In this document: in pieces, positions 1 to 64,000 of the stretch | Layout: every line of letters starts with the position of its first letter | How positions within the stretch are numbered: the stretch's first letter is position 1 | DNA from: Ignisphaera sp. | GTDB lineage: Archaea > Thermoproteota > Thermoprotei_A > Sulfolobales > Ignisphaeraceae | DNA: 64,000 nt | Direction: 5' to 3' | Assembly: GCA_038831005.1 (NCBI GenBank) | Contig: JAWBKZ010000001.1 | Location: 1-64,000 of the forward strand | The notes under the pieces: generated by a model | What the model saw: the letters and a program-made list of their open reading frames with translations, nothing else | Database searches by the model: none | What the model was told of the DNA's origin: nothing | Position numbers and translations under genes: made by a program

Positions 1-1431
1 AGTCGTTACAACAGTAGTAGTTCTAGGAGTAGTTAATGTAGTAGTAGGCGTTGGAGTAGGAGTAGTAGTTCTAGGAGTAGTTAATGTAGTAGTAGGCGTT
101 GGAGTAGGAGTAGTAGTTCTAGGAGTAGTTAATGTAGTAGTAGGCGTTGGAGTAGGAGCCCATACTTCACCATATGTCGATTTGCATGAATCCATGGATC
201 TTTTTAGGTTTTGGTATTTGTCCTCCCATATTGTTGTCCAATCATCTTTTAGTATTCCCCCTGTATCGCCGCTATTGGGGTTCCAGCTCCAGTAAGTCCA
301 CCAACATATTCCGTTCTGTATGAAATAGTCTATGAGTTTTTGTTGCCATATTCTATCTCTTGAATCTCCTCCATTGCCATATCTACCACCGAATTCTCCT
401 ACAAGTATTGGTAGACCTAATTGTGTCTTAACGTAGCCGTAATTTTGTTCCCATATTTTGTAGAGGTTGTCTGGATATACGTTTGGATCATTGAAGTATG
501 GTTGTACGTATACATCGGGTCCATAGGTATGTGGCGAGTATAAGAGTTTGTTGCTTGGCAGATTCACCGGATAATCTTTTACCGCTCTTAGGTTCTCGCC
601 CCAGTATACTGCATCAGGGTATAGAGGCACATTATCAGACCTTGGATTTGTGTAATGCGTTCCTTCAACTATTATTAGCCAATGTGGTGCTACATTCAAG
701 ATTTCTCTACCTATTCTTTCAGCAGCTAGATTCCAATCGGTTCTTGTGTTACCAATACCCCATGTAGCTCCTTGACCACTTGTATAACAGTCTTGTCTAC
801 CCATTCCTATGGGACAGTGTGGTTCATTCTTTAAGTCAGCACCTATAACATTTGGATATTTCCCAAATCTTTGAGCCACGGATTTCCAGACGTTTATAAA
901 GTCTTGTTCGCTAAACGAACTTGTATACCATAAAGGTTCTATCTCATTGCATCCTATCCTATGGAAATCAAATATAATAAATATCCCTAGTTCAGCAGCT
1001 TTCTGAACTATCTTCTCCATGACTGTTACAGAATCTAGACCTTGTAGATCTTGATTACGACTATAGTCTATAGTTTTGGGGGTTGTTCCAGGTGTTACAG
1101 ATGGTGGACAGAATGGCAATCTTATGGCATTAAATCCTAAGCTTTTGATTTGTTGAAGCATATCTTGCCAATTCCTAGACCATAAACCATGGACAACATA
1201 ATCCGATGTCTCAAAACCAAACCAGTTAACTCCTGTGATATATATGGCTCGTTCTCCACTCGCAGTACGCATCCACACCTTACCATCTCTAATGAAGTAT
1301 TCAACTGTGGATGTTTGGGATACCACTTGCACCGACTCATATGTGAACATGTACGTCATACTTAATACTATTGCTAGGGTTGTTAATGCAGATACAAACT
1401 TGAGTGTTCCATTAGAGTTAAATTTGTACAT
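1..1431 (-). CDS. Secreted GH5-type endoglucanase (cellulase), 3' end outside window
   Basis: The minus frame is open for all 477 codons from an ATG at 1431 to base 1, so the C-terminus is missing. An N-terminal hydrophobic segment (about residues 10-30) suggests export or anchoring. The body is a GH5-like TIM barrel: a GVNWFGFET start, then a LKNEPH segment with the presumed acid/base Glu203, and a LVGEFGG segment with the presumed nucleophile Glu346. From about residue 424 the chain becomes a Thr/Pro linker, so a further module such as a carbohydrate-binding domain probably lies to the left. Role: cleavage of beta-1,4-glucan outside the cell, fitting the GH12, GH3 and GH94 genes nearby. Family call is from motifs read by eye; substrate is inferred. 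Confidence 0.85.
   Translation of the reverse strand, partial: MYKFNSNGTLKFVSALTTLAIVLSMTYMFTYESVQVVSQTSTVEYFIRDGKVWMRTASGERAIYITGVNWFGFETSDYVVHGLWSRNWQDMLQQIKSLGFNAIRLPFCPPSVTPGTTPKTIDYSRNQDLQGLDSVTVMEKIVQKAAELGIFIIFDFHRIGCNEIEPLWYTSSFSEQDFINVWKSVAQRFGKYPNVIGADLKNEPHCPIGMGRQDCYTSGQGATWGIGNTRTDWNLAAERIGREILNVAPHWLIIVEGTHYTNPRSDNVPLYPDAVYWGENLRAVKDYPVNLPSNKLLYSPHTYGPDVYVQPYFNDPNVYPDNLYKIWEQNYGYVKTQLGLPILVGEFGGRYGNGGDSRDRIWQQKLIDYFIQNGICWWTYWSWNPNSGDTGGILKDDWTTIWEDKYQNLKRSMDSCKSTYGEVWAPTPTPTTTLTTPRTTTPTPTPTTTLTTPRTTTPTPTPTTTLTTPRTTTVVTT
14..157 (-). repeat. Three tandem 48-bp repeats in the GH5 Thr/Pro linker
   Basis: The same 48-bp unit is read three times, with copies starting at 14, 62 and 110. 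Each encodes 16 residues rich in Thr and Pro on the minus strand, and the unit length keeps the frame. The copies look essentially identical, which points to recent duplication or ongoing homogenisation of the linker. Linker length could therefore vary between strains. Confidence 0.9.
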
Positions 1432-1930
1432 AACCTTTACATCACCTAATTAAATACACTGTTTATGACTATGTTCTGTCTCCAGATATTTGTGCTTTAC
1501 GTGTATGATAGCTAGATATAGGTGGAAATAAGTAGAGATAAGTATTATCGATAACTATGCTAAGTAATGTGAGGTATTACGAGTAATGTCATATAGATTT
1601 CCATGAAATTTTATGACTTATTCTCGAGATGACAATAATACCACTCATAATGGTGTACATACCATATGATTCAACATTCTAATGAAGAATATACCGTAGT
1701 TTGAACTTAATACAGTTATGTGAAAGATACACATATACTGGTTCTTGCGGTAGCCCTTAGTACACCTAAGTTAGTTGGTTTGATTGTACTCAGCTTATAA
1801 CTACTTTTTTACAATTACCTCAATGTTAGGTTGGATCATTAAGTGCAAAGCATTTATTAAACTAACTAGTGTTTGAGAATTATGATTGAATTGATTGATC
1901 TGAGTGTCGAAAACAATGAAGATTGCAATT
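1432..1930. other. Gap between divergent GH5 gene and GH12 remnant
   Basis: About 500 AT-rich bases with no open frame that I recognise. It must contain the promoter of the minus-strand GH5 gene, but I could not single out one convincing TATA box. Confidence 0.5.
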
Positions 1931-2403
1931 ATGAAATATACTAAAGAGTTCAATCATAACAATAGTGATGCTATCTTCATTAGTATTAGCATCAATAAAT
2001 ACGTATGCGCTACAGATCACAGTAAATGATGTGACTCAGAGTTATAAATGTTCTTCCTGCTACTGGTCAGTATGTTGGTACTGTTTCGAGGGGTTATTGT
2101 AGTGGTGGTTCTTGTCAGCTTTGGAATCTGAGACAGATAGGTAATGCATCTATTGATGTAAATCTATGGGGGTTAGAGGGTAGAGAATCTCAGTCTAGTG
2201 GAGAAGCTGTTATGGAGATATTACAGGGAGGGATTCTACGAACTAGATCTCAATGGCAATTAGGTACAGCTCCTCAATACAATACACCCGGATATCACGA
2301 GGTTATATATGGTGCTAAACCTTGGGGAACAACATCACAAGAATATCCAGCTTACCTAGACACACTATATAGGTTACGTCTTTGGAAATTCTTGTACAAT
2401 TAA
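1931..2403 (+). pseudogene. Decayed GH12 endoglucanase, 5' and central part only
   Basis: From about 2042 to 2403 one plus frame reads as a GH12 beta-jelly-roll segment: a SIDVNLWG stretch and, near 2300, YHEVIYGAKPWG, which matches YPEVWIGAKPWN in the intact GH12 gene downstream. The signal-peptide-like start (hydrophobic MLSSLVLASINTYA, from 1968) lies in another frame, and a TGA at 2032 interrupts the joining frame. An ATG at 1931 is in a third frame. The frame ends in a TAA at 2401-2403, before either catalytic Glu motif of GH12. So the gene is frameshifted at the front and truncated at the back. It is most likely a dead paralogue of the neighbouring gene. Confidence 0.75.
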
Positions 2404-2997
2404 TTCAATTGATTTGCTTTGTATGATTAACTCGTAATTCAAATCTTTGATTTATCCTGATTTATCGAACCTGATAATTGCTCCCTAATCTTGAGGCTCA
2501 ACTAGTCAATCAATTAGAGTAACTCGATACACAATCAATGTAGTAATTAAAGATCTACAGGATACCAATATATCAATAGCATCTAGATACATAAGTTAAT
2601 CAAAGAGTTAGCAGACTAATATCATTGTTTCAACATTTTCAATATTCTTCAGCTACCTCTATGAAGTTCTAAGGTTTTTGTAAATATAACGTACTAGACG
2701 ACAAATTCAACCATAATTGTAAGTCTAGGTAACAATCACAATGAATTACAATAAGTCTAAGTAATGATTAAACAAAGAACATTACTCTAAGCTGATTAAA
2801 ACTTATTTCCCCAATTATTCAGGATACGACGTATGTTCAATCTCTAATTAATTGTCCTTTAATAATATTCTCTGGTGTTACCAAGTTTAACAAGTTTGAC
2901 TACATATCATTTTGATCTCTACACATTCTAGTCATTCTATAAGTTATGTTTTTAAATTTTAAACATGTATTAATTATATCTATGTAATTGGTATTGG
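2404..2997. other. AT-rich gap upstream of the GH12 gene
   Basis: Nearly 600 bases without a recognisable reading frame. It could hold the worn-out 3' half of the GH12 remnant, but I could not read GH12 motifs in it. Near the right end, TATA-like stretches at about 2947-2957 and 2970-2982 are candidates for the promoter of the following gene. Confidence 0.45.
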
Positions 2998-3009
2998 GTG
3001 TACACTATC

Positions 3010-4959
3010 ATGAATCTAAATTATAAAGAAAAACTAATCAAAGCAACCGCAATTATTGTAGGAACAATATTGGTACTAATGATAGCACCATCATTATTAA
3101 CTCAACCAAATAATTTGGTTCCTGCACCAAGTACTAGTGTTATGCTTAATGCTGCTAGATCTGCATCATTATCTGGTGTTCTTCAGTTTAGGTCAAGAAC
3201 ATCTGGATCAATATCTGTTAGTGGTGGTAGTATTAGTGTTAGATCTGGTGATATTGTTGCTATAGATTTTAATGCTAATAGAGGTGTTTTATGGATTGGT
3301 ACAGATGGTTGGATGTCTGTATCTGGTTTGAATGTGAATGCTGTTTATGTTAATGGTAATCTAGTAGCAAGTTCAGCAACAATAACAGGTGTTTCTGGTA
3401 TACAAGTAGATTTATCATCTATACAGACATCACTAACAGTAACAGTAACAGGATCAGGATACACACAACTAGTATACAATGGACAGACACTTATATCAGG
3501 AACAGACAGTAGAACAATAGTAATACCCAACATAGGCGCAACAACATCAACAGCACTAAACCTAAACATAGGAACATCAAATGTATATCTATCAGCAACA
3601 TCAGCACAACCACAAATAGGTGCAACAATAACAACACCTACACCTACACCTACTCCTACTCCAACGCCTACTACTCCTATTACACCTACTCCTACTCCAA
3701 CGCCTACAACGCCTAGAACCACACCTACTCCAACGCCTACACCTACTCCAACACTAACAACTGTGCCAACAGTTACAATTACTACAACTACGGTTCCAGT
3801 AACCATAATACTGACTACTGTTGTTAATGTTCAAGTAGTTGCTACTGCAACATTTACAGTTACATCACCTATAACAACTGTTGTGCCAGTTACACATACA
3901 ACAACAGTACCAGTAACAATAATTAGAACAATAACGGTGACAAGAACAACTACTACTCCTATTACAACTACTCCTACTCCAACGCCTACCACGCCTAGAA
4001 CCACACCTACTCCAACACCAACAACAACTGTACCAACTACTGCGCCTGCTGGTGGTATTGTAACTGTTATAAATAACACTATAACTAGGGTGAGAGGTAC
4101 TGGTACATTTACTATTACTGGTAATGCTAACAATAGGTATCCAGCTCTAGAAGTAGATGCAGATGGTGATGGAGCTATAGACTTTGTTGTTGAGCCAAAT
4201 CTATGGAATGTTGTTGGAGGCTCTGGTCAAGTGGCAATGACTGTTGTTGTGAGAGGTCCTAGAGATTATACAGTAAACGTGGATATTAGTTTACAGAATA
4301 TTCAGCAGGAGAGTTCTAGTGGTTGGGTTCATGCATATCCTGAGGTATGGATTGGTGCTAAACCATGGAATGTACTTGGACCTGCGACAGATGGATTCAT
4401 ATCAGGCTCTGCTACGTTACCAATACGTGTATCAGAGCTTGCAAACACCAATGTATGTGTCTATATGGGATCTTACAGTATAACTAGAGTTGATTCAAAT
4501 CTACCGTTTAACTTCCCATTTGAGACATGGTTGACAAGAGATACCACGAGAGGTAAAACTGTACAGTCCAATGAAGTTGAGGTAATGGTGTGGTTTGCAT
4601 ATCATCAGATGCAAGGTGCAGGAGGCACTGTTGCAAATCCAACAATAACGATATACATTAATGGTCAACCAGTTAGTCAGCAGTATGAGTTATGGAGATC
4701 TGGAGGTGTAGGACAAACTGGTTGGGAGTACTTTGCATTCAGGCCAACAACATCTAGAGAAAGTGCGAGTAGAGTAGCATTCTGCTGGAGAGATTTCCTA
4801 AATGTTGCCAGACAATATAGTGATAGAAGTGGATGGGATAACATGTACTTCACAGTATCAGAAATAGGAACAGAATTTGGATCACCAAGCTATCTAAATG
4901 CGCAACTGAGATGGAGCATATCAAACTACTGGCTATCAGTCGGGGTATACACAGGATAA
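3010..4959 (+). CDS. Modular secreted GH12 endoglucanase with Thr/Pro linkers
   Basis: Residue numbers count from an in-frame GTG at 2998; I prefer the ATG at 3010. Order: hydrophobic N-terminal segment (about 14-35), a Ser/Gly/Val-rich beta domain I do not recognise (about 40-205), a TPTPT linker (211-255), a Thr/Val-rich stretch (256-325), a second TP linker (to about 350) and a C-terminal GH12 catalytic domain. GH12 is shown by YPEVWIGAKPWN, by EVMVW with the likely nucleophile Glu528, and by GTEFGSP with the likely acid/base Glu626; the chain ends directly after the domain. Role: extracellular beta-1,4-glucan hydrolysis. Known archaeal GH12 enzymes act on cellulose and related glucans; the exact substrate here is inferred. 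Confidence 0.88.
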   Translation: MNLNYKEKLIKATAIIVGTILVLMIAPSLLTQPNNLVPAPSTSVMLNAARSASLSGVLQFRSRTSGSISVSGGSISVRSGDIVAIDFNANRGVLWIGTDGWMSVSGLNVNAVYVNGNLVASSATITGVSGIQVDLSSIQTSLTVTVTGSGYTQLVYNGQTLISGTDSRTIVIPNIGATTSTALNLNIGTSNVYLSATSAQPQIGATITTPTPTPTPTPTPTTPITPTPTPTPTTPRTTPTPTPTPTPTLTTVPTVTITTTTVPVTIILTTVVNVQVVATATFTVTSPITTVVPVTHTTTVPVTIIRTITVTRTTTTPITTTPTPTPTTPRTTPTPTPTTTVPTTAPAGGIVTVINNTITRVRGTGTFTITGNANNRYPALEVDADGDGAIDFVVEPNLWNVVGGSGQVAMTVVVRGPRDYTVNVDISLQNIQQESSSGWVHAYPEVWIGAKPWNVLGPATDGFISGSATLPIRVSELANTNVCVYMGSYSITRVDSNLPFNFPFETWLTRDTTRGKTVQSNEVEVMVWFAYHQMQGAGGTVANPTITIYINGQPVSQQYELWRSGGVGQTGWEYFAFRPTTSRESASRVAFCWRDFLNVARQYSDRSGWDNMYFTVSEIGTEFGSPSYLNAQLRWSISNYWLSVGVYTG

Positions 4960-5042
4960 CCTAGCTATTCAACAATAATAAATATTTTTAAATTATTTTT
5001 CTTTACTATATTTCTATACCCCATATTTGATAGCTAAGATGT

Positions 5043-6323
5043 GTGGTCAAGGTGTATAGAACTCTATATCCACTTGCTCTAGTTGGTATCCAAGTTATTC
5101 TCATAGCTCTAGCTTCATCATTTATAGCTATCGACATTGTTTATACTGGTAATCCATATTATTTATTGGAAGAGGATTATTCGCAAGGTATTGATATTGC
5201 TTATGCTGTTTGTATTCATAGAGATGTCATCTATGTTGTTGGATCTACATATTACCGTATGTTTATTGATGGTGTATCTATCTCTAATGGATCTAGGTTA
5301 TTTTCTTGGAGATCTGACTGGATTGGAGAACTATATGATTGTATTATCGTTAACTCTAGCTTATTTGTTGTTGGTGTTAAGAAAAACGATTATGGTGTTA
5401 ATAGATGGTTTATCGGTTTATTTGATACTGAACTTAATCTCGTTATGTGGAGAGAATCCCATGACAATGGAGCAGCACTTTCCATAGCGTATGGTTATGG
5501 CTATCTCTATATCGCTGGCTACGGTAGCATTGCAGCTAATAATTATAGCGATATTGTGTGGATTGTAGAGAGAGTGAATAGAGATGATATCTACAAATAC
5601 ATCTATGCGGTGTCTAATCCGTCTAGAGGTGGCGATATTGCAAGTGCTATAGAGGTTAATCCTGTGAGTGGAGATATATGGGTTGTTGGTACAAACAGCA
5701 GTAGACGTACATGGAGAATAGAGGTATATAATAGAGATCTCGTACATATATCCTCTAGAGATCTAGAGGTACCGAATTACCCATACTCCATAGCCTTCAA
5801 CTCATTAGGTAATGCATATATAGCAGGAACTTCTCATGTTGCTAAAATTGATAGAGATTTAAATATAATTGAGAAAATTGGTATAGGTGGGGATATCAAG
5901 AAGGCTACTCTATATAATGACACACATCTAGTTTTAGTGATACAACATTCTGATGAATACGGTATTCAGAATCACTACATCTATATACTTGATGATGATC
6001 TCGATATAGTTGATACAATGTGTGTAACATGTGGTAGAAATTATTCAGCTTATATCGATAGAGGTAGAGTCGCGTTAATGGGTAGAGAGCTCTATGTAGC
6101 TGGCTATGGTGCTAGAAGTAGTGGTAGATACCTCATGAACACGTTCATCATAATGTATGCTGTGTCAATACCAGAAGATCTACGAATGATACATAAGGTT
6201 ATAAGCAGTGATAACTTTTTCAACATTATAGCGACATCCCTAGTTCTTGTAGTTGCAGCTGGAGTATGTTTTGCTGTATTTAGGAAAATAGGTAAGAGAA
6301 AGAGCAAGAAGAAAAAGAGATAA
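5043..6323 (+). CDS. Membrane-anchored extracellular beta-propeller-like protein
   Basis: 426 residues with an N-terminal hydrophobic segment (about 8-30), a long extracellular part and a C-terminal transmembrane helix (about 390-413) followed by a Lys/Arg-rich cytoplasmic tail. The middle carries recurrent strand motifs of the type IYVVGS, LFVVGV, LYIAGY, DIWVVGT, AYIAGT and LYVAGY, spaced like propeller blades. I know no function for it. A 21-bp gap separates it from a paralogue, so the two are probably co-transcribed. The pair lies between the endoglucanases and a sugar/peptide-type ABC operon, which suggests a surface role, possibly binding or organising substrate; that is inference only. 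The start is a GTG, and a later GTG at 5052 is possible. Confidence 0.7.
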   Translation: MVKVYRTLYPLALVGIQVILIALASSFIAIDIVYTGNPYYLLEEDYSQGIDIAYAVCIHRDVIYVVGSTYYRMFIDGVSISNGSRLFSWRSDWIGELYDCIIVNSSLFVVGVKKNDYGVNRWFIGLFDTELNLVMWRESHDNGAALSIAYGYGYLYIAGYGSIAANNYSDIVWIVERVNRDDIYKYIYAVSNPSRGGDIASAIEVNPVSGDIWVVGTNSSRRTWRIEVYNRDLVHISSRDLEVPNYPYSIAFNSLGNAYIAGTSHVAKIDRDLNIIEKIGIGGDIKKATLYNDTHLVLVIQHSDEYGIQNHYIYILDDDLDIVDTMCVTCGRNYSAYIDRGRVALMGRELYVAGYGARSSGRYLMNTFIIMYAVSIPEDLRMIHKVISSDNFFNIIATSLVLVVAAGVCFAVFRKIGKRKSKKKKR

Positions 6324-6359
6324 ATTTGTGATACTGAATGTTAGATGGTGGCGATAGCT

Positions 6360-7736
6360 ATGAACTCTAGGATTAATTTATTACCTATGACTATAGTCAT
6401 CATAGTTCTTGTCTCGCTGATATCTGTATTGGTATCTGCTGATGAAGACACTATGTATAGTATAGATGTAGAAATGGTTAGAAGATTAAAGATACTTCCT
6501 GGGGATGATAAACCGTATTGTGTTGCAGAAAGAGATAGGTTTATCTATGTAGTAGGTATAGGCAATAATGGAGATGTGGCATATGTATTCAAGATGGATA
6601 AAAATAGAGGCTATATACAGAGAACTTGGAACATAGGAAGAAAGGGATGTCCAATAGAGCTTCATGACTGCAGATTCATAGGCGATAGACTCTATGTTAT
6701 TGGTATTGATTGTCAAGATTCGAGAGATACTAGCTGGATGTTTCTAGTATTCGATGATAATCTGACGCTGCTACTCAATATCAAAGAGAATCATACACTA
6801 AAAGAAGATTGGATACATGCATTTACATCTGATAGTGAGTATATATATGCTGTAGGAGCAGTGAATGGTACTGGAGGCTATAAGACAGTAATGATATGGC
6901 AATGGCGTGTAGAGAAAAGAAGATTATGGGACCTTCGTCTTGTTTCTAGCTATACATCTAGAGAAATCTATGGTGGAAGACCATTCGATATAGAGATAAA
7001 TCCTATTACCAATCATCTATGGATTGTAGGTACAAACAGAAAACCATATGAGAAAATGCTTATGTGGAGCATAATGATTCTAGATAAAGATCTTAAGCCA
7101 GTTAAAGAGCATGCTCTGTTAGAAGAACTTCAAGGTCAAGCACTAACGGTATGCTTCGATAAACATGGCTATGCCTATATTGGGGGAGATGAGGCTGTTA
7201 TAAAGATGGATACGGATGGCAATATCGTAGATATACGGAGATACACAAACACGAGTTTTTCGAAGAGTTTGTGTATAGATGATTTAATTTTCATGGTTGG
7301 AGATGTACTTAAACAAAACAGAACAAGACACCAAATAGCTGTGTTAATGGATACTAATCTAAATATACTCTCGATAAAGGATCTCCATGATCCAACTAAT
7401 GCTACAAGTTCTTATTTCGATATAGGTTCTCTAGCATTTGATGGTAGGTACATATATGTAGCGGGTCACGAGGAGGTTACAAGATTTGAGAATCGGTTTG
7501 GATGGGTTATATACAAACTCTCTCTAAAGAGAAACGAAGAGATAGTTACATCAACACCAAAAACTATAAGTTCCATAGTCTCGCTTAACACATCACAATT
7601 CATTCAAATAGGCGATGTACTACCATACATAACACCACTAATAGTAGTTATAGTGTTAGTTGTAGGCTTTATAGTCTTCAGATATAAGAAGACCAAGAAC
7701 AGAAGTAAAGTGAGAGGGAAACACAAAAAGGTCTGA
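6360..7736 (+). CDS. Second membrane-anchored beta-propeller-like protein, paralogue of the previous gene
   Basis: Same design as the gene before it: N-terminal hydrophobic helix, extracellular repeat region and a C-terminal transmembrane helix with a Lys-rich tail. About seven blade-like motifs can be read (FIYVVGI, RLYVIGI, YIYAVGA, HLWIVGT, AYIGGD, LIFMVGD, YIYVAGH). An upstream in-frame ATG at 6345 exists; I prefer 6360 because a purine/G-rich stretch resembling a ribosome-binding site lies just before it. Function is unknown. The shared architecture and tandem arrangement show a duplication, and the two may work together at the cell surface. Confidence 0.7.
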   Translation: MNSRINLLPMTIVIIVLVSLISVLVSADEDTMYSIDVEMVRRLKILPGDDKPYCVAERDRFIYVVGIGNNGDVAYVFKMDKNRGYIQRTWNIGRKGCPIELHDCRFIGDRLYVIGIDCQDSRDTSWMFLVFDDNLTLLLNIKENHTLKEDWIHAFTSDSEYIYAVGAVNGTGGYKTVMIWQWRVEKRRLWDLRLVSSYTSREIYGGRPFDIEINPITNHLWIVGTNRKPYEKMLMWSIMILDKDLKPVKEHALLEELQGQALTVCFDKHGYAYIGGDEAVIKMDTDGNIVDIRRYTNTSFSKSLCIDDLIFMVGDVLKQNRTRHQIAVLMDTNLNILSIKDLHDPTNATSSYFDIGSLAFDGRYIYVAGHEEVTRFENRFGWVIYKLSLKRNEEIVTSTPKTISSIVSLNTSQFIQIGDVLPYITPLIVVIVLVVGFIVFRYKKTKNRSKVRGKHKKV

Positions 7737-7891
7737 ACAAAAAGTTTGAAGTGGCTATTTTTATCATTACAAACCTAAGTCTTTATAATATTCCAGTTGC
7801 CACAATGTAGTTATAGGTTATGTATTTTATCTAGAACATTCTCCTCAACTATTTAATGTACTTGGACTCTAAGAAAGAACACCATGATATA

Positions 7892-8707
7892 TTAGTAAAA
7901 TAGTTTCCTATCTACATTGTAGCTATCTAGATGCTTCTTGATCGATTCTCCCAGAATTTCTGCTAATAAAATTGCTGCAAATACCACCAAAATTGGTGGT
8001 ACTATATTGTGTGGTGCTACAACTACATACTTTACGGATTCAGCAAGAATACTTCCTAGAGATGGTGTTGGTGGCTGTACTCCTAATCCTATAAAGTTAA
8101 GCGAGATTTCTATTGATAGTGTCTCTGGAAAACTATAGATCGATAGAATAGCTACTGTAGATATTGTTTCTCTAGCTATATAATGTGTCAATACATATAA
8201 TGTTGATGCACCTACAGCTCTAACAGACTCGATATAGGGTTCTACAGATACTGTTAAAGCTATGGTTCTAGTGACTCTATAGAACATTGGGAGAAATCTA
8301 AACACTATAGCTATAGCTATTACATGAATCCCGAAACCTATTACAAAAGCTGTTATAGTAGCTACAAATATTGATGGAACTATGTAGAAAAAATTCATTA
8401 CAAGATCAGCGAAAGTGTGAAAGTGTTTAGAAAGAGCTGATAGAATTCCTATTAATGTGCCCAGAGTAGCGGAAAGAGCGAGGGATAGAGATGATACTGT
8501 AAGAGAAAATCTAGTACCATAGAGTACCCTTGTAAATACATCTCTACCAAGAGAATCTGTACCAAATAGATGATTAATAGAGGGCGGCAGAAATCTTCTA
8601 TCTAACCTAACTTCATCATACCTATAAGGAACAACAATATCAAGTATAGCCATCAGTATCACGAAAATCGATATAGAGAGAAGCAGTATCGTTAGCTTCA
8701 GATTCAT
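7892..8707 (-). CDS. ABC transporter permease, DppC/OppC type
   Basis: 271 residues, very hydrophobic, with the family's N-terminal helix followed by the conserved segment HLFGTDSLGRDVFTRVLYGTR and a cytoplasmic EAA-like loop (YIESVRAVGAS) that contacts the ATPase. It is the last gene of a three-gene minus-strand operon: its ATG overlaps the stop of the upstream permease by 4 bp. Transporters of this family carry peptides, and in hyperthermophilic archaea often cello- or other oligosaccharides. Placement between cellulases and intracellular glucosidases favours cello-oligosaccharides, by inference. The two ATPase subunits are not in the window. Confidence 0.88.
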   Translation of the reverse strand: MNLKLTILLLSISIFVILMAILDIVVPYRYDEVRLDRRFLPPSINHLFGTDSLGRDVFTRVLYGTRFSLTVSSLSLALSATLGTLIGILSALSKHFHTFADLVMNFFYIVPSIFVATITAFVIGFGIHVIAIAIVFRFLPMFYRVTRTIALTVSVEPYIESVRAVGASTLYVLTHYIARETISTVAILSIYSFPETLSIEISLNFIGLGVQPPTPSLGSILAESVKYVVVAPHNIVPPILVVFAAILLAEILGESIKKHLDSYNVDRKLFY

Positions 8708-9627
8708 GATATAGAGACCCTGGGATCCAGCACACTATGGACGATATCTACAACAAGATTCACGAGCATCAATATGATTGATATAGCTACTCCCCAACCG
8801 ATTAAAATAGGGTAATCTCTAGATGGTAGGGCTGTATAAAACACAAAACCCATGCCTGGGTACATAAATATTACTTCGGTAGCTACAGCACCAGCTATAA
8901 TTACCCCAACTCTATAAAGTAACGCTGATAGGATCATAGGTAGAGAGTACCTCAAGACCTTGAGAAACAGATACCTCTTATTGTAACCCATAACCATATA
9001 CATACCTACAAAAGGTTGTCTACAGCTATACTCTATAGCTGATCTAAGCACTCTATAGAATATCCCTATACCAGTAATAGTCAGTACTGATAATGGAGGC
9101 AAAATACTTCCAAGAGCAACAGAGTAACCAGTTCTCGCTATAAGTAAGAGGATAATTATACTCCATACAGTTGATTGTATAGAGCTAGACAATGAGGTAG
9201 ATATACGAATTAGGTTACTATGTATATTGTGTACGAATTCCACATAAACCAAAGCTATAGATATGATCACTACAAAAGCTGATGAAAGTAGAGCAAGCTT
9301 AAGAGATGCCATAAATCCCCTAGAAACTATCGATACAACACTCTCTCCAGTATATATCGATTTACCCCAATTTCCAGTAAATATGTTCCTCAAATAGATC
9401 AGTAGATGGATTTGTATAGGTTTATCTAAACCTAATTGACGTTCAAGAACGCTCCTGGTAACAGGGTCTCCAGATATTTCTCCGTAGAGAACTGTTATAG
9501 GGTCTCCAGGTATAAGTCTAGCTGATAGGTATATAAACGATAGTATTGCTATAAGTAGAAAAAGATATAGTGATATCTTCTTTAAAGCCCTTAAAAAAAT
9601 GTCTCTAGTTCTTAACATACACATCAT
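8704..9627 (-). CDS. ABC transporter permease, DppB/OppB type
   Basis: 307 residues with several transmembrane segments. The N-terminal helix is followed by the DppB family signature ARLIPGDP and then an RQLGLDKP segment. The partner loop reads VMGYNKRYLFLKVLRYSLP. It overlaps the 3' end of the binding-protein gene by 23 bp and the start of the second permease by 4 bp, so the three are translationally coupled. It forms the membrane channel with the DppC-type partner. Confidence 0.88.
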   Translation of the reverse strand: MMCMLRTRDIFLRALKKISLYLFLLIAILSFIYLSARLIPGDPITVLYGEISGDPVTRSVLERQLGLDKPIQIHLLIYLRNIFTGNWGKSIYTGESVVSIVSRGFMASLKLALLSSAFVVIISIALVYVEFVHNIHSNLIRISTSLSSSIQSTVWSIIILLLIARTGYSVALGSILPPLSVLTITGIGIFYRVLRSAIEYSCRQPFVGMYMVMGYNKRYLFLKVLRYSLPMILSALLYRVGVIIAGAVATEVIFMYPGMGFVFYTALPSRDYPILIGWGVAISIILMLVNLVVDIVHSVLDPRVSIS

Positions 9628-11191
9628 CTAGTATGAGTATTTGGAATGGGAGTATCCTGAGACCTTCTACACTAGATCTAGTCACAATGATAATGTTTTC
9701 AAAGTATAACCATATAGCTGGACACTCGCTCCATATAATCTCCTGTATTCTTCTATAGATACTCTGTCGCACCTCTTCATCTTTTTCTTCAACAACTATA
9801 TCTAGAAGTCTATCAACTTCTGGGTTACTATATAGAGGTGCATTAAGTGCTGCTTTGGTTCTCCAGTACGTTAGAGCATAGTATAATGAAGATGGTGAAG
9901 GTCCGTATATCGCTAGATCAAAGTCATGGTCTTGGAATACCTTTTTTAGAAAAGCTGTATGCTCTATACTCTGGATTTCTACAGATATACCTACTTCTGA
10001 TAAGTAATACTTTAGTGTTTGAGCAAGCTCTATATCTTTAGGACTGCGTGTTGAAACAAGTAGTGTGAGAGTTCTATTGATTCCCCCAGCTTCAGTAATT
10101 AGCCTCTCTGCTTCCTCAGGATCATAGCTATACGGTTCTAGATATACAACGTTAGGAAATATAGGGGATGCAACGCTTTTCGCTATTACAGCAAATCCAT
10201 TAAGTATATTCTCGACAATAGCTCTTCTATCAACAGCATAATTCATAGCTCTTCTGATCCTTACATCAGGAATCTTCAACGTATTTATAGCGGCTATAAC
10301 GAATCTTACACCTGTCTCATTATACACCTTAAAACCTTCTCTCTTTAGCTGAAGAGCCATTTCAGGAGGTATACCAACAGAAATATCTACTTCTCTGGTC
10401 TTTAAAGCAGTTATTCTCGAGTTCACATCAGGTACAATTCTGTAGATAACCATCTCTAATAATGGCTTCTTGCCCCAATAATCATCAAAACGTTGAAGTT
10501 TTACATACTGTCCTCTCACATATTCAATAAGCCTATAGGGACCTGTGCCAATAACATCATCTAACGACTCGATCTTTTTATCCATATATCTTTCAGCTAT
10601 ATCCTTAGGCATTACAGCAACCGATAGATGAGCTAAATGCTCTATGAGTGGTGCAAAAGGTTTTCTAAGTCTTAACGCAAATGATGATGAGTTATACACA
10701 ATAATATCATCTATGATTGGCATACCTTCAGCATCTCTAAGAAGCATTCTACCGATAGGGCTTATCTCTATGGATCTCCTGATGCTTGCTTCAACATCCC
10801 ATGCAGTTAACTCTTTACCGTTATGGAACTTTATACCATCCTTAAGCACGAAAAACCAAAATGTTTCGTTAATAGGTATATATTTTTCAACCAGTTGAGG
10901 AATGTACACAAGTTTTTTCTCAACAGGATTGTAACCTATTCTGAAGAGACTTTCATAAACTTTTCCAAGGACCTCGAAATCAGCAACACTTGTAGCATAG
11001 TTAATGTCTATTGTTGTGATATCCGTAGATATAGCAATTTTCAATTCTCTAGCATAGTGAAATCCATTACTATCTCTAGACACATCTCCTCTAGACAAAC
11101 CAATATAGATCAGAGAACAAGCTACAGCGATTATAGTTATGATGGCCATAATTCTAGCTAAAGATCTTGACATTCTGTATTCACCTTGCAT
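9605..11191 (-). CDS. ABC transporter substrate-binding protein, family 5 (oligopeptide/oligosaccharide)
   Basis: 528 residues. A hydrophobic N-terminal helix (about 10-30) serves as signal or membrane anchor; a typical bacterial lipobox is not clear. The mature part starts with the family-5 pattern (LKIAISTDITTIDIN) and contains FWFFVLKDGIKFHNGKELTA and GTGPYRLIEY, hallmarks of the Opp/Dpp binding-protein fold. It would capture ligand outside the cell and hand it to the two permeases. Start at 11191; an internal ATG at 11173 (MSRSLARI) is a possible alternative. A TATA box 15-30 bp upstream implies a nearly leaderless mRNA. The ligand is uncertain: peptides are possible, cello-oligosaccharides are suggested by the neighbourhood. 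Confidence 0.87.
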   Translation of the reverse strand: MQGEYRMSRSLARIMAIITIIAVACSLIYIGLSRGDVSRDSNGFHYARELKIAISTDITTIDINYATSVADFEVLGKVYESLFRIGYNPVEKKLVYIPQLVEKYIPINETFWFFVLKDGIKFHNGKELTAWDVEASIRRSIEISPIGRMLLRDAEGMPIIDDIIVYNSSSFALRLRKPFAPLIEHLAHLSVAVMPKDIAERYMDKKIESLDDVIGTGPYRLIEYVRGQYVKLQRFDDYWGKKPLLEMVIYRIVPDVNSRITALKTREVDISVGIPPEMALQLKREGFKVYNETGVRFVIAAINTLKIPDVRIRRAMNYAVDRRAIVENILNGFAVIAKSVASPIFPNVVYLEPYSYDPEEAERLITEAGGINRTLTLLVSTRSPKDIELAQTLKYYLSEVGISVEIQSIEHTAFLKKVFQDHDFDLAIYGPSPSSLYYALTYWRTKAALNAPLYSNPEVDRLLDIVVEEKDEEVRQSIYRRIQEIIWSECPAIWLYFENIIIVTRSSVEGLRILPFQILILDDVYVKN

Positions 11192-11209
11192 AGCTATCCC
11201 AGATTTAAA

Positions 11210-11220
11210 CTATTTATAGG
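11210..11220 (-). promoter_or_regulatory. TATA box of the ABC transporter operon
   Basis: On the minus strand the sequence reads CCTATAAATAG, ending 18 bp before the ATG at 11191. At that distance transcription would start at or next to the start codon, as in many leaderless archaeal mRNAs. Confidence 0.6.
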
Positions 11221-11524
11221 TTGTCTCTAATAATATTTAAACTATTTAAACTAAGAAGGTAATAGATACATAGATACCCAGACTATAGCGAATTAGATAA
11301 ACAGGATACTACCTACAAAATATAGCACAATGTAATGTTTCAAGAAGACAATAAAACACTAGATCCGTTCGTCAGTATCGCTAGTTTCTGGAAATCCATG
11401 CCGACTATAATATTGGTTTACTGGATAGACGATAAATTTAAGAGAATCTAGACCATTTAGTACCATATACAAGGTGTAGGTATTAACTAAACACAGCTAG
11501 GTAAAGATTCTTTTAGAGAGATCT
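11221..11524. other. Gene-free stretch before the HEPN remnant
   Basis: About 300 AT-rich bases with stops in all frames. I see no gene, RNA or repeat in it. Confidence 0.5.
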
Positions 11525-11887
11525 AGATGTTTCTACGAATCTGCTCTCTTTCAAATCGATAAAGGGTTCTAGGATCTAGCTATGTTCAGTCTTGAACAAA
11601 GTCTTCAGCTATTCCTGAAATCAGTTTTACTCATCTTAGGTGTATAGAGTATCCAAGAACACACAGCATTAAGGAAACTTCTCGAGTTAATCTATGAACT
11701 CACAAATTATGAAGAGATCAAAAGGTCATAGATAGAACATAGCGTGGAACTAGCTTTACTTGAAGATATCTATACAACCTTGAGATACATATCTAGAGGC
11801 TTTAGAGTTGAAGAAGTATTGAGAGTAAGAGAAGCTGTAGATAAGGTGTTTAAAGTTGTTAGAAGAACTATTGATAAAGTTGGCTAG
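11525..11887 (+). pseudogene. Decayed HEPN-domain protein (toxin half of a HEPN/MNT pair)
   Basis: The plus strand reads CFYESALFQIDKGF, then a stop at 11570, then DLAMFSLEQSLQLFLKSVLLILGV. The pattern S/A-LEQ-L-Q-LFLKS-LL-LGV is typical of HEPN domains. After another stop the frame shifts to give EYPRTHSI and shifts again to give RKLLELIYELTNYEEIKR, then another stop, then SVELALLEDIYTTLRYISRGF and VREAVDKVFKVVRR. Every piece lies in the expected order of one HEPN protein, with at least three in-frame stops and two frameshifts. It ends at TAG 11887, overlapping the start of the nucleotidyltransferase remnant, as in intact HEPN/MNT operons. Confidence 0.75.
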
Positions 11888-12129
11888 ACATAGAGCAGAA
11901 GTGTATAGGGATATTAGACACTACCTCAAGATAATTATGGAAACAGCTAAAGAACTAGATAGAGAGGCTGAAGTCTATCTTTTCAATTGTTGAAGATACA
12001 TACACACTATCAAGTAACATAGATGTACTGATTGTCACAGAACATTCACCAGAAAACTTACTAGTGAAGCTGTGGAAAAGAGGGATAAAAGATCCATTTG
12101 AAATAAACATAATAAAGAGATATGCTTGA
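11880..12129 (+). pseudogene. Decayed MNT-type nucleotidyltransferase (antitoxin half)
   Basis: From a TTG at 11880 the frame reads LARHRAEVYRDIRHYLKII, then METAKELDREAEVYLF. After a frameshift near 11980 it continues as EDTYTLSSNIDVLIVTEHS and LVKLWKRGIKDPFEINIIKRYA before a TGA at 12129. The expected minimal nucleotidyltransferase core is VYLFGS followed by S-D-I-D-V-L-I. Here the GS pair is lost at the frameshift and the first Asp of the catalytic pair is replaced (SNIDV). The gene is therefore dead. It overlaps the HEPN remnant by 8 bp. Confidence 0.75.
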
Positions 12130-13121
12130 TCTCTATAGGAAAAGATCGAAATTAATGAAAATAGAGGATACAATTGATTTTATCGACACACAGCATCTCA
12201 GAAAATCAATACAAATATGATATTTGAATAGATAGAACCCAAAATCTCTAAACTAAACACAATTTTGTTGCTAATTAATACAGAATTATCAAATAATATA
12301 TAGTATGGACTCTATATAACCCTATAGCATTGCAACTAGGACTATGACTATAGTTGGTATATCATACATCAACTAATTAAATTCACAAACATATCACAAT
12401 TATCTATTTATGTTCAAACATAAATTAAATAATGCATCAATCATAAGCTAAAAACAGCTACATGATATAGTTATGAGATGTAAAAGATAATAGTCATAAT
12501 ATCACGATCTACTATACATTATATGGTACACCATAGCATAAATTCTGTAAAAATCTATATAGATCTCTTGGCTAGCTAAAGTTTAGAGCCCAGTATCTAT
12601 GATTTCCATGTTTAATTATTTGGCTAGGTAAACACTATGAATATTCTACTGAAATATGATTATTTGGAAGTGTTTAAAACAAGTTACGCTATAACGTTTG
12701 GTTAAGGTTTCTAGAGACTAAAGAGAATTATAGATATTGCTTAAAATCTTGCTCTAGTGATAGAAAACAATTAAATCAGTTAACTGATGCTAGAGAACTA
12801 GCAAAGATAATCAAGATACATTATCACTATGCTACTTAACTGAAGTATTCATGTAATATAATACCTTTATACAACCAAAGTAAGCATCTTAGAATAATAC
12901 TTTAAGTATCTTAGAAAGTATCTTAGAAGAAGACACATACATCTTGATGGAGGTACCCAATAGACGAAGTTATGGTCTATCCATCCAAAGTATCTAGATA
13001 CTACCTAACTATAGAAAGAGAGTACGAAAGATCTAGGGTAGATGTTTGGAGGGATTACGATGTACAAGTATCTTTAGCATACCTATAGGTAGGCACATAA
13101 CCCTGGATTTAGATATTAACG
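12130..13121. other. Gene-free AT-rich stretch with small open-frame scraps
   Basis: About 1 kb with no intact gene. Two short open frames might be remnants: 12675-12837 (+), about 53 codons with no start, containing QLTDARELAKIIKIHYHY; and about 12955-13089 (+), containing VYPSKVSRYYLTIEREYE. I do not recognise either. The density of scraps fits the decayed character of the surrounding 11-16 kb. Confidence 0.4.
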
Positions 13122-13203
13122 CTATGCATCTTCTAACCTACCTATTTTCACAAACTCTACACCATTACTGCTTAGCTCAACTAAAGCATATCTACCATAC
13201 GTT
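13122..13203 (-). pseudogene. Possible C-terminal scrap of a metallophosphoesterase
   Basis: The minus strand reads YGRYALVELSSNGVEF and then VKIGRLEDA before a TAG at 13122. YGRYALVEL followed by a VEF-type strand resembles the end of YfcE-like metallophosphoesterases. The sequence in front of it is full of stops. A metallophosphoesterase start lies on the opposite strand at 15525. The match is short and read by eye, so the call is weak. Confidence 0.35.
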
Positions 13204-13499
13204 AAACGTCCTATAAACTATAGCTGTTCTACCTAGCGTAACCCAATAGCTATACTTATGTATACGACTTGTTACCCAAAGCAATGGATTAAGTTCTTAA
13301 AGGTATCCTTGGAATATCTTAGAACATATTTTTCTCGTTGAAGCTAATTGAAAAACGTATTAAATACTTTAGCGGTGTTGGTATAGTGGTTGAGAATTGT
13401 TACCAATGTTGTTAAGCTGATCTTCTAGGTATTTAGTTATTAGTTATAGAATATAAATATAAATAGGTAGGTATACCGCTTATGTTAAGCTATTAGTAT
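13204..13499. other. Gap with no recognised feature
   Basis: Roughly 300 bases downstream of the HTH gene. No intact frame. A tRNA D-arm-like string near 13378-13400 was considered and rejected. Confidence 0.4.
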
Positions 13500-13898
13500 T
13501 TATTGAATCTTATTTGTTTTGAATAGCTCTAGGCATATACTGCATTTATCTGGCACTATATTTGGCTCTAGTTTTTTGTGTATTTCACATAGGTGCTTTC
13601 TGGACATAAAGTATATGGCTATTCTATCGATTTCCTTAGCTATTATGTATTGATCTACTTCACCACTTGATATTTTATCCACAAGATTCTCTATACGCTC
13701 TACTATATCTTTATATCTCCTTAAGTCTACCTGTGTTCCCCGTTCTCCGTTTATATACCTTGTTATAAGCGATGGAGATATTTTGAGGATTTTAGCTATC
13801 TCTACACCCATGAAGCCTTTCTTAATAAGCTTTAGCACTACTTCTCTTCTTATCGCAGGGACAATGTATTTTGATCCAAGCTCTAGTACAGACTTCAT
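13500..13898 (-). CDS. HTH transcriptional regulator with C-terminal cysteine motif
   Basis: 132 residues. A helix-turn-helix spans about residues 29-54 (GVEIAKILKISPSLITRYI), in the style of archaeal XRE-like regulators that begin with a YIVPAIR segment. The C-terminal third has Cys104, then Cys119 and Cys122 (CSIC), plus His102 and His107, which could bind zinc or an Fe-S cluster. The start codon overlaps the stop of the upstream DUF438 gene by one base, so the sensor and regulator are co-expressed. An inferred role is redox- or metal-responsive control; targets are unknown. Confidence 0.75.
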   Translation of the reverse strand: MKSVLELGSKYIVPAIRREVVLKLIKKGFMGVEIAKILKISPSLITRYINGERGTQVDLRRYKDIVERIENLVDKISSGEVDQYIIAKEIDRIAIYFMSRKHLCEIHKKLEPNIVPDKCSICLELFKTNKIQ

Positions 13899-15223
13899 TA
13901 TAACACCATTATCTTCTTCTTAATCTCCTCAACGTTATTTATGATATCTGTGAGATCTTCTACAATCTCTAAAGCTCCTAGGTACTCACCTTTGTCGTTT
14001 CTAACAGCTACTATAAGTACTCTAACTATTCTATCGCTAATTTTTGTCCAGAACTCCTTATACTCAGCTTTACCTGTTTCCAGTTCATCGACTACACTAC
14101 GAACGAGTTTCTCAAGTCTTGGTGGATGGCAGAACTCAAGCCTTCTACCGAGTATAGTTTTTGTTCTTACGAAACCTTTCCTAAGCTTGCTCTCGCTATA
14201 GAATGTAACCCTATCGTTTTTATCGGCGTAGGTTACCTCTATGGGAAGAGACCTAATCAACTCCTTAACTTCTTCTACATTAAGATATCCTGTCTCTAGA
14301 TCTACATCACCTTCCTCCTTAATCTCGTAGGTATCAGGATTTAAACCACCTCTAAGAGCGATATCTTTGAACTCTGGTGGAAGATTCTCTAGCTGCTGAA
14401 GCTCTATAGGTACCTTAAGTTCGTATGGTAGAACAGGCTTCTCTCTAGGGCTCCACTCTCTATCCTTGACATCAACTATCCACCCTATCTCATCAGCAAT
14501 CTTAGCAATAGCGCTCCACTCACCTTCGCTAAACAAAGTCCATACAGCTGGAAATAGTATTTTATTCTCCCTAAAAACTAGTTCCCCTACATCCTTAGCT
14601 ATATCGATTCCTAGTTCTCCAACTCTCCTTATATCCTCTAAACCCCTTAATTCTAACGCTTTCTTAATCTCCTCGGATAACTTCCTAAGCTTTACAACTA
14701 CTTGATCTTCTCTACCCCATAAAACCCTTGGGATAGCTATAATACCTCTTCTCTCTAGATAGGGAAATAGAAGCATCTGCACCTTCCTATAATGGCTTCT
14801 TAAAGCCCTAAGACTATTAACAACGTTAAGTAAGCCTTGTAAATACCTTGAAGCTTCTTCAATACTTTGAGCCTTTAAAAGCATAGAGGAGTAAAAACCT
14901 AATGCTTCCGACTGCTTAAGTATCAATTCATTCTCTTTAACGAAAAGATCGACGGGATGCCCCTTAGGTACGTTGGAGAGCTCTTTACCAGCAAGATAAT
15001 CTCTAAACAGCTCTACATGGAGATCGCAAAGCCTTAAAATCTCTTCTACAGAAACCCCTTCGACAACAAGGTGTTGCTCAATCAACGGTATTTCGAACGG
15101 TGATATCTGGGCAATAACATCCCCGAACTTCTTCTTAAGCTCTTCAACGTTTTCACCTTTGTGTATAGCTTTCAATAAGTTTTTCATTATCTCGATTTTT
15201 CTACTTATACCCGAATTTGACAT
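13898..15223 (-). CDS. DUF438 / hemerythrin-like / PAS domain sensor protein
   Basis: 441 residues. The N-terminal helical part (about 10-75, PFEIPLIEQHL with His51 and His69) fits DUF438. Residues about 85-245 form a hemerythrin-like helical segment (GHPVDLFVKEN with His89, HYRKVQMLLFPYLE, FRENKILFPAVW). Residues about 320-435 look like a PAS domain (ITYAD-type start, RTKTILGRRLEFCHPP, and the terminal strand RVLIVAVRNDKGEYLGALEIVEDLT). Proteins with this architecture are thought to sense oxygen, redox state or a ligand. It is the first gene of a two-gene operon with an HTH regulator. A TATA box sits about 35 bp upstream. Confidence 0.82.
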   Translation of the reverse strand: MSNSGISRKIEIMKNLLKAIHKGENVEELKKKFGDVIAQISPFEIPLIEQHLVVEGVSVEEILRLCDLHVELFRDYLAGKELSNVPKGHPVDLFVKENELILKQSEALGFYSSMLLKAQSIEEASRYLQGLLNVVNSLRALRSHYRKVQMLLFPYLERRGIIAIPRVLWGREDQVVVKLRKLSEEIKKALELRGLEDIRRVGELGIDIAKDVGELVFRENKILFPAVWTLFSEGEWSAIAKIADEIGWIVDVKDREWSPREKPVLPYELKVPIELQQLENLPPEFKDIALRGGLNPDTYEIKEEGDVDLETGYLNVEEVKELIRSLPIEVTYADKNDRVTFYSESKLRKGFVRTKTILGRRLEFCHPPRLEKLVRSVVDELETGKAEYKEFWTKISDRIVRVLIVAVRNDKGEYLGALEIVEDLTDIINNVEEIKKKIMVL

Positions 15224-15254
15224 GTGTCAAACACCAAGTATAGTAACGGTTAGC

Positions 15255-15264
15255 AGATATAAAA
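15255..15264 (-). promoter_or_regulatory. TATA box of the DUF438-HTH operon
   Basis: The minus strand reads TTTTTATATC about 32-41 bp before the ATG at 15223, predicting a leader of roughly 10 nt. Short flanking GTTAG/CTAAC arms (15249-15270) give local dyad symmetry that might be an operator. Confidence 0.5.
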
Positions 15265-15524
15265 ACTAACCTATTATAACAAACCAACTAATGCTGCAAA
15301 CATTTTCCCTAACCTTTCAAAAAGATGTACTGTACATCTATAGCTAAATCAGTTGTTTACAGAAACAATGAATGTAATGAATAAATCAATACATATAGGG
15401 GTAGCTAATGGAGGGCAATTCAAAATACATAAATAACTTATGTATTACTTAACTAAGTAGGGTAAACACAGTGATAGTTAAACATATTAGTACTATGCAT
15501 AAAGGTAAAAGCCTGGGTTTAACT

Positions 15525-16033
15525 ATGAAAATGCTATAATCTCCGATATCCACGGAAATGCCGATGCTCTTAATGCTGCTCTAGATAGAGTAGGCCTTAT
15601 TGCTCTCTGGAGAGAAGGTCTTCTAGCACAAAAAGTTCTTGAAGGATCAACAAAAGGTTACATAAACCATCCACAATTGACTAGATTTAAACAATCACAG
15701 AACCCATTACTATCTATTGGTACATATCTCTACTATGTATATCTTGAAGGCGTAAATAGAGGATACAGGTTCAATCTAAATAAAATCAAGGTATACAATA
15801 CATCTATCACAGGCTTTATACCAATAACATCTGGACAAATAAGATATGAATACAAGTTGCTCTTATACAAACTATCATCTAGAGATCCTCAATGGAGGAA
15901 ACAGATAGAATGTATAGAGAGAATAGATGTGAATCCAGTCTTCTATATAATTGAAGGATCGATATCTGAATGGGAAAAGCCTAGAGATTTCTTGCTAAGA
16001 GACGAAGATAGCGAGAGCATCAAATATGTATAG
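15525..16033 (+). pseudogene. Chimera of a metallophosphoesterase start and a pyrimidine-dimer DNA glycosylase
   Basis: The first residues read MK, then after one missing base AIISDIHGNADALNAALDRV, the start of a metallophosphoesterase with its SDIHGN metal motif. The same frame runs straight into GLIALWREGLLAQKVLEG, TKGYINHPQLTRF and IGTYLYYVYLEGVNRGYRF, which are typical of the Pyr_excise (T4 endonuclease V-like) family. The first ~15 residues of that family, including its catalytic N-terminus, are absent. No ATG, GTG or TTG lies in this frame before the TTG at 15677, which is inside the domain. The frame is open to TAG 16033. It is read as a fusion made by deletion or rearrangement and is probably inactive. 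Confidence 0.65.
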
Positions 16034-16178
16034 AGTGGAACCAGGCATAGGGCTGCAATAATTAATTTGGTGCAAAAGTGTTAAACTTCAATGAGTAGTG
16101 TAGTGATTGTTGTATTTATTTAAAAAAGTTTACCTCTTGAAGATATGTTAGAGCCATCTATTAGCTTTATATTTAATG

Positions 16179-16655
16179 TTATCCTCCTGGAGTTCCATGC
16201 CATGGACTATCTCTCCATATAGCACTCCACATATCCTCTTCATTAACAACATATTCGGTAGCCACATTATCTCTAATGCTGGTTAAAACTTTATGATGCT
16301 TAACTTCATCTTCATGTATAGCCATTATCAATAACTTTATTCTAGAATCACTAAATTTAGTGAAGAGTTGTTTTGTTGTCTCCATCATCTTTAATTCAGT
16401 TTCTATATGTCTTTCAATTTCTTCTTTAAGAATTCTGAATTCTTCTTGAGAAATAGCTGGCTGGTATCTGGTGATAAGCTCTATGATAGCTGTATAGAAT
16501 TGTGCATGTTTTTCACTATCGTTTGCAATACCGATTAATAGTGCTTTCATAACTGGGTGCTTAATTCTATCTGCCAAAATCTTAAGGTTTTCAGCATGCT
16601 TCTTCTCCATATCAACTAGATACTTAAATATTTCAGTATACTGTTCTCCAGCCAC
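16179..16655 (-). CDS. Ferritin-like (rubrerythrin-type) diiron protein
   Basis: 158 residues forming a four-helix bundle with E-x2-H type pairs: Glu17/His20, Glu48, Glu85 and Glu117/His120. These would hold a di-iron site for peroxide reduction or iron handling. The C-terminal tail WRDSPWHGTPGG resembles tails I associate with crenarchaeal members. No rubredoxin-type Cys domain is present, so electrons must come from a partner. The start is a GTG. It is a single gene; the DUF438-hemerythrin sensor lies about 1 kb away and may share the redox theme. Confidence 0.78.
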   Translation of the reverse strand: MAGEQYTEIFKYLVDMEKKHAENLKILADRIKHPVMKALLIGIANDSEKHAQFYTAIIELITRYQPAISQEEFRILKEEIERHIETELKMMETTKQLFTKFSDSRIKLLIMAIHEDEVKHHKVLTSIRDNVATEYVVNEEDMWSAIWRDSPWHGTPGG

Positions 16656-17041
16656 TATAAACCACCTATAACCTAAGTCATTACTGGGATTCTAAGAATT
16701 TAAGAATTATCTAGATAAATTATCGAGGTATTGTTACAGTTCATGAAGGAAGTGGTATAGGGTTTGAAAGTTGTATATCGAGAATCAATTTGGTATAGCT
16801 ATATAAGAGAAGTAGAGATACGCTATAAAGTCATATACTATGGGTCAGACGATTTGATGTGATATAATCCACATTAATTCTCTAAATTGGATAGAGAAAT
16901 GGTTTCCAAGACAAAATTAGTTAGTTTTTAAATCTATAGCCATATCTATATTCTCTAAACTATTTACTAAATTGATATTAATATGGGTAACAGCTTATTA
17001 ATTTCCTGTATTTCCACAAAATCACTTGATGAATCAAATTG
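16656..17041. other. Divergent promoter gap
   Basis: About 385 AT-rich bases between divergently transcribed ferritin-like and MFS genes. No gene or RNA is seen; both promoters must lie here. Confidence 0.45.
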
Positions 17042-18202
17042 ATGTGGCTATTTATCATCTCTATTGTATATGGTGTTTTGGTATCGTTAGATCCTATATT
17101 GTTTGTCTTCATAGGATACAATCTAGAGGTTTCTGGTGCATATATGGGTTTATTGAGTGCTATATGGAGCATAGCATATGTCTTGATAAGTAAGGCATTG
17201 AACAGAGTTGCTGATGAAGGTTACAACAAGTTTCTATTATTGTTTGCGTTTGGGTCCCTAGGTATCGCATATCTATGCTTTAGATCATTGAATCATATAA
17301 CAGCACTACTATCATATACTATGCATGCTGTTTCTGTAGCCTCAATGAATCTAGCTATTTCTGTAACAATGCTTGAAAACATCGATAGCGATTTATGGCA
17401 AACATCATCAATACTCCAAAGATGTTTGAGTAGTCTTGCTAGAGGCGTTGTTCTTATTGTGATGTCATTTGAAGGAGTACTATCCATACACAACCTGTTT
17501 TGGATATCTCTAACACTTGCGGTAATATCGCTTATTCTAACCCCATCTATATCTCTAACACTTGCGAGAAAAATCTATAGATTGAGTAGAAGTCTAGATG
17601 AGCTAGGAATGTATATTAAAGCATCATCATCTATCCTATTCCTCGATAAACCAAATCTAGTCCAACACATATTCACATATTCTTGGGATAAATGGAACAC
17701 GATTCCGCCTTACAAAATACTCATCTCTACAACTATGACTACAGCTCTAGGAGACTATGTGTTCACTGTATTACCCATTATTCTGAGAAATTATATTGTT
17801 TTGAGCAATATGTGGATGGCGTACGGAATTGCAGCAGTGCTCTCCGCTATAACAATAGCAATACTTAAAGATCTTTCAACAAATAGACGAGGTTTCGCTA
17901 TACCGTTGATTGCAATAAGAACATGTGTTCTCATATTGGGGCTATCGGTAATCAAAGATTTAGTGTCATTAACAACATACATAGTACTTTCATCACTACT
18001 CTATATGTTAATAGATATAACTCTATACAATATGTTTATAGAAGTTTCAGCAGGATTTTCAACAGCAAACTACTTCATATCAAGAGAAATGGGATCTATT
18101 TTAGGATCATTAATAGGTGGGATAATGATAGCATTTGGAGACACCCCATTTTTAGCTGTAGCAACAGTTATAGGATCCTTAGCAGCTTTAATATTGATAT
18201 AG
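17042..18202 (+). CDS. Major facilitator superfamily transporter
   Basis: About 386 residues with some 11-12 hydrophobic segments. Helix 1 is followed by LEVSGAYMGLLSAIWSIAYVL and then ALNRVADEGYNKFLLLF, equivalent to the MFS loop 2-3 motif. The C-terminal helices contain the GSILGSLIGGIMIAFG pattern. It may export or import a small solute; the substrate cannot be told. A TTG at 17039 directly precedes the ATG at 17042, and I use the ATG. It has no obvious operon partner. Confidence 0.7.
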   Translation: MWLFIISIVYGVLVSLDPILFVFIGYNLEVSGAYMGLLSAIWSIAYVLISKALNRVADEGYNKFLLLFAFGSLGIAYLCFRSLNHITALLSYTMHAVSVASMNLAISVTMLENIDSDLWQTSSILQRCLSSLARGVVLIVMSFEGVLSIHNLFWISLTLAVISLILTPSISLTLARKIYRLSRSLDELGMYIKASSSILFLDKPNLVQHIFTYSWDKWNTIPPYKILISTTMTTALGDYVFTVLPIILRNYIVLSNMWMAYGIAAVLSAITIAILKDLSTNRRGFAIPLIAIRTCVLILGLSVIKDLVSLTTYIVLSSLLYMLIDITLYNMFIEVSAGFSTANYFISREMGSILGSLIGGIMIAFGDTPFLAVATVIGSLAALILI

Positions 18203-18611
18203 ATAGAGTATTCCGTGTAGATAACATTTAAGTTACCGGTTACAGTATGATATAGATTTGAATTAATATCAAGAGCTTCAATCTTTAGTAAAGTTCTATG
18301 CAATGCTACCTATATACATCTGTAGTCCATCATATATGTGGAGCATTATTTCAAAAGAAGTCAAGGAGAAGATCGTCAAAGAGGTTACGAAAGTCTTCGA
18401 GATCTTGATGTACATAACCATGCTATCTAGATCGTTATTCATGACGATTCTAGAGAGAATCAAGGTATTGGTGAAGAATTAGCTATGAAAGGTTTGTAGA
18501 GGTTAGACTATAGAATAGATTTCGCTACAATAATTATGTAGAGCTTCTTCTTATTCATAATCAGAAATCTTTTATTTTTGCTTTTTCTTCATCCAAAAGT
18601 TGTGAAGATAT
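18203..18611. other. Gap with a possible small remnant upstream of the beta-glucosidase
   Basis: A 48-codon ORF (18337-18483, MWSIISKEVKEKI start) is present but looks incidental. A different frame over 18366-18550 reads GEDRQRGYESLRDLDVHNHAI, then IVIHDDSRENQGIGEELAM, then RLDYRIDFATIIM, interrupted by three TAG stops. That is more protein-like and may be a dead gene of unknown family. A TATA-like run at 18568-18579 probably drives the next gene. Confidence 0.4.
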
Positions 18612-20831
18612 ATGGATATAGATAAGTTATTGAAGGAACTAGGTATTGAAGAAAAGATCAGACTTATTGTTGGTGCAGGCTTTTTTACAACAAAAATTCC
18701 TGGAGTAGCTGGAGAAACTAGAGCTATTGATCGTTTAGGCATACCTTCGATAGCTCTTAGCGATGGACCAGCAGGTATTAGAATACATCCAATTAGGTTT
18801 GGAGATAAATCTACATACTATACAACAGCTTTCCCTAACGAGATAGCTTTAGCATCTACATGGAATCCAGAAATTGTAGAGAAAGTCGGTAAAGCCATAG
18901 GTGCTGAAGCTAGAGAATACGGTATTGATGCTCTACTCGCACCAGGTATAAATATACATAGAGTACCTCTATGTGGAAGAAACTTTGAGTACTTTTCTGA
19001 AGATCCACTGCTTACAGCTATATTAGCTGCATCTTATGTCAAGGGTGTTCAATCCGAAGGTGTGGGAGCAACATTAAAACATTTTATAGCTAATGAACAA
19101 GAAACAGGCCGTATGAATATAGATGTAGTAGTTTCTGAAAGAGCGCTTAGAGAGATATATCTAAGAGCTTTTGAAATAGCCATCGAGCTTTCTAAGCCAT
19201 GGGCAGTTATGGCGGCCTACAACAAGATCTATGGAAAGTATTGTACACAAAACGAATGGCTTTTAACTAACGTGCTTAGAAATGATTGGAGATACGATGG
19301 ATTGGTAATGACTGATTGGTGGGCAGGCAATAATCCTGTTGAACAAATCAAAGCCGGTATAGATTTGATTATGCCTGGCGATGATAGAGTTGTTCAAATA
19401 CTTTTAGAAGCGTATAGAAAAGGAGAGTTAGATGAAGAAACAATAAATGCTAGAGCTAGAAGGGTTTTAGAGCTTATATCAAAATCTCTAAAATGGAAGG
19501 GGTATAAACCATCCAGCAATCCTAATCTCGAAGAAAATGCTAAAGTAGCTTATGAAGCTGCTGCAGAGGGAGCAGTACTTCTAAAGAACAATGGAGCTCT
19601 ACCGATATCTCAAGAAAAAACTGTAGCAGTATTCGGTAAAGGCTCTTACCTATCCATTAAGGGTGGTCTGGGTAGCGGAAACACATACCCAAGATATGTT
19701 GTATCTATAGTGGATGGGCTTAAGGAGAGAGGGATCAAGATAAACAACGAACTAGATAAAATCTATAGAGAAACTATGGTGCCACTCTGGTTCGATCAAG
19801 ACGCGGTAACCTGGTACAGAAACATGAGAGAATACGTGTTCAAGGAAGGTGATACACGTCTAATTTCATGGCTAGTTATAGAATTCACTGAAAGCATATT
19901 ATCACGCCTTATGGCTCTAACTATCTCGGAAGACTTTATTGACGAAGAAACTTTAGATCGTATTGCGAAAGAAAGTGATATAGCTTTAATAACTATCTCA
20001 AGAATCTCTAGTGAAGGATACGATAGGAAGGCTGTAAAAGGAGATTTCTATCTGAGAGATGACGAGTATAGATTGATACAGAAGGTCTCTGAGAAATTCC
20101 ATAGCTACGGCAAAAAGGTTGTTGTAATACTCAATATACCTAGTCCTATAGAGATCATAAGCTGGAGAGATCTCGTAGACGCTATACTTGTTGTATGGTT
20201 ATCGGGGCAAGAAATTGGTAGAGCTGTTGCAGACATTATACTAGGTAGGGTTTCACCAAGCGGAAAACTGTCAATTACGTGGCCCAAACATTTATCGGAA
20301 ATTCCAGCAATAAAGACATTTCCTGGAGAACCTAAGGAAAACCCAAAGAAGATAGTATATGAGGAGGGTATATATGTTGGCTACAGATACTACGACACGT
20401 TTGGTATAGAGCCTGCGTACGAATTTGGATATGGTCTTAGCTACACATTATTTGAATTCAGAGATCTTAAAGTATATATGGATGGTGACAGTATTGCGGC
20501 AAAGCTTAGGGTCAAAAATATTGGAAATGCTGTAGGTAAAGAAGTTGCACAACTATACGTTAGAGCACCTAGAGGTAAAATAGACAAGCCGTACCAAGAA
20601 CTTAAAGGATTCTATAAAACGAAACCATTGAAACCAGGAGAAGAAGAAGAGGTTGAGATAAAGGTACCAATAAAGTATCTAGCAGGTTATGATGGAAATA
20701 AATGGGTTATCGAGAGAGGAGAATACGAGATTAGGGTAGGTGCATCCTCTAGAGACATAAGGTTCAGAGCATTAATTACTATTGAAAAAGATGTGTGTTT
20801 TGATAAACATTGGTATAGAGTTGAATGTTAA
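18612..20831 (+). CDS. GH3 beta-glucosidase
   Basis: 739 residues without a signal peptide, so probably cytoplasmic. Order: GH3 N-terminal barrel (LSDGPAGIR, HFIANEQETGRM), the nucleophile motif GLVMTDWWAG with Asp235, the GH3 C-terminal alpha/beta domain (EGAVLLKNNGALPI, then VVWLSGQEIGRAVADIILG) and a fibronectin type III-like end (about 640-735, VKNIGNAVGKEVAQLYV). Role: release of glucose from cello-oligosaccharides or other beta-glucosides. It stands just before a cellobiose phosphorylase gene; the 246-bp gap has its own TATA box, so the two may be separately transcribed. Confidence 0.93.
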   Translation: MDIDKLLKELGIEEKIRLIVGAGFFTTKIPGVAGETRAIDRLGIPSIALSDGPAGIRIHPIRFGDKSTYYTTAFPNEIALASTWNPEIVEKVGKAIGAEAREYGIDALLAPGINIHRVPLCGRNFEYFSEDPLLTAILAASYVKGVQSEGVGATLKHFIANEQETGRMNIDVVVSERALREIYLRAFEIAIELSKPWAVMAAYNKIYGKYCTQNEWLLTNVLRNDWRYDGLVMTDWWAGNNPVEQIKAGIDLIMPGDDRVVQILLEAYRKGELDEETINARARRVLELISKSLKWKGYKPSSNPNLEENAKVAYEAAAEGAVLLKNNGALPISQEKTVAVFGKGSYLSIKGGLGSGNTYPRYVVSIVDGLKERGIKINNELDKIYRETMVPLWFDQDAVTWYRNMREYVFKEGDTRLISWLVIEFTESILSRLMALTISEDFIDEETLDRIAKESDIALITISRISSEGYDRKAVKGDFYLRDDEYRLIQKVSEKFHSYGKKVVVILNIPSPIEIISWRDLVDAILVVWLSGQEIGRAVADIILGRVSPSGKLSITWPKHLSEIPAIKTFPGEPKENPKKIVYEEGIYVGYRYYDTFGIEPAYEFGYGLSYTLFEFRDLKVYMDGDSIAAKLRVKNIGNAVGKEVAQLYVRAPRGKIDKPYQELKGFYKTKPLKPGEEEEVEIKVPIKYLAGYDGNKWVIERGEYEIRVGASSRDIRFRALITIEKDVCFDKHWYRVEC

Positions 20832-21003
20832 TACTAACCACACTATATAACCTTACTTAGATGTCACAGAGATAATCATAGCCTAGATCATGAAGTTCTA
20901 GAGAACAGTTATCTAGACTAGTCCAAACAAAGATAATTAATTGATTAATGATAACTAGAGGTATTTGGAAGATAGACATAATTTACTGGTTTCCTTAGTT
21001 AAA

Positions 21004-21012
21004 CTTTTATAC
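21004..21012 (+). promoter_or_regulatory. TATA box of the GH94 gene
   Basis: CTTTTATAC preceded by a purine-rich AGTTAAA stretch, about 66-74 bp before the ATG at 21078. It predicts a leader of around 40 nt, which contains a GAGG ribosome-binding motif near 21066. Confidence 0.5.
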
Positions 21013-21077
21013 TGTATAGTGTGCTAATAGGACACGATATCGCTAAAATATAGATAGTTGTATAGAGGCTAAGATCT

Positions 21078-23525
21078 ATGTATGGGTATTTTGATGATAA
21101 ATCACGTGAGTATGTGATAGCAAGACCCGATACCCCTACACCATGGATAAACTACATAGGTCAGGAAGAATACTTCGGATTAATCTCAAATACAGCTGGA
21201 GGTTATAGTTTCTATAGAGATCCTAGGTATAGACGTATCACACGCTATAGGTATCACGGAATTCCGGCAGATCAACCAGGTAGGTATATATACATAAGGG
21301 ATTCTGAAACAAGTGAGTACTGGTCTCCTACATGGCAACCCATAAAGAAACTTCTCGACTTCTATGAATGTAGACATGGTCTAGGATACACAAAGATAAA
21401 GTCAAAGTACAAGGGTATAGCAACAGAGATAACATATTTTGTTCCGCTAGGCCAGACATTTGAGGTTTGGAGATTGAAGATAAAGAACGAAAGAGATAGG
21501 GCATCAAATCTAGATATATTCTCATATACAGAGTTCTGTTTCTGGGATGCTCTAGACGATATGACAAACTTCCAGAGAAATCTCAATATAGGAGAAGTCG
21601 AGGTTGAAGATAGCGTAATATATCATAAGACTGGGTATAGAGAAAGAAGAAACCATTTCGCCTTCTTTGCATGTTCAGAACCCATAGTTGGTTTCGATAC
21701 AGTAAGAGAAGAATTCATAGGTGTGTATAGAGGTCTAGAGAACCCTATAGTTGTTGAAGAAGGAGTCTCAAGAAATTCTGTAGCATATGGAGGTTCTGTT
21801 ATAGGTTCACATCACATCAAGTTGAGTCTTAAGCCTGGAGAAGAACGTGAAGTAATCTTCATACTAGGTTACTCAGAAAATCCTTTAGAAGAGAAATTCG
21901 AAGCTCCTAACGTTATAAACAAGAAGCATGTTAAAGAATTACTTAAAGAATATATGAATCCCAGTAAACTTGATGAAGCTTTCCAAGAACTTAAGAGGTA
22001 CTGGGACAACTTATTATCAATAATACAAGTTGAGACACCTGATGAAGACGTTAACCGAATCATTAATATATGGAATCAGTATCAAATATTTGTAACATTC
22101 AATTTAGCTAGAAGTGCTTCATATTATGAATCCGGTATAGCTAGGGGAATAGGGTTTAGAGACTCTAACCAAGACGTACTTGGAGCAATCCATATGTTTC
22201 CTGAAAGAGTTCGCCAAAGAATACTTGATCTAGCATCAATACAATTGCCAGATGGAAGTACATATCATCAGTACCAACCAATAACGAAGAGAGGCAACAA
22301 AGAAATTGGTGGGGGATTCAATGACGACCCTCTATGGCTCATAATCTCTACAGCTGCATATATCAAGGAAACAGGCGACTATTCAATACTATACGAAATG
22401 GTTCCATACGATAGTACTCCTGGAACAGAAACATCTCTATACGATCATCTCAAAAAATCTATAGAATACATTGTGAATAATCTAGGACCACACAAATTAC
22501 CACTAATAGGTCATGCTGATTGGAATGACTGTCTAAACTTTAACGTACTATCAATGAACCCTGATGAATCTTTCCAGACAGCACCAGATAGAACTGATGG
22601 AAAGACAGCTGAATCAGTCTTCATAGCATGTCAATTTGTTTTAGCAGCTAAAGAACTTGCAGAAATAGCTGAACACATAGGTCGTAAAGATGATGCAGCA
22701 TACTTCCGTAAACTAGCGCAAGATATGGCTAGTAGAGTTCTTGAACATGGATGGGATGGTGAATGGTTCTTAAGAGCATATGATGCGTTTGGTAACAAAG
22801 TAGGGACCAAAGATTGTGAGGAAGGTAAGATATTCATTGAACCTCAAGGAATGTGTATTATGGCTGGTATAGGGTTAGATGATGGTAAAGCTATAAAAGC
22901 TTTGGATTCAGTAAAGATGTATCTAGCAACACTTCACGGCATAATACTTCATTGGCCTCCATACACAAAATACTATGTGAATCTAGGTGAAATTTCTAGT
23001 TATCCACCAGGACATAAAGAAAATGCAAGCATATTCTGTCATCCTAATTCATGGATAATTATAGCTGAAGCTATTGCTGGTCGAGGAGATAATGCATTAG
23101 ATTACTACAAAAGATTGAATCCATCAGCAAGACACTCTATAGCTCATATACATAAAGCAGAACCATATGTTTATGCACAAACAATAGCAGGACCAGCATC
23201 AAAGTATTTCGGTATGGCTAGAAACTCGTGGCTCACAGGAACAGCCTCGTGGATGTTTGTAGCTTTAACACAGTGGATATTAGGTGTAAGACCAACATAT
23301 GATGGTCTTATAATAGATCCATGTATACCGAGGAATTGGAGTTACTTCAAAATGGTAAGAAAATTTAGAGGGGCTACGTACGTAATAGAGGTTAAAAACG
23401 AAGAACATGTGAATCGTGGAATAAAACAGGTATATGTTGATGGTAAACCAATAGAAGGAAATAAGATTCCGATATTTAACGATAATAAGGTACACAATGT
23501 TTTAGTGATCATGGGGAGCAAGTAG
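21078..23525 (+). CDS. GH94 cellobiose (cello-oligosaccharide) phosphorylase
   Basis: 815 residues, the usual length of cellobiose phosphorylases. The N-terminal beta-sandwich starts MYGYFDD and contains [20 protein letters not shown]. The alpha/alpha-barrel carries the GFRDSNQD motif (359-366) with the catalytic acid, then STYHQYQP and [10 protein letters not shown], and [10 protein letters not shown] around 475. The C-terminal part has GSASWM-like GTASWMF. The enzyme splits cellobiose with phosphate into glucose-1-phosphate and glucose in the cytoplasm, saving ATP. With the GH3 gene it gives two ways to use cellobiose. Cellodextrin or a related glucan disaccharide is a possible alternative substrate. 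Confidence 0.92.
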
Positions 23526-23816
23526 ATATCAAGGCCTAATTTTTTGTTGATATCGTACCAATACTTTTTAGAAAACAGACTAAGAAGTTTAGTAGAATAT
23601 CAGAATCTCAATGTTGTAAGGTATCGTTGTAGAATTCAGATATTATGAAGCTCTATAAAAATATAATTTAGAGCGTATTAGTGAATCTAGGAGGTTAATA
23701 ACTTGTTCAAGAAGTAGACTAGTTTTATCAACTATTCGGTACATAGGTGGCTCACCACCTTATTAGTGTCTCTAATCAAATTCTATATAGTCGTATTGTA
23801 TTTTAGAGGCGATCTG

Positions 23817-24578
23817 ATGAGCAATATATTGTTAAATAAGATATCGAAAGGAAAAACAGTTTTTGGTACATGGATCACCATAGCTTATCCGGAAATTGTT
23901 GAAGCCCTTTCATTACTACCTTTTGATTGGTTTGTCTTTGATATGGAGCATGCACCTCTAGATGTTAGAGATGTCGAGTTTCTTTTAATGGCCATAAAGA
24001 GAAACCATATTGTTCCTATAGTGAGAGTTCCGTGGAACGATTTCGTTATAGTTAAACGAGTTCTAGACATAGGCTCTAAAGGTGTTCTCTTTCCGCAAAT
24101 AGGTTCTAAAGAAGAAGCAGAACTAGCTATAAGATCTGTTAAATATCCTCCTGAAGGTGTTAGAGGGGTAGGTCCCAGAAGATGTATTATGTATGGACTT
24201 GAGGATGTTAGGGAGTACTTTAGAAAGGCTAATAGCGAAATAATCGTTATAGTACAGATAGAAACGCTTAATGCCATAAACAATCTTGAGCAGGTAGTTT
24301 CACTAGAAGGCATTCACGGTGTTTTCGTTGGACCATATGATCTCTCTGCACAACTAGGAATATTTGGTGAATTCTCCAGCACTAAATATATAGAGACTAT
24401 AAAGAGAATAGCTGAAACAGCTAAGCGATACAATAAGATAGCAGGTATACATACGTTTAGCGTAGAAGATGCTCTAGAGAAAATAGATATGGGTTTTAAC
24501 TTCATAGCTATATCAAGCGACATAGGGTTCACTATAGGAGGAGCAAAGAGGTTTCTCAAAGAACTCAATATACTGTAA
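23817..24578 (+). CDS. HpcH/HpaI family aldolase
   Basis: 253 residues from the ATG at 23817, which has GAGG shortly upstream; an upstream TTG-type start at 23766 would add a hydrophobic extension that does not fit the family. Family marks: FGTWITIAYPEIVEAL, FDMEHAPLD with the catalytic region, RVPWNDFVIVKRVLDIGSKG, and the metal ligands in QIET and GVFVGPYDLSAQLG. Such enzymes cleave 2-keto-3-deoxy acids, for example 2-dehydro-3-deoxyglucarate or 4-hydroxy-2-ketoheptanedioate, to pyruvate and an aldehyde. The precise substrate is unknown. Its place after the sugar genes suggests sugar-acid breakdown. Confidence 0.87.
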   Translation: MSNILLNKISKGKTVFGTWITIAYPEIVEALSLLPFDWFVFDMEHAPLDVRDVEFLLMAIKRNHIVPIVRVPWNDFVIVKRVLDIGSKGVLFPQIGSKEEAELAIRSVKYPPEGVRGVGPRRCIMYGLEDVREYFRKANSEIIVIVQIETLNAINNLEQVVSLEGIHGVFVGPYDLSAQLGIFGEFSSTKYIETIKRIAETAKRYNKIAGIHTFSVEDALEKIDMGFNFIAISSDIGFTIGGAKRFLKELNIL

Positions 24579-24786
24579 TTACTTTGCCTGAGATTATCAC
24601 CGCTATACGCATCTTAATATTATCTAAATGCTTTAGATACTGGGATCTAACTCATATGTATTATTTGAATCAATAGAAAACAACCCTTTATGCTTAGATA
24701 TGTAAAAAATATCGAAAAGAATCTTCTTGTAAATTTATTTTGTGATAAAGAGTTATTGTCGTTTAATATATGTAGAGGTACTTTGC

Positions 24787-25890
24787 ATGTCTATACCTTA
24801 TGATGAAATATTCAGCTATTTAAAGATTTTAAGTGAAGCCGTGGGACCCTCAGGACGCGAACACGATATAAGAAGAGTAGTTATTGATATGGTTAAAGAT
24901 TTTGCAGACAAGATTTGGATAGACTCTATAGGTAACGTAATTGCTGTTAAAAAGGGTAAGCCGGGGGATTCGAAACTTATGGTAGCTGCGCACATGGATG
25001 AGATCGGAATGTTTGTAACACATGTAGAAGATAGTGGATTTCTGCGTGTTCAACCTGTAGGTGGTGTGTCAGAAAGGGCGCTAGTTTTCCAGAGGGTTAT
25101 TGTTAAAACTAAGGATGGAAAAATGTACAGAGGCGTTGTAGGACTGAAGCCTCCTCATGCCATTAAACCGGAAGAAATTAGACAGATACCAGAGATTAGA
25201 GAGCTGTTCGTCGATGTTGGCGCATCTTCTAGAGATGAAGTAAAGAATATGGGTATCGATATAGGTGATATAGTAGTGCTTGATAGAGACGTTATTAAGA
25301 TAGGTAGCAACCGTATAACGGGTAAAGCTTTTGATGATAGATTGGGTGTAGTTGTAGCAATTAAAGCCTTCCAGTCTATGGAGAACAGTAACGTTGATGT
25401 ATATCTCGCACTAACGGTTCAAGAAGAAGTTGGTTTGAAGGGTGCCCGAACAGCCGCTTTTGCTATAGATCCCCATGTAGCTTTAGCTATAGATACAACA
25501 ATTGCGAACGATATTCCTGGGGTTTCCCCAAATGAATGGTGTACTGCTCTAGGAAAAGGACCTGCTATAAAAGTTGCTGATGGTAGAAATGCCTCAGGTA
25601 TAATAGTTCACAAAGAAATAGTAGATAAACTTATAGAGGTAGCAAATATGCTCAACATACCTTACCAATTGGAGATTCTAGCAGGAGGAACAACAGATGC
25701 ATCTGCTATTCAGTTAAACAGAGAAGGAGTACCCACAGGAGCTGTATCGATACCTACAAGATATCTACATTCATCAGTTGAGGTAGCAGATCTAAACGAT
25801 ATAGTTAATGCAGTTAAACTGATTAAAGGATTTACTGAAACCGTATCAAGTGATTGGATAAAAAGACTAAGAGGGCTAGAGGTTAAGTAA
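24787..25890 (+). CDS. M42 family metallo-aminopeptidase
   Basis: About 367 residues from the ATG at 24787; an upstream in-frame start at 24742 adds 15 residues before the family's usual beginning. Ligands of the di-metal centre are visible: AAHMDEIG (His and Asp), GKAFDDRLG (Asp), QEEVGLKGA (Glu pair), AIDTT (Asp) and YLHSSVE (His). M42 enzymes form large tetrahedral peptidase complexes that trim peptides in the cytoplasm; some family members were once labelled endoglucanases, and that label should not be taken as evidence of cellulase activity. It is likely a peptidase. Confidence 0.9.
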   Translation: MSIPYDEIFSYLKILSEAVGPSGREHDIRRVVIDMVKDFADKIWIDSIGNVIAVKKGKPGDSKLMVAAHMDEIGMFVTHVEDSGFLRVQPVGGVSERALVFQRVIVKTKDGKMYRGVVGLKPPHAIKPEEIRQIPEIRELFVDVGASSRDEVKNMGIDIGDIVVLDRDVIKIGSNRITGKAFDDRLGVVVAIKAFQSMENSNVDVYLALTVQEEVGLKGARTAAFAIDPHVALAIDTTIANDIPGVSPNEWCTALGKGPAIKVADGRNASGIIVHKEIVDKLIEVANMLNIPYQLEILAGGTTDASAIQLNREGVPTGAVSIPTRYLHSSVEVADLNDIVNAVKLIKGFTETVSSDWIKRLRGLEVK

Positions 25891-26052
25891 ATTAAATGAG
25901 TGCTCTATTTTCAAAATAGTTTGAGCACAATCATAATCATGTACTGCTGACTTTAGCGATTCGTTCATCGTATCATAAATCATTACTCGAAGACTTTATT
26001 ATCTTGGTTAGAGATCTACGCACTTAAATATTGATTAAGATGATACACAAGG

Positions 26053-27693
26053 TTGTATATCGTGCTGCTGTTTAGAATCAAAAATCATGATTCACCATCG
26101 ATACTTGAAATAGATATGCTTAATGCTATTGCTGATAAGATTCACGAAAGTGTTATACCTCTATATAGATTAAATCCTATTAAAGTTGCTAAATACGGTA
26201 TAGAAAGAGCTCTTAAGCTTCTAGAAGATCTTAATGTATATGTTCCTGAAGATGTTCAGAGAGTTATTAGAGAAATAGCTAGAGACAATATCGATGTATA
26301 CATAGATTTTGATGAACTTGGATTAATATTGTATGCACATGACACCAGTTTTATCGATACGCTTAAGGCAAAGAACCTAGTGTATTACGATGAAGAAAAA
26401 GGATTATGGCGAAGTTTGCCCAAGGATCTGAATATAGTTCTAGACGTAGCATATATGAAGGGGTACAGATGTAGAACATCGTTCACCATAGACTACAGTC
26501 TAGGCATAGAACTCAAACTAAAGGTGGCTCTAAGAGATTATCAAGAAGAAGCATATAGAAAATGGCGAGAAAATAATTGCAGAGGTATTGTAGCCCTACC
26601 TGTTGCTGCAGGCAAGACACATATTGCTTTAAAAGCTGTTGAAGATCTTAAAATGAAGACGCTCGTACTTGTTCCAACGATAGATCTACTCCATCAATGG
26701 AGAGATAATATTGCTAAGTTTTTGGGGATACCTAGAGATATTATAGCCATCTATGGTGGAGGTAGTAGAGATATAGGAGATATAACTGTTATGACTTACG
26801 ATTCAGCTTCAATAAATCTCCATAAATACTTCAACATATTTGGACTTATTGTTCTCGATGAATGTCATCATTCAGTTTCTCAATCATATAGAAACGCACT
26901 CACTATGAGTACAGCACCATGTAGATTAGGATTAACAGCTACGCCTTTCAGATCTGATGGGCTTCACAGATATTATGAACATATCATAGGGCCTATAGTC
27001 TACTTCATAGAGAAGGATGTTCTACAATCTAGAGGATATTTGGCTAGTCATCGAGAGGAGAAAATTTATGTAGAATTATCTAGAGAAGAATTAGAAATGT
27101 ATAAGAAATATATAAAGATGTATCTGGATTTCTGTAAAAAGAAGTTACCTAACGTCAGGGATCCTAAAAAGAGGTTCCAGAGGGTTCTTAGAATGGTTGG
27201 TAGGGATCCTGAGGCTAGAGAAGCTTTAAGAGCCAAACATAGGGCTAGGAGAATAGCTCTATCAACAGATAAAAAGATCAGAGTTGTTGAAGAGCTTCTT
27301 AGTAAATATAGAGATGAAAAGATACTGGTATTCTCTAGATACACAGATATAGTCAGAAAGATATCGAGACTATTTCTTATACCCAGAATACTTCATGATA
27401 CTCCTGAAGACGAGAGAAAAAAGTATCTGGATATGTTTAGACGTGGAGAGATAAGGATACTAGCAACCGCCATGGCTCTAGACGAAGGTGTTGACGTGCC
27501 TGATGCATCTGTGGCTATAGTTGTGAGTGGTACAGGTTCTTATAGAGAGTATATTCAGCGACTTGGAAGAATACTTAGACCTAAAGATAGAGAAGCTGTA
27601 CTTATCGAGATAATAACTAAGAGGACAGATGAACCATCACTAGCGAAAAGAAGAAGAAAATTCGAGATATTTAATGAAGATGAAGCTAGATGA
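26053..27693 (+). CDS. XPB-type superfamily 2 DNA helicase
   Basis: 546 residues with an N-terminal damage-recognition-like domain (1-160), then RecA-like motifs: Walker A ALPVAAGKT (182-189), DECHHS (269-274), GLTATPFR (about 295), and a C-terminal helicase domain with VFSRYTD, ATAMALDEGVDVPDA and QRLGRILRP. Archaeal XPB opens damaged DNA and works with the Bax1 nuclease, encoded by the next gene with a 4-bp ATGA overlap. The listed start is a TTG; a GTG at 26062 with AAGG 9 nt upstream is equally plausible and would remove three residues. Confidence 0.92.
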   Translation: MYIVLLFRIKNHDSPSILEIDMLNAIADKIHESVIPLYRLNPIKVAKYGIERALKLLEDLNVYVPEDVQRVIREIARDNIDVYIDFDELGLILYAHDTSFIDTLKAKNLVYYDEEKGLWRSLPKDLNIVLDVAYMKGYRCRTSFTIDYSLGIELKLKVALRDYQEEAYRKWRENNCRGIVALPVAAGKTHIALKAVEDLKMKTLVLVPTIDLLHQWRDNIAKFLGIPRDIIAIYGGGSRDIGDITVMTYDSASINLHKYFNIFGLIVLDECHHSVSQSYRNALTMSTAPCRLGLTATPFRSDGLHRYYEHIIGPIVYFIEKDVLQSRGYLASHREEKIYVELSREELEMYKKYIKMYLDFCKKKLPNVRDPKKRFQRVLRMVGRDPEAREALRAKHRARRIALSTDKKIRVVEELLSKYRDEKILVFSRYTDIVRKISRLFLIPRILHDTPEDERKKYLDMFRRGEIRILATAMALDEGVDVPDASVAIVVSGTGSYREYIQRLGRILRPKDREAVLIEIITKRTDEPSLAKRRRKFEIFNEDEAR

Positions 27694-28928
27694 CCTACGG
27701 TAGACAAAACCTCAAACTTATACATAAACGTAATGTGTGTTATCCATACTATCTAGGTGTTGATAGAGATAGAGATTTAATTAAAGATGTAATAGAGTTT
27801 TATGAAGATAATGTAGGGAAAAGATATGGTGATATAGATTGGGAAGAGCTTAAGATTATTGTTGGTGACGATAAACTCTACAAAGCTCTAATAAAGATTA
27901 TGGGACACTTCTATAAACCTGTAAATGAAAATCTACGGAACCTAGATCCAAAGAATTTAAGGGCTAGAGCTTTCCAGCTTGTTAATAAGCTTTATGGAGG
28001 TTTTGTACCATCAAATATCAGAGATGAGGCTCTTGAGAAAATAAAGAGTCTATTGGGGATTGATTCTAAAGAATGTCTAGACACAATTCTGTGGATTGAT
28101 GAAGTAGATGAAGCAGTGCTTAAAAAGGTTAGAGAAGTATCTATAGAGGATGTAGTTAAAGTATTCAATCTAGAGACATTGGATACAATATTTGTCAACT
28201 CATATAGAATGTTTATCGACATCTATAGGTATGAGAAATCCATAGGTCTAATAGCTAAAGTTGTTGGAAGAACATCAAAACTCCATGGAATTGTATACAA
28301 TATGAGGTACAGCAACGATTTACTAAAAATCACTATAGAAGGTCCTAGAGCATTGTTTAAGAGATCTCTATCATCATATGGTTCTAGAATAACTTTATTG
28401 ATTACAAATATACTGCCTCTATTATCTAGATCGAGTAGATGGTCTATATACACATATATCTATAGATCGAGAGCCCCATCAAAAATGATAGTCATGTCCA
28501 ACAAATTTAAACCATTGATAGGTTCAATAGATCGAGAATATTCTTTAAAGGAAATTTTTGATAGTTCTGTAGAGGAATCTATATATAATGTACTTCGTTC
28601 GCTAGGTATAGATATAGTTAGAGAAGAAGAACCAATAGCATTGGGAGATCTAGTGTATATACCCGACTTTAAAATATCTATAGATAGTAGAACGTTCTAC
28701 GTAGAGATTGTTGGCTATTGGAGAAAAGAATACATTGAGAAAAAAATCTATAAATTAAACGAGGTTTCAAAAATAAACAAAAACATTATAGTTATTGCTG
28801 ATGAAAAACTAAAGCCCTATCTCGAGAAACTAAGAATACCTGTAATATATTATACCCTTGCTTATGGTAGACCTATGCTAAATTACCGAAAAATTTTAGA
28901 AATAATTGGATGGAGTACCAGTAGATAA
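27690..28928 (+). CDS. bax1: Bax1 (DUF790) nuclease, partner of XPB
   Basis: 412 residues. The gene overlaps the XPB stop by 4 bp, the conserved archaeal XPB-Bax1 arrangement. The N-terminal and middle regions are helical; the C-terminal part has a PD-(D/E)xK-like nuclease core: LVYIPDFKI (Asp), then FYVEIVGYW (Glu) and a downstream KIYKLNE with Lys. Bax1 is a flap/bubble-specific endonuclease that stimulates and is positioned by XPB, in a nucleotide-excision-like repair. The call rests on this pairing and the C-terminal pattern. Confidence 0.87.
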   Translation: MTYGRQNLKLIHKRNVCYPYYLGVDRDRDLIKDVIEFYEDNVGKRYGDIDWEELKIIVGDDKLYKALIKIMGHFYKPVNENLRNLDPKNLRARAFQLVNKLYGGFVPSNIRDEALEKIKSLLGIDSKECLDTILWIDEVDEAVLKKVREVSIEDVVKVFNLETLDTIFVNSYRMFIDIYRYEKSIGLIAKVVGRTSKLHGIVYNMRYSNDLLKITIEGPRALFKRSLSSYGSRITLLITNILPLLSRSSRWSIYTYIYRSRAPSKMIVMSNKFKPLIGSIDREYSLKEIFDSSVEESIYNVLRSLGIDIVREEEPIALGDLVYIPDFKISIDSRTFYVEIVGYWRKEYIEKKIYKLNEVSKINKNIIVIADEKLKPYLEKLRIPVIYYTLAYGRPMLNYRKILEIIGWSTSR

Positions 28929-28955
28929 TCAGTACCACCTAAAGTATCCTAAGAA

Positions 28956-29753
28956 TCACTTACATCCATTCAATAAAAGTATTAAACCAAATCCATTAGC
29001 TAGTCTATCTCCAACAAATGCTCTAAAACTATGACTGTATGGTTTTTGGATATAATCTTGAATTTCTAGAGCTTCAAACCCTGTATCCATATCCTCAACA
29101 CCTTTACATATAATTATAAGACCATTAATCATCTCTAAACCTGGATATGCACCACTAGATCCGTGAACAACTATAGTGCCTCCGCTCATTTTAGTTCCTA
29201 AGAAGTCTCCAACATCTCCAAAAATCTCCACATATCCTCCTCGCATACAGAAGCCTACATAATGTTGAGCATTGCCACGAATAACAATTCTTCCTCCCCT
29301 CATACCAGTAGAGTTGCTAAAGAATGGTTTAGCACCTACAAAACTACCTGCCTCACCATGTACTTCTATAATTCCATTCTCCATAGATACACCCAAACAT
29401 TCTCTAGCACATCCTCTTACTATCAGGCATCCTCCCTTCATTTCATATCCCGCAAAAGGTCCTACATTGCCATGTACTTCTATAATTCCTTCTTCCATAT
29501 CCTTACCTACAAACCATAGTTTTTCTGTACCCATGCCCGTAAAGATGATTTTTATTAATTTTGGATCCCCTGGAATATGGTTATAGCAATCTATTTCGAA
29601 AAGATCTTTGGCTTTCAAAACCCTATTACCGTATCTTATAGCTATAGATCCCACTTCATTTATTGTATATCCAGCGATAATTGAGGGAGAAATACTACTT
29701 ATGTCTATTGGTGCTCTAGGTTTTTGGAGAAGCCTAAAAACCACTTCAATCAT
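28956..29753 (-). CDS. fwdC: Formylmethanofuran dehydrogenase subunit C homologue (FwdC/FmdC)
   Basis: 265 residues. A right-handed beta-helix is shown by repeated G-x-x-x-G units: GNVGPFAGYEMKGGCLIVRG, GEAGSFVGAK, GNAQHYVGFCMRGG, GDVGDFLGTKMSGG and GSSGAYPGLEM. This is the FwdC pattern, related to the GXGXG end of glutamate synthase. In methanogens FwdC belongs to the tungsten/molybdenum complex that fixes CO2 on methanofuran. Its start overlaps the end of the FwdD-FwdB fusion gene by 8 bp, so both make one complex. A non-methanogenic host suggests a C1 or other formyl/formate reaction; that is inference. Confidence 0.88.
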   Translation of the reverse strand: MIEVVFRLLQKPRAPIDISSISPSIIAGYTINEVGSIAIRYGNRVLKAKDLFEIDCYNHIPGDPKLIKIIFTGMGTEKLWFVGKDMEEGIIEVHGNVGPFAGYEMKGGCLIVRGCARECLGVSMENGIIEVHGEAGSFVGAKPFFSNSTGMRGGRIVIRGNAQHYVGFCMRGGYVEIFGDVGDFLGTKMSGGTIVVHGSSGAYPGLEMINGLIIICKGVEDMDTGFEALEIQDYIQKPYSHSFRAFVGDRLANGFGLILLLNGCK

Positions 29754-31461
29754 AACTCAAACCTTTCTTTATGCGGTCAAGAAGCATTCTAAGTACATCT
29801 GTATCACATAATACAGATTCTGGAGGTTCAACAATTTTATCAACCTCTATTATCTCGTAATCCATTCTATATATACTTCCCCTACATTCTATACCTGTTA
29901 AACATGTAGGTATAACTACGTCGGCTAGCGATGCTGTTAGAGACCATCTACTATCTATAACTATGAGGGATAATTCAGCTAGAATTCTGACACATTCATT
30001 AGGCATATGAGCAACAGGATCACTGGCAATTACAACTACGGAATCTACTTCACGATTCTTTAGCAAATCTATGGCTGTAGTTACTCCAGGTGCCATAATA
30101 GGTGAATCGCTATAGAAATCAACTGCAAATGGATATCCAGTAAATTTCTTCAAGAGAATATTGGTGCCTGTTACATTAAAGTGTCCTCGTAAAGGCTGTA
30201 GATACCATTCACCATAATTATTCAGCTCTTTAACTAGTTCTACAAGCTCCACTATGTTCATGAATTTTGCTCTACCCATAGATAGACCTAAACCAGTAAA
30301 GATGACTCCTTTTCTGGAGTTAAGCAAAGTTTTTATAAATCTTTCAATGATATCGGTACCTATGTTCACGGATTCCATCCCACCTCTATATCCCTTGATC
30401 ATAGACCTTATGGCTCGTATGAGCTCTAGATCTTTACCAGGCTCTATAATCAATCCAATATCAGCCATCTTCATAGTCTCGCTTTCTCTTACATCTACAA
30501 CAGCAATACTCTTTACATACCTCTTAATGATATACATGAGTTTTGGGTGAGCTTCAGCAGGATTAGCTCCCCATATAATGACAGTATCTATATCACTTAA
30601 CATATCTAATTTGAAACTCTTTATAGTAGCTCCATCTAAACCTAATAATGTTGGTCCGTGGCATATTGATGCTGTTGAATCTATAGCACCCTTAAGAATC
30701 TTAGCTATCTCTATAGCTATCTCTATAGCTTCATTTGAAGTACTTGAGAGTCCATAGATAAGTGGGTGTTTTGAATTAAGTAGAATATCTGCAGCTTTAT
30801 CTATGGCTATAGGTAACGGTACTTCTTTGAATTCGAAACTATTTGGTGTCATTATTAAGGGTCTCAATACTCTATTTCTATGTCTATTAATAAACTTTGA
30901 AACCGAAATAGAGCATCCATCTAGAACCTCAAGAACAGTATTACCACACACTTTTACAATAATATTACTACAAACAGCTCCACAAAAAATACAAGTAGCT
31001 AACTTAACATCATTATTGCAGATCTCATGCTGTTGCACTAGGTCTCTACCAGTGAATGTAATAAAAGGTCTACCTATATCGGCAAAAAGATCCTCTAAAC
31101 GTGGTAAAGGTTCGTCACGATTCACCCTCTCTACACATACCTTTACAGATTTGTAGTTAGGCATACCTATTATTGATTTAGAGGATATCAGGAAATTACT
31201 CCATGGACCTATAGGAATGAATATAACTCTATTAGGTAGAGAGGGATCTTCTTTAACTGGAAGTATAATACTTCTATCGTTTGAAGTAATCCTAACTATG
31301 TGGTTCAACTTTAACCCATCTATGTCGGTGGGATTCATATATGCTACAGCAACAGATTTCTCATATTCTTTATCAAATTTTCCGCTACTTTCCATGGATA
31401 TTGCCTGAAATCGTGTTCTTCCAGTTATAAGCGTGAATTCATTACAGTTTCTAGTAGCCAT
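29746..31461 (-). CDS. FwdD-FwdB fusion, molybdopterin oxidoreductase of the formylmethanofuran dehydrogenase family
   Basis: 571 residues. Residues about 8-112 match FwdD, the dinucleotide-binding module: TLITGRTRFQ, NPTDIDGLKLN, VIFIPIGPWSNF and GMPNYKSVKV. Residues about 145-571 match FwdB: a [4Fe-4S] site from Cys157, Cys160, Cys164 (CIFCGAVC) and probably Cys183, the active-site Cys267 in TASICHGPTLLG, and later IWGANPAEAHP, VIIDSRWSLTA-like LIVIDSRWSLTA and VIPTCLTGIECRGS. In methanogens FwdD and FwdB are usually separate subunits. No FwdA amidohydrolase and no FwdF/G ferredoxin genes are in the window. The metal (W or Mo) cannot be told; Cys rather than selenocysteine is encoded. Confidence 0.87.
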   Translation of the reverse strand: MATRNCNEFTLITGRTRFQAISMESSGKFDKEYEKSVAVAYMNPTDIDGLKLNHIVRITSNDRSIILPVKEDPSLPNRVIFIPIGPWSNFLISSKSIIGMPNYKSVKVCVERVNRDEPLPRLEDLFADIGRPFITFTGRDLVQQHEICNNDVKLATCIFCGAVCSNIIVKVCGNTVLEVLDGCSISVSKFINRHRNRVLRPLIMTPNSFEFKEVPLPIAIDKAADILLNSKHPLIYGLSSTSNEAIEIAIEIAKILKGAIDSTASICHGPTLLGLDGATIKSFKLDMLSDIDTVIIWGANPAEAHPKLMYIIKRYVKSIAVVDVRESETMKMADIGLIIEPGKDLELIRAIRSMIKGYRGGMESVNIGTDIIERFIKTLLNSRKGVIFTGLGLSMGRAKFMNIVELVELVKELNNYGEWYLQPLRGHFNVTGTNILLKKFTGYPFAVDFYSDSPIMAPGVTTAIDLLKNREVDSVVVIASDPVAHMPNECVRILAELSLIVIDSRWSLTASLADVVIPTCLTGIECRGSIYRMDYEIIEVDKIVEPPESVLCDTDVLRMLLDRIKKGLSYD

Positions 31462-32034
31462 ACTTCAGTCCTACGTTATACTGTTTAACACAGGTTTTAT
31501 AAATAGATATTCTGCATAAACATACTTAAGTTCATAGATAATATACATAATTGTTTAAACATAGTTTATTTAGAATACTTGAAACCTAATCTTTACTGTA
31601 TTTCATAATTAATGAAGTACTTTATGCTGATAGGAATATGAGTAGTTCGAACAACATTTAATTTATAGGTATTGGAACATCTATGGCTACTCGAAAAATT
31701 ATCAAGGTGTATGAAATAACAGAATATAGAGTCTAGTAATAGAAATGAGTCTATAGTGATATTTTAGATCAGATATCATAGTGAGCATCACATGTATTGG
31801 CACAGCTAATAGCAAAGATGTAGAGGACTGCTGTCACGAGATGAGTAACCCTTAGATATAGTATTCAATGCTTTGGTTTATTAATATCTAAAGATATATT
31901 GAGGTATAATTAGTGTAGTTATTTGCATAACGTGTTAAAAGTGTTAGAAATCTAGGTTCATATTTATATTCTGGAGCTAGATAGGGTAAGTAGTATAACG
32001 CATGTTAAACTAGATTAAGAAGATCCAAAAGTCC
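31462..32034. other. Divergent gap between fwdDB and the P-protein gene
   Basis: About 570 bases. Apart from the fwd promoter I see no gene, RNA or repeat. A 17-codon ORF at about 31683-31736 (MATRKIIKVY start) is too short to call. Confidence 0.45.
31496..31504 (-). promoter_or_regulatory. TATA box of the fwdDB-fwdC operon
   Basis: The minus strand reads TTTATAAAA, 35-43 bp before the ATG at 31461, predicting a leader of about 13 nt. Confidence 0.55.
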
Positions 32035-33105
32035 ATGGGTTATATGAACATGAGCAACGGAAAAGTCTATGAAAAGGAGTTAATGCGTATCGACACAGAA
32101 ATTGTAGAGCTCATACTAAAACGTATAGAGGTTCTTAAGCAGTTTGATTATAACCGTTTGAAATATGTACTCACTTCCAGAAGAAAGGATACAGTGGAAT
32201 CACTTGCAGAAAAGTATGGTATCTCACGTGATATGCTTCTGCATATATTTAGCTATATAGATGGAATAGCAATAGAATCAATAAAGCCTTTAACTGTGGG
32301 TTTTCTAGGCCCTAGAGGAAGCTTTACTGAAGAAGCAACTCTTAAAATGTTTAATGATCAAGGAGCCTTACTCACAGCTTATCCATCTATATACGATATA
32401 TTTAGAGCTGTAGAAAATAGAGAAGTGGAATACGGTGTTGTACCTCTAGAGAATTCTCTTGAAGGAAGTGTTGGAGAGACTCTCGATATGCTTGCACAAT
32501 CATCGGTTAAAATATGTGGAGAAACTGAGGTGAGAATAAGCCACAATTTTATAGTTAAACCTGGAACCAGACTAGAGGATATAAAGATAGTTTTAAGCCA
32601 TCCTATGGCCTTAGCTCAGTGCAGGAACTTTATTTACACAAAGCTTAAGAATGTAAAGATAGAGACCAGATCGAGTACAGCTGAAGCTGTTAAAGAGTGT
32701 GTTGAAAGAGAGAATGTAGCTGCTATAGGTTCAGAACTAGCAGCCCGGATTTATGGTGGCGAGATCCTGGTTAGAGGGATAGAGGATCATAAAGAAAACT
32801 ACACGAGATTTATTGCCATAGGCAATAAACCACTTGATAAAGGTGTTGATGTGAAAACCTCAGTAATATTTACTTTAAGAGATGTTCCTGGAGCACTCTA
32901 CAAAGCTTTAGAGCCCTTCGCTATAAGAGGTATAAATCTAACGAAGATAGAATCTAGACCGATAAAGAATAGACCATGGGAATACATGTTCTTTATGGAC
33001 TTTAATGGATCAATCGAAGATAGCAAGATTAGAGACGCATTAGAGGAGTTCATTGCTAGAACTACATCAGTTAAGATCTTAGGATCATATAAAAAGATAC
33101 CGTAG
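32035..33105 (+). CDS. pheA: P-protein: chorismate mutase-like / prephenate dehydratase / ACT
   Basis: 356 residues. An N-terminal helical part (about 10-85, LMRIDTEIVELILKRIEVL) resembles an AroQ chorismate mutase, though I did not verify all catalytic residues. The prephenate dehydratase domain (about 90-270) has GFLGPRGSFTEEA, PLENSLEGSVGETLD, SHPMALAQCRNF and NYTRFIAIG with the catalytic TRF. The ACT domain (about 280-350) has LRDVPGALYKALEPF and the phenylalanine-binding ESRP. Role: phenylalanine synthesis with feedback control by phenylalanine. ATGs at 32044 and 32050 are alternative starts. Confidence 0.9.
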   Translation: MGYMNMSNGKVYEKELMRIDTEIVELILKRIEVLKQFDYNRLKYVLTSRRKDTVESLAEKYGISRDMLLHIFSYIDGIAIESIKPLTVGFLGPRGSFTEEATLKMFNDQGALLTAYPSIYDIFRAVENREVEYGVVPLENSLEGSVGETLDMLAQSSVKICGETEVRISHNFIVKPGTRLEDIKIVLSHPMALAQCRNFIYTKLKNVKIETRSSTAEAVKECVERENVAAIGSELAARIYGGEILVRGIEDHKENYTRFIAIGNKPLDKGVDVKTSVIFTLRDVPGALYKALEPFAIRGINLTKIESRPIKNRPWEYMFFMDFNGSIEDSKIRDALEEFIARTTSVKILGSYKKIP

Positions 33106-33162
33106 CTTTAACTGCAAAAACTTTTTTAACCTTTACGAAAAACTATATCATGATTACCGACT

Positions 33163-34116
33163 GTGGAATCTATGGAGAGCTCTGAATCTGAAGAAGATGA
33201 TTTATCTAGTAGATGTTTAGACATAATCTTCAGGAAAGCCAAACCTTCTGAATCTGACGACGTCTTTAGGATATATAATGATAGTATTGAGTATTTAGAT
33301 AAAGAAAGTAAGGAATGGATAGAGAGTATAATAAGGAAAAGAAGTAGAAGAGCACGAATCTATGTAGCTATAGTTGATGAAAAAGTTGTTGGATTCGCCA
33401 TAGTCTACAAAAAAAGAAATAATGCGTATATCGATGCTCTTGCCGTAGACACTAAGTACAGAGGTAAGGGGATAGGTAGCTGTCTATTGAGCTACATAGA
33501 GGATATCTTGTCTAGAGAAGGAGTTGAAAAGGTATATCTAACAGTTAAAAACCATAACAATAAAGCGCTAGGTATATACATCAAAAATGGGTACAGGATA
33601 TCCAACGTAATCTTTATTCTTGAAGCTCGATCTAGCGATATAGATGTTCATACAGAAAACCTAGACAAGATATCAATTAAGGTGGATAGTGTTAAGAAAA
33701 GCTCTTTCCCTAAGATTAAACTCCTAGATACGGCGCTATGGAGCAACTTCACATGGGATGTAGATGAAGCCATCTATAGAATGAGTAAAGAAGAGGCAAT
33801 AAATATAGCTGTATATAACGGTAAAAGATTTGTAGGTGTAGCTCAAATATCAGTAGAAGGCAACAAAATCACTGTTGAGAGACTAGCTATATCTTACTAT
33901 AAACCATCAGAATCATTAAAGATACTCATAAATGCTATAAAGCTACATATGGACGAAAATTCTGAAGTATCCATAGTTATTCCTGTAGATTCTACAAAAT
34001 CATCATTACTAAAAACACTCATATCTATAGGCTTTAGAATAATCGATAGCGAATATGTTCTGCACAAATATCTCTCAATAGAGGAACATCAAGCACCTAT
34101 ACCTATCACTCTTTAG
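33163..34116 (+). CDS. GNAT-family N-acetyltransferase, probably two-domain
   Basis: 317 residues. An acidic, Ser-rich N-terminus precedes a GNAT domain (about 20-165) with the acetyl-CoA motif LAVDTKYRGKGIGSCLLSY and then KVYLTVKNHNNKALGIYIKNGY. Residues about 180-310 look like a second, degenerate GNAT fold (ITVERLAISYY, SIGFRIIDSEYVLHKYL). The substrate is unknown; RimI-like protein acetylation is one option. The GTG at 33163 and the ATG at 33172 are both possible starts. The upstream gap of 57 bp suggests possible co-transcription with the P-protein gene. Confidence 0.75.
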   Translation: MESMESSESEEDDLSSRCLDIIFRKAKPSESDDVFRIYNDSIEYLDKESKEWIESIIRKRSRRARIYVAIVDEKVVGFAIVYKKRNNAYIDALAVDTKYRGKGIGSCLLSYIEDILSREGVEKVYLTVKNHNNKALGIYIKNGYRISNVIFILEARSSDIDVHTENLDKISIKVDSVKKSSFPKIKLLDTALWSNFTWDVDEAIYRMSKEEAINIAVYNGKRFVGVAQISVEGNKITVERLAISYYKPSESLKILINAIKLHMDENSEVSIVIPVDSTKSSLLKTLISIGFRIIDSEYVLHKYLSIEEHQAPIPITL

Positions 34117-34248
34117 CATCAATAAACAAGAAATGTAGGAGTACCGAAAATGTTAGTAACGATGTCTACAATATCGATGTAGCATGCATTACACTTTATT
34201 GAGGTTAACTAAACTTTTAAATGTAAGTCATATAAAATCACTCGGTGA

Positions 34249-34398
34249 TCCAATATAGCTTTAGAGAAACAATGTTACAATATATGTGATGATATTATTG
34301 ACTGCAGTATATGCAGTAATGATGCCTGTGAAAAAGTTTGCGAAGAACTTGAAGATAAATGCCCAAGTATGTGTATAGAAGTACTAGAAGAAAGCTAG
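34249..34398 (+). CDS. Putative small cysteine-rich protein, start codon unclear
   Basis: The plus frame after a TGA at 34246-34248 is open to TAG 34398 and encodes about 49 residues with nine cysteines (…CYNICDDIIDCSICSNDAC, then CEKVCEELEDKCPSMC, sharing the middle Cys). The spacing includes CSIC- and CEKVC-type motifs suited to metal or Fe-S binding. No ATG, GTG or TTG lies in frame before the first cysteine; an ATA at 34255 is the only near-start. TATA-like sequences at 34211-34222 and 34230-34238 lie upstream. It is either a real microprotein with an unusual start or a gene with a damaged 5' end. Confidence 0.4.
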   Translation, partial: SNIALEKQCYNICDDIIDCSICSNDACEKVCEELEDKCPSMCIEVLEES

Positions 34399-35090
34399 AG
34401 TCATCAACATCTTCATGAAACCCACCTACCAGATATATCAATAATTATAGATATGCATATAGAGATATATAATACAGTACAATTTTTAACTGCTTAATAG
34501 TTAAAACTATAATTAACGTAGTCCATAACTATGCACAGAAATTGTGTATGGCTTATCATCGAGCAACAAGATCATGTTTAGATAAAATCTTGATGTATAC
34601 TTTCGCATCTATAAACCCCAATTAAACATTACCAAGGGTTAATGATACCCCTACAATACTACTGTGGCATTGATTGTCCTACTCTAATGATATTCAAATC
34701 TTAACCTCATTAACACATACTGGTCATAGTAATCTATAAACTTAACTTTAAGGTTAAGCTTATTGTAACTAGTCTCTAGCACTACATATTATATTCTCAT
34801 AATTCATGTAACCTTAACTATATCGTTATCTATTCGTAATATTGAGGCTTTGGATCAAGATACAAATTGGTTACTACAATTGAATTGATGCTATGTATCC
34901 AGATTTAGTGAAGAATTGACGAGTTCTACATAAATCGTACTTAGTCGTTAAAATTCTCATTTCTGTCTATATTGATGTACAAATGCTTTATTGCTCTAAA
35001 GTAACTGCTTTACATAATGTATATGAATGATTTTCGATATTGTTTCTAGACCATAGATTCATAAATTAGTAATAGTTAAAAATAATTACA
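34399..35090. other. Gap with no recognised feature
   Basis: Almost 700 AT-rich bases with dense stops on both strands. I see no RNA gene, repeat or remnant I can name. Confidence 0.45.
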
Positions 35091-35483
35091 TTAGCTTAGT
35101 TCTGCTCTATACCACTCTACGAAATCCTTTAAAGCCGATTTTGCATGTGATATATATGATTTGCTATAATATGAATTAATGGTGCATAAATATTTCTCAA
35201 GCGGTTCTTCGTCAGGCTCTACCCCATTTGTTTCACACCATTCTAGGAAGCTTTTAATAGTCTTTAGCTTTGTTTTCTTCGTGCTTTCTGAATATCCTTT
35301 AAGCGATTTTTCATACTCATATAGAATTTCGTCTGTAGTTATAACCAATTTCCTGTTATTTTTCAACCAATCGCTAAGAATACTGTTTACTAAACTTTTT
35401 GAGTCAACACCAAGTCTTTTTGCAGCCACAGTAATTTTAGCAACAATATCAGCATCTATTTCGATACTACTCAAACTTGACAT
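35091..35483 (-). CDS. Small protein with a ribbon-helix-helix-like start and an integrase SAM-like DNA-binding domain
   Basis: 130 residues. The N-terminal 45 residues (IEIDADIVAKITVAAKRLGV) look like a short strand plus helices of a ribbon-helix-helix type. Residues about 50-128 match the core-binding (SAM-like) domain of tyrosine recombinases: EILYEYEKSLKGYSESTKK, SFLEWCETNGVEP and KSALKDFVEWYRAE. The catalytic domain with its R-H-R-Y residues is absent, and no frame upstream or downstream supplies it. It may be a domesticated integrase fragment acting as a DNA-binding protein, or the surviving end of a lost mobile element. Confidence 0.6.
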   Translation of the reverse strand: MSSLSSIEIDADIVAKITVAAKRLGVDSKSLVNSILSDWLKNNRKLVITTDEILYEYEKSLKGYSESTKKTKLKTIKSFLEWCETNGVEPDEEPLEKYLCTINSYYSKSYISHAKSALKDFVEWYRAELS

Positions 35484-35783
35484 GTTTTCACCACTTAGTA
35501 AACTCTACATAGATATCTATTTAAGTTGCTCAGCATATAGAAATACAATGAACAATGATCATTTACCTTTACTGATTGAATCATGTATAACTGTTTACAG
35601 TATCTTAGTGTTCATGACCGTTAGATTTTATCGTGTATCGATATACGATATTGTACAATGGGGATGAGGATCAGATCCATCTATAATTTAATCAAGTTTA
35701 TTCAAAAATCAAGCGTAATCTAAGGGTTTTTGGAGTTACCTTTAGTTGGTTATTGATTAGTAAAGAATCTAAGTAACTAATAC

Positions 35784-37208
35784 TTAGATTCTGAATTCCT
35801 TTTTAACGATAGGTTTACTCCAAGATCCTTTATACATCCATAAAAATGATAAGAGGCCGCCAACTATATTACTTAAAGCAAAGGCAATATATATACCTAA
35901 TGTAGCAAGACCTACTACTACACCTAATATATACCCCATACCTATCCTTATACCCCATAGCCTAATCATGTTTACAACTGTAGGTATAAGTGTGTGCCCT
36001 GAGCCTCGACCCACAGACATAGCCGAAAACGTTAAAGCAAAAAACGCAAGAGTCCAGATAGTTATTGTTAAAAATTTTTCAACTTCATTGTAGATCATCT
36101 CGATAGTGTCTTTCGGAACATTTTCTCCTGTTATAAATATTGCTATAATGCTGTTTCTAACAAAATACATGATAATTGATGTCAAAAATACTGATAAGAA
36201 TATGAATGACGAGGTAGTTATCGCAATTTTTCTAGCACGTTCTCTGTTATTTGCTCCAAGGTTCTGACCAACCATAATTGCTATACTTTCCGTTAGTCCC
36301 CATAAACTTGTATTAGCTAAATCGAACACTATAAAACCTACAGAGACAGCAGTAGTGGCTATAACTCCAAATGTATTAATTAACCTGTTTTGAAGATTAA
36401 AAGCAATAGTGTTCGATATGTTCATTACCAGTAATGGCGTTGCTATCCTTAGAGCTAATTTTAGGTAATCTTTATCAACACTAAACATTATCCTTAGTTT
36501 CACCCATGAGTATCTTTTAAACAGTCTTTCCATCAGAATTACGATGCTCACAACCTTGCTTAAAACTGTTGCTAGAGCTGCACCGGCTGTACCCATTGGA
36601 GGTATACAGCTATAGCCCATTATAAGCACTGGATCTAGAACAACATTAGTAATGGCACCCACCATCTGGGAAAAAGCAGAAGTCTTGGTGTCACCTATGG
36701 ATTGGATCAGTACTGATATAGTAAGATTTAGGGATAGAAAAACCATGTCTATGCTCATGATATACGAGTATAACAGAACATGATCTAATATTTCGTTAGG
36801 TGATGCTACAAAATTTTTGAAGATGTATCGAGACGACAAATAAAACAATGCACCAGATATACTACCACTAGCTATAGATACACTTAACATCTTAGATGCT
36901 ACATCATTTATATTATCATACATTTTTGCACCAACATACTGTGAAAGTATAGCAAGATTAGCAGACGCAAAGCTCATTACAAAAGATGAAAAAAGAGAGT
37001 AAGCAGGCCACACTTGTCTAGGAACAGCCATAGCGAACTGATTATACCTGCTAAGCCAAAAAGCATCAACAATACCATAGATATCCTGAACCAATCTCAC
37101 AAAAAGCAATGGTAAACCCAAACGTAAGAATACCGTTATTATTGGACCACTTACAATAGCTTCACGATATTTGCTACTATCTCCCGAAATGGTTCTAGCC
37201 ATATACAT
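35784..37208 (-). CDS. MATE-family efflux transporter
   Basis: 474 residues with about 12 transmembrane segments. It has the MATE layout of two six-helix halves: FLRLGLPLLFVRLVQDIYGIVDAFWLSR at the start, SIGDTKTSAF and MGTAGAALATVLSK in the first half, and GQNLGANNRERARK and MSVGRGSGHTLIPT in the second. It would expel drugs or metabolites using H+ or Na+. It is divergent from a PadR-type regulator across a 38-bp palindrome, so drug-responsive control is likely. A second ATG at 37202 is possible. Confidence 0.88.
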   Translation of the reverse strand: MYMARTISGDSSKYREAIVSGPIITVFLRLGLPLLFVRLVQDIYGIVDAFWLSRYNQFAMAVPRQVWPAYSLFSSFVMSFASANLAILSQYVGAKMYDNINDVASKMLSVSIASGSISGALFYLSSRYIFKNFVASPNEILDHVLLYSYIMSIDMVFLSLNLTISVLIQSIGDTKTSAFSQMVGAITNVVLDPVLIMGYSCIPPMGTAGAALATVLSKVVSIVILMERLFKRYSWVKLRIMFSVDKDYLKLALRIATPLLVMNISNTIAFNLQNRLINTFGVIATTAVSVGFIVFDLANTSLWGLTESIAIMVGQNLGANNRERARKIAITTSSFIFLSVFLTSIIMYFVRNSIIAIFITGENVPKDTIEMIYNEVEKFLTITIWTLAFFALTFSAMSVGRGSGHTLIPTVVNMIRLWGIRIGMGYILGVVVGLATLGIYIAFALSNIVGGLLSFLWMYKGSWSKPIVKKEFRI

Positions 37209-37210
37209 AC

Positions 37211-37248
37211 CTTATATTTCTGAGGAATATGTTCCTCAGAAATATAAG
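37211..37248. promoter_or_regulatory. Perfect palindrome between MATE and PadR genes; likely operator over two TATA boxes
   Basis: Two exact 17-bp arms (37211-37227 and 37232-37248) flank a 4-base centre. Each arm contains CTTATATTT, which reads as a TATA box in each direction. The right-arm copy is about 32-40 bp before the MATE ATG. The left-arm copy could drive the PadR gene. A dimeric regulator bound here would block both promoters. Confidence 0.75.
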
Positions 37249-37306
37249 CTTAAAATACCTATCTAAGGTTCTGATAGAGAATATATGTAGCGTAGAGGTT
37301 GATAGT

Positions 37307-37750
37307 TTGGTCAAGAGAACTAGATACTCATGGCTAAAGAACCTTATACTAGCTATCTTAGCAAGCGGCGATGTTATGCATGGATATGTAATATACAAGA
37401 GAATAGAGGAAGCCGTAGGTGCTAGATGGAGACCATCGATAGGTACTTTCTATAGGATATTGATGAGATTAAGAAATGAGGGTATGATTGAATGTTATAA
37501 ACAGAATAGAAGGACAGTTTGTAAGATCTCTGATAAAGGTCTAAACTATATGGTAGATGAGATATCACTACATTTGCCAAAATTCTTAGGTGTAATTAAT
37601 GAAGTACTTAAAGCCTATGTATATGTAGTTAAGAATAGGAACACAAGTATGGATCTAGATACCGTTAATAAGCTTAAAAAATTGATGGATACGGTAGTAG
37701 ATTCTTTAGCTCCAGATTCGTTTAGGCATCTATGTGAATCAAAATCATGA
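37307..37750 (+). CDS. PadR-family transcriptional regulator
   Basis: 147 residues from the TTG at 37307. The longer frame begins with an ATG at 37229 inside the palindrome, which is unlikely to be translated; the TTG has a GAGGTTGA ribosome-binding motif just upstream. The PadR winged helix is clear: LILAILASGDVMHGYVIYKRIEE, then WRPSIGTFYRILMRLRNEGMIEC, then KISDKGLNYM. The C-terminal helix would form the dimer. It probably represses the divergent MATE gene and itself by binding the palindrome. Confidence 0.85.
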   Translation: MVKRTRYSWLKNLILAILASGDVMHGYVIYKRIEEAVGARWRPSIGTFYRILMRLRNEGMIECYKQNRRTVCKISDKGLNYMVDEISLHLPKFLGVINEVLKAYVYVVKNRNTSMDLDTVNKLKKLMDTVVDSLAPDSFRHLCESKS

Positions 37751-37976
37751 TTAAGATGTTTACTTAATCAATATTCTTTTCACCCTGAGTTAGACCTATA
37801 TAGATTGAATTGAGATAAATCATGTTTGCCTTATGATTAGGTATAAATTATTTAAATAATTTAAATATATTCTATGGATGATGCCTCAAATCCTGGATTT
37901 AAATTATTAGAAAATACTTAATGATAAAGTTTAATAGTTTAATGAATTCGCAATACTGTAAAAGTGGGTATGGACA

Positions 37977-38579
37977 ATGGGGATAGAACAAACACGTCTA
38001 AGAACCTCTACTACTCATTTCGCACCATCAATGATGGCTTACATTGTAGTGTTTTCAGCATTAGCTATAGTGTTACACATATTTCAGTATCCATTTCCAT
38101 TAGCGCCTTGGCTTAAATTTGATTTAGCTGGAGTACCTCTAACAATATTGTCACTAATCTCACTAAAGTTGGGGGGAATAGGATTTACAATATTTTGGGT
38201 AGGATCACTCCTACTTACCACAGATCCCACAAGAGTTATAGGGCCTTCTATGAAGACAATAGCAGAAGCTTTAACAGCATTACCTTTTGCATACATATAC
38301 AAGAGATCTAAGGGTCAGCAAGAAAGCCTCAAGACTATCGCTATAGGGTTTGCAATAGCTTTAGCATCTCGTGTACTTATAATGCTACTTTTAAACTATA
38401 TTGTAGCACCTTATTGGCTTGTATGGGCTAGATGGATGAAGACTCTCGAAGATGCGTATAGATTCACTATTACATATCTACCGGTTAATGCTCTATTTAA
38501 TGCCATAGTTGTCTGCTATGTGATACCTATAGTAGCTGCTATATGGAAGTCTGTCAAGAAGTACATACTACCGTCATAA
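37977..38579 (+). CDS. ECF transporter substrate-binding (S) component
   Basis: 200 residues with about six transmembrane helices. FDLAGVPLTILSLISLKLGG matches the conserved region of S components, in which a D/G-rich loop precedes helix 2. It is followed 43 bp later by a double ATPase gene and then by an EcfT-like gene, the full S-A-A'-T set. The vitamin or metal carried is unknown. The upstream palindrome-free, AT-rich leader shows no riboswitch I recognise. Confidence 0.78.
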   Translation: MGIEQTRLRTSTTHFAPSMMAYIVVFSALAIVLHIFQYPFPLAPWLKFDLAGVPLTILSLISLKLGGIGFTIFWVGSLLLTTDPTRVIGPSMKTIAEALTALPFAYIYKRSKGQQESLKTIAIGFAIALASRVLIMLLLNYIVAPYWLVWARWMKTLEDAYRFTITYLPVNALFNAIVVCYVIPIVAAIWKSVKKYILPS

Positions 38580-38621
38580 ACTTAGATACTCTCTACAGAA
38601 AATTGGTACGGGTCTCTCAAG

Positions 38622-40079
38622 GTGAATTCAATAAGCAATGCATTTTTTAATCATGTGGTTTACGTAGATAACCTATGGGTAAAGTATAGAGATAGTGATT
38701 GGGTACTTAAGGGAGTCAATCTTAATATAGGTAAAGGTGAAAGCGCTTTAATAGTTGGTTCAAGTGGAGGTGGAAAAACAACACTAGCTAGAGCACTATG
38801 TGGATTAGCTGAGAAGATCTTTAGAGTTGAGATAAAAGGAAGAATAGAGATATGCTCTAAACCTGTACATCAGATGGATTTATACGAGCTTCAGAAATGT
38901 ATACAGATCGTGAATCAAGATCCATATACACATTTTCTTGAACCTATACCTATAGAAGACATGATTACATATGCTGAAGGTATCTACGGGAGTAAGAGTT
39001 ATGAAATAGTTGATCATGTATTAAAGATGTTCAAAGTTGAAGAAATAGCTAGGAAACCGATAGTTAATCTATCTGGAGGTCAATTAAGGAGACTAGCTAT
39101 AGCTAAAGCGCTTATTACCGATCCTAAGATAGTGGTTCTTGATGAACCTCTGATGTGGCTTGATGATTTTGATGGAATAGATCTGGTTATGAGTGTTCTA
39201 AAAACGCTGAGGAGCCTCAAAAAAACGGTAATAGTTTTTGAGCATAGATTTCTACGTCTACTAAATCTCTTTGATAATGTATATAATTTAAAGAATGGGC
39301 ATCTATATAAGCTAGATAGAGATATGGTGTTTCATAAAATAGATGATAGAACTAATACCGATAAAGCTACATATAAATATAGAGGTATTAATGAGAACTC
39401 GTGTCGAGAAGGACCAGTACTAGAGTTAAAAGATGTATGGTTTAGATATGATAGAGGTTCAGATTGGTTGTTAAAAGGAGTAGAGCTTAATTTATGTAGA
39501 GGAGATAATATAGTAATCTATGGTCGTAACGGTAGCGGTAAATCAACACTACTACGCATTATAGCAGGGATATTGAAGCCTGTAAGAGGTATTAGAAAGG
39601 TTTACGCTAAAGTGCTTTACGTTCCTCAAGTACCGTACCTGTTCATAACTGAAGATAGTGTGATTTCGGAGGTAAAGACAATATGTAGACATACAATTAA
39701 AAATGATACTTGTATAAACGAAGGAACAGAGGTTCTCAAAAAATTTGGTTTCACCAATCTTGATGTACTGCCTATAAACTTGTCGTGGGGTCAGCAAACA
39801 AGACTTGCTGTACTATTATCATATATAGCTTCAAGAAATGGTGTAGTGATTCTTGATGAACCTTTCACAGGTTCTACTTATCTAGATAGCTTCAATATTG
39901 TTGATCTATTGCTAAAGTTAGACAATGTCGCGGAAATAATTACGTTAAGTAGTAAGGACTATATACCTTTGTTTAGGAATGCTAGAACATACATTCTTGA
40001 TGAAGGCACGTTAAAGTCTTTTGAATACCGAGACACAACTATATCAAAGATTGTGGAGCTCTCTAAATCGATTTACTAG
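38622..40079 (+). CDS. ECF transporter ATPase with two fused ABC domains
   Basis: 485 residues with two nucleotide-binding domains in one chain. First: Walker A GSSGGGKTT (46-54), signature LSGGQLRR, Walker B IVVLDEPLMWLD. Second: Walker A GRNGSGKST (about 300), an altered signature LSWGQQTR, Walker B VVILDEPFTGSTYLD. This is the EcfA-EcfA' fusion usual in archaea. It powers the S and T partners encoded on both sides. The GTG start has AAGG directly upstream. The second signature replaces the first Gly with Trp, so the two sites may be unequal. Confidence 0.9.
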   Translation: MNSISNAFFNHVVYVDNLWVKYRDSDWVLKGVNLNIGKGESALIVGSSGGGKTTLARALCGLAEKIFRVEIKGRIEICSKPVHQMDLYELQKCIQIVNQDPYTHFLEPIPIEDMITYAEGIYGSKSYEIVDHVLKMFKVEEIARKPIVNLSGGQLRRLAIAKALITDPKIVVLDEPLMWLDDFDGIDLVMSVLKTLRSLKKTVIVFEHRFLRLLNLFDNVYNLKNGHLYKLDRDMVFHKIDDRTNTDKATYKYRGINENSCREGPVLELKDVWFRYDRGSDWLLKGVELNLCRGDNIVIYGRNGSGKSTLLRIIAGILKPVRGIRKVYAKVLYVPQVPYLFITEDSVISEVKTICRHTIKNDTCINEGTEVLKKFGFTNLDVLPINLSWGQQTRLAVLLSYIASRNGVVILDEPFTGSTYLDSFNIVDLLLKLDNVAEIITLSSKDYIPLFRNARTYILDEGTLKSFEYRDTTISKIVELSKSIY

Positions 40080-40101
40080 TAGACTGTTAGGTGATGTATA
40101 G

Positions 40102-40818
40102 ATGAGTAGTGTTAAGAGATTTGCTGAATTATTTATACCTATAGGTAGTAGGGTTTTTTCGACATACACAAGGATCTTTCTACCTATATCTATGAGCTCT
40201 ATATCTATTGTGTCAACACTTCAGCCATTCCAAGACAGAGGAATAGTTTTTACGGTATATGGTTTTACTGTAGTGTTGTTACTTATGTATATCGTGAAGA
40301 TTCTAGAAAGAGCACTGAGGAGTCTCACTCTACCATTCATGTTTATAGCTCTAGGTCTTCTGGTTAACTTCATATCTATGTTTTTAGGACTTACACCACC
40401 ACCAATATATTCTTTAATATTGTCTGCATTCAAGGTTTCATTGATCTTCATATCTATAGCTCTTCTTATTCAATGGTTAAGTTTTAGAGAATTCAGATGT
40501 GTATTGAAGATGATCAAGTTAAGCAGTCTAGCAAAGATATTGACTATAGTGATGGCAGTTATGCCTACGCTATTCAATAACTATGCAGAATCATATACCG
40601 CAGTATTTCTGAAGCTAGGTAGACGAAGAGTTTACAAGGCTGTGAAACCATTGGTAGTTCAATCAGCTATACTGGCTCTAGATATTGCACAAGCACTCTA
40701 TCTGTATGGATTCCCTAGAGATGTTTGTATATCTATTGATAGACCTAAAGCTAAAGAGATAGCTTTAATTGTGGCAATAATTTTTATAGGGATAGTACTT
40801 CTACTCTACATGCCATAG
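40102..40818 (+). CDS. ECF transporter transmembrane (T) component
   Basis: 238 residues with about five transmembrane helices and a cytoplasmic coupling region before the last helix (KLGRRRVYKAVKPLVVQSAILALDIAQALYLYGFPRD). The typical A-R-G coupling boxes are only partly kept. It lies 22 bp after the ATPase gene. Its 3' end overlaps that of larC, transcribed towards it, by 13 bp. Confidence 0.8.
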   Translation: MSSVKRFAELFIPIGSRVFSTYTRIFLPISMSSISIVSTLQPFQDRGIVFTVYGFTVVLLLMYIVKILERALRSLTLPFMFIALGLLVNFISMFLGLTPPPIYSLILSAFKVSLIFISIALLIQWLSFREFRCVLKMIKLSSLAKILTIVMAVMPTLFNNYAESYTAVFLKLGRRRVYKAVKPLVVQSAILALDIAQALYLYGFPRDVCISIDRPKAKEIALIVAIIFIGIVLLLYMP

Positions 40819-42074
40819 ACTTCACCTCTATCTTTAATCATTCTATAAACTAAATCACGAATCGTTCTCAATGGTAGACCTGTAGCTTGAGCTATAGCCT
40901 TCAAACTCTCGTACTCTGGTTTTATAACCAGCACATTACCCTTTAGATCTTTACTAATTTTGAATACAACTGGATATTTAGTGCCTTTAATTTCTACGTC
41001 TATTATCCTCTTCTCCCTAATGGGTACAACAAATCTTCTGTATCTTGTATACCTTACACCCAGAGTACCAAGCTCATCTATAAGAATTCTGGCGATTTCA
41101 CTAACCTTATCTAAATCAGCTATAACTCTAATAGTGTATCCAGGCCTATTTTTCTTCATGTATAGAGGAACTATAGCTACATCTCTAGCACCTACCTCCA
41201 TAAGCTTATTAAATATATGGCCTATGATTTCTCCAGAAACATCATCTATATCAGTTTCAATTACAGCTATATCTTCAGACGCAAGATCTTCAATATCAAA
41301 CTTGGTATCGTTGTATCCGACAATAATTCTCAATATGTTTGGCAAATCCTTTAAATCCCTTGATCCTGCACCATATCCTATAGATTCAATACGAATAGAA
41401 GGTATGTATTCGGTAAATTCTTTAACAATGCCTGCAATTATTGCAGCACCCGTTGGTGTTGTAAGTTCCTGCTCTATAGGGCCTCCAACTATCTTGGCCT
41501 TTACCTTTTTCAATATCTCTAATGTTGCAGGTGTAGGTACAGGATATAGACCATGTGTACAATGGATTCTTCCACCTCCAATAGCTATAGGAAGTGATAT
41601 AAAGTGAGACTCTATGAGGTCTAGTGTTTGAAGCGCTATTGCTGAACCAATTACATCAACAAATGTGTCAGCAGAACTCAGTTCATGCATATGTGTGGTG
41701 TAGAGATCAATATCTCCATGAATAGATGATTCAGCTTCTACAAGTATCTCTATAGCTCTTAGAGCAAAGTTTTTTGCATTATCATTAAGATCTATATTTG
41801 AACATATGTTTCTAGTAATTTCTATCATTTCTCGTCCTGTTCTATACCTATGCTTTTCTTTGACCTTAATTCTGAGACTCTTAGCCTTAATACCCCTTTT
41901 TACAACATCAATAAAATCTAGCTCGAGTTTTTCGACACCTTCAGCATATTTTGGAACAACATCTTCAAGAACCTTTATTTTATCTATGTTAGCACCAAAC
42001 GATACTAGTGCTGATAAAAACATATCGCCTGAGATTCCAGCTATGCTTGGATCTAAAACCACAACCTTCTTCAT
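40806..42074 (-). CDS. larC: LarC, nickel-pincer cofactor cyclometallase
   Basis: 422 residues of the DUF111/LarC family: DPSIAGISGDMFLSAL at the start, THMHELSSADTFVDVIG, IGGGRIHCTHGLYPVPTPATLEIL in the middle, TTPTGAAI, GYGAGSRDL and ETDIDDVSGE later. LarC inserts nickel into the pyridinium cofactor in a CTP-dependent step, giving the nickel-pincer nucleotide of lactate racemase-type enzymes. It follows larB by 14 bp. LarE and LarA-like proteins are not in the window. Confidence 0.93.
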   Translation of the reverse strand: MKKVVVLDPSIAGISGDMFLSALVSFGANIDKIKVLEDVVPKYAEGVEKLELDFIDVVKRGIKAKSLRIKVKEKHRYRTGREMIEITRNICSNIDLNDNAKNFALRAIEILVEAESSIHGDIDLYTTHMHELSSADTFVDVIGSAIALQTLDLIESHFISLPIAIGGGRIHCTHGLYPVPTPATLEILKKVKAKIVGGPIEQELTTPTGAAIIAGIVKEFTEYIPSIRIESIGYGAGSRDLKDLPNILRIIVGYNDTKFDIEDLASEDIAVIETDIDDVSGEIIGHIFNKLMEVGARDVAIVPLYMKKNRPGYTIRVIADLDKVSEIARILIDELGTLGVRYTRYRRFVVPIREKRIIDVEIKGTKYPVVFKISKDLKGNVLVIKPEYESLKAIAQATGLPLRTIRDLVYRMIKDRGEVYGM

Positions 42075-42088
42075 ATTGATTCACACAA

Positions 42089-42901
42089 TCATGTTATTTG
42101 CATCAAACCTTCTTTACATTTTTCTCTATATAACGAAATTCGTTTACCTATTAGTGCTGCAAGAACAGCAGCACTAACACCATTATCTATATTCACTACA
42201 GCAAGCCCCAATGGACATGCTTGAAGCATTGAATATAGAGCAGCTATCCCTTCTCCACCAAGACCATAGCCTACAGATGTAGGAACAGCTATAACAGGTA
42301 CATCTATTAGTGAAGCTACAACCGATGGGAGAGCTCCCTCCATACCAGCTACAACTATAACCACATCAGCATCAACATCTTTTACCTTCTTGAGAGCCTC
42401 TATAACTCTATGAAGACCCGCTACACCAACATCATATATCGATATAGCTCTACATCCCATCTCCTCTACAACTACTCTACACTCTTCAGCTACAGATATA
42501 TCGGCTGTACCAGCAGTAAGAATACCAATAGTACATTGATGCCTCCTTCTTTCAAAATCCTTCTTTCTCGCTATAGCTATCCTTCCTCTATCAAAAACTT
42601 CTATCTCTAGATCATCTATATGCAAATTCTTTAAATAATTTATATGTTCTTTCCTAAGTCTAGATATAATTATTCTACCGGTTTTCGGAACAACACTCCT
42701 TATTATCTTCTCAAGTTCTTCTAAATCCTTTCTCTCAGCGAAAACAATCTCAGGTATATCTCTTCTAAGTTCTCTACCTAAATCATATCTAATCTTGTTA
42801 TCTATATAATCTAGCTCGAAAATCTTCAATCTCTTAATAGCTTCATCTACATCGATATCTCTTTTTGCAACCTTCTCAAGAATCTCTCTAATACTTGGCA
42901 A
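42089..42901 (-). CDS. larB: LarB, carboxylase/hydrolase for nickel-pincer cofactor synthesis
   Basis: 270 residues of the PurE-like LarB family: an N-terminal helical extension, then IGILTAGTADISVAEECRVV, YDVGVAGLHRVI, VVVAGMEGALPSVVASL, VPVIAVPTSVGYG and a closing VVNIDNGVSAAVLAAL. LarB carboxylates nicotinic acid adenine dinucleotide at the start of the pathway finished by LarE and LarC. It sits between a VOC protein gene (23 bp upstream) and larC (14 bp downstream), so the three form one minus-strand operon. Confidence 0.93.
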   Translation of the reverse strand: MPSIREILEKVAKRDIDVDEAIKRLKIFELDYIDNKIRYDLGRELRRDIPEIVFAERKDLEELEKIIRSVVPKTGRIIISRLRKEHINYLKNLHIDDLEIEVFDRGRIAIARKKDFERRRHQCTIGILTAGTADISVAEECRVVVEEMGCRAISIYDVGVAGLHRVIEALKKVKDVDADVVIVVAGMEGALPSVVASLIDVPVIAVPTSVGYGLGGEGIAALYSMLQACPLGLAVVNIDNGVSAAVLAALIGKRISLYREKCKEGLMQIT

Positions 42902-42923
42902 GAGATACTTCCTCTTTAATCTT

Positions 42924-43391
42924 CTAGTTGTTGAAGAACTTAAGAAGCTCTATAACTGTTCCTAAACTTTTTCGTGTATCCATATATATGTATATACCGT
43001 TTTCGAAATAACCAAGTTGTTCAATATCACCACCAATATCTTTTAGTTTCTCAATACATTCATCAACATTTTCTACTTTAAAAGCTATATGATGAACACC
43101 TTGACCATAGTTCTTAATGTATGTACTCCAAGTGCTATCACCATCTATAGGCTCTATCAATTCTATAACAATATTATCTAGTTCTATAAAAGCTAGCTTT
43201 GCTTTTCCAGCAGGTTTACCTCTATACATTGCTTTTGTCTTATTCCAATCATCTGTTTCAATGATTTTTGGCTTCTCGAGACCAAGGATCTTACACCATT
43301 TTCTAGCAACGTCTTCTATATCGTCTACAACTATACCTATCTGAACCACGTTCTTCAGATTCTTGGTGCAAGTCATAGAGATCATACACAT
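42924..43391 (-). CDS. VOC-superfamily protein (glyoxalase / methylmalonyl-CoA epimerase-like)
   Basis: About 156 residues from the ATG at 43391; ATGs at 43385 and 43376 are alternatives, and the longer open frame to 43517 runs through the divergent promoter. Two beta-alpha-beta-beta-beta halves: VVQIGIVVDDIEDVARKWC, FIELDNIVIELIEP, then GVHHIAFKVENVDECIEKL and GTVIELLKF. The H and E metal positions of VOC enzymes (GVHHIAF, IELIEP, VIELL) are kept, but the first metal His is replaced (QIGIVV). It is the first gene of the operon with larB and larC, which hints at a role in 2-hydroxyacid or 2-oxoaldehyde metabolism. Confidence 0.75.
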   Translation of the reverse strand: MCMISMTCTKNLKNVVQIGIVVDDIEDVARKWCKILGLEKPKIIETDDWNKTKAMYRGKPAGKAKLAFIELDNIVIELIEPIDGDSTWSTYIKNYGQGVHHIAFKVENVDECIEKLKDIGGDIEQLGYFENGIYIYMDTRKSLGTVIELLKFFNN

Positions 43392-43449
43392 GATAAACAC
43401 TAAACTTAATATCTTTTTGGGGAATATTCTATCTAGAGTATGATGGTGA

Positions 43450-44229
43450 ATGGAAGGATACAATCCAATTGAATTAACGGAAATAGTCAAGAAACATGTT
43501 ACACAAACACGTAACAATATCGAGGAACGAAAATATTATCGATTCAGAGGAGGTAAATGGTACGGAGGTATAGCTACAGGTGATGTTGTTGGATGCAACC
43601 TCAGATGTAGATTCTGTTGGGGATGGCGCTATACCCATAGCGTTGACAAAGGCTACTTCATGTTGCCTGAAGAAGTGTTCACGAAGCTCATAGATATAGC
43701 CTCGGATAGAGGCTATAAATACGTTAGACTAAGTGGTGGGGAATCAACAATATCTATAGACCACTTGATTTATTTATTGAATAGAGTTGAAGAAATGAAA
43801 CTCATTTTTATACTAGAGACAAACGGAATAATTATAGGATACGATGAGCGGGTAGCGAAAAAACTTGCAAACTACAGTAGGATAGTTATAAGAGTATCAT
43901 TTAAGGGAACAACATCTGAGGAATTCCATAGACTTACTGGAGCTTCATCTAAATTCTTCGAGTACCAGATTAAAGCTCTCGAAAATCTTCTAGACAATGG
44001 TATGAAGCCTGGAGAAGATTTCTATCCAGCCGTAATGCTGAGTTTTACGCAAGATGAAAACTATACACAATTCAAGAGAAAACTAAGGACTATTCATCCT
44101 GTACTTTCGGAATCAATAGATGAGGAATACGTAATACTGTATCCACATGTTATCGAAATACTAAACAGATATAACCTTAAACCAAGAATAGCCTTCAAGC
44201 CAGAAAGCGTACCGGAATTTATGGTGTAG
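43450..44229 (+). CDS. Radical SAM protein
   Basis: 259 residues. Cys49, Cys53 and Cys56 (CNLRCRFC) bind the [4Fe-4S]-SAM cluster; VRLSGGES is the GGE motif that holds SAM, and FILETNGIII the next strand. The family resembles archaeal radical SAM proteins of unknown substrate, sometimes likened to pyruvate formate-lyase activases. It is divergent from the VOC-larBC operon. No partner gene is adjacent, so the substrate cannot be inferred. Confidence 0.85.
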   Translation: MEGYNPIELTEIVKKHVTQTRNNIEERKYYRFRGGKWYGGIATGDVVGCNLRCRFCWGWRYTHSVDKGYFMLPEEVFTKLIDIASDRGYKYVRLSGGESTISIDHLIYLLNRVEEMKLIFILETNGIIIGYDERVAKKLANYSRIVIRVSFKGTTSEEFHRLTGASSKFFEYQIKALENLLDNGMKPGEDFYPAVMLSFTQDENYTQFKRKLRTIHPVLSESIDEEYVILYPHVIEILNRYNLKPRIAFKPESVPEFMV

Positions 44230-44394
44230 ATACACCAATCATGACTAACTATAACCATATGCACACAATATTACACTATAGTGAGTATCCAAGTAACTAT
44301 ATGACTACATTATGTACACATAATAGTGGCTAGAGTATATCTCTGAACCAAGTATGTCTACTGCAGAGTTTTTATATACGGACCTATGCAGTTG

Positions 44395-44929
44395 GTGAGG
44401 ATACTACACACTATTTGGATACTGTTGATAAAAATGATTGTGGGTATATACCTAGTTCAATAACAAGTTGGTTCTAGTAATACAGTAGTAGTCATAGAGG
44501 GAACGCTTAAGAGAAACTCTACTGCCGAGATCCATATTTAAACTCTGAGGTTATACCCAGGTAATTCATCTGTCTATAAGACACAATACAGAAGGAAGAT
44601 AATACCTCTAGTCATAGAGCCTCCGGCGGGTTATGATAGTTATGAGGAGGCAAATATTTAGAAAGATTATAAATATTGTTGTTGAAGGTTACGCTGTTGG
44701 TGATGATGCTGTCGAACTCCGTATAAAACCTGTCAATAGCGAGGTAGAAATAACTAATCTATGCATAGAGAAACCCTACAAAGGTGGCAACGGTACTAAC
44801 TGTAGAAAAGTGTTTCTATATGTGGATCAAGAGTGCTTCGGTAACATTACCCTTGATGCAATAAAGGTGAGCGATAGAGATACAATTGATTTAAATGCCA
44901 ACATAAAGTTCTATACAAGGGAACAGTAG
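44395..44929 (+). pseudogene. Decayed gene for a secreted or membrane-anchored small protein
   Basis: A GTG at 44395 lies about 20 bp after a TATA-like TTTTTATATA (44369-44378). It opens MRILHTIWILLIKMIVGIYL, a hydrophobic signal-like segment, then a TAA near 44461. The same frame continues VGSSNTVVVIEGTLKRNS, meets a TAA near 44539, and continues LRLYPGNSSVYK and VIEPPAGYDSYEEAN to a TAG at 44661. The remaining beta-rich part is in another frame (44633-44929: VVEGYAVGDDAVELRIKPV and ITNLCIEKPYKGGN). Two stops and one frameshift interrupt one plausible protein of about 175 residues. The final 98-residue ORF could still be expressed on its own. Confidence 0.55.
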
Positions 44930-45037
44930 CTGTATTGTTATAGACCTTTAACAAAGGTAGTGTAGAACACAAATGAATTCCACATAAATCACTAATAAAA
45001 TCATATACACCAAAATATTTTTTAATGGTGTGTTTCC

Positions 45038-46126
45038 TTAAACTCGTTCTCCTTTACTAGAAACCTGATTGAGTTTTTGAACCTCTTGAAATACCCACCC
45101 TAGATTGTGTACAAATCTTCTCTCAATATTTTCTTCGTATAGTGCTTGAGCTATTAGTGGTAGAGCTATTGTCGCATCTACATACGCTACCCTTTTTTTA
45201 GCTCTATAAGATACCTTTCCCCAGCTAACGGCTTCCTCTAGAGTAGCTCCTGATAATCCACCCCATTGAGGTGCATCTGTTGTTATCTGTACAACATATT
45301 CTAGCGGTTTGTAGTGTTCTTCACTTTTCTTGTTCAACTCGATAAGTGTTTGAGCAACTGTTACCAAATTGATGTAATCTTTGGGTACTCCTCCACCGAT
45401 GTATATAGCTGACATCTTTTTTGCTTTTCTACCTATCTCTACTATTTGATTGAAGTCTTTAACCATATCTAGAACTATATCGTGACTTCTTTCCCTGGAA
45501 GCTAGAACAGCTGCAATACCATAAGCACTATCAACTAATGCAGGTGAAAATACTGGTACACCTACTCTATACGCAGCTGAAACTATACAGTCTATACCTC
45601 TTCTATCTAAGTATTCTCCAAAGAGATACAAGAATTCTGCTGTAGAATATCTTGATCCTCTGGGCAAGGTGTAGATGAACTCCTTTATCAAGTTCTCCAT
45701 CTTTCGGTACGCAAGTTCATCTGCAAACACATCGTAGAACCTATCTATCTTGTACTTTAGAAGCTCGTAATCGTCTACATATGGGGATCCTTTGTAGTAG
45801 CTAAAGCCCATAGCTTCATATATATCTTCAGATATGTTTGCACCTGTCGATACAATAACATCTACATATCTCTTCTCTATAAACCACTTAACTATCTTCC
45901 ACATACCTGCTGTACTCATAGATCCAGCTAAACCTAGAAACACGATATTATCAGGATCTTTCAGCATGGATACTATAATTTCATAAACTTCTCCTAGAGC
46001 TCTACCTTGATAAGCTGTATCGGCAAGATCGTTAAGCAGTTCTCTTACGCTTCTATTCCTCAACTCAAGTGTTTTTAGTTTCTCGATAAGATATGGATTT
46101 TCTGGAGATCTATTCATTTTATACAC
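45038..46126 (-). CDS. dys: Deoxyhypusine synthase
   Basis: 362 residues. Rossmann-type NAD-binding fold with FLGLAGSMSTAGMWKIV, VSTGANISEDIYE, and the conserved VGVPVFSPALVDSAYG. The catalytic lysine is Lys304 in EEAVSWGKVSY, and YIGGGVPKDY and TTDAPQWGGLSGA line the NAD/spermidine site. It transfers the aminobutyl group of spermidine to a lysine of aIF5A, essential in archaea. An internal ATG three codons in (MNRSPENPY) is an alternative start. Confidence 0.94.
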   Translation of the reverse strand: MYKMNRSPENPYLIEKLKTLELRNRSVRELLNDLADTAYQGRALGEVYEIIVSMLKDPDNIVFLGLAGSMSTAGMWKIVKWFIEKRYVDVIVSTGANISEDIYEAMGFSYYKGSPYVDDYELLKYKIDRFYDVFADELAYRKMENLIKEFIYTLPRGSRYSTAEFLYLFGEYLDRRGIDCIVSAAYRVGVPVFSPALVDSAYGIAAVLASRERSHDIVLDMVKDFNQIVEIGRKAKKMSAIYIGGGVPKDYINLVTVAQTLIELNKKSEEHYKPLEYVVQITTDAPQWGGLSGATLEEAVSWGKVSYRAKKRVAYVDATIALPLIAQALYEENIERRFVHNLGWVFQEVQKLNQVSSKGERV

Positions 46127-46454
46127 GTTGAAACGGTTCTAGCCAACTGTTTCTATAGTATACCCTAATAAATTTAGTAGATCTCGATCCACTATAACAA
46201 CCATCATTAACAATAACTAGCTTCAGTACAAAGTTCAACCTAACCAGGTATAGAGACTGGTTAACATGATGTACCATATCAACGGTTATTAGGGATTAAG
46301 TCAATCTTCATTAATCTATATGGATTCTAGCTAGATAGCATATTATGTAAACGTTATTAGGAACCCAAATTAAGAGAACTACATGTATGAAGATATACAC
46401 AATATGGTGTAGCACCTCAACATTCATCAAGCACATGAGGCTCTGGGGAAGATT
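46127..46454. other. Divergent gap between deoxyhypusine synthase and thioredoxin reductase genes
   Basis: About 330 bases with no open frame of note. It must contain both promoters; none stands out clearly. Confidence 0.45.
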
Positions 46455-47435
46455 ATGTCTAGATTTAGATTATCTGTATCTCGAACAAAAACAGGTAAAG
46501 AGATATATGATTGTGTTGTAGTTGGTGCTGGTCCAGCTGGTCTTACATCAGCAATATATCTCGCTAGATTTGGCTTAAAGATTAATATAGTGACTAGAGA
46601 TGTTGGAGGTAAGATGGCTATAGCTCCTCTAGTAGATGATTATCCTGGTATTCCCGAGATACCTGGGATAAAGCTTGCCGATCTTTTTGAACAGCATGTT
46701 AAAAAATTTGGTGTAGAAATTGTTGTAGGAGAGCTTATGGTGAACCTCAAGAGGGAGGGTGATATATGGTGTGTAGAGACAGTTAGCGGCTCAAAATTTT
46801 ATGGGTATAGTGTTATAGTGGCTATTGGATGTGAGAAAAAGAAGCTTGGAGTACCTGGAGAAGATAGATTTCTTGGTAGAGGAGTATCGTATTGTGCAGT
46901 CTGTGATGCACCTTTCTTTAAAGATAAAGTTGTGGCTGTTGTTGGTGGAGGTGATTCAGCGCTTTCAAGTGCTCTTCATCTAGCATCATATGCTAGAACA
47001 GTCTATATAATCCATAGAAGGAACATGTTTAGAGCGTTTCAAGCATATGTTGATAAAGTATTGAAAGAACCTAAGATAGAGGTGATAATGAACTCAAGGG
47101 TTGTAGAAATACTTGGAAAAGATAAAGTTGAGGCTGTAAGAATTAGAACAAGTTCAGATGAAGAAAAGGTGCTGAAGGTTGATGGAGTCTTTATAGAGAT
47201 AGGTTCTGAACCACCTAAACAGCTTTTGGAAAAAATAGGTCTAGAACTCGATGATAAAGGATACATAGTGGTTAAACCAGATATGAGCACAAATCTTCCA
47301 GGTGTATTTGCAGCAGGAGATGTTACTGGAGGACCCCATAAAGTACGGTTCGAGCAGATAATTGTGGCGGCAGCCGAAGGAGCTATAGCTGCAAACTCTG
47401 TTTACCACTACCTATTGTCAGTTAAGAAAGATTAA
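46455..47435 (+). CDS. trxB: Thioredoxin reductase
   Basis: 326 residues. FAD site VVVGAGPAGLTSAIYLARFG (22-41), active-site disulfide Cys147/Cys150 in YCAVCDAPFF, NADPH-domain motif VGGGDSALSSALHLA (163-177), and the closing FAD motif GVFAAGDVTGG. It keeps thioredoxin-like proteins reduced. The NADPH-specific HRR-type motif is present as IIHRRNMFRA. It stands alone; a ZIP transporter gene follows after about 75 bp. Confidence 0.92.
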   Translation: MSRFRLSVSRTKTGKEIYDCVVVGAGPAGLTSAIYLARFGLKINIVTRDVGGKMAIAPLVDDYPGIPEIPGIKLADLFEQHVKKFGVEIVVGELMVNLKREGDIWCVETVSGSKFYGYSVIVAIGCEKKKLGVPGEDRFLGRGVSYCAVCDAPFFKDKVVAVVGGGDSALSSALHLASYARTVYIIHRRNMFRAFQAYVDKVLKEPKIEVIMNSRVVEILGKDKVEAVRIRTSSDEEKVLKVDGVFIEIGSEPPKQLLEKIGLELDDKGYIVVKPDMSTNLPGVFAAGDVTGGPHKVRFEQIIVAAAEGAIAANSVYHYLLSVKKD

Positions 47436-47513
47436 AATCAAGTGTGATTTAGATCTTTAAAGTATATAGGTTTACCTTTCGTAGCGTTTAGTTGATAGGG
47501 AAGGTATGAATTG

Positions 47514-48287
47514 ATGTATCTTGATTCAGTATCCGAACCAATACTATTGGTCTTAATCAATGGATCCATAGTTATGGGGGCAACATCTCTAGGTTCGTTA
47601 ACAGCTTTCTTTGGATATAGACTTTCTGATAGATATCTCGATCTAAGTCTAGGATTTGCTGCAGGAATAATGATTGTTGCCAGCTTCAGTAGCTTGATAA
47701 TGCCTGCAATAGATGAGGGCCTGTATATTGATGTAGGTCTTGGCATAGCTCTAGGAACACTATTGATATTATTGTTAGACAGAGTTCTACCTCATGAGCA
47801 CGAAAGTGTGGGATATGAAGGTCTAGAACGTTTCAGGGAGAAAATACGCAAGGCATGGTTAGTAGCTCTAGCCATGATCATCCACAACATACCTGAAGGA
47901 CTTGCAGTAGGTGTAGCAACAATCTATAGCCCTTACTTAGGATTGGCAACAGCTATAGCTATAGGGCTTCAAGATGTAGTTGAGGGTATGGCTACATCAC
48001 TACCTTTAGCCTCTGCTGAAGGAAAACGTCTTAAAGCTGTAGCCATAGGCATTATAAGTGGTGTGATTGAGTTACTAGCCACGTTTAGTGGAGCAGCTCT
48101 AGCTACATTGAGTAGAATATTCCTGGGTATAGGTATGGGGCTAGCTGCAGGAGCTATGATATATGTTGTAGTAGAAGAGATACTTCCAGAGATATTCCAT
48201 AGACAAGCAAGAAATAGAAGAATAGCCACACTAGGGTTCATCATAGGGTTCTATGCAATGCTATACCTAGATATACTAATACATTAG
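47514..48287 (+). CDS. ZIP-family metal transporter
   Basis: About 257 residues with eight hydrophobic segments. The metal path is shown by HNIPEG in helix 4 and QDVVEG in helix 5, with a His-containing loop (LPHEHES) before them. ZIP proteins move zinc, iron or similar ions into the cytoplasm. A TTG at 47511 precedes the ATG used here; GGAAGG lies upstream. The dense GxxxG helices are typical. Confidence 0.88.
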   Translation: MYLDSVSEPILLVLINGSIVMGATSLGSLTAFFGYRLSDRYLDLSLGFAAGIMIVASFSSLIMPAIDEGLYIDVGLGIALGTLLILLLDRVLPHEHESVGYEGLERFREKIRKAWLVALAMIIHNIPEGLAVGVATIYSPYLGLATAIAIGLQDVVEGMATSLPLASAEGKRLKAVAIGIISGVIELLATFSGAALATLSRIFLGIGMGLAAGAMIYVVVEEILPEIFHRQARNRRIATLGFIIGFYAMLYLDILIH

Positions 48288-48569
48288 CCAAATCACTAAA
48301 TAAAGATAGCAATTTAGAACACCTGGGGAGAAGCTGGAGCTAATTCTCCACAGATCTTGAGAATGATGTTCAAAATCTATAGAATACGATATACAGAACA
48401 CGTAGCTATGTATATATTCAGGTAATCGTTGGCTGTATACATACCCTAGGCTATTACATTAAGATTCCATATATAGACATCCTAGATAGTTACTCAGTAT
48501 CATCACAAGACATTATATAGCAATCAAATTAGATATAGAGCATGCTATATGTAGAGTATTGCTCTACAT

Positions 48570-48893
48570 CTACCTATTACCTATGACAAATTTCGGAGGC
48601 TCTATCCATTCTGATCTACATCTAGGACATCTCGATGGCTTTCTAGGTCTATCAAGTTCAGAAAACACATAGCCACATTTTCTACATCTTGCAGGTAGCA
48701 TGAGCAATAACTTTTTATTTCCACTTTGTCGTCTAACGGTTTTCGCTATATGCGCCAAATGTTCATAAACATCGTAAACATCTATCCCCATAATCTGTGC
48801 AATCTCTTCCGCAGATAATGGGGCTTCTGTTGCTTCTAAAAGCTTCATTATCCTCTGTCTAATACTCCCCAAATATTCGTCTCCAAAATACAC
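48570..48893 (-). CDS. Predicted transcriptional regulator, HTH fused to zinc ribbon
   Basis: 107 residues from a GTG. An N-terminal winged-helix segment (about 10-55: RIMKLLEATEAPLSAEEIAQIMGI) is followed by a zinc ribbon with Cys70/Cys73 and Cys89/Cys92 (CRKCGYVF … CPRC). This matches the small archaeal HTH-Zn-ribbon family (COG3357 type). Targets are unknown. A 51-bp gap separates it from the upstream hypothetical gene, so both may be one transcript. Confidence 0.8.
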   Translation of the reverse strand: MYFGDEYLGSIRQRIMKLLEATEAPLSAEEIAQIMGIDVYDVYEHLAHIAKTVRRQSGNKKLLLMLPARCRKCGYVFSELDRPRKPSRCPRCRSEWIEPPKFVIGNR

Positions 48894-48944
48894 TCATAAC
48901 CACCTTAAAGAGATGAAAGGGAGATAGGATTTGATCTAGTGGAT

Positions 48945-49277
48945 TCAACACTCTGTGAAACCAAGCACTCTACACCATTCACGAATTATTTCTTCTTCTG
49001 CCCTCTCTTGCTCAATGAGTTGATGTTCAGCATAATTAGGTTTCCTGGATCCTTTATCGAGGCTCATCTGAATATATTCAACAGCCTTTCTAGTTGGATG
49101 AGAAACTATACTGATGTAAGCTCTAGCAATAGCTGCTACAGTTGCCTCATGTAGAACAATGACCTGGTCCTTCAGAACAAGAATCAACCTCATATGTCTA
49201 TGGTTCGGCGGAATAAAACCTACAACCTTAACAACATCACTATTCCTATACACCTTCACATCAGTAGATACAGACAT
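48945..49277 (-). CDS. Conserved hypothetical archaeal protein
   Basis: 110 residues. The first half is beta-rich (VKVVGFIPPNHRHMRLILVLKDQVIVLHEATVAAIARAY), the second helical and charged, ending in REWCRVLGF. I do not recognise a family. Codon use looks like that of its neighbours, and it probably shares a transcript with the Zn-ribbon regulator gene. Confidence 0.6.
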   Translation of the reverse strand: MSVSTDVKVYRNSDVVKVVGFIPPNHRHMRLILVLKDQVIVLHEATVAAIARAYISIVSHPTRKAVEYIQMSLDKGSRKPNYAEHQLIEQERAEEEIIREWCRVLGFTEC

Positions 49278-50073
49278 AACAACTCACTACTCAGTCCTTT
49301 CTTAAACAAGTTTATAGCTGATTAATACTTGATAGTTCTAGATCAAATATGGTATTAATATCTCATAAAGATTTCTATTCATTGTAACTATATTGATCGG
49401 TATATGGATAAGAGGCACGGTCTCCTAATTATCTGTATATACATCTACTATACCCTCTGTAAGACAAAGAAATAAAGACTAGGGTTTAAATAATGTTGAT
49501 ATAGAGAATTTGATTAATTGTTAGTGGGTGTTATCCATATACTTCCTAGATTTTGTTAGAGTATGCAGTATGTTTTAAAGAAATCAAGGAATTAGATTAA
49601 AACATTTGATATATTGAGAGATTTCGGAAATTTTTAATAAATTCTCTATATCGACCAACAGATTATGTTCTTCAGATTTTTCGAAGGTAGAGATTAGTTA
49701 AAATCAGTATTCGAGAGCATTGGATATACATTAAATCACATTCTAGATTTATTCGATGTTTGTTATCTGAGTGATTGAAGGTTTTGTTGATGTGGATGGA
49801 TTTTGAAGTATGGTTATGTTTTGTTAATGTCTTTGACCGATTTTCATGGTGATGGGTATTTGTGTTTGATTTTTCTAGTTTATTGATCTTTATTAGAAGT
49901 AGTGATTGTGGTTAAGTGTGGGTTTGTTCTGATTTCCTCAAGATAAATAATATTACCAAACTCTTGATTAATCATACATAATCTATGGGGGTGTATAGAT
50001 AGATTAAGGTCTAGTTCACTATTACTGGTTTGCTAGATCAGTTAATGTAAATGTATATGTGTGGGTGGTTTAA
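49278..50073. other. Long gap with a strongly G/T-biased segment
   Basis: Nearly 800 bases without a convincing gene. In 49741-49930 I count about 50 G against 10 C on the plus strand, with T also well above A, unlike the rest of the window. No tRNA, snoRNA box or hairpin was recognised. The region may be a non-coding RNA, a regulatory leader or another strand-biased element. The promoter of the following dehydrogenase gene must lie at its right end. Confidence 0.4.
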
Positions 50074-51105
50074 GTGGATAGATATAGATCTAAGGTAGTG
50101 ATTACAGCTCCTATACACAATATATGTATTGATATACTTAAGCAGAAAGCTGATGTATATGTTTATGAGAAGCCATTGTTGAATGAAGAAGAGATTATTG
50201 AAGTAGTTAGAGAAATTGATCCAGATGCCATTGTAGCTGTTCGCGGTGTTGAGAAGATAACTAGAAGAGTGTTTGAAGCATGTAGTAATCTGAAGATTGT
50301 TGCTAGAAATGGTGTAGGTTATGATGGTGTAGATGTTGTAGCGGCTACTGAGTATGGTGTGTGGGTAACTATAGCTCCTGTTAAAGAGCTTTTTCAAGCT
50401 GTAGGTGAACATGCTGTTGCATTGATCCTGTGTTTAGCTAGAAAGATATGTTTAGCGGATAGACGTGTTAGAGAAGGTGGATGGATAGACAAGGATCTTT
50501 TGGGTATAGGTTTAGAGAAGAAGATTATAGGGATTGTTGGTCTAGGTAGGATAGGTGTTGAAATAGCTAGAAAGGTTAAAGGGCTTGGTGTAAACGTGAT
50601 GTATTTCGATATAGCTAGAAAAGAGGATCTTGAGTCAAGTCTAGGTATCGCTTATTCAGATCTATACACACTATTAAGAGAATCAGATTTCGTCATTCTA
50701 TCGGTTCCATTAACAGAAAAAACAAGAGGAATGATAGGCGAACAGGAGCTCAGATTAATGAAGCCTACAGCCTATGTAATCAATATAGCTAGAGGTGCTG
50801 TAATTGATTATCCAGCTTTACTGAAAGCACTAAAAGAGAGATGGATAGCAGGTGCAGCTCTAGACGTATTTCCTATAGAGCCTGTGCCTAGAGATGACGA
50901 GATCCTGAAGCTAGACAACGTTATATTAACACCACATATAGCTTGGTTTACAGAAGAAGCCAGAATAGCTATGGCTAAAACAGTTGCAGAAGAAGTTGTA
51001 AGAGTACTTAGCTGTGGAGAACCTCTCTATCCTGTGAATCCCGAGGTAAAGGATAGGGCCAAGGCTAAGTGTCGCTCTCTACGTAATCTAGATGCCTCTT
51101 CTTGA
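50074..51105 (+). CDS. D-3-phosphoglycerate dehydrogenase-like 2-hydroxyacid dehydrogenase
   Basis: 343 residues. The NAD-binding motif is GIVGLGRIG (153-161), with Asp179 after it favouring NAD. The catalytic trio is Arg240 (NIARGAVID), Glu269 (IEPVPRDDE) and His288 (TPHIAWFT). There is no C-terminal ACT domain, so it is the short form. It could make 3-phosphohydroxypyruvate for serine, or reduce another 2-oxoacid such as glyoxylate. The start is GTG with GGTGG upstream. Its 3' end overlaps the convergent uracil-DNA glycosylase gene by 41 bp. Confidence 0.85.
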   Translation: MDRYRSKVVITAPIHNICIDILKQKADVYVYEKPLLNEEEIIEVVREIDPDAIVAVRGVEKITRRVFEACSNLKIVARNGVGYDGVDVVAATEYGVWVTIAPVKELFQAVGEHAVALILCLARKICLADRRVREGGWIDKDLLGIGLEKKIIGIVGLGRIGVEIARKVKGLGVNVMYFDIARKEDLESSLGIAYSDLYTLLRESDFVILSVPLTEKTRGMIGEQELRLMKPTAYVINIARGAVIDYPALLKALKERWIAGAALDVFPIEPVPRDDEILKLDNVILTPHIAWFTEEARIAMAKTVAEEVVRVLSCGEPLYPVNPEVKDRAKAKCRSLRNLDASS

Positions 51106-51746
51106 CGTAGTCTAGAAGCGTTTTAGCATCTCTTTTGCTCCTTTCTTCACCGATATTTCCATGCATTAAGTCCCTTATGTACCTCAGATCGCTTGCCAGC
51201 ATTTCTCGTAGAGAAGGGTTGTAGAGGGCTGCTGCAGGATGTATTGTAGGTATTATTGAGACATCTAAACCCAACAGATTTATTGAATAGACTCTACCCC
51301 TCATCCTCATAACACCTTCCCATTCAATACCATACATCGAGAACACCCTCTTACCAGCGATATTTCCCAATGTTACCACAATCTTGGGTTTGAGCATAGC
51401 TATCTGAGACTCTAGATATACACTGCAATTCTCTATCTCATCATCTCTCGGCTCTCTATTCTGTGGAGGTCTACACTTAACAACATTAGTTATATAGGTT
51501 TGTTCACGTCTAATATTCAAGCTCTCTAAAACCATAGTGAGTAAACGGCCAGCCGCACCAACAAAAGGTCTTCCAAGCTCATCTTCTGTAGCTCCTGGAG
51601 CTTCTCCTATAAGCATTACTGAAGCAGTTCTAGAACCTTCGCCAGGCACAGCGTTTTTCCTGTATCTATGTAGAATACATCTACTACAGCTCTTTATACT
51701 AGCTTCAAGTTCTTCCCAAGACTTAAACCGATTCGTGGAGACTCAC
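51065..51746 (-). CDS. Family 4 uracil-DNA glycosylase, 5' end interrupted by a +1 shift
   Basis: From a GTG at 51649 the frame gives 194 residues: PGEG, LIGEAPGATEDELGRPFVG, NVVKCRPPQNREP with one cysteine 15 residues before another (ENC), and IPTIHPAAAL. The [4Fe-4S] cluster of this family needs four cysteines. The other two, in KSCSRCILHRYRKNAVPGEG, lie upstream in the same frame, which has no ATG, GTG or TTG and meets a TGA at about 51747. Starting at GTG 51746 in the next frame gives MSLHESV, then TAA at 51723-51725; skipping one base joins it to KSWEELEASIKSCSRC. So the full protein (about 226 residues) seems to need a +1 frameshift, or has a sequencing error or recent mutation. Role: removal of uracil from DNA. 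Confidence 0.8.
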
Positions 51747-51862
51747 CTTCGTCTATATCAATGTCTATGGTGTACCACTAGATGTGTAGTAGACACAATA
51801 ACGTTTATATTTTATAGCTGTATATGTACAAGATCTGAAAGCTTATAGTCTGGTGGAACTCT

Positions 51863-52066
51863 ATGGGTCTCAAGCATAAAAAGTACATCTATGTAGCTAG
51901 AGCAGATGGATACTACGTAAAGATTAGAGTACTGAAGAGTAGAACTGACGAAGAATCTAGATACATGGTGATCGGTCCAAAGGTTAGAGAACCTCCATTA
52001 AACGCTCAAGTTATTAGGGAAGACCAGCTACCAGATAAAATAAAAACAGAACTTTATACAGTATAG
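51863..52066 (+). CDS. Small conserved archaeal protein, DUF5622-like
   Basis: 67 residues: GLKHKKYIYVARADGYYVK, then a MVIGPKVREPPLNAQVI segment. It is short, basic and beta-rich. I associate this pattern with DUF5622 of Thermoproteota, but from memory only. Function is unknown. Divergent from the uracil-DNA glycosylase gene. Confidence 0.65.
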   Translation: MGLKHKKYIYVARADGYYVKIRVLKSRTDEESRYMVIGPKVREPPLNAQVIREDQLPDKIKTELYTV

Positions 52067-52212
52067 GGTAGTAGAGCTAGATGATGATGTCGACGTAAAC
52101 GGATTGATGACGAGGGGTCGATACTCTGACAAAAATAGCCAACGATCATCAGTATAGGAACCAGGGTTAGATAGCCTTAGGTACTCTATGGACTTTAAGA
52201 GGTGCTGAAGGT

Positions 52213-52755
52213 ATGTCAGGGCTTAAGATACAGTACCTCTCTAAAAAAGCTGTAAAGAGCATTCTGACGTTTCTTGAGAATAGAAAATATATAGACCCGA
52301 TTTTCTTGGAAATAATTAGGGAGCATGAAGAGGTTAAGCTAGTCGTAGGCAGTAGGTTTGAAATAATAGTATTTGATTCAATACCGGCGTTATTTAGGAA
52401 GCTAGATAGAGACATCTATATGCCAACACTATATGTACTGAATATGCTATATAGTAGCAAAAAGATTGTTATTGTACCAAGTGTAACAACAGATGAAGGT
52501 GCTATAGCTCCTTTGAAAAGAGGGGCAGACTTAATGATACCTGGTATAAAGAAGATAAACAAGAGCTTTAGCAAAGGAGATATAGTGGCTATAATGGAGC
52601 CTGGAGAAAGATATATCGTGGCAGTAGGTATAGCTCTAGTTAATTCCATAGATATAGCTCCTAATATGAAAGGTAGAGGTATAGAAAATCTATCGCATAT
52701 AGATGACGAGATATGGTCAACATCTCTACATATAGTTAAGGCGCTTTCTAGATAA
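52213..52755 (+). CDS. PUA-domain RNA-binding protein (archaeal MCT-1/Tma20-like)
   Basis: 180 residues. The N-terminal half (YLSKKAVKSILTFLEN, VKLVVGSRFEIIVFD, MPTLYVLNM) is the pre-PUA domain. The C-terminal half is a PUA domain: IVIVPSVTTDEGAIAPLKRGADLMIPGI, FSKGDIVAIMEPGERYIVAVGIAL. Relatives take part in translation initiation, recycling or tRNA/rRNA modification. It converges with the THUMP gene, overlapping by 8 bp. The start at 52213 has GGTGCTGAAGG upstream. Confidence 0.83.
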   Translation: MSGLKIQYLSKKAVKSILTFLENRKYIDPIFLEIIREHEEVKLVVGSRFEIIVFDSIPALFRKLDRDIYMPTLYVLNMLYSSKKIVIVPSVTTDEGAIAPLKRGADLMIPGIKKINKSFSKGDIVAIMEPGERYIVAVGIALVNSIDIAPNMKGRGIENLSHIDDEIWSTSLHIVKALSR

Positions 52756-53293
52756 CATTAGGCCTCTTAATCCTAAACAAATTCTCATCGCTTCTGCTGT
52801 ATATAGATATAAAGGTGTTCTCATAAACTACCTCAATCCTAATGATATACTCATAGTTCCTAAAGTCAATTACGGCTATACCGAGATTCTCGATAATATT
52901 GCCAATATATCTTAGTAATGAAGAACAGGAGTCTATAATGTTGCCACGCTTTCTACATCTTCCTATAGCTTTTATCGGGAGTCTATATCCCTTCAATAGA
53001 ATAGCATCTACAACACTTCTCGCTATATGTTCATAACTTGTAGAACACACAAAATCAATAGGTATTACCCAGTAGCCTCTAACATTTCTAGAGACTATGT
53101 ACCTAACAACAGTATATACATTGAGTTGCCTTTCCATGTATACCACAACAAAACCTCTACCAGAAAACCATGAACATCTAGCTTCAATACCATAACTAAA
53201 TAGTATGTCTAATACCTCACTACATACACTTTCCTCGTTACCGATACCACACGTAATCATTATCATGGGTTCAGTAACCTTGACATCTATCAC
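52748..53293 (-). CDS. THUMP-domain RNA-binding protein
   Basis: 181 residues. The N-terminal part (MIMITCGIGNEESVCSEVLDIL) and the core (SYEHIARSVVDAILLKGYRLPIKAIGRCRKRGN, then IRIEVVYENTFISIYS) fit a standalone THUMP domain of the type found in archaeal TAN1-like proteins, which bind tRNA and help a modification enzyme. No catalytic domain is present. The match is by overall pattern. Confidence 0.65.
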   Translation of the reverse strand: MIDVKVTEPMIMITCGIGNEESVCSEVLDILFSYGIEARCSWFSGRGFVVVYMERQLNVYTVVRYIVSRNVRGYWVIPIDFVCSTSYEHIARSVVDAILLKGYRLPIKAIGRCRKRGNIIDSCSSLLRYIGNIIENLGIAVIDFRNYEYIIRIEVVYENTFISIYSRSDENLFRIKRPNVI

Positions 53294-53358
53294 AATTCAA
53301 CACGCTCGTACCTCGTCATCACCCAATAGGTAAATAAACATTTAACCCCTAAAAACTG

Positions 53359-53368
53359 GTTAATATAA
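53359..53368 (+). promoter_or_regulatory. TATA box of tRNA-Leu
   Basis: The sequence GTTAATATAA is centred about 24 bp before the first base of the tRNA, the usual spacing for an archaeal promoter. Confidence 0.6.
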
Positions 53369-53386
53369 TTTCGGGAAACAAGTAGT

Positions 53387-53471
53387 GCGGGGGTGCCCGA
53401 GCTAGGTCAAAGGGGGCGGGCTTAAGACCCGCTGGCGTAGGCCTGCGTGGGTTCAAATCCCACCCCCCGCA
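53387..53471 (+). tRNA. tRNA-Leu, anticodon UAA
   Basis: An 85-nt class II cloverleaf. Acceptor arms GCGGGGG and CCCCCGC pair perfectly. The anticodon stem GCGGG/CCCGC holds the loop CTTAAGA with anticodon TAA. A long variable arm follows, then the T-arm GTGGG/CCCAC with loop TTCAAAT. The discriminator base is A, as expected for leucine; CCA is not encoded. No intron is seen. Confidence 0.95.
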
Positions 53472-53666
53472 CTAGAGTTTTTAAATGCTGATTATTATCA
53501 TACATGGTTATGGAGATTCAATGAGATGCACATCATATGGATATGTAGATTTGTGGTTAAGATCCTTATGAATGTCCTGATGGTCTGTTCTAATAGTATT
53601 TTTCATATACATTTATATTGGTTCCTAAACCGAGGGCTCTAATATACATGTTATTGGGAGAGCTGT

Positions 53667-54611
53667 ATGGGGAAAAGTGTTGTACTTTTTGCCTCAGCCC
53701 AACTTGAGCAGCTAGATGAAAAGTATAGTTTGTCTTTCAAATTCAAGAATCTGCTGGAGAAGTCGTCGTTAAGTAGCATTATAGAGCCAGGCAATACTGT
53801 TGCCATAAAGTTACATGTAGGTGATATGTCTCATGGAGGTTTTAGAACCATTAGGACAATATTCGTTAAAATACTTGTTGATTATGTTAAAAGTGTCGGT
53901 GGAGTACCGTTTCTAACAGATACATGGGGTCTTAACCACGTTATAGTTGGTATAGAGAATGGATATGGCTATGAAGCTGTTGGAGCACCATTAATACCTG
54001 TTTCGGGTATAAAGGAACACGATGTTGTAAAGGTTCACGTACCTAATGCGTTAAGGTTGAATGAGGTAGAGGTTGGTGGGAATGTATACTATGCCGATGT
54101 CATTATAAACTTTGCCCATAGCAAAGGTCATCCAGCCTCGGGCTATGGTGGAGCCATAAAGAATATAGCTATGGGTTGCACAGGACCTAATACACGAAGA
54201 GAGGTACATAATCTCGAGCAACTCGATAATTATGGTAGAGCATTTCAAGAAGCACTAGTTGATGCATTCCATGGTGTTATCCTTAACAAGCCTAGGAAAG
54301 TGTTTCACATAAACTACGCACTCGATATAATACCCACATGCGATTGTGCTCCATGGTCAGATATACCTATAGTTCCTGATATAGGGATACTGGCATCAGA
54401 AGATGTTGTAGCTCTAGAGAAAGCAACACTAGATATGATTAACGAAGCACCTGTTGTTCCTAGATCTATAGCCGAGAAAGCAGATATAAAACCGAGAGAA
54501 AACAAGTTCTTTAAACTGCATGCCAAAGATCCATATATTCAGGTGGAGGCTGGTTATAGAAAGGGTTTAGGTTATCTTGATTACGAGATAGTTATGGTGG
54601 AGATATCTTGA
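53667..54611 (+). CDS. DUF362-domain protein
   Basis: 314 residues: VAIKLHVGDMSHGGFRTI, VPFLTDTWGLNH, VIINFAHSKGHPASGYGGAIKNIAMGC and CDCAPWSDIPIVPDIGILAS are DUF362 marks. In many genomes DUF362 is fused to a ferredoxin; here a separate two-cluster ferredoxin gene overlaps its stop by 4 bp (TTGA). An electron-transfer function is likely. The biochemical role is not established. Confidence 0.86.
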   Translation: MGKSVVLFASAQLEQLDEKYSLSFKFKNLLEKSSLSSIIEPGNTVAIKLHVGDMSHGGFRTIRTIFVKILVDYVKSVGGVPFLTDTWGLNHVIVGIENGYGYEAVGAPLIPVSGIKEHDVVKVHVPNALRLNEVEVGGNVYYADVIINFAHSKGHPASGYGGAIKNIAMGCTGPNTRREVHNLEQLDNYGRAFQEALVDAFHGVILNKPRKVFHINYALDIIPTCDCAPWSDIPIVPDIGILASEDVVALEKATLDMINEAPVVPRSIAEKADIKPRENKFFKLHAKDPYIQVEAGYRKGLGYLDYEIVMVEIS

Positions 54612-54835
54612 GGCAAAAAGTATGGGTAAATCAAACAAAATGTATTGGATGTGGCAAATGTGTAGCGGTATGCACAAATAATGTATTTAAGATTGTTAAC
54701 AGGAAATCTATTGCCGTAAATCCTGAAAACTGTGTTACATGTAGAGCATGTACAACTAATTGCCCTACAGGAGCAGTATCTTTAGCACCACGTGATATGT
54801 ATGCTACATATGCTAGATTCTATAAGAAGAGCTAG
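54608..54835 (+). CDS. 2[4Fe-4S] ferredoxin
   Basis: 75 residues from a TTG. Two cluster motifs are visible: Cys12-x2-Cys15-x2-Cys18-x3-Cys22 and Cys42-x2-Cys45-x2-Cys48-x3-Cys52. The TTG overlaps the TGA of the DUF362 gene, so the two are translationally coupled. It probably passes electrons to or from the DUF362 protein. Confidence 0.92.
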   Translation: MRQKVWVNQTKCIGCGKCVAVCTNNVFKIVNRKSIAVNPENCVTCRACTTNCPTGAVSLAPRDMYATYARFYKKS

Positions 54836-55082
54836 ATACTTGAAAATCAAATCATTAGCGATGTATTAGAACTTTATAGTGTAGATAGACAAGACATAGT
54901 TGATGTTCTTTTCCTTACGGATATCTAATGGATACTTATCAGCGATATACAGTTATGTACCTAGTTATTCTAAATGAATCATCATCTATATCGATTATCG
55001 AGGAAACGATAGTCATATACTCGATACAGAGGATTGGTGTTTGAGGTTGATGTTCTTGATGATCGAGAACAATCTTATGTAT

Positions 55083-57773
55083 TTACTTGTTAACGACTTT
55101 TTGTTCTAGATATCTCTTTACAATTTCTTGTAGTTTTGCTATAATCTTTCTCTTGTCTTCCATTAAAACAACATCGCTATATCCATATGCGACAATGTTG
55201 TGTGCAAATGGGCTAGGCGCGTAATGACTAAATGTGTAGGCTATCTTTATTTCTTTAGAGTGTATCTTCCTGATGACTTCTTTAGCATGTGTAAGATCCA
55301 TAAAGTCTTCCAGTATCTCTCTATATGTTTCTTCGATTATGGGAAACTTATGGTATTTCTCTACAACTTCTATAAGTTTTTCAGCATTTATTTGTCTTCT
55401 GGCTAGAGCTACGTCAATACCTTTATATCTTCTGAGAAGCATGAAGGCTCTTTCAGCACAATGTCTGAATCTCTTCTTGAAGAGCTCTGTACTCCTGACA
55501 GCTTTTCTAGCTATTTTCTCGACTAGATCTTCTGTAATCTTTTCTACTATATCATTGATGAGGTCTTTCAACATGCTATCAGATATAGCTAAGCTCTTTA
55601 GCGTTAGTATAAATCCGTTATCTGTCACGGTTATTCTAACATTTTCTCCAAGTTTCTTGCTGAGCATGTATGCATAAACTCTCGAAAGAACATCATTAAC
55701 TCTCCTGCCAAATAATGCATGGAATATTATGTTTATAGATCTCATCTCTAAATCTCTCCATACCTCTATGACAATAAGTTCATTAGAGGGGATCATTTCC
55801 ATGTACTGTAGTTGCTGATGAACGTAATCGTAGATATATTCAGCAGCATGTTTCTCTAGCCCATACTCTTTAACAAGAATCTCTAGAACTTTTTCTCTAG
55901 GAAGATGATCTATTAGTACAGCTAGATTCCTTCTAAACATACCTACCTCAAGTGCTGAGTCATAAGAAAGAGGTAGCATTTCGGAAAACCATGTTGGTAC
56001 AGTAGGTTTCTCTCCTTCAGCTGGTAACACGTATATATGTGTTGGATGAATTGCTAAAATCCTATATGTCTTACCTCCTAATACGAAGATGTCTCCAGGA
56101 CTGAGAATCTCTACAAAACCTTCTTCGAGGTCTCCAACATATTTCTTTCTATTCTCTTCATATGATATTACAGGTATTTTAGCTTCATCAGGTATGACGC
56201 CGACATTAAGTTGGTATATCATTCTGGCACCTCTTTTTCTACCAACAGTTTTCGTTTCTTCATCAAACCTAATCTTTGCATACACATTATAGTCCTCTAG
56301 ACCAGGATATTTACCCGCTAAATAGTTTATAACGCTCATGAGATCTTCTTCGGTTAGTTCTCTATAGGGGTAAGCTCTTTTAACGATACCCAGAATTTCC
56401 TGAATAGACCTAGGTTTCTCAAGAGACATACCAACTACGTGTTGCACTAATACATCTAGTGGTTTTAGCGGTATCTTTACGTTATCTATCTTTCTCTCCC
56501 TCGCTAATTTAGCTAGTACTGTGCACTCTATAAGATCATCTCTATCGACAACAACTATAGCACCTCTACTTACAGCATATGCATTATGTCCTGCTCTTCC
56601 AACTCTTTGTAGAAGTCTGGTAACACTTTTTGGACTACTCAAAAGAGCTACTAGATCAATATAGCCTATATCTATACCTAGTTCAAGACTTGTAGAAGAT
56701 ACAGCAACCTTTAGTTCTCCTCTCTTTAGCTTATCTTCTACCTCAAGCCTTATCTCCCTACTGAGGCTGCTGTGATGAGCTTCAACACTATCTGCATCGA
56801 GTACCCCATTACTGCTCAATATCTTCTTAAGTTTATAGACAACTCTTTCTGTAGCACTACGGGTATTCGTGAAGATAAGTGTTGTACGGTTTTCGAGAAC
56901 AAGTTTTGCCAAAATATCGTATATAGCTTCATTCAGAACTGAAGCAGGTGTGTACACTAGATCCATTTTTGGGCACAGGACATCTATGTCTATCGGTTTC
57001 GTGAATCTAGCATCAACAATAACCACAGGCCTAGGTTCACCACTATTATTGAACCCGGTTAAGAATCTAGCCACCTCTTCTAAAGGTGATATAGTTGCGC
57101 TCAATCCTATTCTCTGAAACTCCTTATCTGTAAGATCTATGAGTCGTTCAAGCGATAACGCTAAATGTGATCCACGTTTATTACCAGCTAATTCGTGTAT
57201 TTCATCGATTATGACCCATCTAACGTTCCTTAGTTTCTCTCTAAATTTTGGAGCATTAAGTATTAAAGCAAGGCTTTCGGGTGTAGTAATCAGTATATGT
57301 GGTGGTTCTCGAAGCATTCTAGCCTTTTCATTAGGAAGGGTATCGCTAGTTCTGACACCAACTCTTAAGCTAGTATCTCTATTGCACCACTTCCTTACGT
57401 ATTCATTAATATCTGTGATAGGGGCTATAAGGTTCTTCCTCATATCGTTGTTCAAGGCTCTCAATGGGGATACATAAAGAGCATAGACATAATCTCCAAG
57501 TTCACCATTAAGGTTATACCTAATTAGATCATCTATTATGGGTATGAATGCCGCTAAGGTTTTGCCTGTACCTGTTGGACTTGAGATAAGTACATTATGT
57601 CCTTGTTTTATGTAAGGTATAGCCATTTTTTGTGGTGGAGTTAAAGATTTGTAGCGTTCCTTAAACCATGTAGCTATAGGTTCAAGCAGAAAACTAAGTA
57701 CGTATTTATCATCGAGTTCTTTGGCATAAACTATACTTTTTTCAGTACCGAGTTCTTTAGACATTATTAACAC
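55083..57773 (-). CDS. Lhr-type superfamily 2 helicase
   Basis: 896 residues. Walker A SSPTGTGKT (64-72), ITTPESLAL, WVIIDEIHEL, RIGLSATI, LIFTNTRSATERV, VSSTSLELGIDIG and LLQRVGRAGHN are all present. After the helicase core comes the Lhr-style winged helix and beta region (FVEILSPGDIFVLGGKTYRIL). Lhr-type enzymes unwind DNA or RNA:DNA, with a role in repair. A second ATG at 57764 (MSKELGTE) is an alternative start. It is the last gene before three minus-strand genes further upstream, separated by a 90-bp gap. Confidence 0.92.
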   Translation of the reverse strand: MLIMSKELGTEKSIVYAKELDDKYVLSFLLEPIATWFKERYKSLTPPQKMAIPYIKQGHNVLISSPTGTGKTLAAFIPIIDDLIRYNLNGELGDYVYALYVSPLRALNNDMRKNLIAPITDINEYVRKWCNRDTSLRVGVRTSDTLPNEKARMLREPPHILITTPESLALILNAPKFREKLRNVRWVIIDEIHELAGNKRGSHLALSLERLIDLTDKEFQRIGLSATISPLEEVARFLTGFNNSGEPRPVVIVDARFTKPIDIDVLCPKMDLVYTPASVLNEAIYDILAKLVLENRTTLIFTNTRSATERVVYKLKKILSSNGVLDADSVEAHHSSLSREIRLEVEDKLKRGELKVAVSSTSLELGIDIGYIDLVALLSSPKSVTRLLQRVGRAGHNAYAVSRGAIVVVDRDDLIECTVLAKLARERKIDNVKIPLKPLDVLVQHVVGMSLEKPRSIQEILGIVKRAYPYRELTEEDLMSVINYLAGKYPGLEDYNVYAKIRFDEETKTVGRKRGARMIYQLNVGVIPDEAKIPVISYEENRKKYVGDLEEGFVEILSPGDIFVLGGKTYRILAIHPTHIYVLPAEGEKPTVPTWFSEMLPLSYDSALEVGMFRRNLAVLIDHLPREKVLEILVKEYGLEKHAAEYIYDYVHQQLQYMEMIPSNELIVIEVWRDLEMRSINIIFHALFGRRVNDVLSRVYAYMLSKKLGENVRITVTDNGFILTLKSLAISDSMLKDLINDIVEKITEDLVEKIARKAVRSTELFKKRFRHCAERAFMLLRRYKGIDVALARRQINAEKLIEVVEKYHKFPIIEETYREILEDFMDLTHAKEVIRKIHSKEIKIAYTFSHYAPSPFAHNIVAYGYSDVVLMEDKRKIIAKLQEIVKRYLEQKVVNK

Positions 57774-57862
57774 TGCGTTTTGACATATCGGCCATACAAT
57801 CTCTATAAAATGCTTATTACAACTATACTGCTAAAAAGTTTGCCTCTGATAAAACCTGTTGT

Positions 57863-58147
57863 TCAGAGCATAGGTAGGTGTGAAAGTGCTTTCCTGATGT
57901 TCTGAGGTAGAGACATATAGTCTACTTCCTCTGCCTTTGTCGTATCATAGGCCCATTCTTTTTCTTCTTCCTCTTTCGTTACATATTTATGTTGAAGAGT
58001 CTCTAGAGGTACTATAAATAATTTTCCATCAGATGTTCTACACAACTCTACAACAATTCTCTTTGATCCCTTCTTAACTATATACACCTTCTCTGTTGTC
58101 ACACCAATCACTAGGTAACACCTCTTCACAATGTTACTTGTTCTCAC
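57863..58147 (-). CDS. Small hypothetical archaeal protein
   Basis: 94 residues. Beta-rich start (YLVIGVTTEKVYIVKKGSKRIVVEL), an acidic middle (KEEEEKEWAY) and a short helical end. Its start lies within the last codons of the DUF2192-like gene, overlapping by 14 bp, so the two are co-translated. I do not recognise a family. Confidence 0.6.
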   Translation of the reverse strand: MRTSNIVKRCYLVIGVTTEKVYIVKKGSKRIVVELCRTSDGKLFIVPLETLQHKYVTKEEEEKEWAYDTTKAEEVDYMSLPQNIRKALSHLPML

Positions 58148-58892
58148 TTTTTAAGCTATTGACAAGATTCTGAGGAATCTCGAAGAAATGTTTAGCAACA
58201 TCGATTATGTATCTTGTTGATGGTAGTGTATGCGGGATCCCTATATCGAGAGCTATCATGTTCTTAACCATGTTTAGACTAGTCTTATTCTTGATCTCAT
58301 TTTCAGACATCTTTTTACCTACTTCGTAAGCTATAACAAACCTTATGAAACGTTTTACAGTCTCTTCTAAAGGTCTTAGCACTATATATGTCTTCCTCAA
58401 CATCTCAAAGTATGATGCTCTATCTATAAAACCGAAGTAATACATTGTGAAGATGTATCTAAGCAGTCTTGCCGCAAGTCTATCATCTAGATTTTTACAT
58501 ATCTCTGAATAATCTCTACAGAGTTCATCATAGCTTGCAACTTTCTTTATTATATCTACTACTTTTTCAAGCAAAATCTCTATAGAAAAGATGTTTTCAA
58601 TAATCTCTTTAGCAAGCTCTTCATTTATTGCTAAACCAAGCTTTCCGATGATGTATAGAGACGCCATATCTTTATCGTATAGATCTGGAGAGGCACTAGA
58701 ACCTCTTATAGGCTCGATGCCCATCTCTTCATAGCTCTTCTTTAGTATATCTACAGCTTGTTCTCTAGTTAGTATATTTTCCTTGACTATTCTGCTCCAT
58801 GCATTAACTATAGCGGTCACCCTCTTCCTTTTAATATTCATTGCTATCTCACCTAGTACATACATGCACTCTCTATTTAACTTAATTAACAC
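58134..58892 (-). CDS. DUF2192-like archaeal protein
   Basis: 252 residues, almost wholly helical: RVTAIVNAWSRIVKENILTREQAVDILKKSYEEMGIEPIRG, LYIIGKLGLAINEELAKE and LLRYIFTMYYFGFIDRASYFEMLRKTY can be read. I recall this pattern as DUF2192, conserved in Thermoproteota, function unknown. A start at 58841 (MNIKRKR) is possible instead of 58892. It overlaps the following small gene. Confidence 0.65.
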   Translation of the reverse strand: MLIKLNRECMYVLGEIAMNIKRKRVTAIVNAWSRIVKENILTREQAVDILKKSYEEMGIEPIRGSSASPDLYDKDMASLYIIGKLGLAINEELAKEIIENIFSIEILLEKVVDIIKKVASYDELCRDYSEICKNLDDRLAARLLRYIFTMYYFGFIDRASYFEMLRKTYIVLRPLEETVKRFIRFVIAYEVGKKMSENEIKNKTSLNMVKNMIALDIGIPHTLPSTRYIIDVAKHFFEIPQNLVNSLKSENK

Positions 58893-58944
58893 TAGGTATA
58901 TAAACAGATTATAAAGATTATTGACTATGAATTGAGGTTATAGA

Positions 58945-60525
58945 ATGAATCTCAATGTAGATATAGCGATAACCACAGATAGATCCATGATGACAAATCA
59001 CCACAGAAAAGAGTTCCTAGGATTCATAGCTACAGCACCCCCTATTGTTTTCCCCGAATCGCTATGGATGTACATATGCTGTCCCAAACCAAAGGTGGAT
59101 AGATATGGACGACCCATAGAAGCACCCTATGGGTTAAGAAAGATAGAAGCAGCACTTCAGGATGCTGGATTCAATGCATACATAATAGATCCTGATTATC
59201 TGAACAGATATGCAGATAAGGTCAAGATACTGATGATAGGTCACCATGACTATTTTGCTTACGGTCCTCCAAGTTCTGAATGGTGGCTTATAACAAAGAA
59301 AGAGCCGGTTAATAGAAGAAGTTTCTTCAGGTTGATGGAAAGTGGAGCAGTTAGGGCTATGAAGAAGAATGGAGCAAAGATTGTTGTAGGAGGTCCTGCA
59401 GCATGGCAATGGTTATGGGAATCTGAGCTCGTGGAGAAGTGGGGTATTGACGTCGTTGTTGAGGGTGAGGCAGATAAACTAATTATCGATATAGTTGAGA
59501 AGATTATGAATGGTGAACCAGTACCTAGGTATATATCTATAGGGGCAAAGGAATCCCCAGGTATTGATGAAATACCTCTGATAAAGGCTCCAAGTGTTAA
59601 CGGTCTTGTAGAGATAACGAGAGGTTGCCCGAGAGGATGTAAATTCTGTAGTGTTACGCTTAGACCTTTGAGACACATACCTATAGAGAGAATATTGAAG
59701 GAGATAGAGGTTAACATTTCTCATGAAATAGATCATACAATTCTCCATAGCGAAGATGTTGTACTCTATGGAGCACTAGGAATAGAGCCTAACCCTGATG
59801 CGGTAGTAAAACTACATGAAGAAGTTGTGAAGAGAACTAAGACGTTAGCGTGGGCGCACGCTTCTTTAGCAGCTATAGTTATTGCTCAAAGGAGACACAA
59901 GCTAATAACTAGAGTTACGGAGATAATTTACTCCAACCTCGAGCAAAATTACTTGGGTGTTGAAGTAGGAATAGAAACAGGGTCCCCAAGACTCGCACAG
60001 ATAATTATGCCTGCAAAAGCTGCACCATTTAAACCAGCTGACTGGCCCAACGTAGTTGAAGAGGCGTTCTCGATTATGCATGATCATAACATAATACCTG
60101 CAGCAACATTTATCCTGGGATTTCCTGGAGAAGAACCTGAAGATGTTGTTAAAACAATAGAGCTGTTAGAAAGGCTAAAGAACTATAGAAGCATCATTGT
60201 TCCCATGATATTTGTGCCTATGGGTGCTCTAAAGAGTTCTGAAGGCGGTATCACTGGTCTCAATTATACACACGAACATGCTGAAGCGATGAGGATAGCG
60301 TTTTGGCATACTGTTAGATGGGCTGAGGATATAATCAATAGATACTATCTATCGAAAGCATACTTTACGCCCGTGAAGGCGTTATTGAAGTTGTTTTTGA
60401 TATATGCTAAAAAGAAAATGAAGGAATTAGAGAAAGAGTTCATATTTCGTTTAGAGAGTATAAATCTTTCGCTATCTCGTTCATCAGATAGTCCAGAAGC
60501 TCTCGAAATGGTATGCAGGAACTAG
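58945..60525 (+). CDS. Radical SAM protein with N-terminal B12-binding-like domain
   Basis: 526 residues. The first ~200 residues have the cobalamin-binding-like fold pattern (KIEAALQDAGFNAYIIDPDYL, KIVVGGPAAWQWLW, DVVVEGEAD). Then a radical SAM core with Cys228, Cys232 and Cys235 (CPRGCKFC) and LGVEVGIETGSPRLA, and ATFILGFPGEEPEDVV. Methyltransferase or methylthiolation chemistry is possible; the substrate is unknown. The B12 His motif D-x-H-x-x-G is not evident, so B12 may not bind. Confidence 0.85.
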   Translation: MNLNVDIAITTDRSMMTNHHRKEFLGFIATAPPIVFPESLWMYICCPKPKVDRYGRPIEAPYGLRKIEAALQDAGFNAYIIDPDYLNRYADKVKILMIGHHDYFAYGPPSSEWWLITKKEPVNRRSFFRLMESGAVRAMKKNGAKIVVGGPAAWQWLWESELVEKWGIDVVVEGEADKLIIDIVEKIMNGEPVPRYISIGAKESPGIDEIPLIKAPSVNGLVEITRGCPRGCKFCSVTLRPLRHIPIERILKEIEVNISHEIDHTILHSEDVVLYGALGIEPNPDAVVKLHEEVVKRTKTLAWAHASLAAIVIAQRRHKLITRVTEIIYSNLEQNYLGVEVGIETGSPRLAQIIMPAKAAPFKPADWPNVVEEAFSIMHDHNIIPAATFILGFPGEEPEDVVKTIELLERLKNYRSIIVPMIFVPMGALKSSEGGITGLNYTHEHAEAMRIAFWHTVRWAEDIINRYYLSKAYFTPVKALLKLFLIYAKKKMKELEKEFIFRLESINLSLSRSSDSPEALEMVCRN

Positions 60526-60562
60526 ATAGATAGATATGATAGATATTCAGCTGAAGTGTTTC

Positions 60563-60577
60563 ACAGTTAATAACTGT
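60563..60577. promoter_or_regulatory. Small palindrome upstream of the CdvB-like gene
   Basis: ACAGTTA and TAACTGT flank one central base, 26-40 bp before the ATG at 60603. A TATA-like TATATTTA follows at about 60586. It might be an operator, but 15 bp can arise by chance in AT-rich DNA. Confidence 0.3.
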
Positions 60578-60602
60578 AAACAAGCTATATTTATTCTTAG
60601 TG

Positions 60603-61109
60603 ATGCTAGTGGTATCAACGATAAGGTCTAAGGTGCTACTTAGTATAGCTATACTTAGGGAGCTAAACAATAAAGTCAACTACTATAAGTCTGTTGTCAA
60701 TAAAAATATTGATCAATACAACGAATACATAGCTAAAACATCCAAGATATTTCCCGAGAAAATAAGAAATGTAGAAAAAGAGGTAGGATCTCTCAAGATT
60801 CTACACAAGCATCTGGACTCTATCTCTATATTTCTGGAAGGCATAATACTACGACTTGAAACACTCACAATATCAGGTAATGCTGTTGCGGCAGCAGTAG
60901 CACTAAAAGATGTCGTCAAGATACTCAAAAAGAATATGAAATATGGTCCACCGATACTTTCAGTTCTTGTAGATAGATTGAATGATGTTTCGAAAAGTCT
61001 TGTTCTGGAGATAGAGAATAGCGTAGAAATGAAGGGAGTAGCAATAAAGGCCTCTTCAGAGGCTCTAAAGATAATCGAGGAAGCGAAAAAAGTTTCCGGG
61101 ATAGAATAA
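60603..61109 (+). CDS. CdvB/ESCRT-III-like (Snf7 family) protein
   Basis: About 168 residues, almost all helical: a basic first helix (STIRSKVLLSIAILRELNNKV), a long second helix with KIRNVEKEVGSLKILHKHL, a conserved-looking FLEGIILRLETLTISGNA stretch, and a tail (KYGPPILSVLVDRLNDVSKSL). This resembles short archaeal CdvB paralogues, which form filaments that cut membranes at division or vesicle budding. It is not next to cdvA or cdvC here. Helical proteins are easy to misassign, so this needs a profile search. A GTG at 60600 directly precedes the ATG. Confidence 0.6.
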   Translation: MLVVSTIRSKVLLSIAILRELNNKVNYYKSVVNKNIDQYNEYIAKTSKIFPEKIRNVEKEVGSLKILHKHLDSISIFLEGIILRLETLTISGNAVAAAVALKDVVKILKKNMKYGPPILSVLVDRLNDVSKSLVLEIENSVEMKGVAIKASSEALKIIEEAKKVSGIE

Positions 61110-61110
61110 C

Positions 61111-61608
61111 TTATCTGTCGCTCACACCTTTTATGTAGAGAAACAGTCTGGCGGTTCTCATAGGTAGCGATACCTCAACAATCTGCACAGGTTTCCATCC
61201 AGGTATCTCGAAATCTAATGTGACAACCCTGGCGCCGGGAACAAGTTCACTCTCTAGTTTGGGCTTGAGAGCTTTGTTGACAGATGTCAGTAAGTACATA
61301 TAGATGATAGTCGCATTCGATAAAGGAACTTTAAAGAAGTCATTGTTAATAAACTCTATTCTATCTACAACATTCTCTAGTTTTGCGTTACCCTTGGCCT
61401 TCTCTATAAGTGTTGAATTTAGCTCTACACATATACCTTTTTTGGCACCTTCTTTTAAAGCCCTTATAACAACTCTACCATCACCACATCCAAGATCATA
61501 GAACACGTCATCATCTTTCACGTTAGCTAACCTCATTATTATATCTAAAAGTTCTTCACGTGTTGGAACCCAGGGCACTCTTATAGTTCCATACGATTCC
61601 CATGACAA
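61111..61608 (-). CDS. aKMT-like SAM-dependent methyltransferase (protein-lysine)
   Basis: 165 residues. Begins GTIRVPWVPTREELLDIIM, then the SAM motif VFYDLGCGDGR (36-45), CVELNSTLIEKA, and FINNDFFKVPL. The short length, the VPTREE opening and the lack of other domains resemble archaeal aKMT, a broad protein-lysine methyltransferase. It converges on the CdvB-like gene with a 1-bp gap. Another small-molecule substrate cannot be excluded. Confidence 0.75.
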   Translation of the reverse strand: MSWESYGTIRVPWVPTREELLDIIMRLANVKDDDVFYDLGCGDGRVVIRALKEGAKKGICVELNSTLIEKAKGNAKLENVVDRIEFINNDFFKVPLSNATIIYMYLLTSVNKALKPKLESELVPGARVVTLDFEIPGWKPVQIVEVSLPMRTARLFLYIKGVSDR

Positions 61609-61784
61609 CTTTCAACACCATTTAATGTTCAATCAGCAGTATTCTCACTACATTTAAATCTTGTTTTATTTAAAAGTTTAACGAACAAGGTAGGTATAGA
61701 AGTACTGTTCATTGACACACTATAATGGTAATCGTTAAAAAACTGATTTATTGTTGCATTAATGTTGTATGTAGTGAACCTTTG

Positions 61785-62444
61785 TTATAAGGAATAGTTT
61801 AATACATATACTGTCTTAGGCTTTATTGTACTTCTATCTATATATATAGAATTATATTCAACTCTATTTATATTCCAGTCTTTCGGAGCTTGCTCTAGAA
61901 ACTCGTCTACAGGTTTTAGTGGAAGCTCTAAACCTTGTATCCAGTAATGCATAGGAATAACAATATTCGGATCCAGAACCTCTACCACTTTCCAGGCCTC
62001 TTTACCATCTATAGTGAAAACCCCTCCAACAGGCACCATAACCATATCGATGGGCTTGAGTTTAGAGGCTAGATCCCCATTAAAAATATGACCTAGATCA
62101 CCTAAATGAAGAATAGATATATCATCTACTACAACTTTATACAGAACGTTTCTTCCTCTCCGCTTACCTCTATCTTTATCATGATACGTTTCTATACCCA
62201 CTATCTTAATATTATCAACAAATTTTTCACCAACACTCATAGAGAACACCTTAGCACCAGGCTTTGCAACAACAGCGTAAGCATTATGATCGAAATGCTC
62301 ATGTGTTATAAGAACTACATCTGCTGAAACCTGTGGAGTCTTTAGACCGAGACTTTTTCCATCATGAGGATCTATAACTATAACCAGTCCACTAGATGTC
62401 ACAATCTCAAAACATGCATGTCCATGCCACCTTACAGTAATCAT
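61785..62444 (-). CDS. Metallo-beta-lactamase-fold hydrolase (UPF0173-like)
   Basis: About 219 residues from the ATG at 62444, which has AGGTG 7 nt upstream; an ATG at 62453 is also in frame. Zinc ligands in ITHEHFDHNA, a first strand VRWHGHACFEI, DPHDG and ILHLGDLGH, and IPMHYW near the end. These mark the MBL family of small archaeal hydrolases. Substrate unknown. Confidence 0.85.
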   Translation of the reverse strand: MITVRWHGHACFEIVTSSGLVIVIDPHDGKSLGLKTPQVSADVVLITHEHFDHNAYAVVAKPGAKVFSMSVGEKFVDNIKIVGIETYHDKDRGKRRGRNVLYKVVVDDISILHLGDLGHIFNGDLASKLKPIDMVMVPVGGVFTIDGKEAWKVVEVLDPNIVIPMHYWIQGLELPLKPVDEFLEQAPKDWNINRVEYNSIYIDRSTIKPKTVYVLNYSL

Positions 62445-62591
62445 TATGTACACCTAATCTTTTTTAACTATATAAAGCGTCTAACAATATTAAAACTTTT
62501 TATATTTTTAGAGTATAGCTTTGCTAGAGTTCAGCTAATATCAAAGTCTTAGAAGCCAAACCAGTAAAATGTTGATTGAAGGGTGAGATCC

Positions 62592-62927
62592 ATGTACTTT
62601 GATCAAGAAAATGTGGAGTCCCAGGGAAACACTAAGATTGATAAAAGGTTTAATATTAGACAAGCTGTATACGATAATGAAGCCAAGATTAGGCAAGCGC
62701 TAATGATATTAACGAGAATAATGAATGATCCATCAATTCCTAGAAATATTAGAAGAGCAGCTATGTTTGCTATAAGAGCCTTAAATGAAAAACAGCTCTC
62801 ACCTGGTGTACGTGCAGCTAACGCTGTTGGCATACTCGATGAAGTGGGTCAAGATCCTAATATGCCTTTGCATGCAAGAACGCTGCTATGGTCCGCTATC
62901 TCGATTCTTGAAACCGTTAAAGATTAA
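62592..62927 (+). CDS. UPF0147 family protein
   Basis: About 111 residues from the ATG at 62592, which follows GGGTGA; a GTG at 62583 sits inside that ribosome-binding motif and is unlikely. The C-terminal 80 residues ([51 protein letters not shown]) match UPF0147, small helical archaeal proteins of unknown function. The N-terminal 25 residues are variable. It is 11 bp upstream of the FAU-1 gene. Confidence 0.88.
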
Positions 62928-62938
62928 GTGTGGAAGCA

Positions 62939-64000
62939 ATGACGTATACATACAGAGTTAGAGGACCTTATTCAACGGCTATTGCAAAAATAATCATGGA
63001 CTCAGGTCATAAGCTTGTTGATCTTTCTGAACAATTAGCCCAAAGATTTTCCCTACCTCCCAGAAGGGAAGAAGTACCGCATGCAACTGTAAAGACTAGC
63101 AATGATGATCCAAGTACTATAGTTATAGTTGGTCTAAGTAAGGCTGTGGAAGAGCTGTTCAACATTATAGTATCTAGTGTCCCATATATAGGCCGTGAAA
63201 TAAATAGGTACGGACCTTACACAACAGTTGTAGCACAAGCAAAAGGTTTTAAAGATAATCAATGTATCGCCATGTTTAATGACATGATGCTTATGGTTCA
63301 AAACTATAGACACTGTATAGAAGGTGAACCAGTAATCGTGCATATTGTGAAACCTGCAGTATCATCGAATAGAACTGCCATAGCTTTTCCAGGAATCTCC
63401 ATACTAAAAGATACTGTAGTGTTGCTTGATGATGGTATGAGTAAGGTTTTCTTTAGCGAACACATAAAGGATCCGGAAAGAAGATCTACGCTTTCGACTT
63501 TATCGAATCATATACTCAGGATGGGCTACAGCATAAGATGGAGAAGTTCAGCTAAATCAGCAGAACTTGAGAAAATTGCCAAAGATTTAGAAGAAGCTCT
63601 ACAAGTGTTACAAAATCTGGGTATCGGGAAATATAGTGTAGGTGATGTTGTTATTGAGGGCGAGGCTATAGCATTCATTAGGTTATCAAGACCTTCAAAA
63701 GAGTACTTAGATATTATAAGAGATAGAGTGATGTCGACAGCCTTAGGCCATCACATAACGAGATCGTGTAGGAATAATGGTTTTGTTGATATAATTGATA
63801 GAATGTCTAGCTATCTCGACAAGAAGTCTCTATATAGAGCATTGAGGTACGCTATAGCCGATAACACCATCGGGAAGATATTCAAAGTTGTTCATAGGAA
63901 GTTTACAGGAGAAAAAATAGAATTAAATGATTTAGAGATAGTAAATGTAGTAGATACACAATTAGGTAAAGCTATCATAGGCAAAAGATTTATCAAGACT
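62939..64000 (+). CDS. FAU-1 family RNA-binding protein, 3' end outside window
   Basis: The frame from the ATG at 62939 is open for 354 codons to the window edge. It begins YRVRGPYSTAIAKIIMDSG, then LAQRFSLPPRREEVPHATV, an S1-like region and TRSCRNNGFVDIIDR further on, in keeping with FAU-1 (RNase E/G-like N-terminal part and DUF402-type end). Related proteins bind AU-rich RNA and take part in rRNA processing. The C-terminal domain is mostly outside the window. It follows UPF0147 closely and is probably co-transcribed. Confidence 0.8.
   Translation, partial: MTYTYRVRGPYSTAIAKIIMDSGHKLVDLSEQLAQRFSLPPRREEVPHATVKTSNDDPSTIVIVGLSKAVEELFNIIVSSVPYIGREINRYGPYTTVVAQAKGFKDNQCIAMFNDMMLMVQNYRHCIEGEPVIVHIVKPAVSSNRTAIAFPGISILKDTVVLLDDGMSKVFFSEHIKDPERRSTLSTLSNHILRMGYSIRWRSSAKSAELEKIAKDLEEALQVLQNLGIGKYSVGDVVIEGEAIAFIRLSRPSKEYLDIIRDRVMSTALGHHITRSCRNNGFVDIIDRMSSYLDKKSLYRALRYAIADNTIGKIFKVVHRKFTGEKIELNDLEIVNVVDTQLGKAIIGKRFIKT

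Follow-up and report, generated by a model that had tools for sequence, protein, structure and literature searches.

Two overlapping genes of an Ignisphaera species encode a FwdD-FwdB fusion and FwdC, subunits of formylmethanofuran dehydrogenase (FMD), and may together form an enzyme that interconverts CO2 and free formate independently of FwdA and methanofuran. Judged from sequence and comparative genomics, the probability of this reading is about 0.55. With the comparative data, it appears better supported than the sequence of the locus alone could show. The wider evolutionary scenario is an even wager: an FMD core shed its ties to FwdA, methanofuran and H4MPT, and a formate dehydrogenase (FDH) re-evolved from it in a fermentative hyperthermophile, with an FMD-specific loop trimmed to FDH length.

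The fwdDB-fwdC operon

The pair lies in a 64,000-nucleotide stretch of DNA, hereafter the window (the whole stretch that was analysed), from an Ignisphaera sp. genome of 1.7 Mb that is 99.5% complete. Its features are the following.

29746..31461, minus strand: fwdDB, 571 aa, FwdD-FwdB fusion, predicted W/Mo-bisPGD CO2/formate module
28956..29753, minus strand: fwdC, 265 aa, beta-helical FwdC subunit (TIGR03122)
31087..31440, minus strand: FwdD domain, aa 8-125 (NF042908 at 5.4e-17 and PDB FwdD chains)
29764..31008, minus strand: FwdB domain, aa 152-566 (TIGR03129 over residues 156-564; 5t5i_B)
29746..29753, minus strand: 8 bases shared by the end of fwdDB and the beginning of fwdC in a two-gene operon
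31487..31505, minus strand: TATA-box-like element TATTTATAAANNNTGTGTT, about 26-44 nt upstream of fwdDB

Matches of both genes are far above chance. The fwdDB product scores 360 bits against the FwdB model TIGR03129 (cut-off 328) and the fwdC product 198 bits against the FwdC model TIGR03122 (cut-off 131). FwdB of M. wolfei (5t5i_B) matches fwdDB at 1e-87, Pfam places molybdopterin and dinucleotide-binding domains on it, and the FwdD domain, which completes the pterin site, is present. Among solved structures, the pair comes closest to formylmethanofuran dehydrogenases (chains FwdB, FwdC and FwdD), and the Fdh-alpha model TIGR01591 gives fwdDB 105 bits, where its cut-off is 666. The flanking genes encode a DUF790 protein and a prephenate dehydratase; as both are unrelated to the pair and on the opposite strand, it forms an isolated two-gene operon with fwdA not adjacent. 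At this locus, neither FwdF or FwdG nor a dedicated electron-transfer subunit adjoins the pair. Domain matches and flanking genes thus bear out the sequence-only reading in its description of an intact FwdD-FwdB fusion with FwdC and no adjacent FwdA. The exact element TATTTATAAANNNTGTGTT also occurs upstream of the operon of Ignisphaera aggregans (26-47 nt before the start across the two operons) and is a plausible archaeal promoter candidate, its pattern having been drawn post hoc from the same two upstream sequences.

Other parts of the window encode GH12, GH3 and GH94 (cellobiose-phosphorylase type) enzymes with a solute-binding protein (2998-23525), in keeping with beta-glucan use. A 130-aa ORF (35091-35483) carrying a phage-integrase SAM-like domain at its N-terminus is possibly the remnant of an integrated element, and a LarC-like nickel insertion protein adjoining an AIR-carboxylase-domain (LarB-like) protein (40806-42901) suggests synthesis of the nickel-pincer cofactor.

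A canonical cluster in the same genome

For the genome as a whole, the earlier claim of 'no FwdA' is wrong. Contig C5 carries a canonical cluster.

49204-50070: ftr, 401 bits
47429-49123: second fwdDB
45723-47402: fwdA, 746 bits, the single fwdA of the window genome
44900-45670: second fwdC
43887-44816: mch

Together these five genes supply most of the set (fwdA-F and ftr) whose presence elsewhere would, in that reading, make this an ordinary C1 pathway. Given this cluster, the window pair is a paralogue, with 42% identity (DB) and 36% identity (C) to the C5 copies. Beyond mch lie genes for FdhD, a corrinoid protein and a UroD-type methyltransferase, and upstream of the fwd cluster stands a group-4 hydrogenase/Mrp-like cluster, the hydrogenase being named by motif reading. 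The canonical ftr-fwdDB-fwdA-fwdC-mch array (L003:10661-19884 and L004:1-10426) is thereby enclosed between the methyltransferase/fdhD genes and the hydrogenase cluster, a setting which suggests that an Ignisphaera species oxidises or fixes methyl groups. In the canonical clusters of sister genomes (L011, L012 and L016), ftr is preceded by an MtdA/MtdB-like ORF (NADP-dependent methylene-H4MPT dehydrogenase by motif reading), which, if confirmed, is unusual for archaea.

The window genome thus has exactly one fwdA for two fwdDB and two fwdC genes. This count favours an explanation in which the pair encodes a second FMD isoenzyme that borrows the FwdA of C5, in the manner of the Mo enzyme encoded by Methanothermobacter fmdECB. 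Such sharing has a documented precedent, FwdA being common to the Fwd and FmdBCE enzymes of Methanothermobacter (FwdA/FmdBCE; PMC3087415), and the overall fold and active site of the window pair are FMD-like. FwdA sharing is possible in the window species. As an account of the pair it is unlikely, given that neither known copy retains H160, R163, G169 or W302 in FwdB, or G142 or G213 in FwdC.

The orthologous pair of Ignisphaera aggregans

The window organism, which the sequence-only reading took for a likely non-methanogen, shares its genus with Ignisphaera aggregans, an anaerobic fermentative hyperthermophile (PMC3035270). The I. aggregans genome is complete (one contig of 1,875,953 bp), and its sole FwdB is the nearest relative of the window FwdB, at 51-52% identity. 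Here too fwdDB is paired with fwdC, the overlap being 11 bases. No fwdA was found at E<=1e-60 (15 other genomes of the order give 1e-86 or better), a threshold below which a strongly diverged FwdA or amidohydrolase would fall; ftr and mch have zero candidates at E<=1e-3. With fwdA (at E<=1e-60), ftr and mch all missing, the borrowing of FwdA would not apply in this species. The proposal, made from the window alone, that the complex dispenses with FwdA and acts on formate or CO2 therefore stands in part: it lost its premise of a genome without FwdA, and it gained a sole FwdB in a species with no fwdA at E<=1e-60, the lack of ftr and mch in that species, and a loop characteristic of FMD that both copies have lost.

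Both copies are intact despite divergence to 51% identity, so that the pair is probably maintained. FdhD, a sulfurtransferase for FDH-type enzymes, is present in I. aggregans, and the convergent neighbour of the operon encodes a MobA-like nucleotidyltransferase. Upstream of fwdDB-fwdC on the same strand, a 130-aa protein (L044:13702-14094) has no Pfam or NCBIfam match. Another locus of this genome (L027), reported with stops, was considered as an FDH pseudogene and rejected; it encodes an intact 'CPRDCYDTC' molybdopterin protein.

Distribution and phylogeny

FwdB-like matches occur in 107 of 398 Thermoproteota genomes (even sample), many of them D-B fusions. The fusion was thus discarded as a novelty, being common across Thermoproteota and on record for 14 TACK assemblies (PMC11237513). 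Within the GTDB order (214 genomes), fwdA is found in 15, each also with a FwdB match, and I. aggregans is the one genome with FwdDB and no fwdA at E<=1e-60. At new Thermoproteota FwdDB loci with flanks, fwdA is directly adjacent in 21 of 22, the exception being a locus cut off by its contig end; all 21 sampled loci with room for a neighbour have fwdA adjacent. Window-type pairs are known from two species only (2 of 11 genus genomes). A scan with the two-sequence alignment, whose 8-residue patterns are insensitive, yielded 80 FwdB loci and no further window-type member, and a single-protein scan of genome contigs gave no match.

In both the FwdB and the FwdC trees, the window and I. aggregans sequences form a clade with support 1.0. 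This clade has a long stem within a Thermoprotei clade (stem 0.47, window tip 0.67), with an exact attachment point that the trees do not fix. PurP was tried as a genus phylogeny and rejected, its two paralogues disagreeing on whether the two pair-bearing species are sisters. Our searches found no paper on an FMD lacking FwdA or on FMD in Ignisphaera.

Conserved catalytic residues and a lost loop

Near-invariant positions (81, each with conservation of 93% or more across some 110 other FwdB sequences, M. wolfei numbering) were compared with the two window-type copies. Both keep 57 of the 81, including C9, C12, C16, C35, C118, H119, R288 and the NP-AH and RG-NV motifs. In the window, the sites of interest are the following.

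30913..30993, minus strand: [4Fe-4S] cysteines C157, C160, C164 and C183 (M. wolfei C9, C12, C16 and C35), all retained
30658..30663, minus strand: Mo/W-ligand Cys267 and catalytic His268 (M. wolfei Cys118 and His119; roles from PMC11656701)
30181..30189, minus strand: Arg425 and His427 (M. wolfei Arg288 and His290)
30511..30540, minus strand: deletion site of an FMD-specific loop (M. wolfei about 161-175), with H160, R163 and G169 lost
29313..29324, minus strand: FFSN loop of FwdC, with G142 changed to S, among the compared sequences seen only in the window and I. aggregans

Ten FwdB positions are changed in both copies (D17, E105, G130, G137, A143, H160, R163, G169, M287 and W302). They cluster at residues 125-170, with 6 of 14 positions changed there versus 4 of 67 elsewhere (Fisher p=0.0013, for a range chosen post hoc). 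Both copies lack the loop (~10-15 residues), in which other FwdB proteins almost without exception have H160, R163 and G169; a one-residue FMD-specific insertion before A143 is lost as well. The length after the deletion is about that of Fdh-alpha proteins from sister species. In FwdC, G213 is replaced by K or R in both copies; W302, G142 and G213 are kept by essentially all other compared sequences. The changed residues may belong to the FwdA interface or to the cavity. An AlphaFold model of fwdDB from a 22-row alignment (mean pLDDT 80, pTM 0.82) resembles M. wolfei FwdB (5t5i) with a target-normalised TM-score of 0.90, the next matches being formate dehydrogenases.

Remodelling of the FFSN loop, G142 and G213 in both FwdC proteins is what a new interface might look like, and so invites another explanation: that formate from the FwdDB-FwdC core passes to some other partner, amidohydrolase-like or a ligase, which formylates another amine carrier. 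Retention of FwdC, whose known job is to stabilise the cavity joining two active sites, an arrangement likened to that of glutamate synthase (PMC11656701), speaks for such a partner. The explanation is distinctly improbable: no amidohydrolase gene adjoins either pair, and the window and I. aggregans loci have no neighbours in common, so that no partner is visible.

The pair could also be what is left of a duplicated fwd operon, decaying, nearly or wholly without function and evolving fast after the loss of FwdA. This relic reading is disfavoured and slightly less probable again, for the long branches, the unshared neighbours, the presence in only 2 of 11 genus genomes and the change of His290 to Arg in I. 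aggregans are set against two genes that stay open in two species at 51% identity, all metal ligands and the Cys/His/Arg triad kept, and an overlapping operon with a similar TATA-like element upstream in both species.

Proposed function

In known FMD, the BD module reduces CO2 to formate, a hydrophilic cavity stabilised by FwdC holds the formate, and FwdA condenses it onto methanofuran; when methanofuran is not present, formate is released (PMC11656701). A BD-C unit without FwdA would, by the same chemistry, act as an open-cavity CO2/formate oxidoreductase. In the proposed mechanism, the W/Mo-bisPGD site would convert CO2 to formate or oxidize formate, with electrons probably entering from ferredoxin via the FwdB cluster. 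With the FwdA lid absent, the internal cavity would open to the solvent and formate could move in and out freely, while FwdC may stabilise the BD module or cap the cavity. Several points count against this FwdA-independent reading. FwdC is kept although its known role is to bridge BD to FwdA; the search for fwdA in I. aggregans reaches only to E=1e-60, which leaves room for a strongly diverged amidohydrolase partner; no electron-transfer subunit is adjacent, and the type has only two members.

The most likely use of the activity is perhaps the supply of free formate for PurP-type formate-dependent purine synthesis; disposal of formate or of low-potential electrons in fermentation is an alternative. 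A solo fdhA has been proposed as the formate supply for purines in Thermococci (PMC10025317). PurP is encoded in 11 of 11 genus genomes and does not track the pair, and it was rejected as a pair-specific marker. Nearly every Ignisphaera genome (PF06973, genomes G000-G011) has two PurP paralogues, ~40% identical. Fdh-alpha-type FDH has no match in the window genome or in I. aggregans and is present in five sister genomes. Mutual exclusivity of FDH and the pair is not significant (P about 0.22), and all 10 near-complete genus genomes have at least one of Fwd, Fdh-alpha and the window-type pair.

Significance

In published work, FwdB takes the basal position in the Mo/W-bisPGD family and is linked with methanogenesis (PMC7331816, PMC10100899). 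If the FwdA-independent reading is true, the CO2-reducing half of FMD lives alone in a cultured organism, which would bear on the formate-channel mechanism, i.e. on the roles of the missing loop and of the FwdA lid. The pair would be a candidate small hyperthermophilic CO2 reductase, and it would suggest where archaea that lack FDH obtain formate for their formate-dependent purine pathway.

Comparison with known systems

Like M. wolfei FwdABCDFG (5t5i), the window pair has the B, C and D subunits, the Cys ligand, His119, Arg288, the [4Fe-4S] cysteines and the FwdB fold. Unlike it, the pair has no adjacent FwdA, F or G, the H160-G169 loop is deleted, and in I. aggregans a window-type pair occurs without ftr, mch and fwdA (E<=1e-60). 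Methanothermobacter fmdECB is likewise an operon of B and C without A (D being fused in the window) in a genome with one fwdA, whereas in I. aggregans the orthologue has no FwdA (E<=1e-60) that it could share. Canonical fwdDB-fwdA-fwdC clusters of Thermoproteota, such as that on C5, have the same FwdD-FwdB fusion and belong to the same lineage by tree, but they adjoin fwdA, and in the window genome also ftr and mch.

Metal-dependent formate dehydrogenases (FdhF/FdhA) resemble the window type in their homologous BD module, in length at two sites and in the presumed CO2/formate reaction. The window type differs in keeping FwdC and the FwdB motifs, and in its HMM assignment to FwdB (360 bits) rather than Fdh-alpha (105 bits). 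The Fhc complex of methylotrophic bacteria shares a FwdB/FwdC-like scaffold; it retains the amidohydrolase and has lost the metallopterin, the reverse of the window pair. Lokiarchaeota also have fwdD-fwdB-fwdC clusters, without adjacent fwdA at most loci examined and with a FwdA-like gene near a few loci. Unlike the window type, the Lokiarchaeota proteins have the H160-G169 loop intact, and they are distant from it in the tree.
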